Source: Cyclobacteriaceae bacterium (GTDB lineage Bacteria; Bacteroidota; Bacteroidia; Cytophagales; Cyclobacteriaceae). Taken from it: DNA of 64,000 nt. Position 1 is the first letter of the stretch. Every line of letters begins with the position of its first letter. The translations under genes were made by a program, and so were the position numbers. Positions 1 through 64,000 of this stretch are shown here, in pieces. The stretch covers positions 54,120 to 118,119 of the forward strand of contig JAAUQL010000001.1 of assembly GCA_012033595.1 (NCBI GenBank). Reading direction: 5' to 3'. The notes below the pieces were generated by a model, which made no database searches, had not been told where the DNA came from, and saw nothing but the letters and a program-made list of their open reading frames with translations.

Positions 1-111
1 ATTCCAGGTAGTGGCGTATCCATTGGAAGTATAATAGTGTTGAGCGTTGCTGGTGTTGCTGATCAAAAGCACGATACCAAGTACGATTCCGATGATGCTT
101 ATCTTTTTCAT
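1..111 (-). CDS. N-terminus of a secreted protein, truncated by the window edge (MKKISIIGIVLGIVLLISNTSNAQHYYTSNGYATTWN...)
   Basis: Reverse-strand ATG at 111 with 37 open codons to the window edge; clear signal peptide. Absent from the ORF track because it is truncated. Confidence 0.6.
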   Translation of the reverse strand, partial: MKKISIIGIVLGIVLLISNTSNAQHYYTSNGYATTWN

Positions 112-446
112 AACGCTTGAATTAAGTTCGAGGAGCCTAAAACAAGGACTATGCCAGAAAAGCAATAATTAATGTAAGTGCTTGTTAAGCAATAAAATAG
201 AAATGTTAGGCAGCTTCGAAAGCCTAAAATCTCGTGAATGATTAAACTTACGGAAATGCGCACAGGACAGGCAAAACAGCAGGGGCGCGCCGGGCAGTGC
301 ACAAAAACATTGTTTTGTCTACATTTTTCCTCTGCTTACTTTCTAAGCATCAAGGAAAAGAAAGTAAATACCATGAACCTTCAATGCCAATATGGTCAAG
401 AAGCAGATTGAATCACCGCTTCAGCAATTTTTCTTTTATGTCGTAC

Positions 447-923
447 TTATTTGCTATTGTTATTGAAATAATACAGAAATACCAGCACACCACTAAACGC
501 CGGCTTGCTGTTTCCTCTGATCTCAAGAGTCACTTGCAGGTGGCATTTAGATATACCACGGAGGTTTGCCAGAGATTTCAGCTTTGCAGTAAGGCGCACC
601 TCACTATCGACCAATACGGGCTGGTTAAATTTTAGATCTTCGATGCCATAGTTGATCATCATGTCGATGTTGCGGATCTCGGCTATCTGTTTCCATAAAA
701 AGGGAGCTATAGAAATGTTGAGATATCCGTGGGCAATTGTACTGCCAAAACCTCCTTCCTTTTTAGCTCTGTCGGGTTCTGTATGTATCCATTGATGATC
801 GTCGGTAGCATCAGCAAATTTATTTATCCTGTCCTGGGTAATGGTCATAAAATCTGAAGCACCAAGCTCTTTGCCTATATATTGCTCAAATTCCGCATGG
901 CTATTGATGGTGAGTTTACTCAT
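447..923 (-). CDS. MaoC family dehydratase (hotdog fold)
   Basis: 158 aa; motifs 'FADATDDHQWIHTEPDRAKKEGGFGSTIAHGYLNISIAP' typical of MaoC hydratases. Confidence 0.9.
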   Translation of the reverse strand: MSKLTINSHAEFEQYIGKELGASDFMTITQDRINKFADATDDHQWIHTEPDRAKKEGGFGSTIAHGYLNISIAPFLWKQIAEIRNIDMMINYGIEDLKFNQPVLVDSEVRLTAKLKSLANLRGISKCHLQVTLEIRGNSKPAFSGVLVFLYYFNNNSK

Positions 924-1015
924 AACTGCTTTTTTTAGTTGTCAAAACATCGAATTTAGTGCAAGTCCTCAAGCATTCATGCACTTGTGAAATGAAATTA
1001 CCCGGCTTGCCAGGC

Positions 1016-2296
1016 TCAATTTTTATAATAATAGATCCTCCATACCCTTCCCTTTACAGAATCTACTATAAAGAGCGAGCCATCAGGGCCTTGTGCCAGT
1101 CCTGTTGGGCGATACATAGCTTCAGTAGGGGCATTAATTTCTTCTTTGCCCGCGAAGCCCGTGGCAAACTCTTCAAAATCTCCTGTTGGCTTGCCATCGA
1201 CAAAGGGTATGAATACGACCATATAGCCTTTTTGCGGATATGGAGCACGGTTCCAGGAGCCATGCAGCGCCACAAAGGCGCCATTTTTATATCTTTCGGG
1301 AAACATATCTCCGGTATAAAACAACAAATCATTGGGTGCCGAATGTGCAGGGAGGCTTAGCAACGGCGGGTCGATGTCTTCGCAACCTGCTGTACTGGTA
1401 CCATCACCTCCAAACTCCGGACTCTGTACCTGCTTTTGCAGAAACGGGTCGAAGTAGCAATATGGCCAGCCATAATTTTGGTCTTTATTGACCTTTATAA
1501 ATTGCTCGGCTGGCAGATCGGCATTTTGTTCAAGCGTATATTTTTGTGGCCAAAATCCCTGTAACTGATCCCGACCATGGTTGACGGCATACAGCGAGTT
1601 GGTTTCAAAATTCCAATCCAGGGCCAGGGCATTGCGCACCCCAATGGCATAATGGTAGGCATCTGATTGATGTTGGTTTGTCTTGTTGGCATCAAACTGC
1701 CAGATACCTGCTTGTTTTTCGATATATGGACTCGGAGAAATGCCCGGCGATTCGACAGAAAAAGCATCTTTTTCACCGGCGTTTACCGGTGCGCCAACCG
1801 TCACATACATGTGGCCCTCCTGGTCAAACGTAATCGGTTTGGTGGCGTGGGGGCCTTGTTTTGGAAAACCCGTGGCTATGAGTTCCATTTCAGAAGAGGG
1901 AGCCAGTTTGCCGGCATCGAGTTTATATCTGTAAACGTTTGAATCTGAAGAGCAATAGAGGTACCCATTGTAGATGCCGATACCTGTGCCTCCATAAGGC
2001 ATAAAGCCCACATGTTCGTCCATAATGCCGTTTCCATCGTTGTCGCGGAAGGCAATTATTCCACTGCTATCTCTCAGGTTGCGGAGTTTTACATACAAAT
2101 AGCCCTGGTCGCTTACGGCTATGTGCCTGGCTTTGCCCACATTATCGACCGTAACAATGGCGCCAAACTTATCGGGGAGGGTAAGACCGGCATTGTCCGG
2201 GTCTGCAAGGGGAAGTTTCTCTGTTGTTTGCTGGTTTTGGCATGCCATGGCAGCAAATATTAAAAATGCCAAAATAAAATTGTTGAAAGATTTCAT
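1016..2296 (-). CDS. PQQ-dependent sugar dehydrogenase-like (glucose/sorbosone dehydrogenase) lipoprotein
   Basis: 426 aa; lipobox 'FAAMAC'; 'YAIGVRNALALDWNFETNSLYAVNHGRDQL', 'HGSWNRAPYPQKGY', 'PTGLAQGPDGSLFIVDSVKGRVWRI' beta-propeller motifs. Confidence 0.85.
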   Translation of the reverse strand: MKSFNNFILAFLIFAAMACQNQQTTEKLPLADPDNAGLTLPDKFGAIVTVDNVGKARHIAVSDQGYLYVKLRNLRDSSGIIAFRDNDGNGIMDEHVGFMPYGGTGIGIYNGYLYCSSDSNVYRYKLDAGKLAPSSEMELIATGFPKQGPHATKPITFDQEGHMYVTVGAPVNAGEKDAFSVESPGISPSPYIEKQAGIWQFDANKTNQHQSDAYHYAIGVRNALALDWNFETNSLYAVNHGRDQLQGFWPQKYTLEQNADLPAEQFIKVNKDQNYGWPYCYFDPFLQKQVQSPEFGGDGTSTAGCEDIDPPLLSLPAHSAPNDLLFYTGDMFPERYKNGAFVALHGSWNRAPYPQKGYMVVFIPFVDGKPTGDFEEFATGFAGKEEINAPTEAMYRPTGLAQGPDGSLFIVDSVKGRVWRIYYYKN

Positions 2297-2681
2297 AATG
2301 TAGGATTAAAAGGTCTTTGCGTTTTTGAATCTGTTCCTGCTTTTGAATACAATAAAAAAAGGGATAGTAGCTTTACTATCAAAAGACCAAATTTAGGATT
2401 AATATTATTAGCTACAAGTCTGAAAGCTATGGCCAATTTTGGTCAAGCCGTCCCCTTGTCATTTTTATTATGGTGCTATCATGCTCAAACCGACGCCCAA
2501 GAGGCTGGCAGCAAGGTTGATCTGTGCCAGTCAAAATGGAATTTGTGCTATTTTTGACCTTTTGCAACTAGTTGCTCTACTGTCAGGCATCTTAAGACGC
2601 GAATTTATCATAGCAGAAATATCTCCCAAACTAAGTTTTCCATTAGTTTTACATTTTATATAAAACCAAACTATAGAAAAA

Positions 2682-3602
2682 ATGATACTGGATAGTATTC
2701 TCAATACCATTGGCTGCACCCCGACAGTTAGGCTCAACAAACTCTTGCCTACAGATGCGGCAAGCGTGCTGATGAAGATAGAATCTTTCAACCCCAGCGG
2801 ATCGGTGAAAGACCGCATCGCTCTAAATATGATAGAAGAGGCCGAAAAGAGTGGAAAGTTGAAAAAGGGGATGACCATTGTAGAGCCTACCTCTGGAAAT
2901 ACCGGCATCGGACTCGCCATGGTAGCAGCCGTAAAAGGGTACAAAATCATATTTACCATGCCCGAGACCATGAGTATTGAGCGGCGCATTGTGCTGAGGC
3001 AATTTGGCGCCGAACTGGTACTGACCCCGGCAGACCGCGGGATGGTTGGTGCTGTGATGGCCGCACAAGAATTGTCTGACAAAGAAAAGTACTTTATGCC
3101 GCAGCAGTTTGAAAACCAGGCTAACCCCGACATGCACAAAAAAACCACTGCTGAAGAAATCATCTACGATATGAAAAAAGAGCAGCTCGACTACTTTGTG
3201 GTTGGGGTAGGTACCGGTGGCACCATATCCGGAGCAGGGGAGGCATTGAAGAGAAAATATCCGCACCTGAAAGTGATCGCCGTAGAACCCACCGATAGCC
3301 CGGTTCTCTCTGAGGGCAATGCCGGGCCGCACAAGATCCAGGGCATTGGGGCGGGCTTTATTCCCGAAATCCTCAACCTGAACATAATCGACGAAATCTT
3401 GAAAGTGAAAAACGAGGACGCCTTTGATATTGCCAAAAAGTTGTGCAGTCAGGAAGGTATCCTTGCCGGCATATCTTCAGGAGCCAATGTATGGGCGGCC
3501 ATAGAAGTTGCCAAAAGAGCCGGCAAAGGTAAAACAGTACTCACTATGCTGCCCGATACCGGAGAGCGCTACTTAAGTACCCCTCTATTTGATCACGAAT
3601 AA
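2682..3602 (+). CDS. cysK: Cysteine synthase A
   Basis: 306 aa; PLP-binding 'NPSGSVKDRIALNMIEEAEKSG', 'TSGNTGIGLAMVAAVKGY', 'GTGGTISGAGE'. Confidence 0.95.
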   Translation: MILDSILNTIGCTPTVRLNKLLPTDAASVLMKIESFNPSGSVKDRIALNMIEEAEKSGKLKKGMTIVEPTSGNTGIGLAMVAAVKGYKIIFTMPETMSIERRIVLRQFGAELVLTPADRGMVGAVMAAQELSDKEKYFMPQQFENQANPDMHKKTTAEEIIYDMKKEQLDYFVVGVGTGGTISGAGEALKRKYPHLKVIAVEPTDSPVLSEGNAGPHKIQGIGAGFIPEILNLNIIDEILKVKNEDAFDIAKKLCSQEGILAGISSGANVWAAIEVAKRAGKGKTVLTMLPDTGERYLSTPLFDHE

Positions 3603-3647
3603 GCGGGATATCGGCAAATACCGCTGCAATGGATTTCGCACACTTTT

Positions 3648-4634
3648 TTGGCAGCTAAATTGAAAGGAATCAAACTCGACCGCTTTGTACTTTTGCTTGT
3701 AGGCACCATACTGCTTGCCTATCTGGTGCCGGGCATCGAAGATATTCTTCCGCTCAAGACGATCAGCTCGTTGGGAATATCAGGTATTTTTTTCTTCTAT
3801 GGGCTAAAGCTGAGTCCGAAAAAAATGCTCGCAGGCCTGTTTAACTGGCGATTGCACCTGCTGATACAATTGGCCACTTTTGTTCTTTTTCCACTATTGG
3901 TTTTAGCGGCCAGGCCTTTTATTCACAGCGAAGCGCACCTCACTTTGTGGCTTGCGGTTTTTTTCCTGGCGGCTTTGCCTTCCACTGTTTCGTCGTCGGT
4001 GGTGATGGTCTCTATTGCAAAAGGCAACGTTCCTGGTGCCATTTTCAATGCGAGTATTTCTGGGCTTATCGGTATTGTGGTCACGCCGTTGTGGATGGGC
4101 ATGTTTCTTGGCGCGGTCTCAGGATCGTTCGATTTGGCAGCGATCTTTCTGGAATTGGTGTTGAAAATCTTGTTGCCGGTGGCTCTTGGTCTGCTGATGC
4201 ACCGCTTTTGGGGAGGATTTGCCGATCGCAACAAGCAGCACCTCACTACTTTCGACAAGTCCGTTATTCTCATTATCGTATATAATAGTTTTAGTCATTC
4301 ATTTTCCAGCGGTATTTTCGAGGGTATTGGCGTGCCGGAGTTGGGTGCCGTAGCCCTGGGTGTCACGGCCATGTTTTTTGTCATCTATTTCACCATTTAT
4401 ACCATCAGCAAGTCGCTGGGCTTCCATCGCGAAGACCAGATTGCCGCCCTTTTTTGCGGATCAAAAAAGTCACTTGTGCATGGATCGGTGTTTTCCAATG
4501 TGCTGTTTGCCGGTATGGCCAGTGCCGGTATTTTTCTGGTGCCGGTCATGGTTTACCATGCCTTTCAGTTGTTCATTGTCAGCATTATAGCGCAGAAAAT
4601 GGCCAATAACCCTTCGTCGAATTCTGCTTTGTAG
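3648..4634 (+). CDS. Bile acid:sodium symporter family protein (YfeH-like)
   Basis: 328 aa polytopic membrane protein; 'FFLAALPSTVSSSVVMVSIAKGNVPGAIFNASISGLIGIVVTPLWMG', 'FCGSKKSLVHGSVFSNVLF'. Confidence 0.85.
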   Translation: MAAKLKGIKLDRFVLLLVGTILLAYLVPGIEDILPLKTISSLGISGIFFFYGLKLSPKKMLAGLFNWRLHLLIQLATFVLFPLLVLAARPFIHSEAHLTLWLAVFFLAALPSTVSSSVVMVSIAKGNVPGAIFNASISGLIGIVVTPLWMGMFLGAVSGSFDLAAIFLELVLKILLPVALGLLMHRFWGGFADRNKQHLTTFDKSVILIIVYNSFSHSFSSGIFEGIGVPELGAVALGVTAMFFVIYFTIYTISKSLGFHREDQIAALFCGSKKSLVHGSVFSNVLFAGMASAGIFLVPVMVYHAFQLFIVSIIAQKMANNPSSNSAL

Positions 4635-4674
4635 TCACGCAGCAACGACTTCCCATCTCAGTCGCCTGCTAGCT

Positions 4675-5613
4675 TCATTCCTTCCCCATTCCACCCAGGT
4701 TTAGTTGCTGATAATCGGCCATGGTGTATGAAGCCGGTTCTCTATCGATACTCTTGGCCTTCATGGCCATATGCATCGGTTTGCCTTTTTCATCTTCCAT
4801 GTTCATGTCCATTTCCAACATCATCCCTTCTATATCTTGCAGCACTTGTTTATTGGCCAGGTTGGCATTGCCCAGGCTTTTGAAATACGATTTGCTGAGT
4901 ACCTTGAGGTCTGGTGCTATCCATACAGCGCCATTTGTATTTTCGGATGTGAGCAAGTATTCTTCGCAACGGTAACCCAATATATCTTTGGTTTTTCCGG
5001 TCTTTTCTACCTTGGTTTCTTCCTGAGGTGCTTCTGGCTCGCTCATCTGCTTGACCTTGTCGAGTGTCATGATCTGCGCCATATTTTGTTGCTTCATGAT
5101 GATGACCATGGCGTTGTTTTCAAAATCCATAATGGTAGTGATATCGGTGGGCGTTTGTGTCTTGTTGCCATCGCTTTCCAAATCGCCAAGTTGGGTGCCG
5201 ATATAGTCTGCATTTGGATTGAAAAGCATGGTATATTCCATGGTTGTCGAGTTTTTGCCACTTTCTGTCGTCATATCATATACAATGCCCGAGCTAAATG
5301 AATAGGTATCGGCCACGCTGGCCGGTGTTGCATTTCCTCCCAACATTTGCATCATTTTTTCCTGAGTCGCTCTATCGCTTTCAGTGGTTTCTGTGGTGCT
5401 TTGCTCATCAGTCTTATCCTTGGTCATGCCGTCGGTAATGACTTCTTCGGTTTTGTCCAGGCCCTTGTCTATGCCCTGGTCTGCCTTTTGCAATGCCCGG
5501 TCTTCGAGTTTTTGTTCTGCTCTTTTTTGAAGGCGATCTAGAAATTGCCCTTGGGCAGGATAAATAAACAAGAGGCACAAGGCCGTACTGAGGTTTGTGA
5601 TTGTTGATTTCAT
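4675..5613 (-). CDS. DUF4412-type secreted protein
   Basis: 312 aa with signal peptide; 'YTMLFNPNADYIGTQ', 'MIIMKQQNMAQIMTLDK', 'ILGYRCEEYLLTSENTNGAVWIAPDL' resembles DUF4412 proteins. Confidence 0.65.
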   Translation of the reverse strand: MKSTITNLSTALCLLFIYPAQGQFLDRLQKRAEQKLEDRALQKADQGIDKGLDKTEEVITDGMTKDKTDEQSTTETTESDRATQEKMMQMLGGNATPASVADTYSFSSGIVYDMTTESGKNSTTMEYTMLFNPNADYIGTQLGDLESDGNKTQTPTDITTIMDFENNAMVIIMKQQNMAQIMTLDKVKQMSEPEAPQEETKVEKTGKTKDILGYRCEEYLLTSENTNGAVWIAPDLKVLSKSYFKSLGNANLANKQVLQDIEGMMLEMDMNMEDEKGKPMHMAMKAKSIDREPASYTMADYQQLNLGGMGKE

Positions 5614-5967
5614 TGTTATGGTTTTTGGTCAAAATAGGATTAAATATCTAAAATTATAAATTAGGCGTGAGGTAATCCAGCTTTTTATTTTTTATGTTTC
5701 TTCCCCTCCAGCCCAGTTGCGGCTATACCATGAGCACGCCATATCGCAGTGAAGCCGAATCTAGTGAAGGCACGGGAATTTTGGCCAAATTTCACATAAA
5801 ACAGCATGGCAAGAGAGATGGTAAAGTAATCTGCAACAAGGCCAGATGTGCCATGTTGTTTGCAAAAGGCGATAGGTAAGCTAAGAACTTAAGGCTTTTG
5901 CTTCTGAACCTGCGCAGATTTCAATCGTTTTTGATACTTTCACGACTACAAAAAATCCATTGAACCT

Positions 5968-7551
5968 ATGGTGCTTCTACCCTTAGTCATTGCCTTTGTC
6001 CTCGGTTTTTTTATGCGCTTGTTCCGCTTGCCCCCAATGTTGGGATATCTGCTGGCTGGCTTTGCTTTACATGCCATGGGCATAGAGCGCAACGATACCA
6101 TAGAGCAAATATCTCATTTGGGTATTTTGCTGCTCTTGTTCACCATCGGCCTCAAGCTCAATATCAGGAGTCTCATCAGGAAGCATGTGTGGCGTGGAGG
6201 GATCGGCCATATGCTCACCACGGTGCTTATATTCAGTGTTGTTATGGGGGCATTATCCGTGCTCAGCATTTCTATTTTTGATCAGATGACCTTGCAATCC
6301 ATTGCTATTGTGGCATTTGCACTTAGTTTTTCCAGTACTGTGTTTGCCGTAAAGGTGCTGGAAGAAAAGGGTGAAATGCAGAGTCTTCAGGGAAAGACGG
6401 CAATTTCGATCCTTATAATACAAGACATACTTGCAGTCGCTTTTCTGGTTTTTCAAAGGTGAATTTCCGTCTATTTGGGCTGTATTGCTACTGGGGTTTC
6501 CGCTATTGCGTAAGCCTTTGCTCTGGCTCATGAACCGGACTGGCCATGGAGAAATGATGGTACTTTTTGGGTTTTTGGTGGCCTTGGGCGGGGCGCAATT
6601 GTTTGCTGAAATGGGGCTCAAGGCCGATCTCGGTGCTTTGGTGGCCGGGCTGGTGGTAGCCAATAGCCAAAAATCGGATGAATTGTCCAAAACCTTGCTC
6701 AACTTTAAAGAATTTTTCCTGGTGGCTTTTTTTCTGAATATCGGTCTCACAGGCACACCTCAATGGTGGATGTTGGGCGTTTCTATGGTTTTTATTGTGC
6801 TTATACCTGTCAAAAGCTTTTTGTACTTCTGGATTTTAACGCATTTTCATGTGCGCGCGCGTACTTCTTTTTGGATATCCTGAGTCTCTCCAATTATAGC
6901 GAGTTTGCCCTCATTGTAGCCAGTGTGGCCTATTCTGCCAATTTGCTAAGTGCAGACTGGGTGCTGATTGCCTCCATCACCGTGTCTTTGTCATTTTTAA
7001 TCTCCAGTCCCTTAAACTCCTATTTTTATTTTTCAAAATTCGAAAAATTTTTAATGAGGTTCGAACGCAAAAAGAGGTTGGCCGATGACAGACCCATCCA
7101 AATAGGCGGAGCCGATATTCTCATATTTGGCATGGACAAAATCGGTACGATGGCCTACGACTACCTCGCATCAAAGTATGGAAGCCACGTGCTGGGCCTG
7201 GATGCCGACTATAATGTGGTGCTGATGCACAAAAAGGAACGGCGCAATGTGATCATCGGCGATGCGACCGATTCGGGTTTCTGGGAAAACCTGCAACCCG
7301 GCAATGTCTCTATGGTGCTGCTGACCATGACCAACCACAGCGCCAATAAGTTTGCAGCCATCAGGTTGAGGCATAGCAATTTCACTGGTTGGATATCGGC
7401 TGTGGGGCGCTACGAAGATGAAATTCTGGAGTTGAAAAATATGGGGGTAAATTCAGTTTTCAATATTTACGAAGAAGCTGGAATTGGATTTGCCGAGCAT
7501 ATTTGTGAAGCACTGGAAACCAGAGAAGGTCAAAGCCAACAAATCACTTAA
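5968..7551 (+). CDS. CPA2-type monovalent cation:proton antiporter with C-terminal TrkA-N domain, broken into three frames by two frameshifts
   Basis: ORFs 5968-6462, 6431-6883 and 6763-7551 form one Kef-like protein; shifts at T5 (~6455, 'ctggtttttcaaagg') and T5 (~6872, 'acttctttttggat'). Confidence 0.85.
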
Positions 7552-7564
7552 ACCACCGATCTGT

Positions 7565-8629
7565 TTGCGCAAGATCATACACATAGATATGGACGCTTTT
7601 TTTGCCTCCATCGAGCAACGCGACCAACCGATGCTGCTGGGCAAACCAGTAGCAGTGGGCGGGTCGGGCAAGCGGGGAGTGGTAGCCGCGGCTAGCTACG
7701 AAGCGCGTAAGTTTGGCGTTTTCTCGGCGCAGCCTTCCAGCATCGCAGTACGTCTTTGTCCGGGGCTCATCTTTGTGAAACCCCGTTTCGAAGTGTACAA
7801 ATCGGTATCCAACCAGATCCGTGAGATTTTTTTGGAATATACAGATCTGGTGGAGCCATTGTCTTTGGACGAGGCATACCTCGATGTAACAGAAAACAAA
7901 AAAGGAATAGCCACCGCCACAGAAATTGCCCTGGAGATAAAGGCTAGAATAATGGCGGATACACAACTTACGGCCTCGGCAGGCGTATCGATCAATAAAT
8001 TCCTCGCCAAGGTTGCCTCAGACCAAAACAAACCCGACGGTATATTTGTGATCAAGCCCAAAGCCGCCGGCCCGTTTGTGGATCAACTACCCATCGAAAA
8101 ATTTCACGGCATAGGCAAAGTGACGGCCGCTACAATGCACCGAATGGGCATAAACACCGGCGCAGACCTAAAGCAGGTAAGCAGAGAGGCATTGATACGC
8201 CGCTTTGGCAAAACAGGCAGTTATTACTTCGACATTGCCCGGGCTATAGACCACAGGCCGGTGAACCCAAACCGGATTCGCAAGTCGCTCGGAGCCGAGC
8301 GCACATTTGAAGATGACCTTTCGGAAAATGAAGAAATCATTGTGCAGACCAATGGAATTGCCGATATATTATTTGAAAGAATACTACGGGCAAAAGCCAG
8401 CGGCAAGACCGTGACACTCAAGTTGAAATTCAATGATTTTGAGATCATCAATCGCAGCAAATCTACAGGGCATTTGATGGCCTCTAAAGAAGAAATAATA
8501 ACCATTGCCATGGAATTGCTGCATCGGGAACTCCCGGCAAAAAAGGGCATTCGGCTGATCGGGCTCACCCTTTCCAACCTCGACCGGCAGGAATCAGACA
8601 TAGGCAAACAACTTACGCTTGACTTTTGA
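7565..8629 (+). CDS. dinB: DNA polymerase IV (Y family)
   Basis: 'KIIHIDMDAFFASIEQRDQPMLLGKPVAVGG', 'SLDEAYLDVT', 'SAGVSINKFLAKVASDQNKPDG'. TTG at 7565 is the likely start; the ORF opens at 7484. Confidence 0.93.
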   Translation: MRKIIHIDMDAFFASIEQRDQPMLLGKPVAVGGSGKRGVVAAASYEARKFGVFSAQPSSIAVRLCPGLIFVKPRFEVYKSVSNQIREIFLEYTDLVEPLSLDEAYLDVTENKKGIATATEIALEIKARIMADTQLTASAGVSINKFLAKVASDQNKPDGIFVIKPKAAGPFVDQLPIEKFHGIGKVTAATMHRMGINTGADLKQVSREALIRRFGKTGSYYFDIARAIDHRPVNPNRIRKSLGAERTFEDDLSENEEIIVQTNGIADILFERILRAKASGKTVTLKLKFNDFEIINRSKSTGHLMASKEEIITIAMELLHRELPAKKGIRLIGLTLSNLDRQESDIGKQLTLDF

Positions 8630-8727
8630 ATGGTTTGATGCCCGGTGTTTTGTGAAATCATGCCATATTTCTTTATCACTTACAAAAAACCAATAAGCTC
8701 TGCTATCTTTGCGCCTTATCAAAAAAG

Positions 8728-9677
8728 TTGGCAACGCAATTCGATCCCGGCAAAAGAATTTATGGCATTTTGTATGCCTCTACCACGGCGCTCTTCTGGG
8801 GTTTCCTCGCTATATTCATTAAAGTCACCCTCAATGACGTACCCCCGGTGGTGATAGTCTGGTTCCGATTTGCGGTGGCATTTGCTTTTTTATTCAGCTA
8901 TTTCTTGGTCAAAGACCGCCCAAAATTAGCCATCATCAAAAACCCACCTTTGCTGATTGTCCTTGGCGCCGTAGCCCTTACGATCAACTATATTGGCTTT
9001 GCCACCGGAATTCACCTTACTTCGCCAAGCAATGCTCAGGTTTTTATTCAAATCGGGCCTATCACCCTGGCTGTAGCAGGTATTTTCGTGTTTAAAGAAC
9101 GCATTTCCAAAAGACAGTTTCTGGGTTTTGTGGTGGCAGCTACCGGCCTTACACTGTTTTATCGCGACCAGATCAGGCAATTGCTCGGCCACGAAGAGGT
9201 ATATGTGGCCGGTGTGCTTTGGCTGGTATTGGCTGCACTGGCATGGGCAACCTATGCCGCCTTGCAAAAGAAAATGGTACAAAAATATCATGCCCAGCAG
9301 CTCAATCTCATCGTTTTTGGGTTGCCCATTCTCATTTTGCTGCCTTGGGTAGATTTCAGCACTTTTGCCCAATTCAGCCCCGGACTATGGGTGTTACTGG
9401 TTTTTTGGGCATCAATACTATCGTGGCGTATGGATGTTTATCAGAGGCGTTCAAATACATTGAGGCCAACAAAATCAGCGTTATCATCACGCTCAACCCC
9501 ATCATTACTTTTGTAGTAATGAGCATATTGAGCACTATGGAACTCAGTTGGATCGATGCCAAAGCGATGACCCTGGCGGGAGTTGCCGGAGCGGCATTGG
9601 TGATATCGGGAGCCATTATGGTTGTGATATCAAAAAAGAAAAAGGCTACATCGGTCACTCCCCCGACTGCACCCTGA
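8728..9677 (+). CDS. EamA/DMT family transporter, one frameshift
   Basis: ORFs 8728-9516 (TTG start) and 9219-9677 join at the T6 tract ~9401 'ctggttttttgggc' as 'VLLVFLGINTIVAYGCLSEAFKYIEANKISVIITLNPI'. Confidence 0.85.
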
Positions 9678-9798
9678 GGTTGCGAATAGAAAAGCCAAGT
9701 TACAATCCATCCAACTAATTCACCGATCTGCTCAGATCAATCGGTGAAGTGCGTAAATTTCCATACACACAAAATCGATCATATTTAGCCCGAACCCA

Positions 9799-12269
9799 TT
9801 AAAGCACCAACGTCGAGCAGTTGATTGACTTGGCGGTAGCCGGATATACCAGAGACTTTTCATCCGCATTTACCTCGATATAGTATTCAAAATCTTCCCC
9901 AAAAGATGATGCGGGCAATAGCACTTCAAATACATTGCGTGCCATGTGGCGTAGGGGAATTTCCTGATAGGAGGAGCCGGCCAATGGCTTCCACTTGAGC
10001 ACGCCGGAAATCTGAGAGGCGTTTGACAGTACACGTACACGAATATGGAACTCATCGTCAGATTGCAAGACCGAAGGGTTGGTAAATACCAGCACCCTGT
10101 CTGTGCCCCGGAAGTCCATGGCAAGGTTGGCGTCTTCCGGAAGCTTGGTACCGGACATTTTTTCTATTTTGCCATCAAGTCCTGTGAGGTAGCCTAGTTT
10201 GTTTTTGCTGTGCATTTCCAGGTTGGCCAGATTGCCCAGCTCCCCGTTGGTGGTCACCTTGGCCAACATCAGGTTGGTCATTTCTGTCCATTTTTTTGCC
10301 AGCTCTGTTCGTTTCGGCAACACTTGTTGTTGTACCAATTCAAATTGAACTTCTCCGTTTGCCTTCGCTGCCACGTTTATCAGGCTATCCAATTGCCGGT
10401 AGGCCAGGGCGGTGGCCACCGTGGCCCTGTTGAACCTGAAGCTATTCAGCCAATAATTATATCTTTCTTTGTTGCCTTCGCCAGAGATACCGGGAGCGAT
10501 GGCTTCGAGCTGTGCAATAAAATCGTATCTGGCCAGGCGGGAACTGTCAGCACCTTTGAGACATAAAGCCCCCGGCCCCATCACCCATTCGGTGGCGTTG
10601 AGCGGGGCATCGCCTTTATGGCCTTCAGCCAGTAGGTTGCCTTTGCTGTCGAGTGCAGTAAATATTTCTACGAGCTCAGCGCTTTCGATACCAAATTGGC
10701 TTTTTGTCCAGTCTTTGTAAAAATCTGCTGTTGACAAGTCACGGCTATTTTCCGCTTGCCAGCCATCACACTCCCAGGCGGCTTTGGCAAGGGCCGAAAC
10801 ATTGGGTCCGATGATGCGCGTACGCCAGTGAATACCCAATAAGCCATTGCAGCCATACCTGAAGGCATCTTGTGCATCTTTGCGAAGGCGGCCTACCCAG
10901 AGCTGAGCAGTGATCATATCCGGGTCGTCTTCCATCCAGGGGATGGCCCACTTTTCACGGCCTTCTATTGCCTGAAATCCGGGCTCTACGGGGGCATAGC
11001 CCAAAGCCCGGTTGATACAACTAAATGGGATGCTTTTTGGTAAAACGCTGTCGAACTGTGCGCGGTCTTTGGGAGGTCCCAATACCCAACCACAGGTAGC
11101 CAGGCCAAAGGGGTTTCCCATTTCGTCTAATACTTCATTGGCCAGTTGAATGTCTTTTTGTGTCTTTTGGACTACTTCGTCACTTACCTCACTCCAAGTC
11201 CAGATTTCAGGAGTCCAAAGCCAGTAATAATCCAGCGGATAGGTCTGCCCGATCCTGGAAAATATTCCTTTGTATAGTTCTTTTATCTGTTCATCGGAAG
11301 GTTTGTTTATGCGATAGCGCGCGGCCATTTGTTCTGGTACCACCAGCGGGGTCTCCGTTCCCACGCAAGTGGTAAAGCCAAGCTGACGTGCATATTCAAG
11401 CACTTCCCTGAACAACACACCAACCTCTTCGAATATTTTTTTGTTTTCATCCTCGGTATGTGGCCAGTTGCTGATTTCCTTCATATAGTCCGCCCCATAG
11501 TTGTCGGTTTCGAAGAGCTGTGTTGCACCCAGGGCAAATTGAGAAGTTGGTGTGGCACGGTAACCCCAGGTGCTGTCGTTGGTATGAAAATGTAAAACCG
11601 GATAGGCGGCCTTTACGCGACCACCATCTTCTATATCTTCTTCTTTGCCAATCCAGACCAGCGGTTCGGCCTTGTACCCTGTCCCGTTGAAATTTTCGCG
11701 TTCGGGGTAGGTATGGAAACCGACAAAATTCATCTTCATTTTGGCCAGTTGCGCCACTACCGATTTGTAGTCTTGTTCGCTCCACCAGTCAGGTCCTTCG
11801 GGAAAATCATGAAAAGGTTGGATGCCTCGCCTTTCGAATACAGGCTTTTTGCTGATATTCAGGCTTGGGATGTTAAAGGGAATTTTTTCGTCGGGCACCA
11901 CATCACCATGCAGGTAAAAGCGCACACCCAATTGTTCGGCCAGTTCATATGCTCCATAAAGTATCGCCCGTGGAGAGCCGCCAGCTATGGTCAGTTGCAT
12001 TTGGTCATTAGTTTGGATGGAAAAGGCTTCGCTGGCAAATGCTGATCTGTTTTTAACACTATATGCGGGCCGGCTGTGGGTTGTTTGTTTGCTATTGTCA
12101 ACAATTCTCCTGAGCGCAGATATATATACCTTCGGATTTCCCTGGCGGCCATTTGCTCCAAAAAGCCGGCATCTTCAGATATCAAAATATAAGGTTTGTC
12201 GGGAGTGGAACATTGAAAGTGCAAGAGAATTGGGATAAGCAGGTAAAAGAACAGGTGTAGGTTTTTCAT
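9799..12269 (-). CDS. Secreted glycoside hydrolase-like lipoprotein (GH67/GH20-type N-terminal domain), one frameshift
   Basis: ORFs 11991-12314 and 9799-12000 join near 12008 if AAA becomes AAAA, giving 'PSKTNDQMQLTIAGGSPRAILYGAYELAEQLGVRFYLHGDVVP'; lipobox 'LLHFQC'. Confidence 0.7.
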
Positions 12270-12388
12270 GGTGGAAGAAATATGAAGTAGAAAAGTATCT
12301 AAATATAAGGACAATTGAATGATGGCAATAAATCTGGCTCGACTAAGTCAATAAATTTTTGAATATGTGCGACCGAGGCTTTTCATCC

Positions 12389-12414
12389 CAATTGTGGCAG
12401 GCAAGAAGCAGATT
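12389..12414 (+). repeat. Direct repeat copy 1, CAATTGTGGCAGGCAAGAAGCAGATT
   Basis: 26/26 identical to 13054-13079. Confidence 0.95.
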
Positions 12415-12429
12415 TATTCTCACCTTGGC

Positions 12430-12594
12430 GAGTGTAAAACATATAATAAAGAGCGACCCGGGAAAGAGCGGGAACACCCTGATGTACTGACCAGGGATGA
12501 GATATCAAAAATGATCCATGCGTTAAACAACTTAAAACATAAATGCATGCTGCGGATGATCTACAGCGGTGGGTTGAAAGAAGTGAAGGGATAA
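12430..12594 (+). pseudogene. Tyrosine recombinase/integrase remnant (XerC/D or integron-type)
   Basis: 'RPGKEREHPDVLTRDEISKMIHALNNLKHKCMLRMIYSGGLKEVKG' matches the linker and start of the catalytic domain of tyrosine recombinases; the rest of the catalytic domain is missing. Confidence 0.65.
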
Positions 12595-12658
12595 AGTTGC
12601 AATTTAAGGATGTATTCAGCATATCACATCCAATGACGTTTTGTTAGTGAAATGGCTT

Positions 12659-12727
12659 TGACTCCGAAGGAGTCATATGTCTATAGCAAACAATGTTTCT
12701 ATAGACATTCGACCCCATACGGGGTCG
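12659..12727. repeat. Cluster of three adjacent perfect palindromes (REP-like)
   Basis: TGACTCC-GAA-GGAGTCA (12659-12675); ATGTCTATAG-(C)AAAC-AAT-GTTT-CTATAGACAT (12677-12708); CGACCCC-ATAC-GGGGTCG (12710-12727). Confidence 0.85.
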
Positions 12728-12775
12728 CAGGGGCGAATAATCTAAACAACATTGTTATAACTTCCCCTGTTTTCC

Positions 12776-13081
12776 ATGCAACCGACCTTCCCTTTTACCT
12801 GTCCTCCACTGGTGCAAGAGCTATTATTGCAGGTAGCCCATAAAAAACATCTTGAAGAACACCCAAAATACCTGGAAGAAGGCAAAAATATGCTGGAATT
12901 CGACCAAGAACATTTGGAAGAAGCATCAGAAACCCTGGAAGAAGGGCAATATTCTTTGGATGAATGGGTAAAATACCAGGAGGAGGGGCTCAGGTGTCTG
13001 GAAGAGAGGGTCAACTACCTGGAAGAAGCGTCTGAAATCCTGTTTTTGCAGCGCAATTGTGGCAGGCAAGAAGCAGATTGA
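12776..13081 (+). CDS. Small heptad-repeat (predicted helical) protein with ten 'xxLEExx' repeats
   Basis: 101 aa: KHLEEHP KYLEEGK NMLEFDQ EHLEEAS ETLEEGQ YSLDEWV KYQEEGL RCLEERV NYLEEAS EILFLQR. Expression not demonstrated. Confidence 0.5.
   Translation: MQPTFPFTCPPLVQELLLQVAHKKHLEEHPKYLEEGKNMLEFDQEHLEEASETLEEGQYSLDEWVKYQEEGLRCLEERVNYLEEASEILFLQRNCGRQEAD
12845..13054 (+). repeat. 21-bp period degenerate coding minisatellite (10 units)
   Basis: Consecutive 7-codon units around CTGGAAGAA; no indels between units. Confidence 0.8.
13054..13079 (+). repeat. Direct repeat copy 2, CAATTGTGGCAGGCAAGAAGCAGATT
   Basis: 26/26 identical to 12389-12414; encodes the C-terminus of the heptad ORF. Confidence 0.95.
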
Positions 13082-13239
13082 CCAGCAGCTTGCTTAATAT
13101 TTTTTTTCATCAATGGATTAAGTGCAAGCTAAAACAAGATCATTCGTGTCGTTCAGCAGGCCCTATTTTTTCCAATAGCCTCTTACACTGTTCCTTTTCT
13201 AATTCCAAGTACCTATCTTGTCGATTTTAGAACAAAGTC

Positions 13240-14307
13240 TTGGCAATAAACAAAAAATATACGCTCTACATTTCCATTTTTGGATTGCTCTGTCTGGTAT
13301 TTGCACTCAACAACCTGCTGGTATATGTGGAGCGATCAAGCCCTAACTCCAGCATCAAATCATTGCCTGACGCCATGTGGTATATGATCATTACCCTCAC
13401 CACGGTCGGATACGGTGATTTGTACCCCACTACGGCCTCCGGCAAAATGATAGGTTATATATTTGTTTTTGGCAGCCTTGGGGTTTTAGGCTACTTATTC
13501 AGCTCCTTATCAAGTAAATACCGTACCATGATAGAAGAAAAAAAACTTGGCTTTCGCGGTACCAACTTCGAAAACCACATCATTTTTATCGGCTGGAACG
13601 ACTTTAGCCGTATGGTGGCCGAAGAAATATACCACACCGGCAAAAAGATCGCCATTGTCACCAACAGCAAGGATGAGATAGATCTGATCTATGCGCAGTT
13701 TGGCAAAGAAAATACCTTTGCGCTGTTTGCCGATATTCACCACCTCGACTCGCTCGACAACGCCAATGTGTCCAGGGCTTCCGCTGTATTTATCAGTATT
13801 CCGGACGATGCGCAGGTATTGCTCTATGTGCTCGACTTCAAAAAACGATTTCCGAATCACCAGGTGGTCGTATCTATCGAAAATCCAAAACTTAAAGATA
13901 CCTTCAAATCCGCCGGTGTCACCTATGCCATTGCGCGCAACGAGATTGCTTCTAAAATGGTGGCCAGCTATATATTCGAGCCGGATGTAGCCACCCTCAA
14001 CAGTGACCTGATCAGTTCGGCGCGTGCCCAGCACGACAACGATATGCAGGAATATCTGATCGATGAACAAAATAAGTATGTTGGCCGGGATTATCTCGAG
14101 GTGTTTATAGATATGAAAAAAGTGTACAATGCGGTACTGGTGGGTATCAGCAGAAAAACAGCTACCGGTTGGACACTCATCGCCAATCCAGAGCAGGGCG
14201 AAAGCATTCAGACCAACGACTACCTGCTGCTGATGTGCAATGGTGTAGCCAAAAAAAGAATCAGGGCTGCATTTGGTGTAGAGGAAGGCAGAATATCAGT
14301 GAATTGA
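13240..14307 (+). CDS. Potassium channel with TrkA-N/TrkA-C (RCK) domains
   Basis: 355 aa, TTG start; selectivity filter 'TLTTVGYGDLYP', N-terminal TM and NAD-binding domain. Confidence 0.92.
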   Translation: MAINKKYTLYISIFGLLCLVFALNNLLVYVERSSPNSSIKSLPDAMWYMIITLTTVGYGDLYPTTASGKMIGYIFVFGSLGVLGYLFSSLSSKYRTMIEEKKLGFRGTNFENHIIFIGWNDFSRMVAEEIYHTGKKIAIVTNSKDEIDLIYAQFGKENTFALFADIHHLDSLDNANVSRASAVFISIPDDAQVLLYVLDFKKRFPNHQVVVSIENPKLKDTFKSAGVTYAIARNEIASKMVASYIFEPDVATLNSDLISSARAQHDNDMQEYLIDEQNKYVGRDYLEVFIDMKKVYNAVLVGISRKTATGWTLIANPEQGESIQTNDYLLLMCNGVAKKRIRAAFGVEEGRISVN

Positions 14308-14309
14308 CC

Positions 14310-15791
14310 ATGACGTACCACCAAAAAAATTCTGGCACGCAGGGCAAAAAAACTATGTGTATTTTGGTGTTGCATCTCCTCATGGGCATAGCCACCGCAC
14401 ACATAGGCACGGTACTAATCTATTTTAAGCAAAAACCGCTCTTGCATCATGGCAGTGTATTCGTGCTGCTGGTCATCGTTTATTTCTTTGGTTTTGTATG
14501 GCGCTGGCATACCTCACATATTCGTGTGAAATGGCAGATGATTGCTTTGCTGATCATAAGTGCGATTTCAATCACTGCACCCCTATTTTTATATCAAATC
14601 AGGCCATTTACTTTTTATGTCAGTGGCATAGCATTGCTTTTGGTGTCGGTATTGGCCACGGCAGGCCAGTTGTTTTCGCACACCGGTAAGACTGGTTTTT
14701 TAGGCAATATCGGAGCATTGGCGGTGGGGGTTGTACTCGGCTTCGGGCTGCCTTTCGAGGTCGGCAGGTATATCTTGTGGGCATTGGCTTTGTTTATCGT
14801 GTTTTTCTTCTTGGTTTACACCCGACCCGGCATTCAATATTTGGCTATCGTCAGTATCTTCTTGCTGGCCATATTTTTCGGCTATCGGAAATATCACACC
14901 CCTATAGTTTGGTTCGAAGAGCAGGTAAACTATGAAGACAAAATTGTCTATTCGGCCAACACCCAATTCCACAAGCTGGTGGTGACCAGGTGGCACCATG
15001 ACTATTGGTTTTTTATCGACCAGCTCAAAAACCTAAGCTCCATAGACGAATTTCTGTATTATGAGCCGATGGTGCATAGTCTGTTTACCATAAGTCAACA
15101 TCAAAAGAAAGCACTGGTGCTGGGCGGGGAAAATGGCTGCCTGCTCCGTGAAGTATTGAAATATCCGCAAATCACCAGCATTGAAGTACTCAGTTACGAC
15201 ACCTTGCTACGAAATATTGCCATCGAAAACCCATTTTTTACCCGGATAAACAATTACGCTTACGCGAATGAAAAAGTGCGAACCATCCATAAAGACCTGC
15301 TCAGTTATCTGGCGGAAAGCACAGACCAATATGATTTGATCTTTGTCGATTTGCCAGACCCAAGAAGCGTGGAAACCAACCAGTATTACACCATCGAATT
15401 CTTTGCTTTGGTAGGTAAAATGCTCACTGATGGGGGAGTCATGATCACGCAGGCGGGTAGCCCGTACTTTGCCACCGATGCCTTTGTATCCATTGGTCAT
15501 ACCCTGCAAAGGGCCGGTTTTTACACCTTGCCCATTCACAATCAGATACTCACCCTCGGAGAGTGGGGTTGGTATATTTGTTCTTTTGATCAAAATGAAA
15601 ATAAAATGCAACAGCGCCTGGTCAACACCGGAAAGCTGCCAGTTGACACCCGATGGTACAACCGGGAAGCTGCTTCGCTGATTTCGTCATTTGGCAAAAC
15701 AAATCACGACACCTCCGCTGTACAAATAAATACCATCGCCAATCCGGTGGTGTACCGCTATTATCTACAGGGAAACTGGGAACTAAACTAA
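14310..15791 (+). CDS. Membrane-type spermidine synthase-like protein (polytopic N-terminus plus SpeE-like methyltransferase fold)
   Basis: 'ALVLGGENGCLLREVLKYPQITSIEVLSYDTLL', 'YDLIFVDLPDPRSVETNQYYTIEFFALVGKMLTDGGVMITQAGSPYFA'; ATG at 14310, 2 nt after the previous stop. Confidence 0.8.
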   Translation: MTYHQKNSGTQGKKTMCILVLHLLMGIATAHIGTVLIYFKQKPLLHHGSVFVLLVIVYFFGFVWRWHTSHIRVKWQMIALLIISAISITAPLFLYQIRPFTFYVSGIALLLVSVLATAGQLFSHTGKTGFLGNIGALAVGVVLGFGLPFEVGRYILWALALFIVFFFLVYTRPGIQYLAIVSIFLLAIFFGYRKYHTPIVWFEEQVNYEDKIVYSANTQFHKLVVTRWHHDYWFFIDQLKNLSSIDEFLYYEPMVHSLFTISQHQKKALVLGGENGCLLREVLKYPQITSIEVLSYDTLLRNIAIENPFFTRINNYAYANEKVRTIHKDLLSYLAESTDQYDLIFVDLPDPRSVETNQYYTIEFFALVGKMLTDGGVMITQAGSPYFATDAFVSIGHTLQRAGFYTLPIHNQILTLGEWGWYICSFDQNENKMQQRLVNTGKLPVDTRWYNREAASLISSFGKTNHDTSAVQINTIANPVVYRYYLQGNWELN

Positions 15792-15794
15792 ATC

Positions 15795-17297
15795 ATGGAT
15801 CGCAGGGATTTCATTCAACTCAGTACTATGAGCCTGGCTGCATTGCTTGCCCATGGCTGCCAATTCGATGAGGCTTATGAAATCAGCTTTCGCAACGATA
15901 TGGCCGTGGGGCATTTGGTTTTCGAAAGCCATCAATTTCCCATCACCAAAAATCTGCGCACCAGGTATCTGATAGTGGGTGGGGGTTTGGCCGGACTGAG
16001 TGCTGCATACCGACTCAAAGACCAGGATTTTCATCTTTTTGAGCTTTCCGAGCGCCTTGGCGGCAGTTCGTCAGCCAGCACCTACCAGCAAACGAAACTA
16101 TGCCATGGCGCACATTACGATTTGTCCTATCCTCCATATTATGGCGCGCAGGTCTTGCAAATGTTCGAAGAACTAGGAATCATTCATTTCGATGCTTTTT
16201 CAAACTTATGGCAGTTTAGCGAAAAGCAATATTTGATACCCAAACACCGGGAAAGCCGCACTTTTGACCATGGCCTATTCAGAACCAACGTGTTGCCAGA
16301 CGAAGGGGGCAAGGCTGCTTTTCTTGAAATAATGCACTCTTTTGAGGGCCATATGCCCATGCCAACCCGGCTTATCGATGCCAAATTCCGGGATTTGAAT
16401 ACGATCTCTTTTCGAGAATGGTTAAAGCCGCAAGTTCAGTTGAGTGAGGCGTTTTACAGGGCGCTGGGCTACCACATGCAAGATGACTACGGAGCCGATG
16501 CCACCCGGATCTCTGCCCTGGCCGGCATCCACTATTTTGCCTGCCGACCGTATACCAACCAACCGGTAGCCTTGTTTTCTCCACCGGAGGGCAATGCATA
16601 TTTTGTAAAAAAAATCCATGATGCGCTGCCCCACGAAAGGCTGCATACCGCGCACCTGGTAAAGTCTGTCCGGACACATCAAGGTGGATTTTTGGCAGAA
16701 GTGGTGGATGCTGCCAGAAAAGAAGTGGTGAGGGTAGTATGCGACAAAGTGGTGTATGCCGGGCAAAAGCACGCGCTCAAACATATCTGTGCAAATGACC
16801 ATCATTTATTTGAAAAAATCGAATATGCGCCATGGGTAGTGCTAAACGTAGTGCTGAAAGCCACCGGAGAAAATGAGGCATTTTGGCAAAATGAAATCAT
16901 CTCAGAAGACAACGCCCTGCTGGGCTTTGTCGATTCTGCTGCCCAATTCGCGCCAGCGCAACACCATCGAGTCCTTACGGTATATTATTGTTTTGAGCCA
17001 AAAGACAGGGAGTTAATGTCATTGATCTCAGGTAGGCAGCAGCAGTTTGTCGGCAATACCATCAAACAGCTTGAGCAATATTTTGATCATTCGTTCAGCA
17101 ATAAAATACAAAAAGTGGTGATTACACAAATGGGTCATGCCATGCCTATTCCCACACCGGGTTACCTGTTTTCCGACGCCAACGCCATCAGGAGCCACCA
17201 TGAAATGGTCTATGCAGGGGTGGACAATGGCAGGTTGCCGCTCTTGTTTGAAGCTGTGGATTCGGGGATTGTAGCGGCGGACTTACTTGCAGTGTGA
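15795..17297 (+). CDS. FAD-dependent oxidoreductase (flavin amine oxidase-like) with Tat-like lipoprotein signal
   Basis: 'MDRRDFIQLSTMSLAALLAHGC' twin Arg plus lipobox; 'YLIVGGGLAGLSAAYRLKDQDFHLFELSERLGGSSS' Rossmann motif. Confidence 0.85.
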   Translation: MDRRDFIQLSTMSLAALLAHGCQFDEAYEISFRNDMAVGHLVFESHQFPITKNLRTRYLIVGGGLAGLSAAYRLKDQDFHLFELSERLGGSSSASTYQQTKLCHGAHYDLSYPPYYGAQVLQMFEELGIIHFDAFSNLWQFSEKQYLIPKHRESRTFDHGLFRTNVLPDEGGKAAFLEIMHSFEGHMPMPTRLIDAKFRDLNTISFREWLKPQVQLSEAFYRALGYHMQDDYGADATRISALAGIHYFACRPYTNQPVALFSPPEGNAYFVKKIHDALPHERLHTAHLVKSVRTHQGGFLAEVVDAARKEVVRVVCDKVVYAGQKHALKHICANDHHLFEKIEYAPWVVLNVVLKATGENEAFWQNEIISEDNALLGFVDSAAQFAPAQHHRVLTVYYCFEPKDRELMSLISGRQQQFVGNTIKQLEQYFDHSFSNKIQKVVITQMGHAMPIPTPGYLFSDANAIRSHHEMVYAGVDNGRLPLLFEAVDSGIVAADLLAV

Positions 17298-17331
17298 AAC
17301 AAGCGTGAATAGGAAGTTTCTGGCCAACAAA

Positions 17332-17354
17332 AAAGGGAACCGATGGCTCCCTTT
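17332..17354. terminator. Bidirectional intrinsic terminator between convergent genes
   Basis: AAAGGGA...TCCCTTT stem between the FAD oxidoreductase (+) and clpC (-). Confidence 0.55.
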
Positions 17355-17379
17355 CAATATTCATTGCGATAAAAAGCAA

Positions 17380-19926
17380 CTATTCATCATTTTTCTCTTC
17401 TTTTTTCTTTGCCTTTTTTTTGATTTTGATTTTCAATACATCGCTTTTGCCATCGTGGTCTGCCTGAATGGTATCTCCTTCATGCAAATCACCTTTAAGT
17501 ATTTCTTCAGCGATCAGGTCTTCCAGATACTTTTGAATAGCCCGGTTGAGCGGCCTGGCGCCATATTGAGGGTCAAACCCTTTTTCGGCGATAAAATCCT
17601 TGGCGCTTTCGGTCAGCTCGATAGCGTATCCTAGACTGTCGATTCTTGAAAAGAGCTTTTTCAGGGTGATATCGATAATCTCGTGGATATGCGTTTTTTG
17701 CAAGGAGTTGAACACGATCAGATCGTCCAATCTGTTGAGAAACTCCGGACTAAACACCTTTTTAAGCGCGTTTTGAATCGTTGACTTCATGTGGTCATCG
17801 CTTCCGCTTTCTTTGGCTTTGGTGGAGAAGCCGATTCCTGCCCCAAAGTCTTTGAGGTCGCGCACTCCGATATTTGAGGTCATGATCATGATGGTGTTTC
17901 TGAAATCTACCCTGCGGCCCAGGCCATCGGTGAGGATGCCGTCATCCAACACTTGCAATAAAATATTGAATACATCGGGGTGAGCTTTCTCAATTTCATC
18001 GAGCAAGACCACACTATATGGTTTTCTGCGTACTTTTTCGGTAAGCTGGCCACCTTCTTCGTAGCCTACGTAGCCCGGAGGCGCTCCTACCAGTCTCGAA
18101 ACTGAAAATTTTTCCATGTACTCACTCATGTCTATTCTGATGAGCGAATCTTCTTTATCGAAAAGATAGGTAGCCAATACTTTGGCCAGTTCTGTTTTAC
18201 CCACACCGGTTGGTCCAAGGAAAATAAATGATCCAATGGGTTTTTTGGGGTCTTTAAGTCCAACCCGCGTTCTTCTGATGGCTTTCACCAGTTTTTCGAT
18301 GGCTTCATCCTGTCCCACCACTTTAGAGCTAAGCTCCTTGTTCATGCCCATCAGCTTTTCGCTTTCATTCTGGGCAATGCGCTTGGTGGGCACCCCGGTC
18401 ATCATGGCCACTACTTCGGCCACGTTTTCTTCATCTACGGTATAGCGCTTGGTCTTGGTTTCATCTTCCCATTTGGCTTTGGCATTATCGAGTTGTTCGA
18501 TCAACCTTTTTTCACGATCGCGGAGTTGAGCAGCTTCTTCATATTTCTGGCTCTTGACCACACGGTTTTTTTCTTTCTTTATATTCTCGATTTGTTTTTC
18601 CAGTTCCACTATGTCTTCCGGCACGTGGATGTTGTTGATATGCACTCTGGCGCCAGCTTCATCGAGCACGTCAATGGCTTTGTCGGGCAGAAACCGGTCG
18701 GAAATGTAACGATCCGAAAGTTTTACGCATCCGGCAATGGCCTCGTCGGTGTAGTTGACATGGTGATGATCTTCGTATTTTTCTTTGATATTATTGAGAA
18801 TCTCGATGGTCTCTTCAGGCGTGGTGGCATCTACCATCACAATTTGAAATCGTCTGGCCAGGGCTCCGTCCTTTTCGATGTATTGTCGGTACTCGTCGAG
18901 GGTAGTGGCACCAATACATTGAATCTCGCCACGCGAAAGGGCAGGTTTAAACATATTTGAGGCGTCTAAACTGCCGCTTGCACCTCCAGCGCCAACTATG
19001 GTGTGCAACTCGTCTATAAATAAGATCACATCCGGTGATTTCTCCAGCTCGTTCATTACGGCCTTCATCCGCTCTTCGAACTGGCCTCGGTATTTGGTGC
19101 CGGCTACTAAACTGGCCAAATCGAGGGTGACCACTCTCTTTCCAAACAGCACACGCGATACCTTCTTTTGAATGATGCGCAGTGCAAGCCCTTCGGCAAT
19201 GGCCGTTTTGCCCACTCCCGGCTCTCCTATCAAAATGGGGTTGTTTTTCTTTCTTCGGCTCAGGATCTGGCCTACACGTTCTATTTCTTTTTCGCGGCCC
19301 ACGATCGGGTCGAGTTTGTTGTCCTCGGCCATTTTGGTCAGGTCTCTTCCAAAATTGTCCAACACGGGTGTACGGGACTTTTCGGCGGTTTTTGCCGGCT
19401 CTTTGCTGCTTCCCGAAGGGGAAGAACCGCCAAACATGCGCGAAGTATCTTCATCGCCTTCGTCCGTATCGGAGGCCGAGATAGGATTTTCGGTTTGGTA
19501 CTCGAGCAACTCCTTCACCACTTCATAGTTGATGTCGAATTTTTCAAGTATTTGGGTAGCGATATTGTCTTCGTCGCGCAGTATCGACAAGAGCAGGTGC
19601 TCTGTACCTATTAGCTGGCTTTTGAATATTTTTGCTTCGAGATAGGTGATTTTCAATACTTTCTCCGATTGACGGGTCAATGGGATATTGGCCAGGTTCT
19701 TTACATTGCTGATGGCCGTGCCTTTGGTAGCCTGCTCAACAGATACCCTCAATTCATCAAGCGAAACTCCGAGCTTTTTCAATAAACTAATCGCCACTCC
19801 TTCGCCTTCGCGGATCATACCCAAAAGCAAGTGTTCCGTGCCGATGTAATCGTGCCCCAAACGCAATGCTTCCTCTCTGCTCAAGGATATCACCTCTTTT
19901 ACTCTATTTGAAAATTTTGCTTCCAT
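17380..19926 (-). CDS. clpC: ATP-dependent Clp protease ATP-binding subunit ClpC
   Basis: 848 aa; two Clp_N repeats, Walker A '[15 protein letters not shown]' and '[15 protein letters not shown]', UVR-like middle region. Confidence 0.97.
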
Positions 19927-20035
19927 ATGCTTTTTCTGAAACTTTAAAGGTACGGGTATTTGAATGAAAATATTCGGACCTGAAACCCCCTTATTTAACG
20001 AACGTACTAATTAAACAGTTATTTGTCAAATCTGA

Positions 20036-20683
20036 CTACACTGACGTACGCATTATATAATCCCGTGCTTGTGGTCCTTCACAAAAGATAAGATCTATAA
20101 TGCTCAGGTTTGGTGCAAAGTTGCTGCCAAAAACCTGAAAATATTCCATGGTCATTAAACCGCTATCGCCAGAAAATGTTTTTTTCGGATTTATTTCGTT
20201 TTTTAAGTTTAAAAAGCTGTTTTTTTCAGTTTCATCTAATTCACTTACAATAAGGGGCTGTTTATCCAGCTCCACAACTTCAAGACATTTTGTCAGCAGC
20301 AATAGGTTGAGTTCCATCAGCAACACCGGCTTTTGGCTATAAATCGACAGCAGTTCTTCGGCATAGTACTCAAAAAAGGGCGCCTTGCCATAAGCTGACT
20401 GAATGGCACGGGTATGCCTGTTTATCCACTTCTGTCCATAGTCAATTTCCACCTGGCGCATGGGGGTTTTTTGCCCCGATATCTTTTTTACAGGTACAAT
20501 AAGGTCTTCTACAGAGTTTGCCCCCCTGATCCGGCAGCGATTGCGGTAGGTCTGCTTGCTATAGATGTCATCGGGGTCTATGATGAGCGCAGACGAAGCG
20601 TTTAAGAAGCCGATATACGCCAAAGAGGGTAAATAGTGTAGTTCTATCAGGATTTTTTTGCCTTTCACTTCACTAGCTTCCAT
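20036..20683 (-). CDS. WbqC family protein
   Basis: 215 aa; 'ELHYLPSLAYIGFLNASSALIIDPDDIYSKQTYRNRCRI' resembles the WbqC N-terminus. Confidence 0.7.
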   Translation of the reverse strand: MEASEVKGKKILIELHYLPSLAYIGFLNASSALIIDPDDIYSKQTYRNRCRIRGANSVEDLIVPVKKISGQKTPMRQVEIDYGQKWINRHTRAIQSAYGKAPFFEYYAEELLSIYSQKPVLLMELNLLLLTKCLEVVELDKQPLIVSELDETEKNSFLNLKNEINPKKTFSGDSGLMTMEYFQVFGSNFAPNLSIIDLIFCEGPQARDYIMRTSV

Positions 20684-20686
20684 TTG

Positions 20687-21928
20687 CTAAGCTTTGCTGG
20701 TAGATTTGTAATATATCGTATTGCAATTTTCAGGCACCAGGATTTCTCCGGCCATTTGTTCTATTTCTTGCCGACTCACCTTTCCGATTCGCTCAATTTC
20801 GTCATTGATCAGACTGGTGTCGCCCAGGGCATTGGACAGCGATAAGTTAATGGCTTTGTTGAGCAGCTCTGTTTCGGCAAAGTAGGTGGTAGATTGGGCC
20901 TGGTTGATCACTTTTTCTATATCCTCTTGCTTGAGTGTAGCTTTCAGGGAGGTAATTTCTTCCAGAATATACTGTTCTGCTTTTTCCAGAGATACCCCGG
21001 GGTTAACTTTGCCGGAAACCACCAACAGTCCGGGATCTGCCGATCCGGTGATGTAAGCGTTGATATTGCTGAAAATCTGCTCCTCTTTGACCAGATGCTG
21101 GTACAAGGGCGAAGATTTGCCATGACCCAGCACATCGCTCAGCAGGTCAGCGACAACATATTTTTTATCTGTTCTACCCGGCATGTGGTAGGCTTTGTAA
21201 ATGGCATCGAGCGGTACGTTTTCCTCTATCTGCAAGTGCCTGCCCGTAAGTTGAGGCAGCTCTACGGGCAAATTCTCTATCTGTGCTGTACCCCGGGGAA
21301 TGTTGCCAAACCACTTGCCAACCAGGTCGATGGCAAGCTGGTGGTTTATATTTCCCGCAAGGGTAATTACGGCATTTTCGGGACCGTAGAAGGTGCTGTG
21401 AAACTGCTGTACGTCGTTGAGGGAAGCATTTTCTATATGACCGATCTCTTTGCCGATGGTGGCCCACCGGTATGGGTGTGTTTTGTAAGCCAAAGGCCGA
21501 AGTTTGAGCCAGACGTCGCCATAGGGCACATTCAGATATCGCTGCTTAAATTCTTCTATGACTACATTTTTTTGAGTGTCGAGGCTTTTTTGATCCAGAT
21601 TCAAAAATTGCATCCTGTCAGACTCTACCCATAAGGCAGTTTCTATATTTTCTGCACCCAAAATAATATAGTAGTTGGTGATATCGGTATTGGTAAAGGC
21701 ATTGTTTTCTGCGCCGACTTGTTGCAGTCTTTTGTCATAGTCGGGTACATGCCTCGAACCACCAAACATAAGGTGCTCAAAAAGATGGGCAAAACCGGTT
21801 TTGTCTGGGTGCTCGTTTCTTGAGCCTACTTTGTACAATATGTTTACCACCAGCAGAGGTGTGTTTTGATCCGTATTGGTTATGAGGGTGAGCCCATTGG
21901 GGAATACATGTTGCTGATATGCGATCAT
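20687..21928 (-). CDS. M16 family metallopeptidase (pitrilysin-like)
   Basis: Inverted zinc motif 'GFAHLFEHLMFGGS'; start 'MIAYQQHVFPNGLTLI' at 21928. Confidence 0.92.
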   Translation of the reverse strand: MIAYQQHVFPNGLTLITNTDQNTPLLVVNILYKVGSRNEHPDKTGFAHLFEHLMFGGSRHVPDYDKRLQQVGAENNAFTNTDITNYYIILGAENIETALWVESDRMQFLNLDQKSLDTQKNVVIEEFKQRYLNVPYGDVWLKLRPLAYKTHPYRWATIGKEIGHIENASLNDVQQFHSTFYGPENAVITLAGNINHQLAIDLVGKWFGNIPRGTAQIENLPVELPQLTGRHLQIEENVPLDAIYKAYHMPGRTDKKYVVADLLSDVLGHGKSSPLYQHLVKEEQIFSNINAYITGSADPGLLVVSGKVNPGVSLEKAEQYILEEITSLKATLKQEDIEKVINQAQSTTYFAETELLNKAINLSLSNALGDTSLINDEIERIGKVSRQEIEQMAGEILVPENCNTIYYKSTSKA

Positions 21929-22093
21929 AAGTTTTTTTAAAAATCCAAAAATACAATAAATACAAAATAAGTAGGCCTTGGCCACCTCCGGGTTATACTA
22001 TATCAAAAGAATACTATTTTCATGTATTTATTACAATCCATATCTTAAAGCAGCGTAATAATGATATAAATTATCGGAAATGATATCTTTGAA

Positions 22094-24279
22094 TTGCAAA
22101 ATGCATATTTGGCGTTTATTCTCATCAATAGGCTAAGAATCAGTTTGGTAAACAGGTCGATATATCCATCAAAAAGGAACTTCATCGTTGTGATGTGCGT
22201 GCTGGTGTTCATGGCTGTTTTGCCAGTGCATCAGCAACTACATGCCCAATCGAAGGCGCCAACCAGGTTGAAAACCGAACAGGGAGGTGAGCAGCGCCGA
22301 AAAGCTTCGGAGCGGGTAAGAAAGCGAAAAAGCAAAGGAAATATAAAAAGCAAAAGCAAAATACTTGAAAAGGCTTATTATAAAAAGAAGAGCAGTCAGA
22401 GTAATTTTCCGGGCAATATTTGGATAGATCCCAAGCCCAAAGATTTTACGGCCATTAAAGAACGCGTGGAGAAAAATCCTTCACGCAAAAACCTGAAAGC
22501 CCAAAAAAACCGCCAGGCTTACTTCAGGGCAAGCTCCAACGAAAAAAACAAGAGCTTTGGCAGTGCATTTGTACCCCGGCAGCAGTCACGACTCAACTAT
22601 CGATATGCTTCTAAAGCCATTTTAAAAAGCAAGGGCAATTCGAAATCTCTGGCTTCGAAGAGCAATTACCGAAGGTCGAGCAGAAAAATTCAGCGACACA
22701 GTGGAAATATATTTGTGCAACCTGAAGCCACCAAACGCGATTTCAATGAAATAAAAACCGGGTAGAGAAGAACCCCGGAAGGTCGATGGCGCGCCAAATG
22801 AAGAGCAGACAAAACAAAGCGGTAGCCAATGCAGCCCTCACCCAAAACTACCGGGGGGACGTAAATACCAAGGCGATGAAATCCAAAACCCTGAACTACA
22901 AATATGCTTCAGGAACCATACAAAAATCCAGGGGAGATTTGAAGAGTAGCAGATTGAAAAATGCAGAAAGCCTCAGAAAGTCAAACGCTACCATGTCGGC
23001 CAATTACCGTGGAAGCATGGTGCTGCCATCTAAAAATGCCAGGCGATTGCGCTATGAATATGCCTCGCGCACTGCACAAAAAAGTGGAGGAAGCCTGAAA
23101 CAACCATCAAAATCGCCAGGCCCTCAACTCACCTCCAACTGGCGCGGAGATATCATATTCAACGACAAAAGGGGCAAAAAGCAATGGGCAAAATACGAAT
23201 CGAAAATGCAAACAGGATATAGTGGCGATTTGAAAAGAAAAAACCACCCCCGCTCCGCCGGTGCCAACCCCTGGGTGACACAGCATGCCGGCAATATAAA
23301 AGTGTACAGCCAACAAAGGCAATCAAACATGGCCCGGTCAGATGCCAAAGTTTCGGGCAACTATGCGGGCAACATCAGGGCACTTTCCAAAAAATCGCGC
23401 AACCAGGAATTGCAAGGCAAATCCATGATCAGCACGGGTTATGAAGGCAATATTGCCGTTTTGTCTAAAAAGGAGCAGGATCGAAGAACAAAGAAGAATG
23501 CCACCTTTACAGGCAACTTTTCGGGAAACATCAAAACCATAGACCAGAAATATAAAAAGCAGGAAGTAGAAGCAAAATCGCTGTCGTATTCCTCGTACCA
23601 GGGGAATTTGAAAATCAGGAAAAGAAATGCCGATGAACCAAGGCAGCCCAGAACCAATGTGCAGTCTTCGGCTTACCAGGGCGATGTGGTGATAACCGCC
23701 CGCGAACGCAACAAGCTGAACTACCAGTACCAGTCGCAGGTGCAGCACCAATACCAGGGAGATATCAAAGTGAAGGATCATTCCAGGTTTCTGGATAGAC
23801 GGAAGGAATTTTCGAATATAATGGCTACATACCAAGGCGAAATAAAAGTACCACAGCGCGATTTTCAAGACCGGCAATACGAGCATAAATCCAAAGAAAT
23901 GGGCAATTTCGAGGGTAATATAAAAATGACGCGAAGTGATATAAAGGAAAAACAATACGAGCACATGTCGAAAGTTGCACACAATTTTAGCGGCAATATC
24001 AGGGTGCGGCGCAGCGCTGCCAACGACAGGTATTACAGGGATTTATCGGATCGCAATCAGCAATTGATTGGCAACTACAGGGTAAAAACCAGGCTAGCTA
24101 AAGATATAGAAGAACAAATTACTTCGGCAAAAGTTCACAACTACGAGGGAGGACCCAAGCTGAGCCTTGTTTCGAGGATGTGGCTAAAGATGTTTGACAA
24201 AAGCGGAAAACTGGAAAAGGCAGACGACACCATCAGAAAACCCAAATACGACAGTAGAGAATATAAAATTTGGTATTGA
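22094..24279 (+). CDS. Secreted, basic tandem-repeat protein (about 20 x 'aromatic-x-G-[N/D]-[I/L]-K'), one frameshift at ~22752
   Basis: ORFs 22094-22765 and 22786-24279; one extra base at 'aaaccgggtagag' restores 'EIKTRVEKNPGRSMARQMKSRQNK', paralleling the upstream 'AIKERVEKNPSRKNLKAQKNRQ'. Signal region 'IVVMCVLVFMAVLPVHQQLHAQ'. Confidence 0.8.
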
Positions 24280-24283
24280 TACT

Positions 24284-24601
24284 ATGCAGAAATTAAAATC
24301 AACTGAAAAGCTAAACGAAATCATAAAAGAATCATTTGTACATCCTCAACTGATATTCAAGCATAGCAACCGCTGCTCCATCAGCGCTATGGCCCACAGC
24401 AGAATGCGGCCATTTGAGGGCAGACCAGCCACATATATTATAGATGTAGTGGCCGACCGGTCGCTATCGCAAGAAATTGCCCGGGTGTTTGGTGTGGTAC
24501 ATCAGTCGCCTCAGGTGCTGGTGATCAAGGATGGGAAATGCGTGTATGACCATTCGCATATGGGAATATCGGCTCCGGAAGTAGAACGCCAATTGACCTG
24601 A
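24284..24601 (+). CDS. YtxJ/BrxC-like monothiol bacilliredoxin
   Basis: 105 aa from ATG 24284; 'LIFKHSNRCSISAMAHSRM', 'QEIARVFGVVHQSPQVLVIKDGKCVYDHSHMGI'. Confidence 0.8.
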   Translation: MQKLKSTEKLNEIIKESFVHPQLIFKHSNRCSISAMAHSRMRPFEGRPATYIIDVVADRSLSQEIARVFGVVHQSPQVLVIKDGKCVYDHSHMGISAPEVERQLT

Positions 24602-24716
24602 TTTTGAAATTAGCCCAAGGCATGTGTATGGCAGGCCTTTAATTTTAAAAATAGAATAATTGGAATTGCCATCTATCAAACTATTTTTGTAAAGCTTCGT
24701 TATACCTTCGGTTTTT

Positions 24717-25424
24717 ATGAAAAAGATATCCATCATATTCGCATTGCTATTGGTTGGGATCTGTGCACAGCAGACGCAGGCTCAATATAGTGGCGACTAT
24801 GAGTATAGTTCTGAAATGCTCTGGGGTATAACCAAAGCCACCAACAGCGGGCTTATAGGTGGTTTTATTTTTAAATATAATAAAGAACTAAAGGAGGATC
24901 ATTTTCATGGAGGTGTGCTGGAAATTGTTAATATCAAGCACCCGCAAGAGCAACGGTACTATCGTGAAAATTCCTTTATTTTGGGCAAGCAGCATTATTT
25001 GTACAGCATTAGGTTGTCTTATTCCAGAGAATACACCATTTTTAAGAAAGCATCGCAGCAGGGCGTGCAGGTCAACGGTATCCTGTCCGCAGGGCCAACC
25101 ATAGGTCTGGAGGCACCATACTATGTAGAAGTGGGGTATGGGAATTTCAGCAGAAACGAGCCTTACGACCCAAACAAAAGTCAAAACATATTGGGTAGCG
25201 GTTATGTGCTACAGGGTCTTGGAGAATCGTCGATAGTACCAGGACTAAATCTGAAAGCGGGGGTGTCTTTCGAATTTGGCAGCTTCAAGTCGAATGTGGT
25301 CGGGCTTGAGGTAGGCTTTCAAAGTGATATTTTTACCAGGAAAATCATCATAATGCCCGCCACCGAAAATTATAGCATCTTCCCTTCGGCCTATGTCACG
25401 CTCTTCTACGGGTCGCGTAGATAA
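24717..25424 (+). CDS. Conserved secreted/outer-membrane beta-barrel-like protein
   Basis: 235 aa; signal peptide 'MKKISIIFALLLVGICAQQTQAQ', alternating aromatic strands, C-terminal aromatic strand 'AYVTLFYGSRR'. Confidence 0.7.
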   Translation: MKKISIIFALLLVGICAQQTQAQYSGDYEYSSEMLWGITKATNSGLIGGFIFKYNKELKEDHFHGGVLEIVNIKHPQEQRYYRENSFILGKQHYLYSIRLSYSREYTIFKKASQQGVQVNGILSAGPTIGLEAPYYVEVGYGNFSRNEPYDPNKSQNILGSGYVLQGLGESSIVPGLNLKAGVSFEFGSFKSNVVGLEVGFQSDIFTRKIIIMPATENYSIFPSAYVTLFYGSRR

Positions 25425-25486
25425 AGCAAGATTACCTTCTGGCTTTTGTATTAAAGCTTTTAACTTTGCAATCCTAAAAATTTGTC

Positions 25487-26359
25487 ATGATAGAATTACC
25501 AGTTGTTAACGAGCAGAAAGAAAGGACAAAAAAGCCAAGCTGGCTAAGGGTAAAACTGCCCATCGGAAAGGAATATCTCAAGGTGAGGGGTCTGGTAGAT
25601 CAGTACAAGCTGCACACCATTTGCGAAAGCGGCAACTGCCCGAATATGGGCGAGTGTTGGGGTGCGGGTACTGCCACTTTTATGATTCTCGGAAATGTAT
25701 GCACCCGAGGCTGTTCATTTTGTGCGGTAGCTACTGGTCGTCCTCCCGAATACGATACTGAAGAACCAGGCCGCGTGGCCGAAGCCATAAAACTAATGGG
25801 CGTAAAGCACGCAGTGCTAACTTCCGTAAACCGCGATGAGCTCAAAGACCGTGGTGCAGAAATTTGGTACCAGACTGTGGTGAAGATCAAAGAACTTAGT
25901 CCGGAGACCACCATCGAAACGCTGATCCCCGATGTAAAGAGCACTTGGGATGCCCTGATACGCATGATTAGTGGAGGGCAGGAAATAGTATCGCACAATC
26001 TCGAAACCGTAGAGCGCTTGTACAGACGTGTAAGACCACAAGCCAAATATGCCCGCAGCCTGGAGCAAATAAAGCGCACAAAAGCGTATGGCAAAAAAAC
26101 CAAGTCGGGCATTATGGTTGGACTAGGAGAGCAGGATGAGGAGGTATTTAAAACCATGGACGACCTGGCAGCGCATGGCTGCGATGTAATGACCATCGGT
26201 CAGTATCTGCAACCTACCAGGCTGCACCATGAAGTACTCGAATTTGTGCACCCCGACAAATTTGCGCTTTACAAAGAAGAAGGCTTGAAACGAGGCCTTG
26301 CCTATGTAGAATCTGGCCCGCTGGTAAGGTCGTCTTATCATGCCGAAAGGCATTTGTAG
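25487..26359 (+). CDS. lipA: Lipoyl synthase
   Basis: 290 aa; '[41 protein letters not shown]' contains both FeS cysteine motifs. Confidence 0.97.
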
Positions 26360-26529
26360 GCATCTGAATATTCAAAACCCAATGAGCTGTTGTGAATTTG
26401 GATTTTGGGTTTTGATCATTATTTGTAATTTCATTTTTGCTATTTGGTGCTTTACCGGACATTCTGGACAGGCTTTAGTTAATCCATTACACTCATTTAA
26501 GTAAGCAAAATAAAATATTCGGGTCATAA

Positions 26530-26565
26530 AAAATGTCATCCCAGGCTGAGCTGAAATGACATTTT
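26530..26565. terminator. Bidirectional intrinsic terminator
   Basis: Perfect stem AAAATGTCAT...ATGACATTTT between convergent lipA and GH2. Confidence 0.75.
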
Positions 26566-26588
26566 ATCTTTTCAATTATCGGGTATAT

Positions 26589-29786
<3,198 letters not shown>

Positions 29787-29903
29787 TTAAAAAATGAAAA
29801 GTATGATCTACTTAAAGAACATAAAAGTAAAATTTACCCTTAAAAATGTGGCTATTTTTTATGACATAATTTTTCTAAAACCTATTAAAAGTGAAAAGTT
29901 CGC

Positions 29904-30749
29904 TTAGCGTAGAAAAAATGAAGCCGTCTTATCTACCGCTTGCTTCAGGTCCACTGGCAATTGCGTGTCGTTGAACGGATGAGTGCCGCCGAATGTATGG
30001 TCGGCGCCTTCAATGATTTCGATTTCCACCCGGTCGTTCCAGGTTTTCATCTGCCTTGCCGCATGCACCGGCACGGTAGAATCTGCCGAGCCATGAATGG
30101 CCAGCATAGGAACCGTTATGTTTTTGACCGCTTCGGGCACCTGTAGGCTTTGCTTGTTTGCCAGGAAATTTTCTACTATTTGAAAGTCCATCGGCATTTG
30201 CTGGTTGGTGCGTGCATTTTGAATATATATCCGTCTCGTTTGCCTCCAGTATTCCACTTCTTCATTCGAAAAGTAGGTCTCCAAATTGTTGACCGCCGCC
30301 CAGGTAGCCAGCTTTTTTATTCTTGGTTCTCCGGAGGCTTTCAGTATAGCAGATGCCCCTCCACGGCTGTGACCCATCAGAAAAAAACTTTGTAAATCCA
30401 TATCCCTGCCGGGAATTTCGCAGCTTTTAGAAAATAAATGATCGATAAGCACACCGGTGTCGTCCAGCTCCATGCTAAAGTTGTTTTGCGCAAATGCCTC
30501 CAGATCGGCAAATTCCGTGGGTTGTTCTGTGGTCGTACCGTTGTGGGAAAAATTCATTTTTACAAAAACGAAACCTGCCCGTGCAAATTCCTCTGCCATA
30601 AGGGAAAATGGACCCCAATCTTTGAACCCTTTAAAGCCATGGTTGAACAGGATGACTGGTTTGACACGGCCACTTTCGATGTAGGTGGCATCGGCCAGAA
30701 ACGGACGGCCATTGTGTTTGGAGGTAAGAATGATATTGGTTTTTTTCAT
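29904..30749 (-). CDS. Alpha/beta hydrolase (dienelactone hydrolase-like)
   Basis: 281 aa; 'VILFNHGFKGFKDWG', nucleophile 'FLMGHSRGGASAI', 'LAIHGSADSTVPV'. Confidence 0.88.
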   Translation of the reverse strand: MKKTNIILTSKHNGRPFLADATYIESGRVKPVILFNHGFKGFKDWGPFSLMAEEFARAGFVFVKMNFSHNGTTTEQPTEFADLEAFAQNNFSMELDDTGVLIDHLFSKSCEIPGRDMDLQSFFLMGHSRGGASAILKASGEPRIKKLATWAAVNNLETYFSNEEVEYWRQTRRIYIQNARTNQQMPMDFQIVENFLANKQSLQVPEAVKNITVPMLAIHGSADSTVPVHAARQMKTWNDRVEIEIIEGADHTFGGTHPFNDTQLPVDLKQAVDKTASFFLR

Positions 30750-30889
30750 ATATCAAAGTTCACGTTTTTAGCTGCAAGCTCCAAGCAATTGGCAGCAAGC
30801 GTGGTCGTGAAGCTTAAAAAACCAACTTTATAAAACCCTAAACTTTGCAACTACACAATTTGATATTATACTTGTACGATCATTTTTAG

Positions 30890-31864
30890 ATGTTACTGAA
30901 CCTGAAAGAAATACAAGCCCCCATTGCTCAGGAGATGATGGAATTTGAAATAAAATTCCGGGAATCAATGAAGAGCAACGTCCTTCTTTTGGACAAAATC
31001 ATGTCTTATATCGTCAAGCGAAAGGGCAAGCAAATGCGCCCTATGTTTGTGTTTCTTTCTGCCGGTGTAGCCGGCCAAATCGACGAATCTACCTATCGCG
31101 GTGCTGCCCTCATCGAACTGCTGCATACTGCCACCCTGGTGCATGATGATGTGGTGGACGATGCCAACTATCGTCGGGGTTTTTTTTCGATCAATGCCTT
31201 GTGGAAAAACAAAATCGCCGTGCTGGTTGGCGACTACCTGCTCTCGCGCGGATTGTTGCTCTCGGTAGATTATGGCGACTACAACCTACTGAAGATCGTG
31301 TCTAATGCTGTACGTGAAATGAGCGAGGGTGAACTCTTGCAAATGGAAAAAGCGCGCAAGCTAGACATAGACGAGGAGGTGTATTACGATATCATCAGGC
31401 AAAAGACCGCGTCGCTGATTGCTTCTTGCTGTGCCGTAGGAGCCTGCTCTTCGGGAGCAGATGTGGCCACAATTGAAAAAATGAGGCTTTTTGGCGAAAA
31501 AGTGGGTATGGCCTTCCAGATCAAAGACGACTTGTTCGACTACGGAACCGCAGAGATTGGCAAACCGCTGGGCATCGACATCAAAGAAAAAAAAATGACC
31601 CTGCCGCTGATCTATGCCCTGCGCAATGCTTCCTTGCTGGAGCGAAAGCAGGTCATTTTTATGATAAAAAACCAAAGCCATAAGTCTAAAAAAGTGCAGG
31701 AAGTAATCGACTTTGTAAAGGGCTCGGGCGGAATCGAATATGCTCGGGAGGTGATGCAAAAGTACTATAATGAAGCACTGGATATTTTGCACTCTTTTCG
31801 CGATTCCCCATTCAAATCATCCCTCAGCGACCTGGTGCAGTTCACCATTATGCGGGAGAAGTAA
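30890..31864 (+). CDS. Polyprenyl (octaprenyl-type) diphosphate synthase
   Basis: 324 aa; 'LVHDDVVDDANYRRG' and 'QIKDDLFDY' aspartate-rich motifs. Confidence 0.93.
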   Translation: MLLNLKEIQAPIAQEMMEFEIKFRESMKSNVLLLDKIMSYIVKRKGKQMRPMFVFLSAGVAGQIDESTYRGAALIELLHTATLVHDDVVDDANYRRGFFSINALWKNKIAVLVGDYLLSRGLLLSVDYGDYNLLKIVSNAVREMSEGELLQMEKARKLDIDEEVYYDIIRQKTASLIASCCAVGACSSGADVATIEKMRLFGEKVGMAFQIKDDLFDYGTAEIGKPLGIDIKEKKMTLPLIYALRNASLLERKQVIFMIKNQSHKSKKVQEVIDFVKGSGGIEYAREVMQKYYNEALDILHSFRDSPFKSSLSDLVQFTIMREK

Positions 31865-31903
31865 TTCCCCCGCCAATCCATGGTGCGCTATAGGTTAAGG
31901 ATG

Positions 31904-32473
31904 CTAAGATAGTGGCAGGAGGGGTCTTTTGTACACCTCCACATACAATTGAGCCAAAGCTATATACAGTGCACTTGCGCCACAAACCACCCCTTCGATG
32001 CCAGCAAGCGTGTGGATGGAATGGATCCCTGAAAAACTAGCCGCAGCCAAAAGTGCAAATAGCACCACCACGGTGCCAAACAGCCAGGTCATGGCCTTGC
32101 CCATTTTGAGCGTAGCTATAAACAATCCGAAAGTGTACACGCCCCAAATGGAAAGATAGTAACCCATGCTGTGCGCAGAGGGCACCGTGCCCAAACCCAT
32201 CTTCGGGAAAACGAGCAATATCACCAGTGATATCCAAAAAGCGCCATAAGAGGTGAAGGCCATCATCCCAAACAGATTGTTTTTCTTCCATTCCATCACG
32301 CCAACGATGATCTGGACAGAACAGCCCATGATCAATCCCATGGCCAGGATCATGGTGTCGAGTTCGAAAAGACCGGCATTGTGCAGGTTTAAAAGTATAG
32401 TGCTAAGGCCGAATGCTACCAAACCTAAAGGGCCAGGATTGGCGGTTTGATCCTTGATCATTGTATGTTCCAT
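31904..32473 (-). CDS. Acetate uptake transporter (SatP/GPR1/FUN34/YaaH)
   Basis: 189 aa; 'NPGPLGLVAFGLSTILLNLHNAGLF' family signature. Confidence 0.9.
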   Translation of the reverse strand: MEHTMIKDQTANPGPLGLVAFGLSTILLNLHNAGLFELDTMILAMGLIMGCSVQIIVGVMEWKKNNLFGMMAFTSYGAFWISLVILLVFPKMGLGTVPSAHSMGYYLSIWGVYTFGLFIATLKMGKAMTWLFGTVVVLFALLAAASFSGIHSIHTLAGIEGVVCGASALYIALAQLYVEVYKRPLLPLS

Positions 32474-32697
32474 ATCAATTTAATTGGTTCTATTATTTAA
32501 AAATCGCGCAAAATTAGAAGGAATATGGGGGTATAAAACTAACCAAGGTCATAGTTTGATAAATATGTTTGTGTATCGGAACACAACATTTGCTCAAAAA
32601 CCATATTTTTCATTTCCCTTTTTCATCACTAATTTTCTATGGCTGGCATTAAATCCGCCATTCATGCTATATTTACCGCCTTTCAACCTATCGCATT

Positions 32698-34047
32698 ATG
32701 AAGCAGGATACATTATGGGGTCATCCCAAGGGTTTGTACATTTTGTTTTTTACGGAGCTCTGGGAGCGTTTTTCTTACTATGGAATGCGTGCCATTCTCA
32801 TTTTATACCTTGTGGCACAAACCGACGAGCACAATCCCGGATTTGGTTGGGACAATGCCACAGCTCTTGAATTGTACGGCTGGTACACCATGTTGGTATA
32901 TGCGCTCGGGGTGCCGGGTGGTCTGCTCGCTGACAGACTCATTGGGCAAAAAAAATCAGTCATGCTGGGCGGAGCACTCATTATTGTAGGTCATGCCCTG
33001 TTGGTGATGAACGACTTGACCGCATTCTATTCGGGTCTGGTGGTGATCATACTGGGTGTAGGCGCTCTTAAGCCAAATATATCTTCTATGGTGGGGGGCT
33101 TGTATCGACCCGGAGACGGCAAGCGCGATAGTGCATTTACTATTTTCTATGTGGGTATCAATATTGGGGCATTCTCAGCGCCCTTGATTGTGGGCTATGT
33201 CGGTGAGGTCATCAATTGGAACTATGGATTTGGACTTGCCGGTATCGGCATGGCCCTGGGTCAGATTGTATTTGTATATGGTCAGCGTTACCTCAAAGAT
33301 GTGGGTAACTTTGTGCCCAAGCATATAGAAGTTGGTACGTTGAAAGTAAAAAAACTGACCAAAATAGAGCAAGACCGCATCGTGGTACTTTTGCTCTCTT
33401 TCGTGATTGTAGTGGTGTTTTGGGCAGCATACGAACAGGCTGGCGGATTGATGAATTTGTACGCGAAGCAGAAGATAGATCGTGTGCTGCTGGGTTTTGA
33501 AATCCCTGCCAGTTTTTTGCAGTCGCTGCACGCCTTTTATGTTATACTGATCGGTGCGCCTATGGCCTGGTTTTGGGTGCAATGGGCCAAGAAAGGCTGG
33601 GAAAACTCATCCCTTTTTAAAATGGGGCTGGGCACCATCATCACAGGTTTTGGATTTTTGTTACTGGTGGCTGCTGCCATGGAAACGATGAATACTCTTT
33701 CGGGAAAGGCGTCGATCTATTGGATGTTTGGCGCATATTTTTTGCACGTAGTGGGCGAATTGTGCATCAGCCCTATTTCCTTGTCATTCATTACCAAAAT
33801 GGCTCCCGCTAAGTACATGTCCTTTATGATGGGTGCCTATTTCTTTGCCATAGCCATTGGCAACAAACTGGCCGGAATGGTAGGCGAAGCCGCCATGCAA
33901 GCCGGGGAACTGACCATATTTTGGGGACTATTTGGATTTTGCGTCGGTTTTGGCCTTCTGTTAATCTTATTTGTAAGTAAGCTCAAAAAGCTCACCCATG
34001 GCGCCGACGACATCGAAGAGCCGGCCACGGTGGTAGAGCCGGGATAG
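32698..34047 (+). CDS. POT/PTR family peptide MFS transporter
   Basis: 449 aa; 'GLYILFFTELWERFSYYGMRAILILYL', 'FTIFYVGINIGAFSAPLI'. Confidence 0.93.
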   Translation: MKQDTLWGHPKGLYILFFTELWERFSYYGMRAILILYLVAQTDEHNPGFGWDNATALELYGWYTMLVYALGVPGGLLADRLIGQKKSVMLGGALIIVGHALLVMNDLTAFYSGLVVIILGVGALKPNISSMVGGLYRPGDGKRDSAFTIFYVGINIGAFSAPLIVGYVGEVINWNYGFGLAGIGMALGQIVFVYGQRYLKDVGNFVPKHIEVGTLKVKKLTKIEQDRIVVLLLSFVIVVVFWAAYEQAGGLMNLYAKQKIDRVLLGFEIPASFLQSLHAFYVILIGAPMAWFWVQWAKKGWENSSLFKMGLGTIITGFGFLLLVAAAMETMNTLSGKASIYWMFGAYFLHVVGELCISPISLSFITKMAPAKYMSFMMGAYFFAIAIGNKLAGMVGEAAMQAGELTIFWGLFGFCVGFGLLLILFVSKLKKLTHGADDIEEPATVVEPG

Positions 34048-34248
34048 CGTATTTTAAAATGGAACTGCAAGTGAAGGAGTGATTATTTACCAATGCCCCG
34101 TATTTCAGCAGAGTAGAGCGGATGAACGTCGCACTTAAGCGCTTATAGGCACGGCTTACGGCTACAGGCTAGTCACTTAATCCCTGACAAAAATCATTTT
34201 ATGGCAGAAATGAATTAATTTATTTGCAAAGTTTTTTAATTCAACGCC

Positions 34249-34817
34249 ATGAAGAAAATTATTTATTTAACCATCACGACTACGGTCGTATTTTTTAACG
34301 CGCTATACGCACAGGAAGTGTCGCACGAATCGCATGAAGAAAATTTGAAGCGGAATAAAATTGGGCTGTATTTGGGGAACTCAGTCATTCATGAAGTGCA
34401 CAACAATAAAACCGGCAAAGAACAGTATGTTCTTGCTCCCACCTTTGGACTGGACTATGAGTATGCCCTCACACACAGATTTGCACTTGGGCTTTACAAC
34501 GAAATTTCTTTTTGAATATAGATGTTGAAAGAGATCACGAGGAATTTGTGAAGAGGGAAAACATCATTTTGAGTAGTGCGGTAGTGGTTTTTGAACCGGT
34601 GAAGCACGTGGCTTTTTTTGCAGGTAGCGGCATAGAAACCGATCAACATAAAACCTTGTGGATCAAATATATCGGAGTAGAGTATGCCTTTATCCATTGC
34701 AACGACTGGGATGTATCGCTGGAGGCCGGTTACATCAATAAAGAGCTATACGATTCGTTTAACTTTGGCGTAGTGATCGGCAGACGGTTTGGGAAGCGGC
34801 TCAGCTCCAGTCACTAA
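34249..34817 (+). CDS. Outer-membrane beta-barrel-like protein, one frameshift
   Basis: ORFs 34249-34515 and 34512-34817 join at T5 (~34510) as 'LGLYNEISFLNIDVERDHEEF'; signal peptide 'MKKIIYLTITTTVVFFNALYAQ'. Confidence 0.7.
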
Positions 34818-35145
34818 GGCGCCGGTTCGGGAGTTTGCACCCTCTGAGCGTCGAATGAATTACTGGCAATAACCCAATTGCTAAAATCAAATCCAATTTT
34901 TGTCCCGGGAGTTACCTTTTTCGCTGCCAAAAGTATGGCGCGAAAACCCCGAAGAATCAACACCCGCTTATTACTACAAGAGGTGTACAGGTATGTTCGA
35001 CACTGCATTGAACATGCTTAAAGCCTTCCACCAACAAGCGCCGGCCTATGCCTTTGAACCGGATGATTGGCGATTATTGCCAAAAAAACCATGAAAAACA
35101 AACTTATTGCTTAGACAAATTGTACATTCAGAAAAGGCCAAACCT

Positions 35146-35631
35146 ATGAGATACTTTATGATCCTTTTTCTGTTTATTATCCTTTCTTTTTCTTGCGAAG
35201 AAACATTCAAAGATGAAAGGGAGACGTTATCCCAAGAAACCATTGATGCTTCCGTTGGCATTTTTGCAGGTGAGGTGCTATCAAAAACCACAGCAACGGG
35301 CAATGATGCGCTGTGGGAAATCTCCATCAAAAACCAGACAGGTGCCCTGGTGGTGTTTTACTGGGAGAAAAGCACTAATCTATTGAACAAGATCGAAGGC
35401 AGGGAAGGCCCATTTGATTATGAAATGAATCCTCAAACAGGAGCCCTAAGCCTGTCCACTGCCAAATTCCTGGCTTTTGAGTCACTCACCCAAAAAGTTC
35501 TGTCTCGATGGACACTTTCCAGGCATACCAACAACGACTTAAATTGGGTTTATGAGTTTCATTTTCAAGGCAGTGAAACTTCCATCTTGCTCGACGCCAT
35601 CAGCGGCGAAATCCTGGCCATGGGTTTCTAA
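35146..35631 (+). CDS. Putative lipoprotein of unknown function
   Basis: 161 aa; 'MRYFMILFLFIILSFSC' lipobox; C-terminal 'SILLDAISGEILAMGF' is PepSY-like. Confidence 0.6.
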   Translation: MRYFMILFLFIILSFSCEETFKDERETLSQETIDASVGIFAGEVLSKTTATGNDALWEISIKNQTGALVVFYWEKSTNLLNKIEGREGPFDYEMNPQTGALSLSTAKFLAFESLTQKVLSRWTLSRHTNNDLNWVYEFHFQGSETSILLDAISGEILAMGF

Positions 35632-35676
35632 AGTTTTCCTTTTTGCCGGCATATTCCGGTCACAACTTTACAAGCC

Positions 35677-36553
35677 CTACAGGGGCTCCATATGGATGGT
35701 TGCTTCAATGTGGAGCTTCTTCATAATCTCCACCTCAATGTCATCGGCTATATTGTGTGCGTTTTCCAGGGTGGTGTTTTTGGGCAATTTTATATGCATG
35801 GTCAGTTCCACATGTTCGCCATAGCGGTGCACGTGTACGTGGTGTATGTGGGTCTCCATGCCACAGGCTTCGTGTGCAATAGACTTGAGGTCATCCATCA
35901 ACTGGGTTTCGGGCATTTCGCCCAACAAGGGATCGGTACCTTCGGAGATAATTTCGTAAGCTGCATAGAAAATAAGCATCGAAACCACCAGTCCCAGGAC
36001 AGCATCTATCCACCAAAAATACGAACCTGCAAATATTCCGACTAAAATGATCAGTGATGAAATGGCATCGCTTCGGTGATGCCAACCGTCAGCTCCTTTA
36101 GAGAGGCATTTTTGTTTTTCTATATGTCCAAAAGGAATATTGAGCCAAGGCCTCTTTGACCACCACCGAAATGGCGGTGACCCAAATGGCAAATTGCCCA
36201 AATACCACGCCTTCGCGGTTGATGAGCCTAAGGACGCTGTCTTTGGCAAACTCAAATCCGATTAGCCCCAGGATAACTCCAATGATAATGGCAGCGATAA
36301 GCTCTGCACGACCATGGCCAAAGGGGTGCTCTTTGTCGGGGGGCTTGTTGGAAACCCAGGTGGCAATTATCACAATGATGGAACTAATAGAATCGGACAA
36401 GGTATGCCAGGCATCGGCCATTAGTGCTAATGAACCTGTGACCAACCCGGCCCAATATTTAAATGCGAAGAGCAGGCCGTTTACTATTATCGAAATCCAG
36501 CCCTGTTGGTAGGCCAGGTTTCTTTTATGGTTCGATGGATCCCTGCTCGGCAT
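35677..36553 (-). CDS. Cation diffusion facilitator transporter, one frameshift
   Basis: ORFs 36098-36553 and 35677-36255 join at poly-A/T (~36110) as '...QYSFWTYRKTK|ASLKGADGWHHRSDAISSLIILVGIF'. Confidence 0.88.
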
Positions 36554-36639
36554 AATAATGAGTGAAATAAGCCAAAAAGTGAAATTTTCCTCCCGGAGTC
36601 AGATCAGTAAATAAACAAATGTATAAATGAAGGAGAAAT

Positions 36640-37764
36640 CTAAACGTAGTTGCTCAGCATCACAGGCATCACCAGCATCAGGATATCTTCGTTGTCGCCT
36701 TGCTCTTTGGGCACGATCAGACCGGCCCTGTTGGGTTCCGAAAGCATCAGGGTGATTTCTTTACTATCGAGGTTATTGAGCATTTCCATCAGAAAACGTG
36801 CGTTGAATCCTATCTCCAGGTCTTCGCCATCGTGTACGCACGAAAGGCGCTCGTTGGCTTCATTAGAAAAATCAAGGTCCTCAGCCGATATCTGCAATTC
36901 ACTTCCCGTTATTTTAAGCCTTACCTGGTTGGTGGTTTTATTGGCATAAATGGAGATCCTTTTGAGCGAGCTGAGAAATTCCATTCGGTTGATGCTCATG
37001 TGGTTGTCGTTGCTCGCGGGGATCACGTTTTCATAATCAGGAAAGCGCTCGTCGATCAGACGGCAAATCATTTTTATATTATTAAAATGAAAAAATGCGT
37101 TGGCCAGGTTAAATTCCACGGTCACATTGGTGTTTTCAGAAGGCAACGTTGTTTTTAGCAGGTTAAGTGCTTTGCGCGGAATAATGATCGAATGTTCTGC
37201 ATCAGCGGCCACATCAATCCGCCGATATCGCACCAGTCTGTGGCCGTCGGTCGCTACAAAAGTGGTATTGGTCTCTGCCAGGTTGATGTACACGCCCGTC
37301 ATGGCGGGGCGAAGTTCATCGCTACTGGTGGAAAATATGGTATTGGCAATAGCGCTTGCCAGGGCATCGGTAGAAATATCGACGGTGTAGCCATTGGCTA
37401 CCACCGGGATTTTTGGAAAGTCGGTGGCATTTTCGCCCGATAACTTATATCGGCCGTTATCGCTGCTTATTTCTATGGAATAGGTCTCTTCATCTATCGA
37501 AAAGGTGACCGGCTGCTCAGGAAGGTTTTTCAACGTATCCAACAATATTTTTGCCGGCACGGCTATGCTGCCATTGTCTTTGGCCTCTATTTCGAGCTCG
37601 GTAACCATGGAAGTCTGCAAGTCTGAAGCGGTGATGATCAATTTTCCGTCTTCAATTTCAAACAGAAAATTTTCTAGAATAGGAACGACCGGGTTGGTGG
37701 TGATTACCCCATTGATGTGATTGAGTTCCTTTAATAATATTGCCGACGATACAATAAACTTCAT
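36640..37764 (-). CDS. dnaN: DNA polymerase III subunit beta
   Basis: 374 aa; 'MKFIVSSAILLKELNHINGVITTNPVVPILENFLFEI', 'FVATDGHRLVRYR'. Confidence 0.97.
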   Translation of the reverse strand: MKFIVSSAILLKELNHINGVITTNPVVPILENFLFEIEDGKLIITASDLQTSMVTELEIEAKDNGSIAVPAKILLDTLKNLPEQPVTFSIDEETYSIEISSDNGRYKLSGENATDFPKIPVVANGYTVDISTDALASAIANTIFSTSSDELRPAMTGVYINLAETNTTFVATDGHRLVRYRRIDVAADAEHSIIIPRKALNLLKTTLPSENTNVTVEFNLANAFFHFNNIKMICRLIDERFPDYENVIPASNDNHMSINRMEFLSSLKRISIYANKTTNQVRLKITGSELQISAEDLDFSNEANERLSCVHDGEDLEIGFNARFLMEMLNNLDSKEITLMLSEPNRAGLIVPKEQGDNEDILMLVMPVMLSNYV

Positions 37765-37955
37765 TAAAATGGTTTTTAAGTTTTTTAAAAATTAGGTTAA
37801 AATTAAAAATTAACGCTCATAATTCAATAGTCGATCTGGCTTGCTTTTGATGCCGGTAATTCGATAAAATAGCAATTCACAACAGAATATGTGATAATTT
37901 CTTAGCTTCGCAATTTAAATCAATTTTGCTTAAAACCTCCTTATTTTCATAGAGT

Positions 37956-38768
37956 ATGGAAGAATTTTTTAGTGCTGCCGGGTATATTCAAAGTGTTTAC
38001 AAATACAAACCGCAATTTGGTATCATATTGGGCACCGGCCTCGGCCAGTTGGTAAATAGTATTGAAATCGATTGTTCGATAGATTATACCGACATCCCAC
38101 ATTTTCCGGTATCAACGGTCGAAAGCCACAAGGGCAAGTTGATCTGTGGCAAAATAGCAGGCAAAAATGTGGTGGTGATGCAGGGGCGATTTCACTATTA
38201 TGAAGGGTATTCTGCCAAAGAAATCACATTCCCCGTCAGGGTGATGAAGCTGCTGGGCATTGAGCGGCTCTTTATCTCCAATGCCTGCGGAGGGGTGAAT
38301 CCCGCGCATGAAGTCGGGGAGCTTATGATCATCAACGACCACATCAACCTGCACCCCGACAACCCACTCCGTGGCCCTAACCTCGATGAGTTTGGCCCCC
38401 GGTTTCCCGACATGAGCGAACCCTATGACCGAAAGATGATCGCACAGGCGCTCCATATTGCCAGGGAGAATAACATAAAAGTGCACACAGGTGTATATGC
38501 CAGTGTGACCGGCCCCAACCTGGAAACCCCGGCGGAATACAAATTTATACGCGTGCTGGGCGCTGATGCGGTGGGCATGAGTACCATCCCCGAATGTCTG
38601 GTGGCACGCCATATGGGCATACCGGTGTTTGCCATCTCGGTGATCACCGATCTGGGTGTGGAAGGCAGAATAGAAGAAGTAAGTCTGGAAATGGTGCTTG
38701 CGGCAGCCAGCAAGGCCGAACCTAATATGACGAAGATATTTGAGGAGCTGATTGCACGGCAAGATTGA
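37956..38768 (+). CDS. Purine nucleoside phosphorylase
   Basis: 270 aa; 'FGIILGTGLGQLV', 'VVMQGRFHYYEGYS', 'NACGGVNPAHEVGELMIINDHINL'. Confidence 0.95.
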   Translation: MEEFFSAAGYIQSVYKYKPQFGIILGTGLGQLVNSIEIDCSIDYTDIPHFPVSTVESHKGKLICGKIAGKNVVVMQGRFHYYEGYSAKEITFPVRVMKLLGIERLFISNACGGVNPAHEVGELMIINDHINLHPDNPLRGPNLDEFGPRFPDMSEPYDRKMIAQALHIARENNIKVHTGVYASVTGPNLETPAEYKFIRVLGADAVGMSTIPECLVARHMGIPVFAISVITDLGVEGRIEEVSLEMVLAAASKAEPNMTKIFEELIARQD

Positions 38769-38826
38769 ATGGAGTTCGGAATTTCAAGTGTCGAATAGTA
38801 TTAGGAGATTCTTTGTAAAGAACGCC

Positions 38827-39744
38827 TTAACTCCTCCACCAATTAAAATTATCTGAAATAATAATCTCGTTCTTTCGGACATGGTGCGTCGTCTTCATAG
38901 GAATGGTTCGAAAATCAAAAGCATATTTTTTGACCAAGTCCCTTATTTCATCAGTATCGTCATAAGTCATCATGAATTTTCCTTTCAGTTTGGAGGTCAA
39001 TTCAAATAAAGCATCATTGTCGATTTGATAATGGGTATATAGCCGTTTTCCTGCAATGGTATATGGTGGGTCGATGAACGAAAATGTGCCCGCTTCGTTC
39101 TTTACTTTTTCTAATTCTACAAACGCATCACCTGAGACAAATTTCATTTTTGATTTGACATGTCCAAGTGCCATTATTCGGTCGTGTAGCGTTTTGGGAT
39201 ACCAACGTGATTTGATCCCCTTTCCATTTTCACCTTTTTTAATCAATCCAGAACCTTTGGTAATAATTCCACCATGGAATATTCTGTTTTTCAAAATTGT
39301 GCCAAAAGCTTGCTCTCTGATCGTTTTTTCTTCCTTTTGCAATATAGAAGCTGCATTTTCTGAAGTTAGGTCAAAGGAAAAGATAGTATCCGCCAACCAT
39401 TTGTGGTCACCATTAATGATAACTTCCCAAACAGCCGCTACTTCATGGTCAAGTTCAACCATTAAAACAGTATCCGCCAAGTTCTCAAATGCGGCGGTAA
39501 GGCTTACAATCCCGCCCCCAGCAAATGGTTCAATCAACTTTTTGGCCCTAGAACCTTTTTGAATGGCTTGTTGATTTGTCAAGTAGATCGGTTTAAGCCA
39601 TTTTCTTACCAGTGGAATTAACCAGGTTTTTCCTCCTGGGTATCTGAAGGGGCTTCTTTGAGGAACAGACGCGATATTTACAATCTTAGGAGTTGCTTTT
39701 TCTTGTTGTTTTTCAAATATTGTTAATTGTCCTTCCATGATCAA
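38827..39744 (-). CDS. D12-class DNA adenine (N6) methyltransferase
   Basis: 305 aa; 'PFRYPGGKTWLIPLVRKW', 'LIEPFAGGGIVSLTA', 'FSFIDPPYTIAGKRLYTHY'. Confidence 0.92.
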   Translation of the reverse strand: MIMEGQLTIFEKQQEKATPKIVNIASVPQRSPFRYPGGKTWLIPLVRKWLKPIYLTNQQAIQKGSRAKKLIEPFAGGGIVSLTAAFENLADTVLMVELDHEVAAVWEVIINGDHKWLADTIFSFDLTSENAASILQKEEKTIREQAFGTILKNRIFHGGIITKGSGLIKKGENGKGIKSRWYPKTLHDRIMALGHVKSKMKFVSGDAFVELEKVKNEAGTFSFIDPPYTIAGKRLYTHYQIDNDALFELTSKLKGKFMMTYDDTDEIRDLVKKYAFDFRTIPMKTTHHVRKNEIIISDNFNWWRS

Positions 39745-40627
39745 CTAATTATTAGGTCTGTTAAGGATGGTGCGTCAGGTGGATTATTATCTAAATGTTC
39801 ATCAAGACGGTTTTGAAGAATATCAATAAAACATGAAATGTCTCCCGGTTCCGGAGTGGATATTTTTACAAGGGCAGTTTCAAATTCTGTATAAACCGTA
39901 TCTACCAAGACGAGGTTTCTTTTATTTTGCTCTTTGTCCAATTTCAAATCGTATAAAAACCAAGCCATATCAGCGTTTGCTTTGGTGGTAGTTGGCAACT
40001 TTGGTAGCGTTTCAAAAAACGTTTTTGCATTGCAACTGTATGCTTTTTCTTCCAATTCTGGAATATACCCCCTTTAAATAAAAGTTGGGGAACAAGTCTT
40101 TTGCGGGAAGAGGATAGATAGTCAGGTTTTGGATAGTTATAACCCTTAGGCCACTCAAAAGATAAAGAGGGGTTTTTTATATATTCCTCAAATGGATTTC
40201 TGAGATTCCCAGAAATATACACACCTTGGACTTCAAGGGAAGCAAAATCTATCAACTGACCCTGCTGGTTATATTGAACCAGAACAAAGTCAATGTTACC
40301 TGCTGATTGACCGTTTTTATCTAAAAGCTTAACTTCGGATAAGGATGTCCATTTAGCGTTTGAGCCGAATGCAAATTCGGCAGCATTTTCAACAATTGTC
40401 CAATCTTCCCTGAACCTTATTGGACAGGTTATCACAGATGTGCCAACATGTAAAACACTGCAAACCCCTAATGGATCCTTGGCTTTATCCTTCGTACAGT
40501 TAGGGACTTTATTGTTATAAGGGCAAAGCTTTTGCTTTCTATACCTTAGTGCTTTAGAACCTTCATTCTCTATTGGAAAGCCAAACACTTCAGCAAGGGG
40601 GCTTTTATAATCCGTTTTTTGAGCCAT
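39741..40627 (-). CDS. NotI-like type II restriction endonuclease, one frameshift
   Basis: ORFs 39944-40633 and 39741-40055 join at A5 (~40060); 'YRKQKLCPYNNKVPNCTKDKAKDPLGVCSVLH...ITCPIRFREDWTIV' resembles the NotI family; directly upstream of the methylase. Confidence 0.75.
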
Positions 40628-40811
40628 TCTCAAAGGTAGGTAATTCTAACGGCCTTAAAATGCTTTTGATAAAATTTGAAGCGAGGCAATAACACAATAT
40701 TTCGGGCACCTCCGTTACTATTTCCAAATCTACAGAAGCAAAAGCCACCACCTCAAAATTGGTTTCACTGCTCGAAATGAAGTACTTTTGAACCTGGATT
40801 TTAAGGGCCAT
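40605..40811 (-). CDS. Small hypothetical protein preceding and overlapping the NotI-like gene
   Basis: MALKIQVQKYFISSSETNFEVVAFASVDLEIVTEVPEILCYCLASNFIKSILRPLELPTFENGSKNGL; stop overlaps the endonuclease start. Confidence 0.4.
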   Translation of the reverse strand: MALKIQVQKYFISSSETNFEVVAFASVDLEIVTEVPEILCYCLASNFIKSILRPLELPTFENGSKNGL

Positions 40812-40842
40812 TCTCAAATCATAAGCAGGAAATTCACCAGGC

Positions 40843-43247
40843 ATGGGAAATAGCAATACACCGGTATGTTTTCATTGTGGCGAGCACTGCGAGCGAGAGC
40901 ATATTGTCTTCGAAGAAAAGGACTTTTGCTGCAATGGCTGCAAAACGGTGTATGAAATCCTGAACCAAAACGACCTGTGCGTCTATTACGACCTGGAGAA
41001 AAACCCCGGCATCAGCCTGAAAAGCAAAAAGTTCGACGACAAATATGCATATCTCGACAACGACGACATTTCCAAACTGATACTCGATTTTATAAATGGC
41101 GACAAGGCCAAGGTTACTTTCTACATCCCATCCATCCATTGCAGTTCATGTATCTGGCTCCTGGAAAACATGTACAAACTCACCGATGGTATTGAGCACA
41201 GCAGGGTAAACTTTGTAAAAAAAGAATTCAGTGCCGACTTCAACCCCAATGTGATATCTGTTCGCAAGATGGTGGAGCTGCTCGCCACCTTAGGATATGA
41301 GCCAAATATTAGTCTGGAAGACAGCACTTTAAAGGACGACAAATCCATCAACCGCAGCCTGTATCTCAAGATTGGCGTGGCGGCCTTTGCCTTTGGCAAT
41401 ATTATGTTGCTGAGCTTTGCCGAGTATTTTGGTTTCGAAGGTCTGGAGCCTGGCATACAGCGCTTCATGTCCTACCTCAATATTTTGCTTGCTCTGCCCG
41501 TGGTTTTTTATTGTGCAAGCGACTATTTCAGATCGGCCTATGCCGGGCTACGACAGCGCTACATCAATATCGATGTGCCCATCTCGCTGGGTATCATTGT
41601 GCTATTTGTGCGCAGCCTGTACGAGATCATTAGCATGTCGGGTCCGGGCTATCTCGATTCACTGGCCGGACTGCTGTTTTTTTGCTGGTGGGTCGCTGGT
41701 TCCAAAACTATACCTATCAGGGGCTGTCTTTTGACAGAGATTACAAATCGTACTTTCCCCTGGCCATCTTCATATGGAAAAACGGCGAGCTGGTGAGCAT
41801 ACCTGTAAATGAGATCAAAAAAGGTGATGAGATCAGGGTCCGCAATCAGGAGATTATCCCAGCCGACAGTATGTTGAAAAGTGCGCACGCCAATATCGAC
41901 TACAGCTTTGTGACGGGTGAGTCGAACCCGGTTGCTAAGAGATTGGGCGACTACATCTACGCAGGTGGCCGCCAAATGGGCGAGAGCATCAGTCTGGAGG
42001 TGGTGAAGCCCGTGTCGCAAAGCTACCTGACCCAGCTATGGAACAACGATGCCTTTACCAAAGATAGGGATCAGAGCTTCGAAATACTAATTAATAAAAT
42101 CAGCAAATACTTTACCGTCGCCGTATTGCTCATCGGCTTAGGCGGGTTTTTGTACTGGGTAGGTCAGGACTTAAAGACCGCCCTAAACGCCCTCACCGCC
42201 GTGCTGATTGTCGCTTGCCCATGTGCACTCACACTATCGGCTCCATTTACCATGGGCACCACCATGCGCATTTTTGGCAAGCGCAATTTTTTTATAAAAA
42301 ATGTAAATGTGATCGAACGCCTCTTGCACATCACTCATATCGTTTTTGACAAAACGGGCACCATCACCTACAACCATAAAAGCAACGTGAGCTACGAAGG
42401 CAATCTGGTGGCCCAGCAAGAAAAACGCAGCATCAAGGCCCTGGCGATGAACTCCACGCATCCGCTCAGCAGGTTGCTGGCCGAGAGCATCGACGAAGAC
42501 ATAGACAACATTAGCCTGGAAAAATTTGAGGAAATTACCGGGGAAGGTCTGCAAGCCATAGTCGGTGGCGATGCCTACAAGTTGGGCAACCGTGACTTTG
42601 TGACCCTGGATCACAGTCAGACTTTTGCCCGAGCCGATGCTACGCAGATATTCGTGTCGAAAAACGAACAAGTACTCGGTCGTTTTAAAATCGAAAACAA
42701 ATACCGTAAAGGAATAGACCAGATAGTGGCAAGGCTAAAAGCCAGGTTCCGTTTTTCGATACTCACAGGCGACAACAAGACCGAAGAGCAAAGGCTAATC
42801 GGTCTCTTTGGCCTCTCAACCACGTATCGGTTCGGACAATCGCCACAACTCAAGCTCGATTACATTTGGAAACTGCAAAATGACAAGGATAAGGTGCTCA
42901 TGATAGGGGATGGGCTCAACGATGCCGGTGCCTTGCGACAAAGCGATATAGGTATATCGGTAACCGACGACACCTCCAATTTTACTCCGGCCTCCGATGC
43001 CATCATGACCTCCAATTCGTTGCAGTACCTGCCGGATTTTTTGGATTTTTCGCGTATTGCGCACCGCATTGTAGTAGCCGCATTTGTCATATCATTTATG
43101 TACAATATTTTTGGGATCACCTTTGCCCTTACGGGAAATCTGACGCCGCTGGTGGCAGCCATACTGATGCCGCTCAGCAGCATCTCTGTAGTGGTTTTTG
43201 CCACTACCGTCACCAACCTGATGGCAAAATTGAAAAAACTACTTTGA
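40843..43247 (+). CDS. ccoI: CcoI/FixI-type heavy-metal translocating P-type ATPase, one frameshift
   Basis: ORFs 40843-41796 and 41682-43247 join at T7 (~41680) as 'AGLLFFLLVGRWFQNYTYQG'; 'CPCALTLSAPF', 'DKTGTIT', 'GDGLNDAGAL'. Confidence 0.92.
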
Positions 43248-43248
43248 T

Positions 43249-43437
43249 ATGTCGGTAATCATCATTCTCATCATCATCAGTATATTGGTCGCTTTGTTTT
43301 TCCTGGCGGTTTTTTTCTGGGCAGTCCGCTCCGGCCAATTCGATGATACCGTTTCCCCCTCTATCCGGATGCTGTTTGATGAAAAAAGGCACAAAAAAAC
43401 CAACGGAGCAGAAAAGGATACGGAGGAGGAAAAGTAG
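43249..43437 (+). CDS. ccoS: cbb3-type cytochrome oxidase assembly protein CcoS
   Basis: 62 aa; 'LVALFFLAVFFWAVRSGQFDDTVSPSIRML' typical CcoS, directly after ccoI. Confidence 0.92.
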   Translation: MSVIIILIIISILVALFFLAVFFWAVRSGQFDDTVSPSIRMLFDEKRHKKTNGAEKDTEEEK

Positions 43438-43530
43438 GGATGAAATAGCTTATTGCAAAAATACCAAAGTCAGGACAAATGTACCTGGTGGCTCCACTTT
43501 TCACGCCCTATTGTTTGGCATCCATCTTCG

Positions 43531-43598
43531 CGTCCTTAGCGTGTTTTTACTTTGTGTCTATAGCGAGAACCTTTATTTTTCCGAAGGAAAAATTCTTT
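43531..43598 (+). repeat. 68-bp intergenic repeat copy 1
   Basis: 66/68 identical to 43641-43708; ends in the hairpin TTTTTCC-GAA-GGAAAAA. Confidence 0.9.
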
Positions 43599-43640
43599 TA
43601 TAAACTCCTTGTCTCTACGTTTTTTGGTATCACTCCTTAG

Positions 43641-43708
43641 CGTCCTTAGCGTGTTTTTACTTTGTGTCTTTAGCGTGAACCTTTATTTTTCCGAAGGAAA
43701 AATTCTTT
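43641..43708 (+). repeat. 68-bp intergenic repeat copy 2
   Basis: 66/68 identical to 43531-43598 at 110-bp spacing. Confidence 0.9.
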
Positions 43709-43726
43709 CGAAGAGCTCAAAAACAA

Positions 43727-43753
43727 AAAAGGCTGGTCTGGAACCAGCCTTTT
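43727..43753. terminator. Intrinsic terminator
   Basis: Perfect 11-bp stem AAAAGGCTGGT-CTGGA-ACCAGCCTTTT downstream of nrfA. Confidence 0.85.
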
Positions 43754-43839
43754 AAGATACAACATTTACTATTTGAAAATTTAATTTAACCTCATATCAC
43801 TAACGGATTTCAATTTGTGATATTGTAATCCATTCATGA

Positions 43840-45387
43840 TTATTTGATCAGCGATACCGCCCGGGTATTGATGTCGTACTGAGGCATGGCATCTTCACGT
43901 TCTTTTGCGGCTTCGTGCCATTCGCGCACTACCTCCTCCAAAAATTTTTTCTTTTCCTTCACCAGTTTTTCCATATCCAGCCCTATGTAAGCCTGGGCTT
44001 TTTCTTTGGTGCTCACATCGGCCAGGGGAATATCACCTTTGTGCCCCAGTTCGTACACTACTCCGGCTATTTTCAGCCTCGCATCCTGGGCTATTTTGAT
44101 GGCAGATCCTATGATCCTCAAGACTTCTACCGGGGCGTGTGCAGCCGAGCCATGGCCGGCGGCAGCAAAGTCCCACCTCCACTGTGCATGCCTGATGTCC
44201 GTCAGAGCAGCCTTCATTTGGGTGTCGGTGGCACCGAGCTTCCAGGCAAATTCTGCCTCCATGTGAGCCTTGGTCAGTAAGTGTTCCAGTTCACCACGGT
44301 TTTCCATTACGCGATCCATATTGGCGTACACGTTTTTGGTGAGTTCCTCGGCACTTTCCCTATGGCACACCTGGCAGCTATTGGCAATGTTGTTGAGCGG
44401 GCTTTGAATTTTATGATCGGTATATTTTACACCACCTTCCGATTTGTAGGGCATGTGGCAATCAGCACAGGCCACACCGCGTTCGGCATGAATGCCCGTC
44501 TGGTAGATCTCGTATCCCGGATGCTGCGCCTTGATCATCGGCGCTTTGCTCAGCTTATGCGTCCAGTCGCTAAACTCCATGTCGTCGTAGTATTTTTCTA
44601 TTGCTTCTACCGTCATGCCGTTGTCCCAGGGGAAAGTGAGGTAAGGCACCCCTTCGTAGGGTTTTTCTTTGTTGAAGTAATATTCCACATGGCATTGGGC
44701 ACATACAAGCGAACGCATTTCCTGGTGGGTAGCCTCATTAATGTTTTTTCCTTGTCGCTCAAATGCTTCTACCAGTGCGGGTCTGGTGATTTGCAAGTCC
44801 ATGGTGTTTTCGTTGTGGCAATCGGCACATCCTATCGGATTTACCACTTCTTCGCCGTGTTTCGACCATTTTCCCATATAAAATTCCTTTACCCCAATAT
44901 CGTCCATCATCCTGGGCACATCGGGGCTTTTGCAGGTCCAGCAGGTGGCTGGCATGGGTTCCTCGCCTTCGCCAACTTTTGGGGCGCCGGTACGCAAGGT
45001 TTGGGTAAGGTCTTTGACGGCATACACATGTCCACGAGGCTGGCTATAATCTTTGGAAAATCCGTATCCTGCCCAAAGAACCACCAAAGCCGGATAATTT
45101 TCGAGGTGGTCAATCACTGCGTTTCCATTGTATTTGCTTACAAACGAAGTATCGCGCATGGCCATGTAGCTTTCGTATTGTTTCGGGTAGTTTTGGCCCC
45201 AGACAATATTGCGCGGTTCAAACTGCTGGATATCGATTTTTTTGGCATCGAGGTATTGAGCTTCTGTCCTGCGCTCTATTATGCTGCTGGTAAGCAGACC
45301 AAGAGCAAAGACCACTACGGCGGTAAGTATAAATAAGATCCAACCCAACCAGGGTTTCGATTGTACTGATTTTCGAATAGTATTCAT
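43840..45387 (-). CDS. nrfA: Ammonia-forming cytochrome c nitrite reductase
   Basis: 515 aa; active-site CXXCK 'ATCWTCKSPD' plus four CXXCH (CADCH, CAQCH, CADCH, CQVCH). Confidence 0.97.
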   Translation of the reverse strand: MNTIRKSVQSKPWLGWILFILTAVVVFALGLLTSSIIERRTEAQYLDAKKIDIQQFEPRNIVWGQNYPKQYESYMAMRDTSFVSKYNGNAVIDHLENYPALVVLWAGYGFSKDYSQPRGHVYAVKDLTQTLRTGAPKVGEGEEPMPATCWTCKSPDVPRMMDDIGVKEFYMGKWSKHGEEVVNPIGCADCHNENTMDLQITRPALVEAFERQGKNINEATHQEMRSLVCAQCHVEYYFNKEKPYEGVPYLTFPWDNGMTVEAIEKYYDDMEFSDWTHKLSKAPMIKAQHPGYEIYQTGIHAERGVACADCHMPYKSEGGVKYTDHKIQSPLNNIANSCQVCHRESAEELTKNVYANMDRVMENRGELEHLLTKAHMEAEFAWKLGATDTQMKAALTDIRHAQWRWDFAAAGHGSAAHAPVEVLRIIGSAIKIAQDARLKIAGVVYELGHKGDIPLADVSTKEKAQAYIGLDMEKLVKEKKKFLEEVVREWHEAAKEREDAMPQYDINTRAVSLIK

Positions 45388-45399
45388 GATGAGGGTTAT

Positions 45400-45990
45400 T
45401 TATTTTAAGGTATTGAGATTTCTGATAAATTCGGGCACGGGGCTTCCGGGCAGGGGCACTTTTGAGTTCGGAGTAGAGTTGAGCCCTTTCACCCGGCCGT
45501 GGGGCACCTCCCTGTGGCAATCCCAGCAGAGCTTGCCCTCGCCATGCATTTTGTCTTCCAGGGTTACATTCAGCAATCCAACTTCCCGGTTAACGTTCTG
45601 ATGGCAATTTTGGCAGTTTTTCTGCACCACCCGCTGACCCGCTTCATGCATTTTAATCACCTGAGGCTCGGTGCGCAAGGTAAAAATGGTGGAATGCCTC
45701 AGCCCGTCCTGCGCCTTGAAGAAATATTTATTAAACACGTTGTTGTGGGGCACATGGCAGTCGTTACACACTGCTACTTCACGATGGCTGCTGTGCTGCC
45801 AGGTAGCAAACTCTGAGCGCATTACATGGCAATTGACGCAGGTCTTCGGATCGTCGCTCAGATAAGAAACGGCATTGGAAACATACAGTGTGTATATGAA
45901 AATGCCCACAAAAAACGCGATGAGCAGATTGACATAGAAAATCCAGTTAGATGGTGGTTTGAAATAATCCAGTGTTTTTCGTAGTGCCAT
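45400..45990 (-). CDS. nrfH: Tetraheme cytochrome c nitrite reductase small subunit
   Basis: 196 aa; N-terminal TM plus four CXXCH motifs; directly upstream of nrfA. Confidence 0.95.
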   Translation of the reverse strand: MALRKTLDYFKPPSNWIFYVNLLIAFFVGIFIYTLYVSNAVSYLSDDPKTCVNCHVMRSEFATWQHSSHREVAVCNDCHVPHNNVFNKYFFKAQDGLRHSTIFTLRTEPQVIKMHEAGQRVVQKNCQNCHQNVNREVGLLNVTLEDKMHGEGKLCWDCHREVPHGRVKGLNSTPNSKVPLPGSPVPEFIRNLNTLK

Positions 45991-46001
45991 AGTGCTTGGG
46001 G

Positions 46002-47306
46002 TTATTGTTCTTTAGCAGAAGTAAACAATTGGGGTTTGAAGGCGATCATAGCCCAGGCCCAATTTTGCATCAATGTACGGTCGCCTCCACTTTTGATCAC
46101 TTCCATGGTCTCGGTGCCAAACATTTGGGAGTATCCCAGGTTGAACTTCACATCTTTGGCCAATGCCAGGGAATATACCAGGTCGATCTCCGTGCCCAGC
46201 GAGGCATTGTAGGTGTCATTGCCAGGGTTGGCACCTTTGTATATTTTGGCCGGACTGGCAAAATAGTGCAGTGCTGCCGCAAGACTGGATTTTTCGCCCA
46301 TTTTAAAGTTGGTTTTTAGGTGCAAATCTATAAGACCTGACGTGACGCCGCTCCCGATTTGCCCATGATAATTTCCTACATAGAAGTAGTCCATATAGCC
46401 ATAAAACTTGTGGTTGGTGCCATATAGTGGATCGAATGATTTGTTTTTGTCGTCATCGATACTGGTGCCCGACAAGTATTCACAACCCAGGGTAATGGGA
46501 GTAAGGTCGGTGCTGAGTGTGGCATGCAAGGCGAACAAGTAGGCACTTACCTTGTTTTTGAACTGATCTTTGCCCCCCTGATAGTAAAATTCGCCATCCA
46601 GCTTTAGGTCGCCTGCGTTAACGCCTCCGACTACCCCATATGTCTGGCGATTGGCCATAGTGGTGTCGGCAGCTTGCCGGCCATCGTTGTGGAACAATAA
46701 TGAAAGCTTGCCATTGTCAAAATTTTTGTGCCACCATCCATAAAGCATGGTTTTGTAGTTGTTCACACCAAAATACGCTGTGCCTGCCAGATTGCCTGGT
46801 TCAAAGGGCATATTCTGGTTGTAGGCAAAAGCCAGATTCAGCTCGCATTGTTTCTCTGCATTCTGCCGGATAAACATGAGGGCATCGTGGCTGCGACCTT
46901 GTTGCGCCCAATCGAGGTTGCCCAGAAAGCGGGCATTGTCGTAGTCCATGGCCTGCCTGCCTACCTTCACGGCATGCTTGTCGTCAAACGCATATTTACC
47001 CCAGGCTTCATACACATTATTGAGCGCCGGGTCAGTTTTGTAGATTTGGCTTGCATTGCCCCAGGTACGAATGTCCTGGAGGGTGATGTTGAATGATAGT
47101 TTTTCTTTGGAGTAATCCATATAAAGGCGCGAACGCTGCTCAATAAAGAAGGCGGGATCCACTCCGTCGCCATGCAGGCGTTTAAAACCATTTCTGAATT
47201 CTGTACGGGGCCTTACTTCTCCCGTGATGGTAAACTGAGCAAAAAGACCAGTGGAGGTGACTATAAGCATGAGCACGACCAGTGATATGTTGAGTAAAGT
47301 TTTTTT
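46002..47306 (-). CDS. Alginate export-like outer-membrane porin, probable frameshift in the signal peptide
   Basis: 424-aa ORF 46002-47276; shortening the A8 tract after ATG at ~47306 by one base restores 'MKKTLLNISLVVLMLIVTSTGLFAQ'. Confidence 0.8.
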   Translation of the reverse strand, partial: KKTLLNISLVVLMLIVTSTGLFAQFTITGEVRPRTEFRNGFKRLHGDGVDPAFFIEQRSRLYMDYSKEKLSFNITLQDIRTWGNASQIYKTDPALNNVYEAWGKYAFDDKHAVKVGRQAMDYDNARFLGNLDWAQQGRSHDALMFIRQNAEKQCELNLAFAYNQNMPFEPGNLAGTAYFGVNNYKTMLYGWWHKNFDNGKLSLLFHNDGRQAADTTMANRQTYGVVGGVNAGDLKLDGEFYYQGGKDQFKNKVSAYLFALHATLSTDLTPITLGCEYLSGTSIDDDKNKSFDPLYGTNHKFYGYMDYFYVGNYHGQIGSGVTSGLIDLHLKTNFKMGEKSSLAAALHYFASPAKIYKGANPGNDTYNASLGTEIDLVYSLALAKDVKFNLGYSQMFGTETMEVIKSGGDRTLMQNWAWAMIAFKPQLFTSAKEQ

Positions 47307-47460
47307 TCATTTTTAATAATTATTGTTGTTTGATAAAAAATATAACCTTATTCATAGCACACTATTTAGAATTAAGCTGCCGTTTTTAGGCCATCACTTT
47401 TGGCTTTCAAAACCCGTCTCCAAATAATGCCCAAAACAAGCACCTAAATATTTTATCCTA

Positions 47461-47476
47461 TATGATTGCAATCATA
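47461..47476. promoter_or_regulatory. 16-bp perfect palindrome TATGATTGCAATCATA, candidate Crp/Fnr-type operator
   Basis: Lies in the divergent region upstream of porin-nrfHA; resembles the FNR-type core TGATnnnnATCA. Confidence 0.45.
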
Positions 47477-47631
47477 AATGAATCGCGTATGACTAAAGTT
47501 AAAAATAGTCAATGGAAAAAACACAGCTTACTATAAAAAATCCAGGCCATTCTTGTTTTAATTCCCGGACTTTGCAGCATATCCGGCGTTTTCGCCGGAA
47601 CATTATACCATATTGGAGGTTTCACAAAATA

Positions 47632-48051
47632 ATGGAAGAACCTTCAAAAGCCCCGCAAAAAAAGATTATTTATTTTGATGGCGTGTGCAATTTGTGCAAT
47701 AGCACCGTGAAATGGGTGTTGCGTCACGATACAAAAGCTGCTTTTAGCTTTGCTTCACTGCAATCGGAATTTGCTCAGGCTAATCTTGCAAATGCTAACG
47801 GTCAGGGTATAAAAACAGATAGCGTAGTTTATCAGGATGGTGATCGCTTTTACTACCGATCTGATGCCGTACTCAAGATCCTCGAAGAATTGGGTAGTGT
47901 ATGGCAAGTGTTCTTATTATTTAAAATTTTGCCCAAAGCGATACGCGACCGCTTATATCAGTTTGTGGCCAGGCATAGGTACCAGTGGTTTGGAAAAATG
48001 GATGCGTGCATCTTGCCAGACGACAAACTCAAGGGCAGATTTTTGGAATAA
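47632..48051 (+). CDS. DCC family (DUF393) thiol-disulfide oxidoreductase-like protein
   Basis: 'IIYFDGVCNLCNSTVKWVLRHD' signature; ATG at 47632. Confidence 0.88.
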   Translation: MEEPSKAPQKKIIYFDGVCNLCNSTVKWVLRHDTKAAFSFASLQSEFAQANLANANGQGIKTDSVVYQDGDRFYYRSDAVLKILEELGSVWQVFLLFKILPKAIRDRLYQFVARHRYQWFGKMDACILPDDKLKGRFLE

Positions 48052-48174
48052 TGGAGGCGATATCGGGTTGGATAGATGGTGCCTCGCACATATCACGGGG
48101 TATTGCTATGGTTTTGCGTTCATTCCTTGCTTAAATTTGATATAGTAATTTTGATCAACCATCTGCGATACGCC

Positions 48175-49173
48175 ATGAAAAGTCTTACAATCTGCTTTAT
48201 TCTTGTCTTTAGCCTGTCTTTCTCTCCCGCACATACTGCCGACGTTCATCCTGTTTACCGTAAGGTAGATCATATTATCTGGGTGGTTCGTGATCTCAAA
48301 TCAGTTCAAAAAGGGTGGATGGATATCGGTTTTACGGAGATCGAGCGCCTGTCAAATCCCAAACTCACTAGCCACGGCCTCAGAGATGAAAAGGTGAAGA
48401 TCAGGGCTGCGATGGCTCATTTGGGTGGTGCCAGAGCCTTGTGGGTAGAGTCTTTGGCCGGGGAATCCATCTTTTCGCGATATCTCGACAACCATGGCGA
48501 AGGCGCCCTGGCCTTGATACACAGGGTACGTGACAAAGCTGAACTCCATGAAGTAACCCAGGAACTGGCTCGGGCTAATATTGGCAAAATAGCAACCTAC
48601 ACCCTCCAGACCAGGACGGGGGCAATGCACTATACCATCATGGACACCCGTGACAAGGGAAAATACTATCTGGGATTTGTGATCGATGAACGCAGCGATA
48701 TCAAAAATGGGGAAGGGCAAAACCTGCAAAACCTACATTTTTCACAGTATGCCTTCGCCATTAGCGATGAGCGCCCCGTGTCTGAATTCTGGACTTCTGC
48801 CGGATTCACACCACTGCAAATCACCCATGGCGCCATCACCGACAAAGAGTACTTTGGCCAGAAGGCCGATTTTGATATGAAACTGGGCTGGCAGCGCTTT
48901 GGAGCGGTGGTTTATGAATGGATCATCCCCTTGAAGCCCCCAACAGTGTATGCAGACCATATCCGAATGCATGGTGAAGGCATTCAACACTTTGGTTTTG
49001 ATGTGGCTGATATGGACACGGCGCTTGATTTTTTTGAGCGAAAAGGGTATAAGGTATCTATGTCGGGTGGTTGGGGTGAACGGGCTAAGCCCGGGTCAGG
49101 GCGATTTGCCTATATCGACCTGAGCAAACTCGGAGGCATGACCATTGAGTTGTTGTGGAATTATAAGGAATAA
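48175..49173 (+). CDS. Exported VOC/glyoxalase-fold protein (two VOC modules)
   Basis: 332 aa from ATG 48175; signal peptide 'MKSLTICFILVFSLSFSPAHTA', 'VDHIIWVVRDLKSVQKGWMDIGF', 'GIQHFGFDVADMDTALDFFERKGYK'. Confidence 0.8.
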   Translation: MKSLTICFILVFSLSFSPAHTADVHPVYRKVDHIIWVVRDLKSVQKGWMDIGFTEIERLSNPKLTSHGLRDEKVKIRAAMAHLGGARALWVESLAGESIFSRYLDNHGEGALALIHRVRDKAELHEVTQELARANIGKIATYTLQTRTGAMHYTIMDTRDKGKYYLGFVIDERSDIKNGEGQNLQNLHFSQYAFAISDERPVSEFWTSAGFTPLQITHGAITDKEYFGQKADFDMKLGWQRFGAVVYEWIIPLKPPTVYADHIRMHGEGIQHFGFDVADMDTALDFFERKGYKVSMSGGWGERAKPGSGRFAYIDLSKLGGMTIELLWNYKE

Positions 49174-49395
49174 TTTTGTGAGCCTCCATCAGCATAGTAT
49201 TTAAGATATAAGTTTAATACAGACTAGTTTTTTAATTTCGAAATTGCTGATTTATACTTTCATGAGTCATTGCGGACATCGTGGCATCGCACCGCGGAAA
49301 TCAGGAATTTGACCAGGCCGGATTGCGATGGGTTTTATCATGTCTCCACAAGTTTCTTATATTCGCATTTTCAATTACAGTGAACTGCCGGGTTG

Positions 49396-50430
49396 ATGAT
49401 CTATAGAAATATATTCATCGTTTTAATTTCTACCTTTTTCCTCAGTTTTGCCGATGTCAGGGCGCAGTATGTCGATGACAACATAGTAGTAGCGCAAGAG
49501 GGGGAAGGGATTTATGAAATACTGCGACGCAACGAACTCGAACCCAACGTACACCACAGCCCATTCATACTCATAAACAAAGAAAAACTAAAAGGAGACA
49601 CCTTACTGCTGCCGGGCAGCACCTATCTGCTACCCGAAAAAATCTTTACTCCTATACCGGCCAAAGCGGCCCCCGAGCGGCCAAAAAGTGTAATCAACCC
49701 CTTGTTTGGCAGGAATTATGAAAAAATCCCCATCATCGACAACCGCCTCGAAGGCGCTGTTTATTATCTGGTTAGTGGCCATGGTGGTCCCGACCCCGGC
49801 GCCATGGGTCGCTATGGCAGCTATATGCTCAGCGAAGACGAGTATGCCTATGACGTCACCCTAAGGCTCGCAAGAAACCTGATTTCGCATGGAGCTACGG
49901 TGTATATGATTATTCAGGACAACACCAATGGCATTCGCGACGAAAGCATATTGAAACTTGACCGCACTGAAACCACCATCTCCGGACAAGCGCTGCCGCT
50001 GAATCAAAAAGACAGGCTTCAGCAAAGGGTGGACGAGGTGAACAAACTCTTCTACAAGCATCAGGGGGCATACCAGCGCCTCATTGCCATTCATGTGGAC
50101 AGCAGGAGCCAGGGTCAGAACATCGATGTCTTTTTTTATCACCACGATAATAGTGAAAGCGGGCGCAAGCTGGCACAGGAAATCCATGCGGTCTTTAGCT
50201 CCAAATATGACCGCCACCAACCGGGTCGCGATTATCATGGAACCGTCTCGTCACGTAGTGGATTGTATATGATTCGCAACACCTTGCCGCCCATTGTCTA
50301 TATCGAGCTGGGCAACATCAAAAACTACCGCGATCAGCTCCGTTTTGTGATCAGCGACAATCGCCAGGCCCTTGCCAACTGGATAGAACTGGGCATAACC
50401 AATGATTTTAAAAAAGCTTCCGACCGATAG
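49396..50430 (+). CDS. N-acetylmuramoyl-L-alanine amidase (Amidase_3)
   Basis: 344 aa; signal peptide, LysM-like segment, 'YYLVSGHGGPDPGAMG', 'RLIAIHVDS', 'VYIELGNIKN'. Confidence 0.88.
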   Translation: MIYRNIFIVLISTFFLSFADVRAQYVDDNIVVAQEGEGIYEILRRNELEPNVHHSPFILINKEKLKGDTLLLPGSTYLLPEKIFTPIPAKAAPERPKSVINPLFGRNYEKIPIIDNRLEGAVYYLVSGHGGPDPGAMGRYGSYMLSEDEYAYDVTLRLARNLISHGATVYMIIQDNTNGIRDESILKLDRTETTISGQALPLNQKDRLQQRVDEVNKLFYKHQGAYQRLIAIHVDSRSQGQNIDVFFYHHDNSESGRKLAQEIHAVFSSKYDRHQPGRDYHGTVSSRSGLYMIRNTLPPIVYIELGNIKNYRDQLRFVISDNRQALANWIELGITNDFKKASDR

Positions 50431-50557
50431 ACACGACGGATGCCGCAATGAAAGTTTGAGATATGCGATATGTGAAGTAAGCCGGGCGGCTGCGCTTACT
50501 TCATTCGCATACTCAAATTAGGGTTTATTTGCTCCGCCTCCCCATCTTTTCAGTGCG

Positions 50558-55222
<4,665 letters not shown>

Positions 55223-55404
55223 TTCAAGAAAAATTATGTTTTGAAATTAGTATTTCCTGATTCAAAAGCATGGATGAATAAGCTAATAATTCGTGGTGAT
55301 GTATTCTCGCAATCATTCCTGTCTTTACATGTGTCAGTAAAAAAATTGTCAGCTAGCGATAAAAGTCGGGCATGGAGATTCCACACAAACATCTTCAATC
55401 GAAC

Positions 55405-55614
55405 ATGAAGGATAGTACGGGATTATGTTCAGGAACATTCTTCCGAAGCACTAAAAAACCTCCTAAGTGGTGGGCAGGTTTATGTCTTGTGGTTGTGATT
55501 AGTATTTTCAATTTTTCCAGAGCATATTACTTTATAGACAAAATAAAGAAGACCCAAAAATGCAAGCCTGAGAATGGTGGAATTGAATATCAATGTCGCT
55601 TAGTTAGCGAATGA
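55405..55614 (+). CDS. Possible small single-TM protein
   Basis: 69 aa; 'PKWWAGLCLVVVISIFNFSRAYYFIDKIKK' hydrophobic segment. No other support. Confidence 0.25.
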   Translation: MKDSTGLCSGTFFRSTKKPPKWWAGLCLVVVISIFNFSRAYYFIDKIKKTQKCKPENGGIEYQCRLVSE

Positions 55615-55773
55615 GTACGACTCTGAAGGAGTTGAATTATTTCAACTAAACGACATCAAATTAGTTACTCCTTGCGCTTCAAATTTTATGAAAGCAGCGT
55701 ATAAAATTGAGTTTGTTGAAAACAAGAAAGCTTATCAGGTAAACTTCCAATAGAACCTTTCCTATTTTTACGT

Positions 55774-57465
55774 ATGAAAATTTATGCCCTTTTGTTCTTT
55801 GTGTTTTTCGCCTTCATCGAAAGCCCGGTTTTTAGTCAGGACTACGATGCCGGGCAGGTATTCACCCGAAAAGATTCCCTGAGAGGCACGCTCTCACCGG
55901 TACGCAATAGCTACGATGTCACCTATTATGCCCTGGATGTCACTGTCGATCCAGGCGCTAAAACCATCTCCGGCTCCAATACGATATATTTTACGCTTAC
56001 TACTGCTACGGATAAGATTCAGATCGATCTTTTTGAAAATATGGATATAGCGGGCATTTGGCTGAACAATGTGGAAGAATTGCGATTTGAGCGTGAATAT
56101 GATGCGGTTTTTATTTCACTTGGTAGCATATTGCCCGCAGGCTCCATGCACCATATCGAAGTGAAATACGGTGGCAAGCCTCAAGTAGCTTTACTTCCCC
56201 CTTGGGACGGAGGCTTTGTCTGGGCTACCGATACTACAGGCCATCCACAGGTCGCGGTTGCTTGTCAGGGCACCGGTGCCAGCCTTTGGTGGCCCAACAA
56301 AGACCATCAATCCGATGAGCCCGACAGCATGATGATCAGCGTGACGGTGCCAAAAGATCTTCAGAATATTTCAAATGGCCGCTTGCGCCATGTCAGCAAA
56401 GCCAAAAAAGGCTGGACCCGCTACGATTGGTTTGTCAGTTACCCGATCAATAATTACAATGTGACACTGAATATTGGGAAATTTGCCCATTTCGATGACT
56501 TATACATCAGTGAGCAGGGCGACTCGCTCACCCTCAACTACTACGTGCTTCCTCAGGAACTGGACAAAGCCAAAGCGCAATTTGCCCAGGTGCGGCCAAT
56601 GATGGATTTTTTCTATACTTATTTTGGTCCATATCCTTTTGTGCGCGACGGCTACAAATTGATCCAAAGCCCACACCTGGGCATGGAGCATCAATCTGCT
56701 GTGGCCTATGGCAACGACTACCTCAATGGGTACAAAGGCACCAGCTCCTCGGAAATAGGCATCGCCTTCGATTTTATTATCCTGCACGAAACGGCGCATG
56801 AGTGGTGGGGAAACAACATTACCGCAAACGACATGGCAGATATGTGGCTGCACGAAAGCTTTGGCGCTTACAGTGAAGGCTTGTATGTGGAACATATCTA
56901 CGGCTATGACCAGGCCATGAAGTACATAAATGGGAAAAAGCAAAATGTGAAAAATGACCGGCCGATCATCGGGCCTTATGGCGTCAACACCGAAGGATCA
57001 GGAGATATGTACGACAAAGGTCAGCTTGCCCTCAATACCCTGCGCCATGTAATTGGGGACGATCCTTTGTGGTTTGAAATGCTGAAAGAGCTGAATGTAA
57101 AATTTCGATACCAGACCGTAGATGGCAGGGAAGTCATAGATTTTATCAATGAAAAAACGGGTCGCGACTTCAGCTATTTTTTCGATCAGTATTTTGCGCA
57201 CGCCGCTCTGCCTGCCTTGCTGGTGGGCATTACGAAAAAGGGAGAACGTGTACAGGCTACATACAAATGGGAGGCCGCGGTGGCAAATTTTAATATGCCT
57301 GTCAGCGTGTCCACCGCCCCCGGTAAGATGGAGGTGATCTATCCTGACGATAGCTGGCAAACCATAGACCTGAATGGATTGGCACCGGACGATTTTCATA
57401 TCGCTGAAGACCAGTATTTTGTTGAGCTCAAGGTTTGGAAAACCTATGTGGATCCCAGGAGGTAG
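55774..57465 (+). CDS. M1 family metallopeptidase
   Basis: 563 aa; zinc motif 'HETAHEWWGNNITANDMADMWLHESFGAYSE'; signal peptide. Confidence 0.93.
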   Translation: MKIYALLFFVFFAFIESPVFSQDYDAGQVFTRKDSLRGTLSPVRNSYDVTYYALDVTVDPGAKTISGSNTIYFTLTTATDKIQIDLFENMDIAGIWLNNVEELRFEREYDAVFISLGSILPAGSMHHIEVKYGGKPQVALLPPWDGGFVWATDTTGHPQVAVACQGTGASLWWPNKDHQSDEPDSMMISVTVPKDLQNISNGRLRHVSKAKKGWTRYDWFVSYPINNYNVTLNIGKFAHFDDLYISEQGDSLTLNYYVLPQELDKAKAQFAQVRPMMDFFYTYFGPYPFVRDGYKLIQSPHLGMEHQSAVAYGNDYLNGYKGTSSSEIGIAFDFIILHETAHEWWGNNITANDMADMWLHESFGAYSEGLYVEHIYGYDQAMKYINGKKQNVKNDRPIIGPYGVNTEGSGDMYDKGQLALNTLRHVIGDDPLWFEMLKELNVKFRYQTVDGREVIDFINEKTGRDFSYFFDQYFAHAALPALLVGITKKGERVQATYKWEAAVANFNMPVSVSTAPGKMEVIYPDDSWQTIDLNGLAPDDFHIAEDQYFVELKVWKTYVDPRR

Positions 57466-57562
57466 TTGACGATTTTTAATAAACTGGTCGGTTATTTGGT
57501 GGTTCAGTGCTGAAGGCATGTCAAATACCTGTCATCCTTTTTTTCACTTGCCGTTGCCGGGT

Positions 57563-58750
57563 TTACAATACCCCAAGCACTTTGCCCACCTCTGTGAATG
57601 CGGCTATGGCCTGATCTAAATGGTGTTTTTCGTGAACGGCAGATATCTGCACCCTTATTCGGGCTTTGCCCTGTGGAACCACCGGGTAGTAAAATCCAAT
57701 GACGTATATGCCCTTATCAAGTAGCCTGGCCGCGAAGTCCTGGGCAAGCCGGGCATCGTACAGCATAATGGGCACAATGGGGTGCACACCTGGTTTGATG
57801 TCGAACCCGGCCTCCGTCATGGCCTGCCTAAAATAGGAGGTATTATTTTCGAGTTTGTCGCGCAGTTCGGTGGTGGTACTCAACAGATCGAGCACAGCAA
57901 TAGAAGCCCCCGTGATGGCCGGTGCCAGCGTGTTCGAAAACAAATAAGGGCGCGATTGCTGACGCAGCAAGTCGATGATCTCCTTTCTGCCGCTGGTAAA
58001 CCCGCCCGATGCCCCGCCAAGTGCTTTGCCTAGTGTTCCTGTAATGATGTCCACTCTGCCCATCACATTATTGTATTCCACAGCTCCTCGTCCGGTTTTG
58101 CCAATAAATCCGGTAGCGTGGCATTCATCCGTCATCACCAGGGCGTTGTATTTATCGGCCAGGTCACAGATTTTGTCCAGTTGAGCGATGGTACCATCCA
58201 TAGAAAAAACGCCGTCAGTCACAATGATGCGATGTTTGAGGCTTGCGGCTTCTTTGAGTTTTGCTTCCAGATCGGCCATGTCGTTGTTTTTGTATCGAAA
58301 GCGTTGAGCCTTGCACAGGCGTACCCCGTCTATAATCGAAGCGTGGTTTAGTTCGTCAGAAATAATTGCACTATGCTCATCAAACAGCGGTTCAAACACC
58401 CCACCATTTGCATCAAAGGCCGCCGCATAAAGAATCGTGTCTTCTGTCTGAAGAAATTCGCTTATTTTTTGTTCGAGCTTTTTGTGTATATCCTGGGTGC
58501 CGCAGATAAAGCGAACCGACGACATGCCGAAGCCATGAGATTCGAGAGACTTCTTCGCTGCTTCGATCACCGCGGGATGCGACGAGAGCCCCAGGTAGTT
58601 GTTTGCACAAAAATTGAGCACTTCTTTTCCCTGGTCTGTTTTGATATCGGCACCCTGGGGAGTGGTGATGATGCGCTCATGTTTGTAGAGTCCGGCATCT
58701 TTTATTTTTTGTAGCTCCTTTTGTAATTCTGGCTTTAGCGTATCGTACAT
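57563..58750 (-). CDS. kbl: Glycine C-acetyltransferase (2-amino-3-ketobutyrate CoA ligase)
   Basis: 395 aa; '[47 protein letters not shown]', PLP Lys '[13 protein letters not shown]'. Confidence 0.95.
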
Positions 58751-58866
58751 GTCAGCGTGTTTTATTTTTAGAAAGATATAAATTTTCTTATCCCGACCGT
58801 TGGCAAATGTTTATTCTTTCAAAAGCATCATTCTAAATTTTTTCGATCTTTTTATTAAATGATTGC

Positions 58867-58883
58867 CAATGAATATTTCATTG
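58867..58883. promoter_or_regulatory. Perfect 7-3-7 palindrome CAATGAATATTTCATTG, candidate operator
   Basis: Inverted repeat in the divergent kbl/threonine dehydrogenase intergenic region. Confidence 0.35.
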
Positions 58884-59053
58884 CAAAATTATGATATTGT
58901 CGGCCAAAGATGGCTTTTATTGAATAATTCAAAACAAATCAAGGAATAATAGCGCAGTATTCATAATTTTACTTCTATCAATGAAGTATGCTCAGGTACA
59001 TAGGCAAAACTTATTGCTGTGACCATCGCTATTAAAAGTAAACTGATTTGCAC

Positions 59054-59956
59054 ATGGATCATATCTTAGTAACGGGTTCTTTGGGTCAATTGGGTTCTGA
59101 ACTGGTGCCCGCATTGCAGGTGAAATATGGGAGGATCGGGGTAATAGCTACAGACAACCACCCTCCGGCGGGCGATGACTATCCGGGGCAGTTCCACTTG
59201 TTGGATGTGCTAAACAAGGCAGCCATACAAGAGACCATTGAAAAGTACCAGATCACCCAGATCTACCACCTGGCAGCCATACTTTCTGCCAATGCAGAGA
59301 AAAACCCTGCCCTGGCATGGCGCATCAATATGGATGGTTTGCTCAATGTGTTGGAAATCGCAAGGGAGGCCGGTATCAGCAAGGTGTTTTGGCCCAGCTC
59401 CATCGCTGTATTTGGACCCGACTCCCCAAAAACCCATACTCCGCAAAACACCCTGATGAACCCAAACACCATCTATGGAATCACCAAAGTAGCTGGGGAA
59501 AAACTCTGTGCATACTACAATGAGAAATTTGACATGGATATCAGGAGTTTGCGATATCCTGGTCTGGTCGGGTACAAATCGTTGCCCGGAGGAGGTACCA
59601 CCGACTATGCCGTGGAGATATATCACCAGGCGGCCAGGTCAGGGTCATTCACCTGCCCACTGGCAGAAAACACCGCTCTGCCGATGATGTACATGCCCGA
59701 TGCCGTGCGCGCCACACTGGAGCTGATGGCAGCGGACAAAAAATCACTTTGCGTGAAGACAAGTTACAACCTGGCGGGAATCAGCTTTGCTCCAAAGGAA
59801 ATATATGCGGCCATAGTCAGGCATTGTCCTGATTTTATGATCGCATATTCGCCGGATTTCCGACAGCAAATTGCGGCATCCTGGCCAGATAGCATAGACG
59901 ACAGCGCGGCCCAAAAAGACTGGAATGGAAAGTGGCGTACGATCTCGAAGGGATGA
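59054..59956 (+). CDS. NAD-dependent epimerase-type L-threonine 3-dehydrogenase
   Basis: 300 aa; 'ILVTGSLGQLGSELVPAL', 'IYHLAAILSANAEKNPALAWRINMDGLLNVLE', 'NTIYGITKVAGEKLC', 'RSLRYPGLV'; divergent to kbl. Confidence 0.88.
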   Translation: MDHILVTGSLGQLGSELVPALQVKYGRIGVIATDNHPPAGDDYPGQFHLLDVLNKAAIQETIEKYQITQIYHLAAILSANAEKNPALAWRINMDGLLNVLEIAREAGISKVFWPSSIAVFGPDSPKTHTPQNTLMNPNTIYGITKVAGEKLCAYYNEKFDMDIRSLRYPGLVGYKSLPGGGTTDYAVEIYHQAARSGSFTCPLAENTALPMMYMPDAVRATLELMAADKKSLCVKTSYNLAGISFAPKEIYAAIVRHCPDFMIAYSPDFRQQIAASWPDSIDDSAAQKDWNGKWRTISKG

Positions 59957-60008
59957 CCCGCGAAATGATACGCCACTTAAAAAAAAACCCTGAGCCGGTA
60001 AGTGCCTG

Positions 60009-60332
60009 TCAGGCAACCTGAGCATCTAGTTTTTTGGCCAATACGGCCTTGGGTACTGCGCCGATTTGCTTATCGACGATCTCATTGTTTTTGAATATCA
60101 ACAAGGTAGGAATACTTCTGATACCGTATTTGGCAGAGATTTCCGGATTGTTGTCCACATCGACCTTGGCGATCACAGCCTTACCTTCGTATTCGCCGGC
60201 AAGCTGTTCCACTACGGGGCCTATCATTTTGCAGGGGCCACACCATTCTGCCCAGAAATCAACCAAAACGGGAAGATCAGAAGCCAGGACTTCGCTATAG
60301 TTAGCATCGGTAATTTCAATAGGTTTTGCCAT
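60009..60332 (-). CDS. trxA: Thioredoxin
   Basis: 107 aa from ATG 60332; 'VLVDFWAEWCGPCKMIGPVVEQLAGEYEGK'. Confidence 0.95.
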   Translation of the reverse strand: MAKPIEITDANYSEVLASDLPVLVDFWAEWCGPCKMIGPVVEQLAGEYEGKAVIAKVDVDNNPEISAKYGIRSIPTLLIFKNNEIVDKQIGAVPKAVLAKKLDAQVA

Positions 60333-60596
60333 AATATTATTTTTAAAATTTGATAAGTTTCTCTTTTTCACAAATATAATGCTTAAACCATTTTCCGGTC
60401 TAAATGTCACAGAACTTCTCCACGAATGTTTCTTTTCGGACATTTGAGGCTATGGAGAGCCCTGGTTTATTGTCAAAATGGCGGTAATGGTCTCATCAAT
60501 TTAAGGGCAGGTATCCGGTATTGAAAGCATAGCCACTGATTTGCATCATCAACAAATACTTCTGGCAATAGGTCAATCGGGATGTATTGCCCATTT

Positions 60597-63241
60597 TTAT
60601 AGCTTAACGATAAAGGTATATTTGCCGGAACCAACTTTTTTCTGCTCGTTAGTTACAGGTAATATTACCGTTGCCGTGGTGTTGGCCGGCACTTCAACTT
60701 GATATTTAAATTCCCCATTTTCTATCTTCCACGAGGCATGGATTTTTCCATACATTGAATGAAACGATGCATTGGCATTGGTCAGCCCTCCACCGGGATG
60801 CGGCGCCAGGAAGAAATGCTTGTATCCCGGGTTTTCTTCATCTATTTTAATTCCGGCCACATGGGTATATAGCCATTCGCCAATGGCTCCGTACGCATAG
60901 TGGTTGAAGCTGTTCATCCCCACATTCTGAAATGTGCCATCGGGTTTTTGACCATCCCAGCGCTCCCAAATGGTGGTAGCGCCCTGTGTAACGGGATAGA
61001 GCCACGAAGGGTATGCTCTGCGGTTGAGAAGCATATAGGCCTCCGTTTCAAAACCATTTTCGGATAGGGTCTTGCACAAGAGCGGTGTGCCTACAAAACC
61101 GGTCGTCAGGTGCCCCATCTTTTTTACATCAGCGGCCAGAAATCCGGCAGCGGCAGGCACAAGACTGTCGGGAAGCAGGCCGAAGGCGATAGCAAGTGCA
61201 TAGGCAGTTTGGGTATGCGAAACCAAGCGTCCTGAAGGTGTCACAAACTCATGGACAAATGCTTTTTTTACCTTGTCGGAAAGAGCTGAATAAGTTTCGG
61301 CATCGGCACTGTTGCCAATGATGCCGGCAATTCTGGCCAGCAAAGCGCTGGAATAGTGGAAGTACGCAGTGGCAATCAAGTCTTTTTCTGTGGTGGCACC
61401 TGTGTAGTCGGACCGTGTGGAGGCGAATGCCAGCCAATCACCAAAATGTTGGTCTCCTGTCCATAAATAATCATCGCCGGCTCTGGCTTTCATGTAGTCC
61501 ACCCAGGCCTTCATGCTGGGGTATTGTTCTTCGAGTATGCGCTTGTCGCCATAGGCCAGGTAGGTAGTCCAGGGCACGATCAATGCGGCATCAGCCCAGG
61601 CTGTGGATCCGCCTTGTTTTTTGAGTACATCGGGAATCACATGTGGCACTTTGCCATCGGCAAGCTGATCGGCGGCCAGGTCTTTCATCCATTTGGTATA
61701 AAATGCGGCTACATCGAAGTTGTAGGCAGCCGTCGGACTAAATACCTGGGCATCGCCTGTCCACCCGAGGCGCTCATCGCGTTGAGGGCAGTCGGTTGGT
61801 ACATCCAGAAAATTTCCTTTTTGCCCCCACCGGATGTTGCGCTGCAATTGATTGATTAGCGAATCGGAACAAGTGAAATCACCGGTCGCTTGCATTGCCG
61901 AATGTATTACCACGCCGGTGATCTGATCGAGGGTTGGTGTTTGCGCAAATCCCTCCAACTGTACAAAACGAAATCCATGAAAAGTGAAGACAGGCTCATA
62001 AACTTCCTCCCCATCGCCTTTCAGAATGTAAGTGTCTGTTACCCTGGCTGAGCGAAGATTGTCTGTGTAGAAGTTTCCCTCCTTGTCCAGCACTTCGGCA
62101 AATTTGAGGGTAATGATGTCCCCTCTTTGGCCGCTTACCTTCATCCTGACCCATCCTACCATGTTTTGACCCATGTCCATTACAGTCTCGCCTTTGGGGG
62201 TAGAGATTATTTTTATGGGTTTGATCTCTTCGATGGCCTCCACGGCCACCCCTTGCGGTGCAATTAATCTGGTGTGTGGAGCACTGAGCAGTCCTGCTTG
62301 TTTCCATTTTTTCTCGTCAAAACCGGGCGAGGCCCAGCCGGGCATTTCCAGTCTTGCATCATATTTTTCACCATTATAAATATCCGACACCACGATGGGG
62401 CCGGTAGATACTTTCCAGTTGCCATCACTCACTATGGTTTCGCCGGTGCCGTCGGTATAGTCTATTTGCAACTGAAGCAAGAGGCCAAGTTGTTCGCCAT
62501 AGTAGTTGCGCTGGTCTTGCCAGCCAATGTTGCCACGGTACCAGCCATCGCCCAAAACAGCGCCGAGGGCATTATTCTGATCGATAATGGCGGTGACATC
62601 GTAGGTTTGGTATTGCAGCCGTTTGTGGTAGCTCGTCCATCCCGGTGTGAAGAGTTGGTCGCCTACTTTTTTCCGTTAAGGTACAACTCATACAAACCCA
62701 ATGCGGTGACATATACCCGGGCTGCGGCTACTTTTTTTGTGGAGGCGAACTCATGACGATAGTATTGTGCCGGGCGTTCGGCAGAGGTATCGGCCTCGGG
62801 CATGGTAATCCACCTGGCCTTCCAGTCAGCAGGGGTCAACAATCCCATTTCCCAATAGGCAAGATCGCTCCATGCAGTGGCTTTATTGCTATTGTCCCAT
62901 ACTCGAACCTGCCAGTAGGCGCGCTCCGTTGATTTAAGTGGCGGCCCGTCGTATGCCACATTTACGGATTGGTCGCTGGCTACTTTGCCCGAAGTCCAGA
63001 TCTGGCGACCTTTCCGGGCTTTATCTGTGGCGGCCTCGAACACACGGATTTCATACGCCGATTGCAGCACATGCTGACCATCACTAAGCAACTGCCAGCT
63101 AAGGCGCGGTCTTGCGACATCCATGCCTATGGGATTGACATGGTATTCGGTAAGAAGTTTGGTGACTTGTTGCTTTGCTTCGGTCATCAGAGACAAGGCA
63201 CTAAAAAGCACCAGCAAGGAAATTAGTTTGGAATAGTTCAT
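60597..63241 (-). CDS. Alpha-L-rhamnosidase, GH78 family, one frameshift
   Basis: ORFs 62663-63241 and 60597-62555 join at T6 (~62667); '[35 protein letters not shown]', 'LDVPTDCPQRDERLGWTGDAQVF'. Confidence 0.92.
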
Positions 63242-63448
63242 CTTTTGGGTGTATGTTTTTAAAAAAATTGTTGTAATGATAAATATACAAATAGGTGGTC
63301 AACTAAAATGGCATCGATCAATTTTTTGCCACTTGCCAGAAGGCAATCTTTGGATTTTTTTAGCTATAGGATAGAACTTTTAGCAAACTATGGCTGTATG
63401 ACATGCTTTCATACGCCTGCTCACTGCAGCCCAACTGTTTTACACCGG

Positions 63449-64000
63449 CAAAGGCGCCTGCTTTTCTTCGTCATTGCGAACGGAGCTTTTCGCGTAGTGC
63501 GGCAATCTACCAGCTATTGGCCGAGAACCATGAGGATCATTGCTTTACGACAAGCGATTTATATATTCCACTAAATCCTGGTCATCCTGCAATCCTGCGC
63601 ATCCTGATTCAGACAGTTTGCAAAGGCGCCTGCCTTACTCCGTCATTGCGAACGGAGCTTTTCGCGGAGTGTGGCAATCTGCCGGCTACTGGCAGGGAAC
63701 CATGAGGATCATTGCATTATGGGACGCGATTTATATTTTTTACTAATCCTGATCATTCCCCCTTTCCCAAAGGGGAGCAAGGGGGATTCAGTAAAAAGAT
63801 CATTGTAGATTGACAGAGATTGCCACGTCGCTATGCTGCGCAAGCGCTCCTCGCAAAGACGGCAAATAGTGCGAACGGAGCTTTTCGCGTAGTGCGGCAA
63901 TCTTCCAGCTATTGGCCGGGAACCATGAGGATCATTGCTTTATTGGGCACGATTTATATATTCCACTAAATCCTGATCATCCTGCAATCCTGCGCATCCT
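63449..64000. repeat. Three imperfect copies of a ~130-170 bp intergenic repeat
   Basis: 'GCGAACGGAGCTTTTCGCG.AGTG.GGCAATCT...CAGCTA(T/C)TGG...GAACCATGAGGATCATTGC' starts at 63476, 63648 and 63871; the third copy runs off the window. Confidence 0.85.

Follow-up and report, generated by a model that had tools for sequence, protein, structure and literature searches.

Sequence-based characterisation of a Cytophagales family of predicted exported, basic tandem-repeat proteins with a conserved C-terminal tail

Gene structure at the locus

The analysed window is a stretch of 64,000 nucleotides from a member of the Cyclobacteriaceae. Within it, the interval 22094-24279 on the forward strand comprises two open reading frames, the upstream one in frame 2 and the downstream one in frame 1 (Table 1). 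Judged from sequence comparison, the two are a single gene split by a one-base frameshift, since the repeat gene is one intact open frame of 755-815 aa in all six genus relatives and the junction is crossed with one single-base gap in the DNA alignment to the nearest relative. The first-pass annotation was right to treat the interval as one gene, but it had joined two ORFs lying in different frames under the label 'frame-corrected' and had placed the start at 22094. The start codon is more likely the TTG at 22145, because the in-frame L-V-N-R found there corresponds to the start of most genus relatives.

Three further conserved genes of the window are likewise split into ORFs that overlap but differ in frame: a sodium/proton exchanger-TrkA gene (5968-7551), a P-type ATPase gene (40843-43247) and a beta-galactosidase gene (50558-54504). 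Together they suggest indel errors in the assembly. Given these split genes and the unbroken frames of the genus relatives, the frameshift in the window copy is probably an assembly indel error as well, and the gene itself is probably unbroken in the source organism. The placement of the two halves in different frames would also be expected of a decaying gene with a genuine frameshift, dead in the source organism. We give this reading little probability, as 497 codons past the break are still open and the tail is intact, the relatives are unbroken, and at least three other genes of the window are split in the same way. Programmed frameshifting was rejected because the relatives, with their single open frames, need none.

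Table 1. Features of the repeat gene and its neighbours in the window
Feature	Position	Strand	Evidence and remarks
M16 peptidase, divergent upstream neighbour	20687..21985	-	Pfam M16_C 3e-35
Repeat gene, part 1	22145..22765	+	N-terminal repeats preceded by the signal peptide (to about the AQ/S junction); called ORF 22094-22765; no family match
Frameshift site	22745..22770	+	Frame ends at TAG 22763-22765; one single-base gap against nearest relative
Repeat gene, part 2	22786..24279	+	Tandem repeats of 26 aa, then the conserved C-terminal module; no second copy in own genome
C-terminal module, ~88 aa, defines family	24013..24276	+	Ends KPKYDSREYKIWY; tail P, D, E and W 90-100% in family
ytxJ/BrxC-like bacilliredoxin	24284..24601	+	Pfam BrxC 5.6e-31, TIGR04019 1.1e-30
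Outer-membrane beta-barrel, OmpX/OmpW/OmpA-TM type	24717..25424	+	AlphaFold pLDDT 90, pTM 0.78; Foldseek Ail/NspA/OmpX/OmpW
lipA, lipoyl synthase, ends conserved gene row	25487..26359	+	TIGR00510 7.5e-105; synteny

Signal peptide, composition and repeats

The repeat protein begins with a signal peptide that ends near LHAQS and has a Lys/Arg share of 21-24%; the composition of the second ORF is 21% Lys/Arg, 5.6% Tyr, 6% Gly and 10% Ser. The strict motif [YFW]xG[NDE][ILVM] was observed 13 times. In 2000 shuffles it appeared 0.066 times on average and never more than 3 times, and the tandem repeats described in the first-pass annotation are therefore genuine. The individual motifs that it quoted were found as given, and their spacing is sharper than the 20-30 aa it had proposed: through most of the second ORF the period is exactly 26 aa. 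Its signal peptide, its Lys/Arg richness and its distinct C-terminal tail also held up, the tail KPKYDSREYKIWY being conserved in the family.

At the DNA level the repeat gene has no detectable tandem repeats except a short 6-base tract, so the repeat units have diverged in the window copy. Near-identical units of 50-52 aa were found in sister species (L036 and L034), which implies that the repeat number turns over.

Distribution and variability of the family

Searches of Pfam, NCBIfam, PHROGs and PDB sequences gave no named-family match above noise for the repeat protein, in agreement with the earlier failure to recognise a named domain (the Pfam, NCBIfam and PDB searches gave no usable match). 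Neither MORN nor any other curated repeat model matched significantly, and literature searches for such a family returned nothing relevant. Family members were detected by profile searches in 88 of 391 Cytophagales genomes (77 of the 352 good ones), and in a phylum sample of 396 genomes the only ones matched were the window's own and three others of its family; these counts are lower bounds, as the profile may miss distant members. On such sequence searches, the repeat protein represents an unnamed family seen only in the order Cytophagales. The gene is single-copy in its own genome and in relatives. No family member was found even at E<=1 in Belliella, Indibacter, Aquiflexum, Mariniradius, Arthrospiribacter and Cognataquiflexum, six genera that probably form one clade.

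A set of 100 members, including a few duplicate loci from the same genome, ranges in length from 234 to 1123 aa and is variable in sequence. The dominant repeat periods vary from 16 to 85 aa, with 43 and 52 the commonest, and most members begin with a clear signal peptide. The isoelectric point lies between 9.7 and 11.7 across the set, and the charge-hydropathy rule classes all 100 members as disordered. The signal peptide, pI above 9.5 and predicted disorder that serve as a test for the family were all found in the window protein. Across these relatives, repeat length and sequence drift while positive charge and predicted disorder persist.

The C-terminal module and tail

Conservation in the family is concentrated in the C-terminal ~88 residues and is strongest in the tail. 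The family was tested for a tail of the type P-x-[YFHN]-[DM]-x-x-E-x-x-[IL]-W among the final 60 residues; the window protein's own tail has it, as do all 61 members checked, whose ending is of the type P-x-[YF]-D-x-x-E-x-x-[IL]-W. Just ahead of the tail, most of the order has a motif resembling Y-x-G-[ND]-[IL].

Of 8 genomes scanned with a DNA pattern for the tail, 4 gave a match, in each case in the repeat gene alone. Because this pattern is strict, variant tails escape it; the result argues against a common sorting signal, but rare copies are still possible. A shared C-terminal sorting signal, which the first-pass annotation had proposed to look for, was rejected because the tail motif is single per genome where found. 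Cargo of the type IX secretion system (T9SS) resembles the repeat protein in belonging to Bacteroidota, in being exported and in having a conserved C-terminus, but the repeat protein has no sorting-domain match and its tail, of ~13 aa, is unique to one protein per genome. The Pfam and NCBIfam searches detected no T9SS C-terminal domain in the repeat protein, and no lipobox was found in it.

Predicted structure

AlphaFold2 modelling of the second ORF from a 62-sequence alignment gave a mean pLDDT of 54.1 and a pTM of 0.21, with half of the residues below a pLDDT of 50, although such low values may also reflect poorly aligned repeats (mean column identity 14%). The model consists of isolated helices of 13-18 residues between the motifs and almost no strand. 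A test for a beta-solenoid or beta-roll failed, there being no regular strands in a confident model. These predictions fit a mostly disordered chain. The earlier proposal of a beta-structured protein is thus not borne out by a nearly strandless model of helices and coil; disorder across the repeat region, which had been named as grounds for abandoning that proposal, is largely what AlphaFold and the charge-hydropathy rule predict. MORN repeats are likewise built of Y-x-G units in tandem and of comparable length (~23 aa; 26 aa in the window protein). In contrast to the window protein, which has no Pfam match, they fold as a beta sheet and carry additional conserved glycines, absent from the window protein.

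Gene neighbourhood

Across Cytophagales the full gene row comprises, in sequence, a divergent M16 peptidase, a fused E1 dehydrogenase, a small lipoprotein, the repeat gene, ytxJ, OsmC, the barrel and lipA; the small lipoprotein occurs in several families outside that of the window, and OsmC is often present on the opposite strand. Neighbours were counted in loci fetched by the repeat gene, leaving out barrel-fetched loci as biased for the barrel. On this basis ytxJ is adjacent in 29 of 48 loci, the barrel lies downstream in 24 of 44, and E1 lies upstream in 24 of 42; the M16 peptidase is divergent upstream in 22 of 42 and the small lipoprotein is present in 15 of 42. The row of ytxJ, OmpX/W-like barrel and lipA is found in the window and in most relatives. 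E1 and the small lipoprotein are not adjacent to the window copy, and the fused E1 dehydrogenase is missing from window positions 21985-22145, as it is in the genus relatives examined. With its ATG 4 bases past the stop of the repeat gene, ytxJ is by position alone a co-operonic neighbour.

The barrel family has no Pfam name and is confidently predicted to be OmpX/OmpW-like; it is kept beside lipA in Cytophagales with or without the repeat gene. Since it occurs in the six genera named above that have no repeat protein, the barrel does not depend on the latter. Adjacency is weak evidence of shared function here, because cytoplasmic metabolic genes (E1, lipA and ytxJ) stand in the row as well. 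The small lipoproteins constitute an undescribed family of 57-148 aa (L194:8149-8412, L080:10220-10519, L089:8327-8635 and 21 other loci). Their lipobox Cys is invariant, a second Cys, followed by Pro, lies after it, and the basic end bears a GL[IV]xKK-like motif. They adjoin the repeat gene in many Cytophagales families, that of the window not among them, and the window's genome gave no convincing match. At one locus (L089:11776-17043), genes that look by sequence like those of a phage-tail-like contractile injection system lie slightly downstream of the repeat gene. Overall, the kind of protein encoded is ordinary, an exported disordered repeat polycation, and what is unusual is its strict tail and the long-kept gene row.

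Possible roles and alternatives

The reading that we favour, with about even confidence, is that of an exported, flexible and largely disordered polycation that binds an anionic envelope polymer while its tail docks on a conserved partner. The chain would be exported by Sec, and its repeats would act as many weak, interchangeable grips on a polymer such as peptidoglycan or lipopolysaccharide, each grip pairing Lys/Arg with a YxG[ND]IK turn, which includes tyrosine and lies between short helices. Docking on one conserved partner might then fall to the ~88-aa C-terminal module with its tail; candidates for that partner are the nearby OmpX/OmpW-like barrel and, in loci that have it, the small basic lipoprotein. 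Located in the periplasm or at the outer membrane, such a chain would form a linker or coat that is flexible and multivalent. The putative binding of anionic polymers, which the first-pass annotation had also considered, fits the conserved charge and composition. As neither a T9SS C-terminal domain nor a lipobox was found, a periplasmic location or one on the inner face of the outer membrane is at least as likely as the surface.

Mycobacterial HBHA, a secreted Lys-rich repeat adhesin, offers a parallel as an exported, cationic protein with low-complexity repeats thought to bind anionic polysaccharide. The two proteins have no sequence relation that we could find and differ in composition and phylum, and the conserved tail is unique to the Cytophagales protein. 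Mussel foot proteins, which are Tyr/Lys repeat polycations, are similarly disordered, with a pI of ~10 and Tyr-Lys-Gly-rich tandem repeats, but they are a eukaryotic extracellular glue without homology to the Cytophagales protein, for which the analysis gave no sign of exit from the cell. An extracellular adhesive or matrix protein forming a Lys/Tyr-rich coacervate in the mussel manner would suit the Lys, Arg, Tyr, Gly and Ser content of the second ORF given above, the low complexity and the fast repeat turnover among relatives; since neither a T9SS C-terminal domain nor any other known way across the outer membrane was detected, we rate this as improbable.

The exact 26-aa spacing and the sharp motif in this genus, together with the similar motif that immediately precedes the tail across most of the order, would be explained by a scaffold in which each YxG[ND][IL]K turn is a linear motif binding one copy of a protein partner, so that many copies are strung along the chain and charge is secondary. 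The number of motifs per member, though, varies from 0 to 18, with some members having none or one, whereas charge is kept in every member, and a scaffold of this kind appears unlikely to us. A part in gliding motility or type IX secretion was also considered. The repeat gene is present (L194:8423-9373) in a genome that we take to be that of Cytophaga hutchinsonii, a known glider, although looking for publications by likely locus tags of this copy turned up none, and it is absent from the six genera without family members, which are described as non-motile. This link is weakened by Chryseosolibacter and Dawidia, which carry the repeat gene though described as non-motile (PMC9296434). The absences, moreover, likely fall in one clade and may amount to one loss. 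A GldJ model matched 170 of 177 genomes of the order, against 88 of 391 for the repeat gene, although this search did not separate GldJ from GldK and is non-discriminating. Such a part seems to us highly improbable.

Returning to the envelope-binding polycation, a more specific and rather unlikely extension is that the repeat protein, the small CP-motif lipoprotein and the OmpX/OmpW-like barrel make up an undescribed Cytophagales envelope module, in which an exported, freely length-changing disordered polycation, held by its near-invariant tail, would link or organise the outer membrane and the layer beneath.

Significance

The family has no name in the searched databases, and its members, spread over the order, drift in sequence yet retain charge, disorder, export and a short tail. 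It may thus be a clear natural example of a function that depends on composition together with one docking motif. In Bacteroidota, to our knowledge, little has been established about how the outer membrane is attached to the underlying layers. If an anionic ligand and a tail partner were found, the repeat protein would represent a new kind of envelope linker for this phylum.
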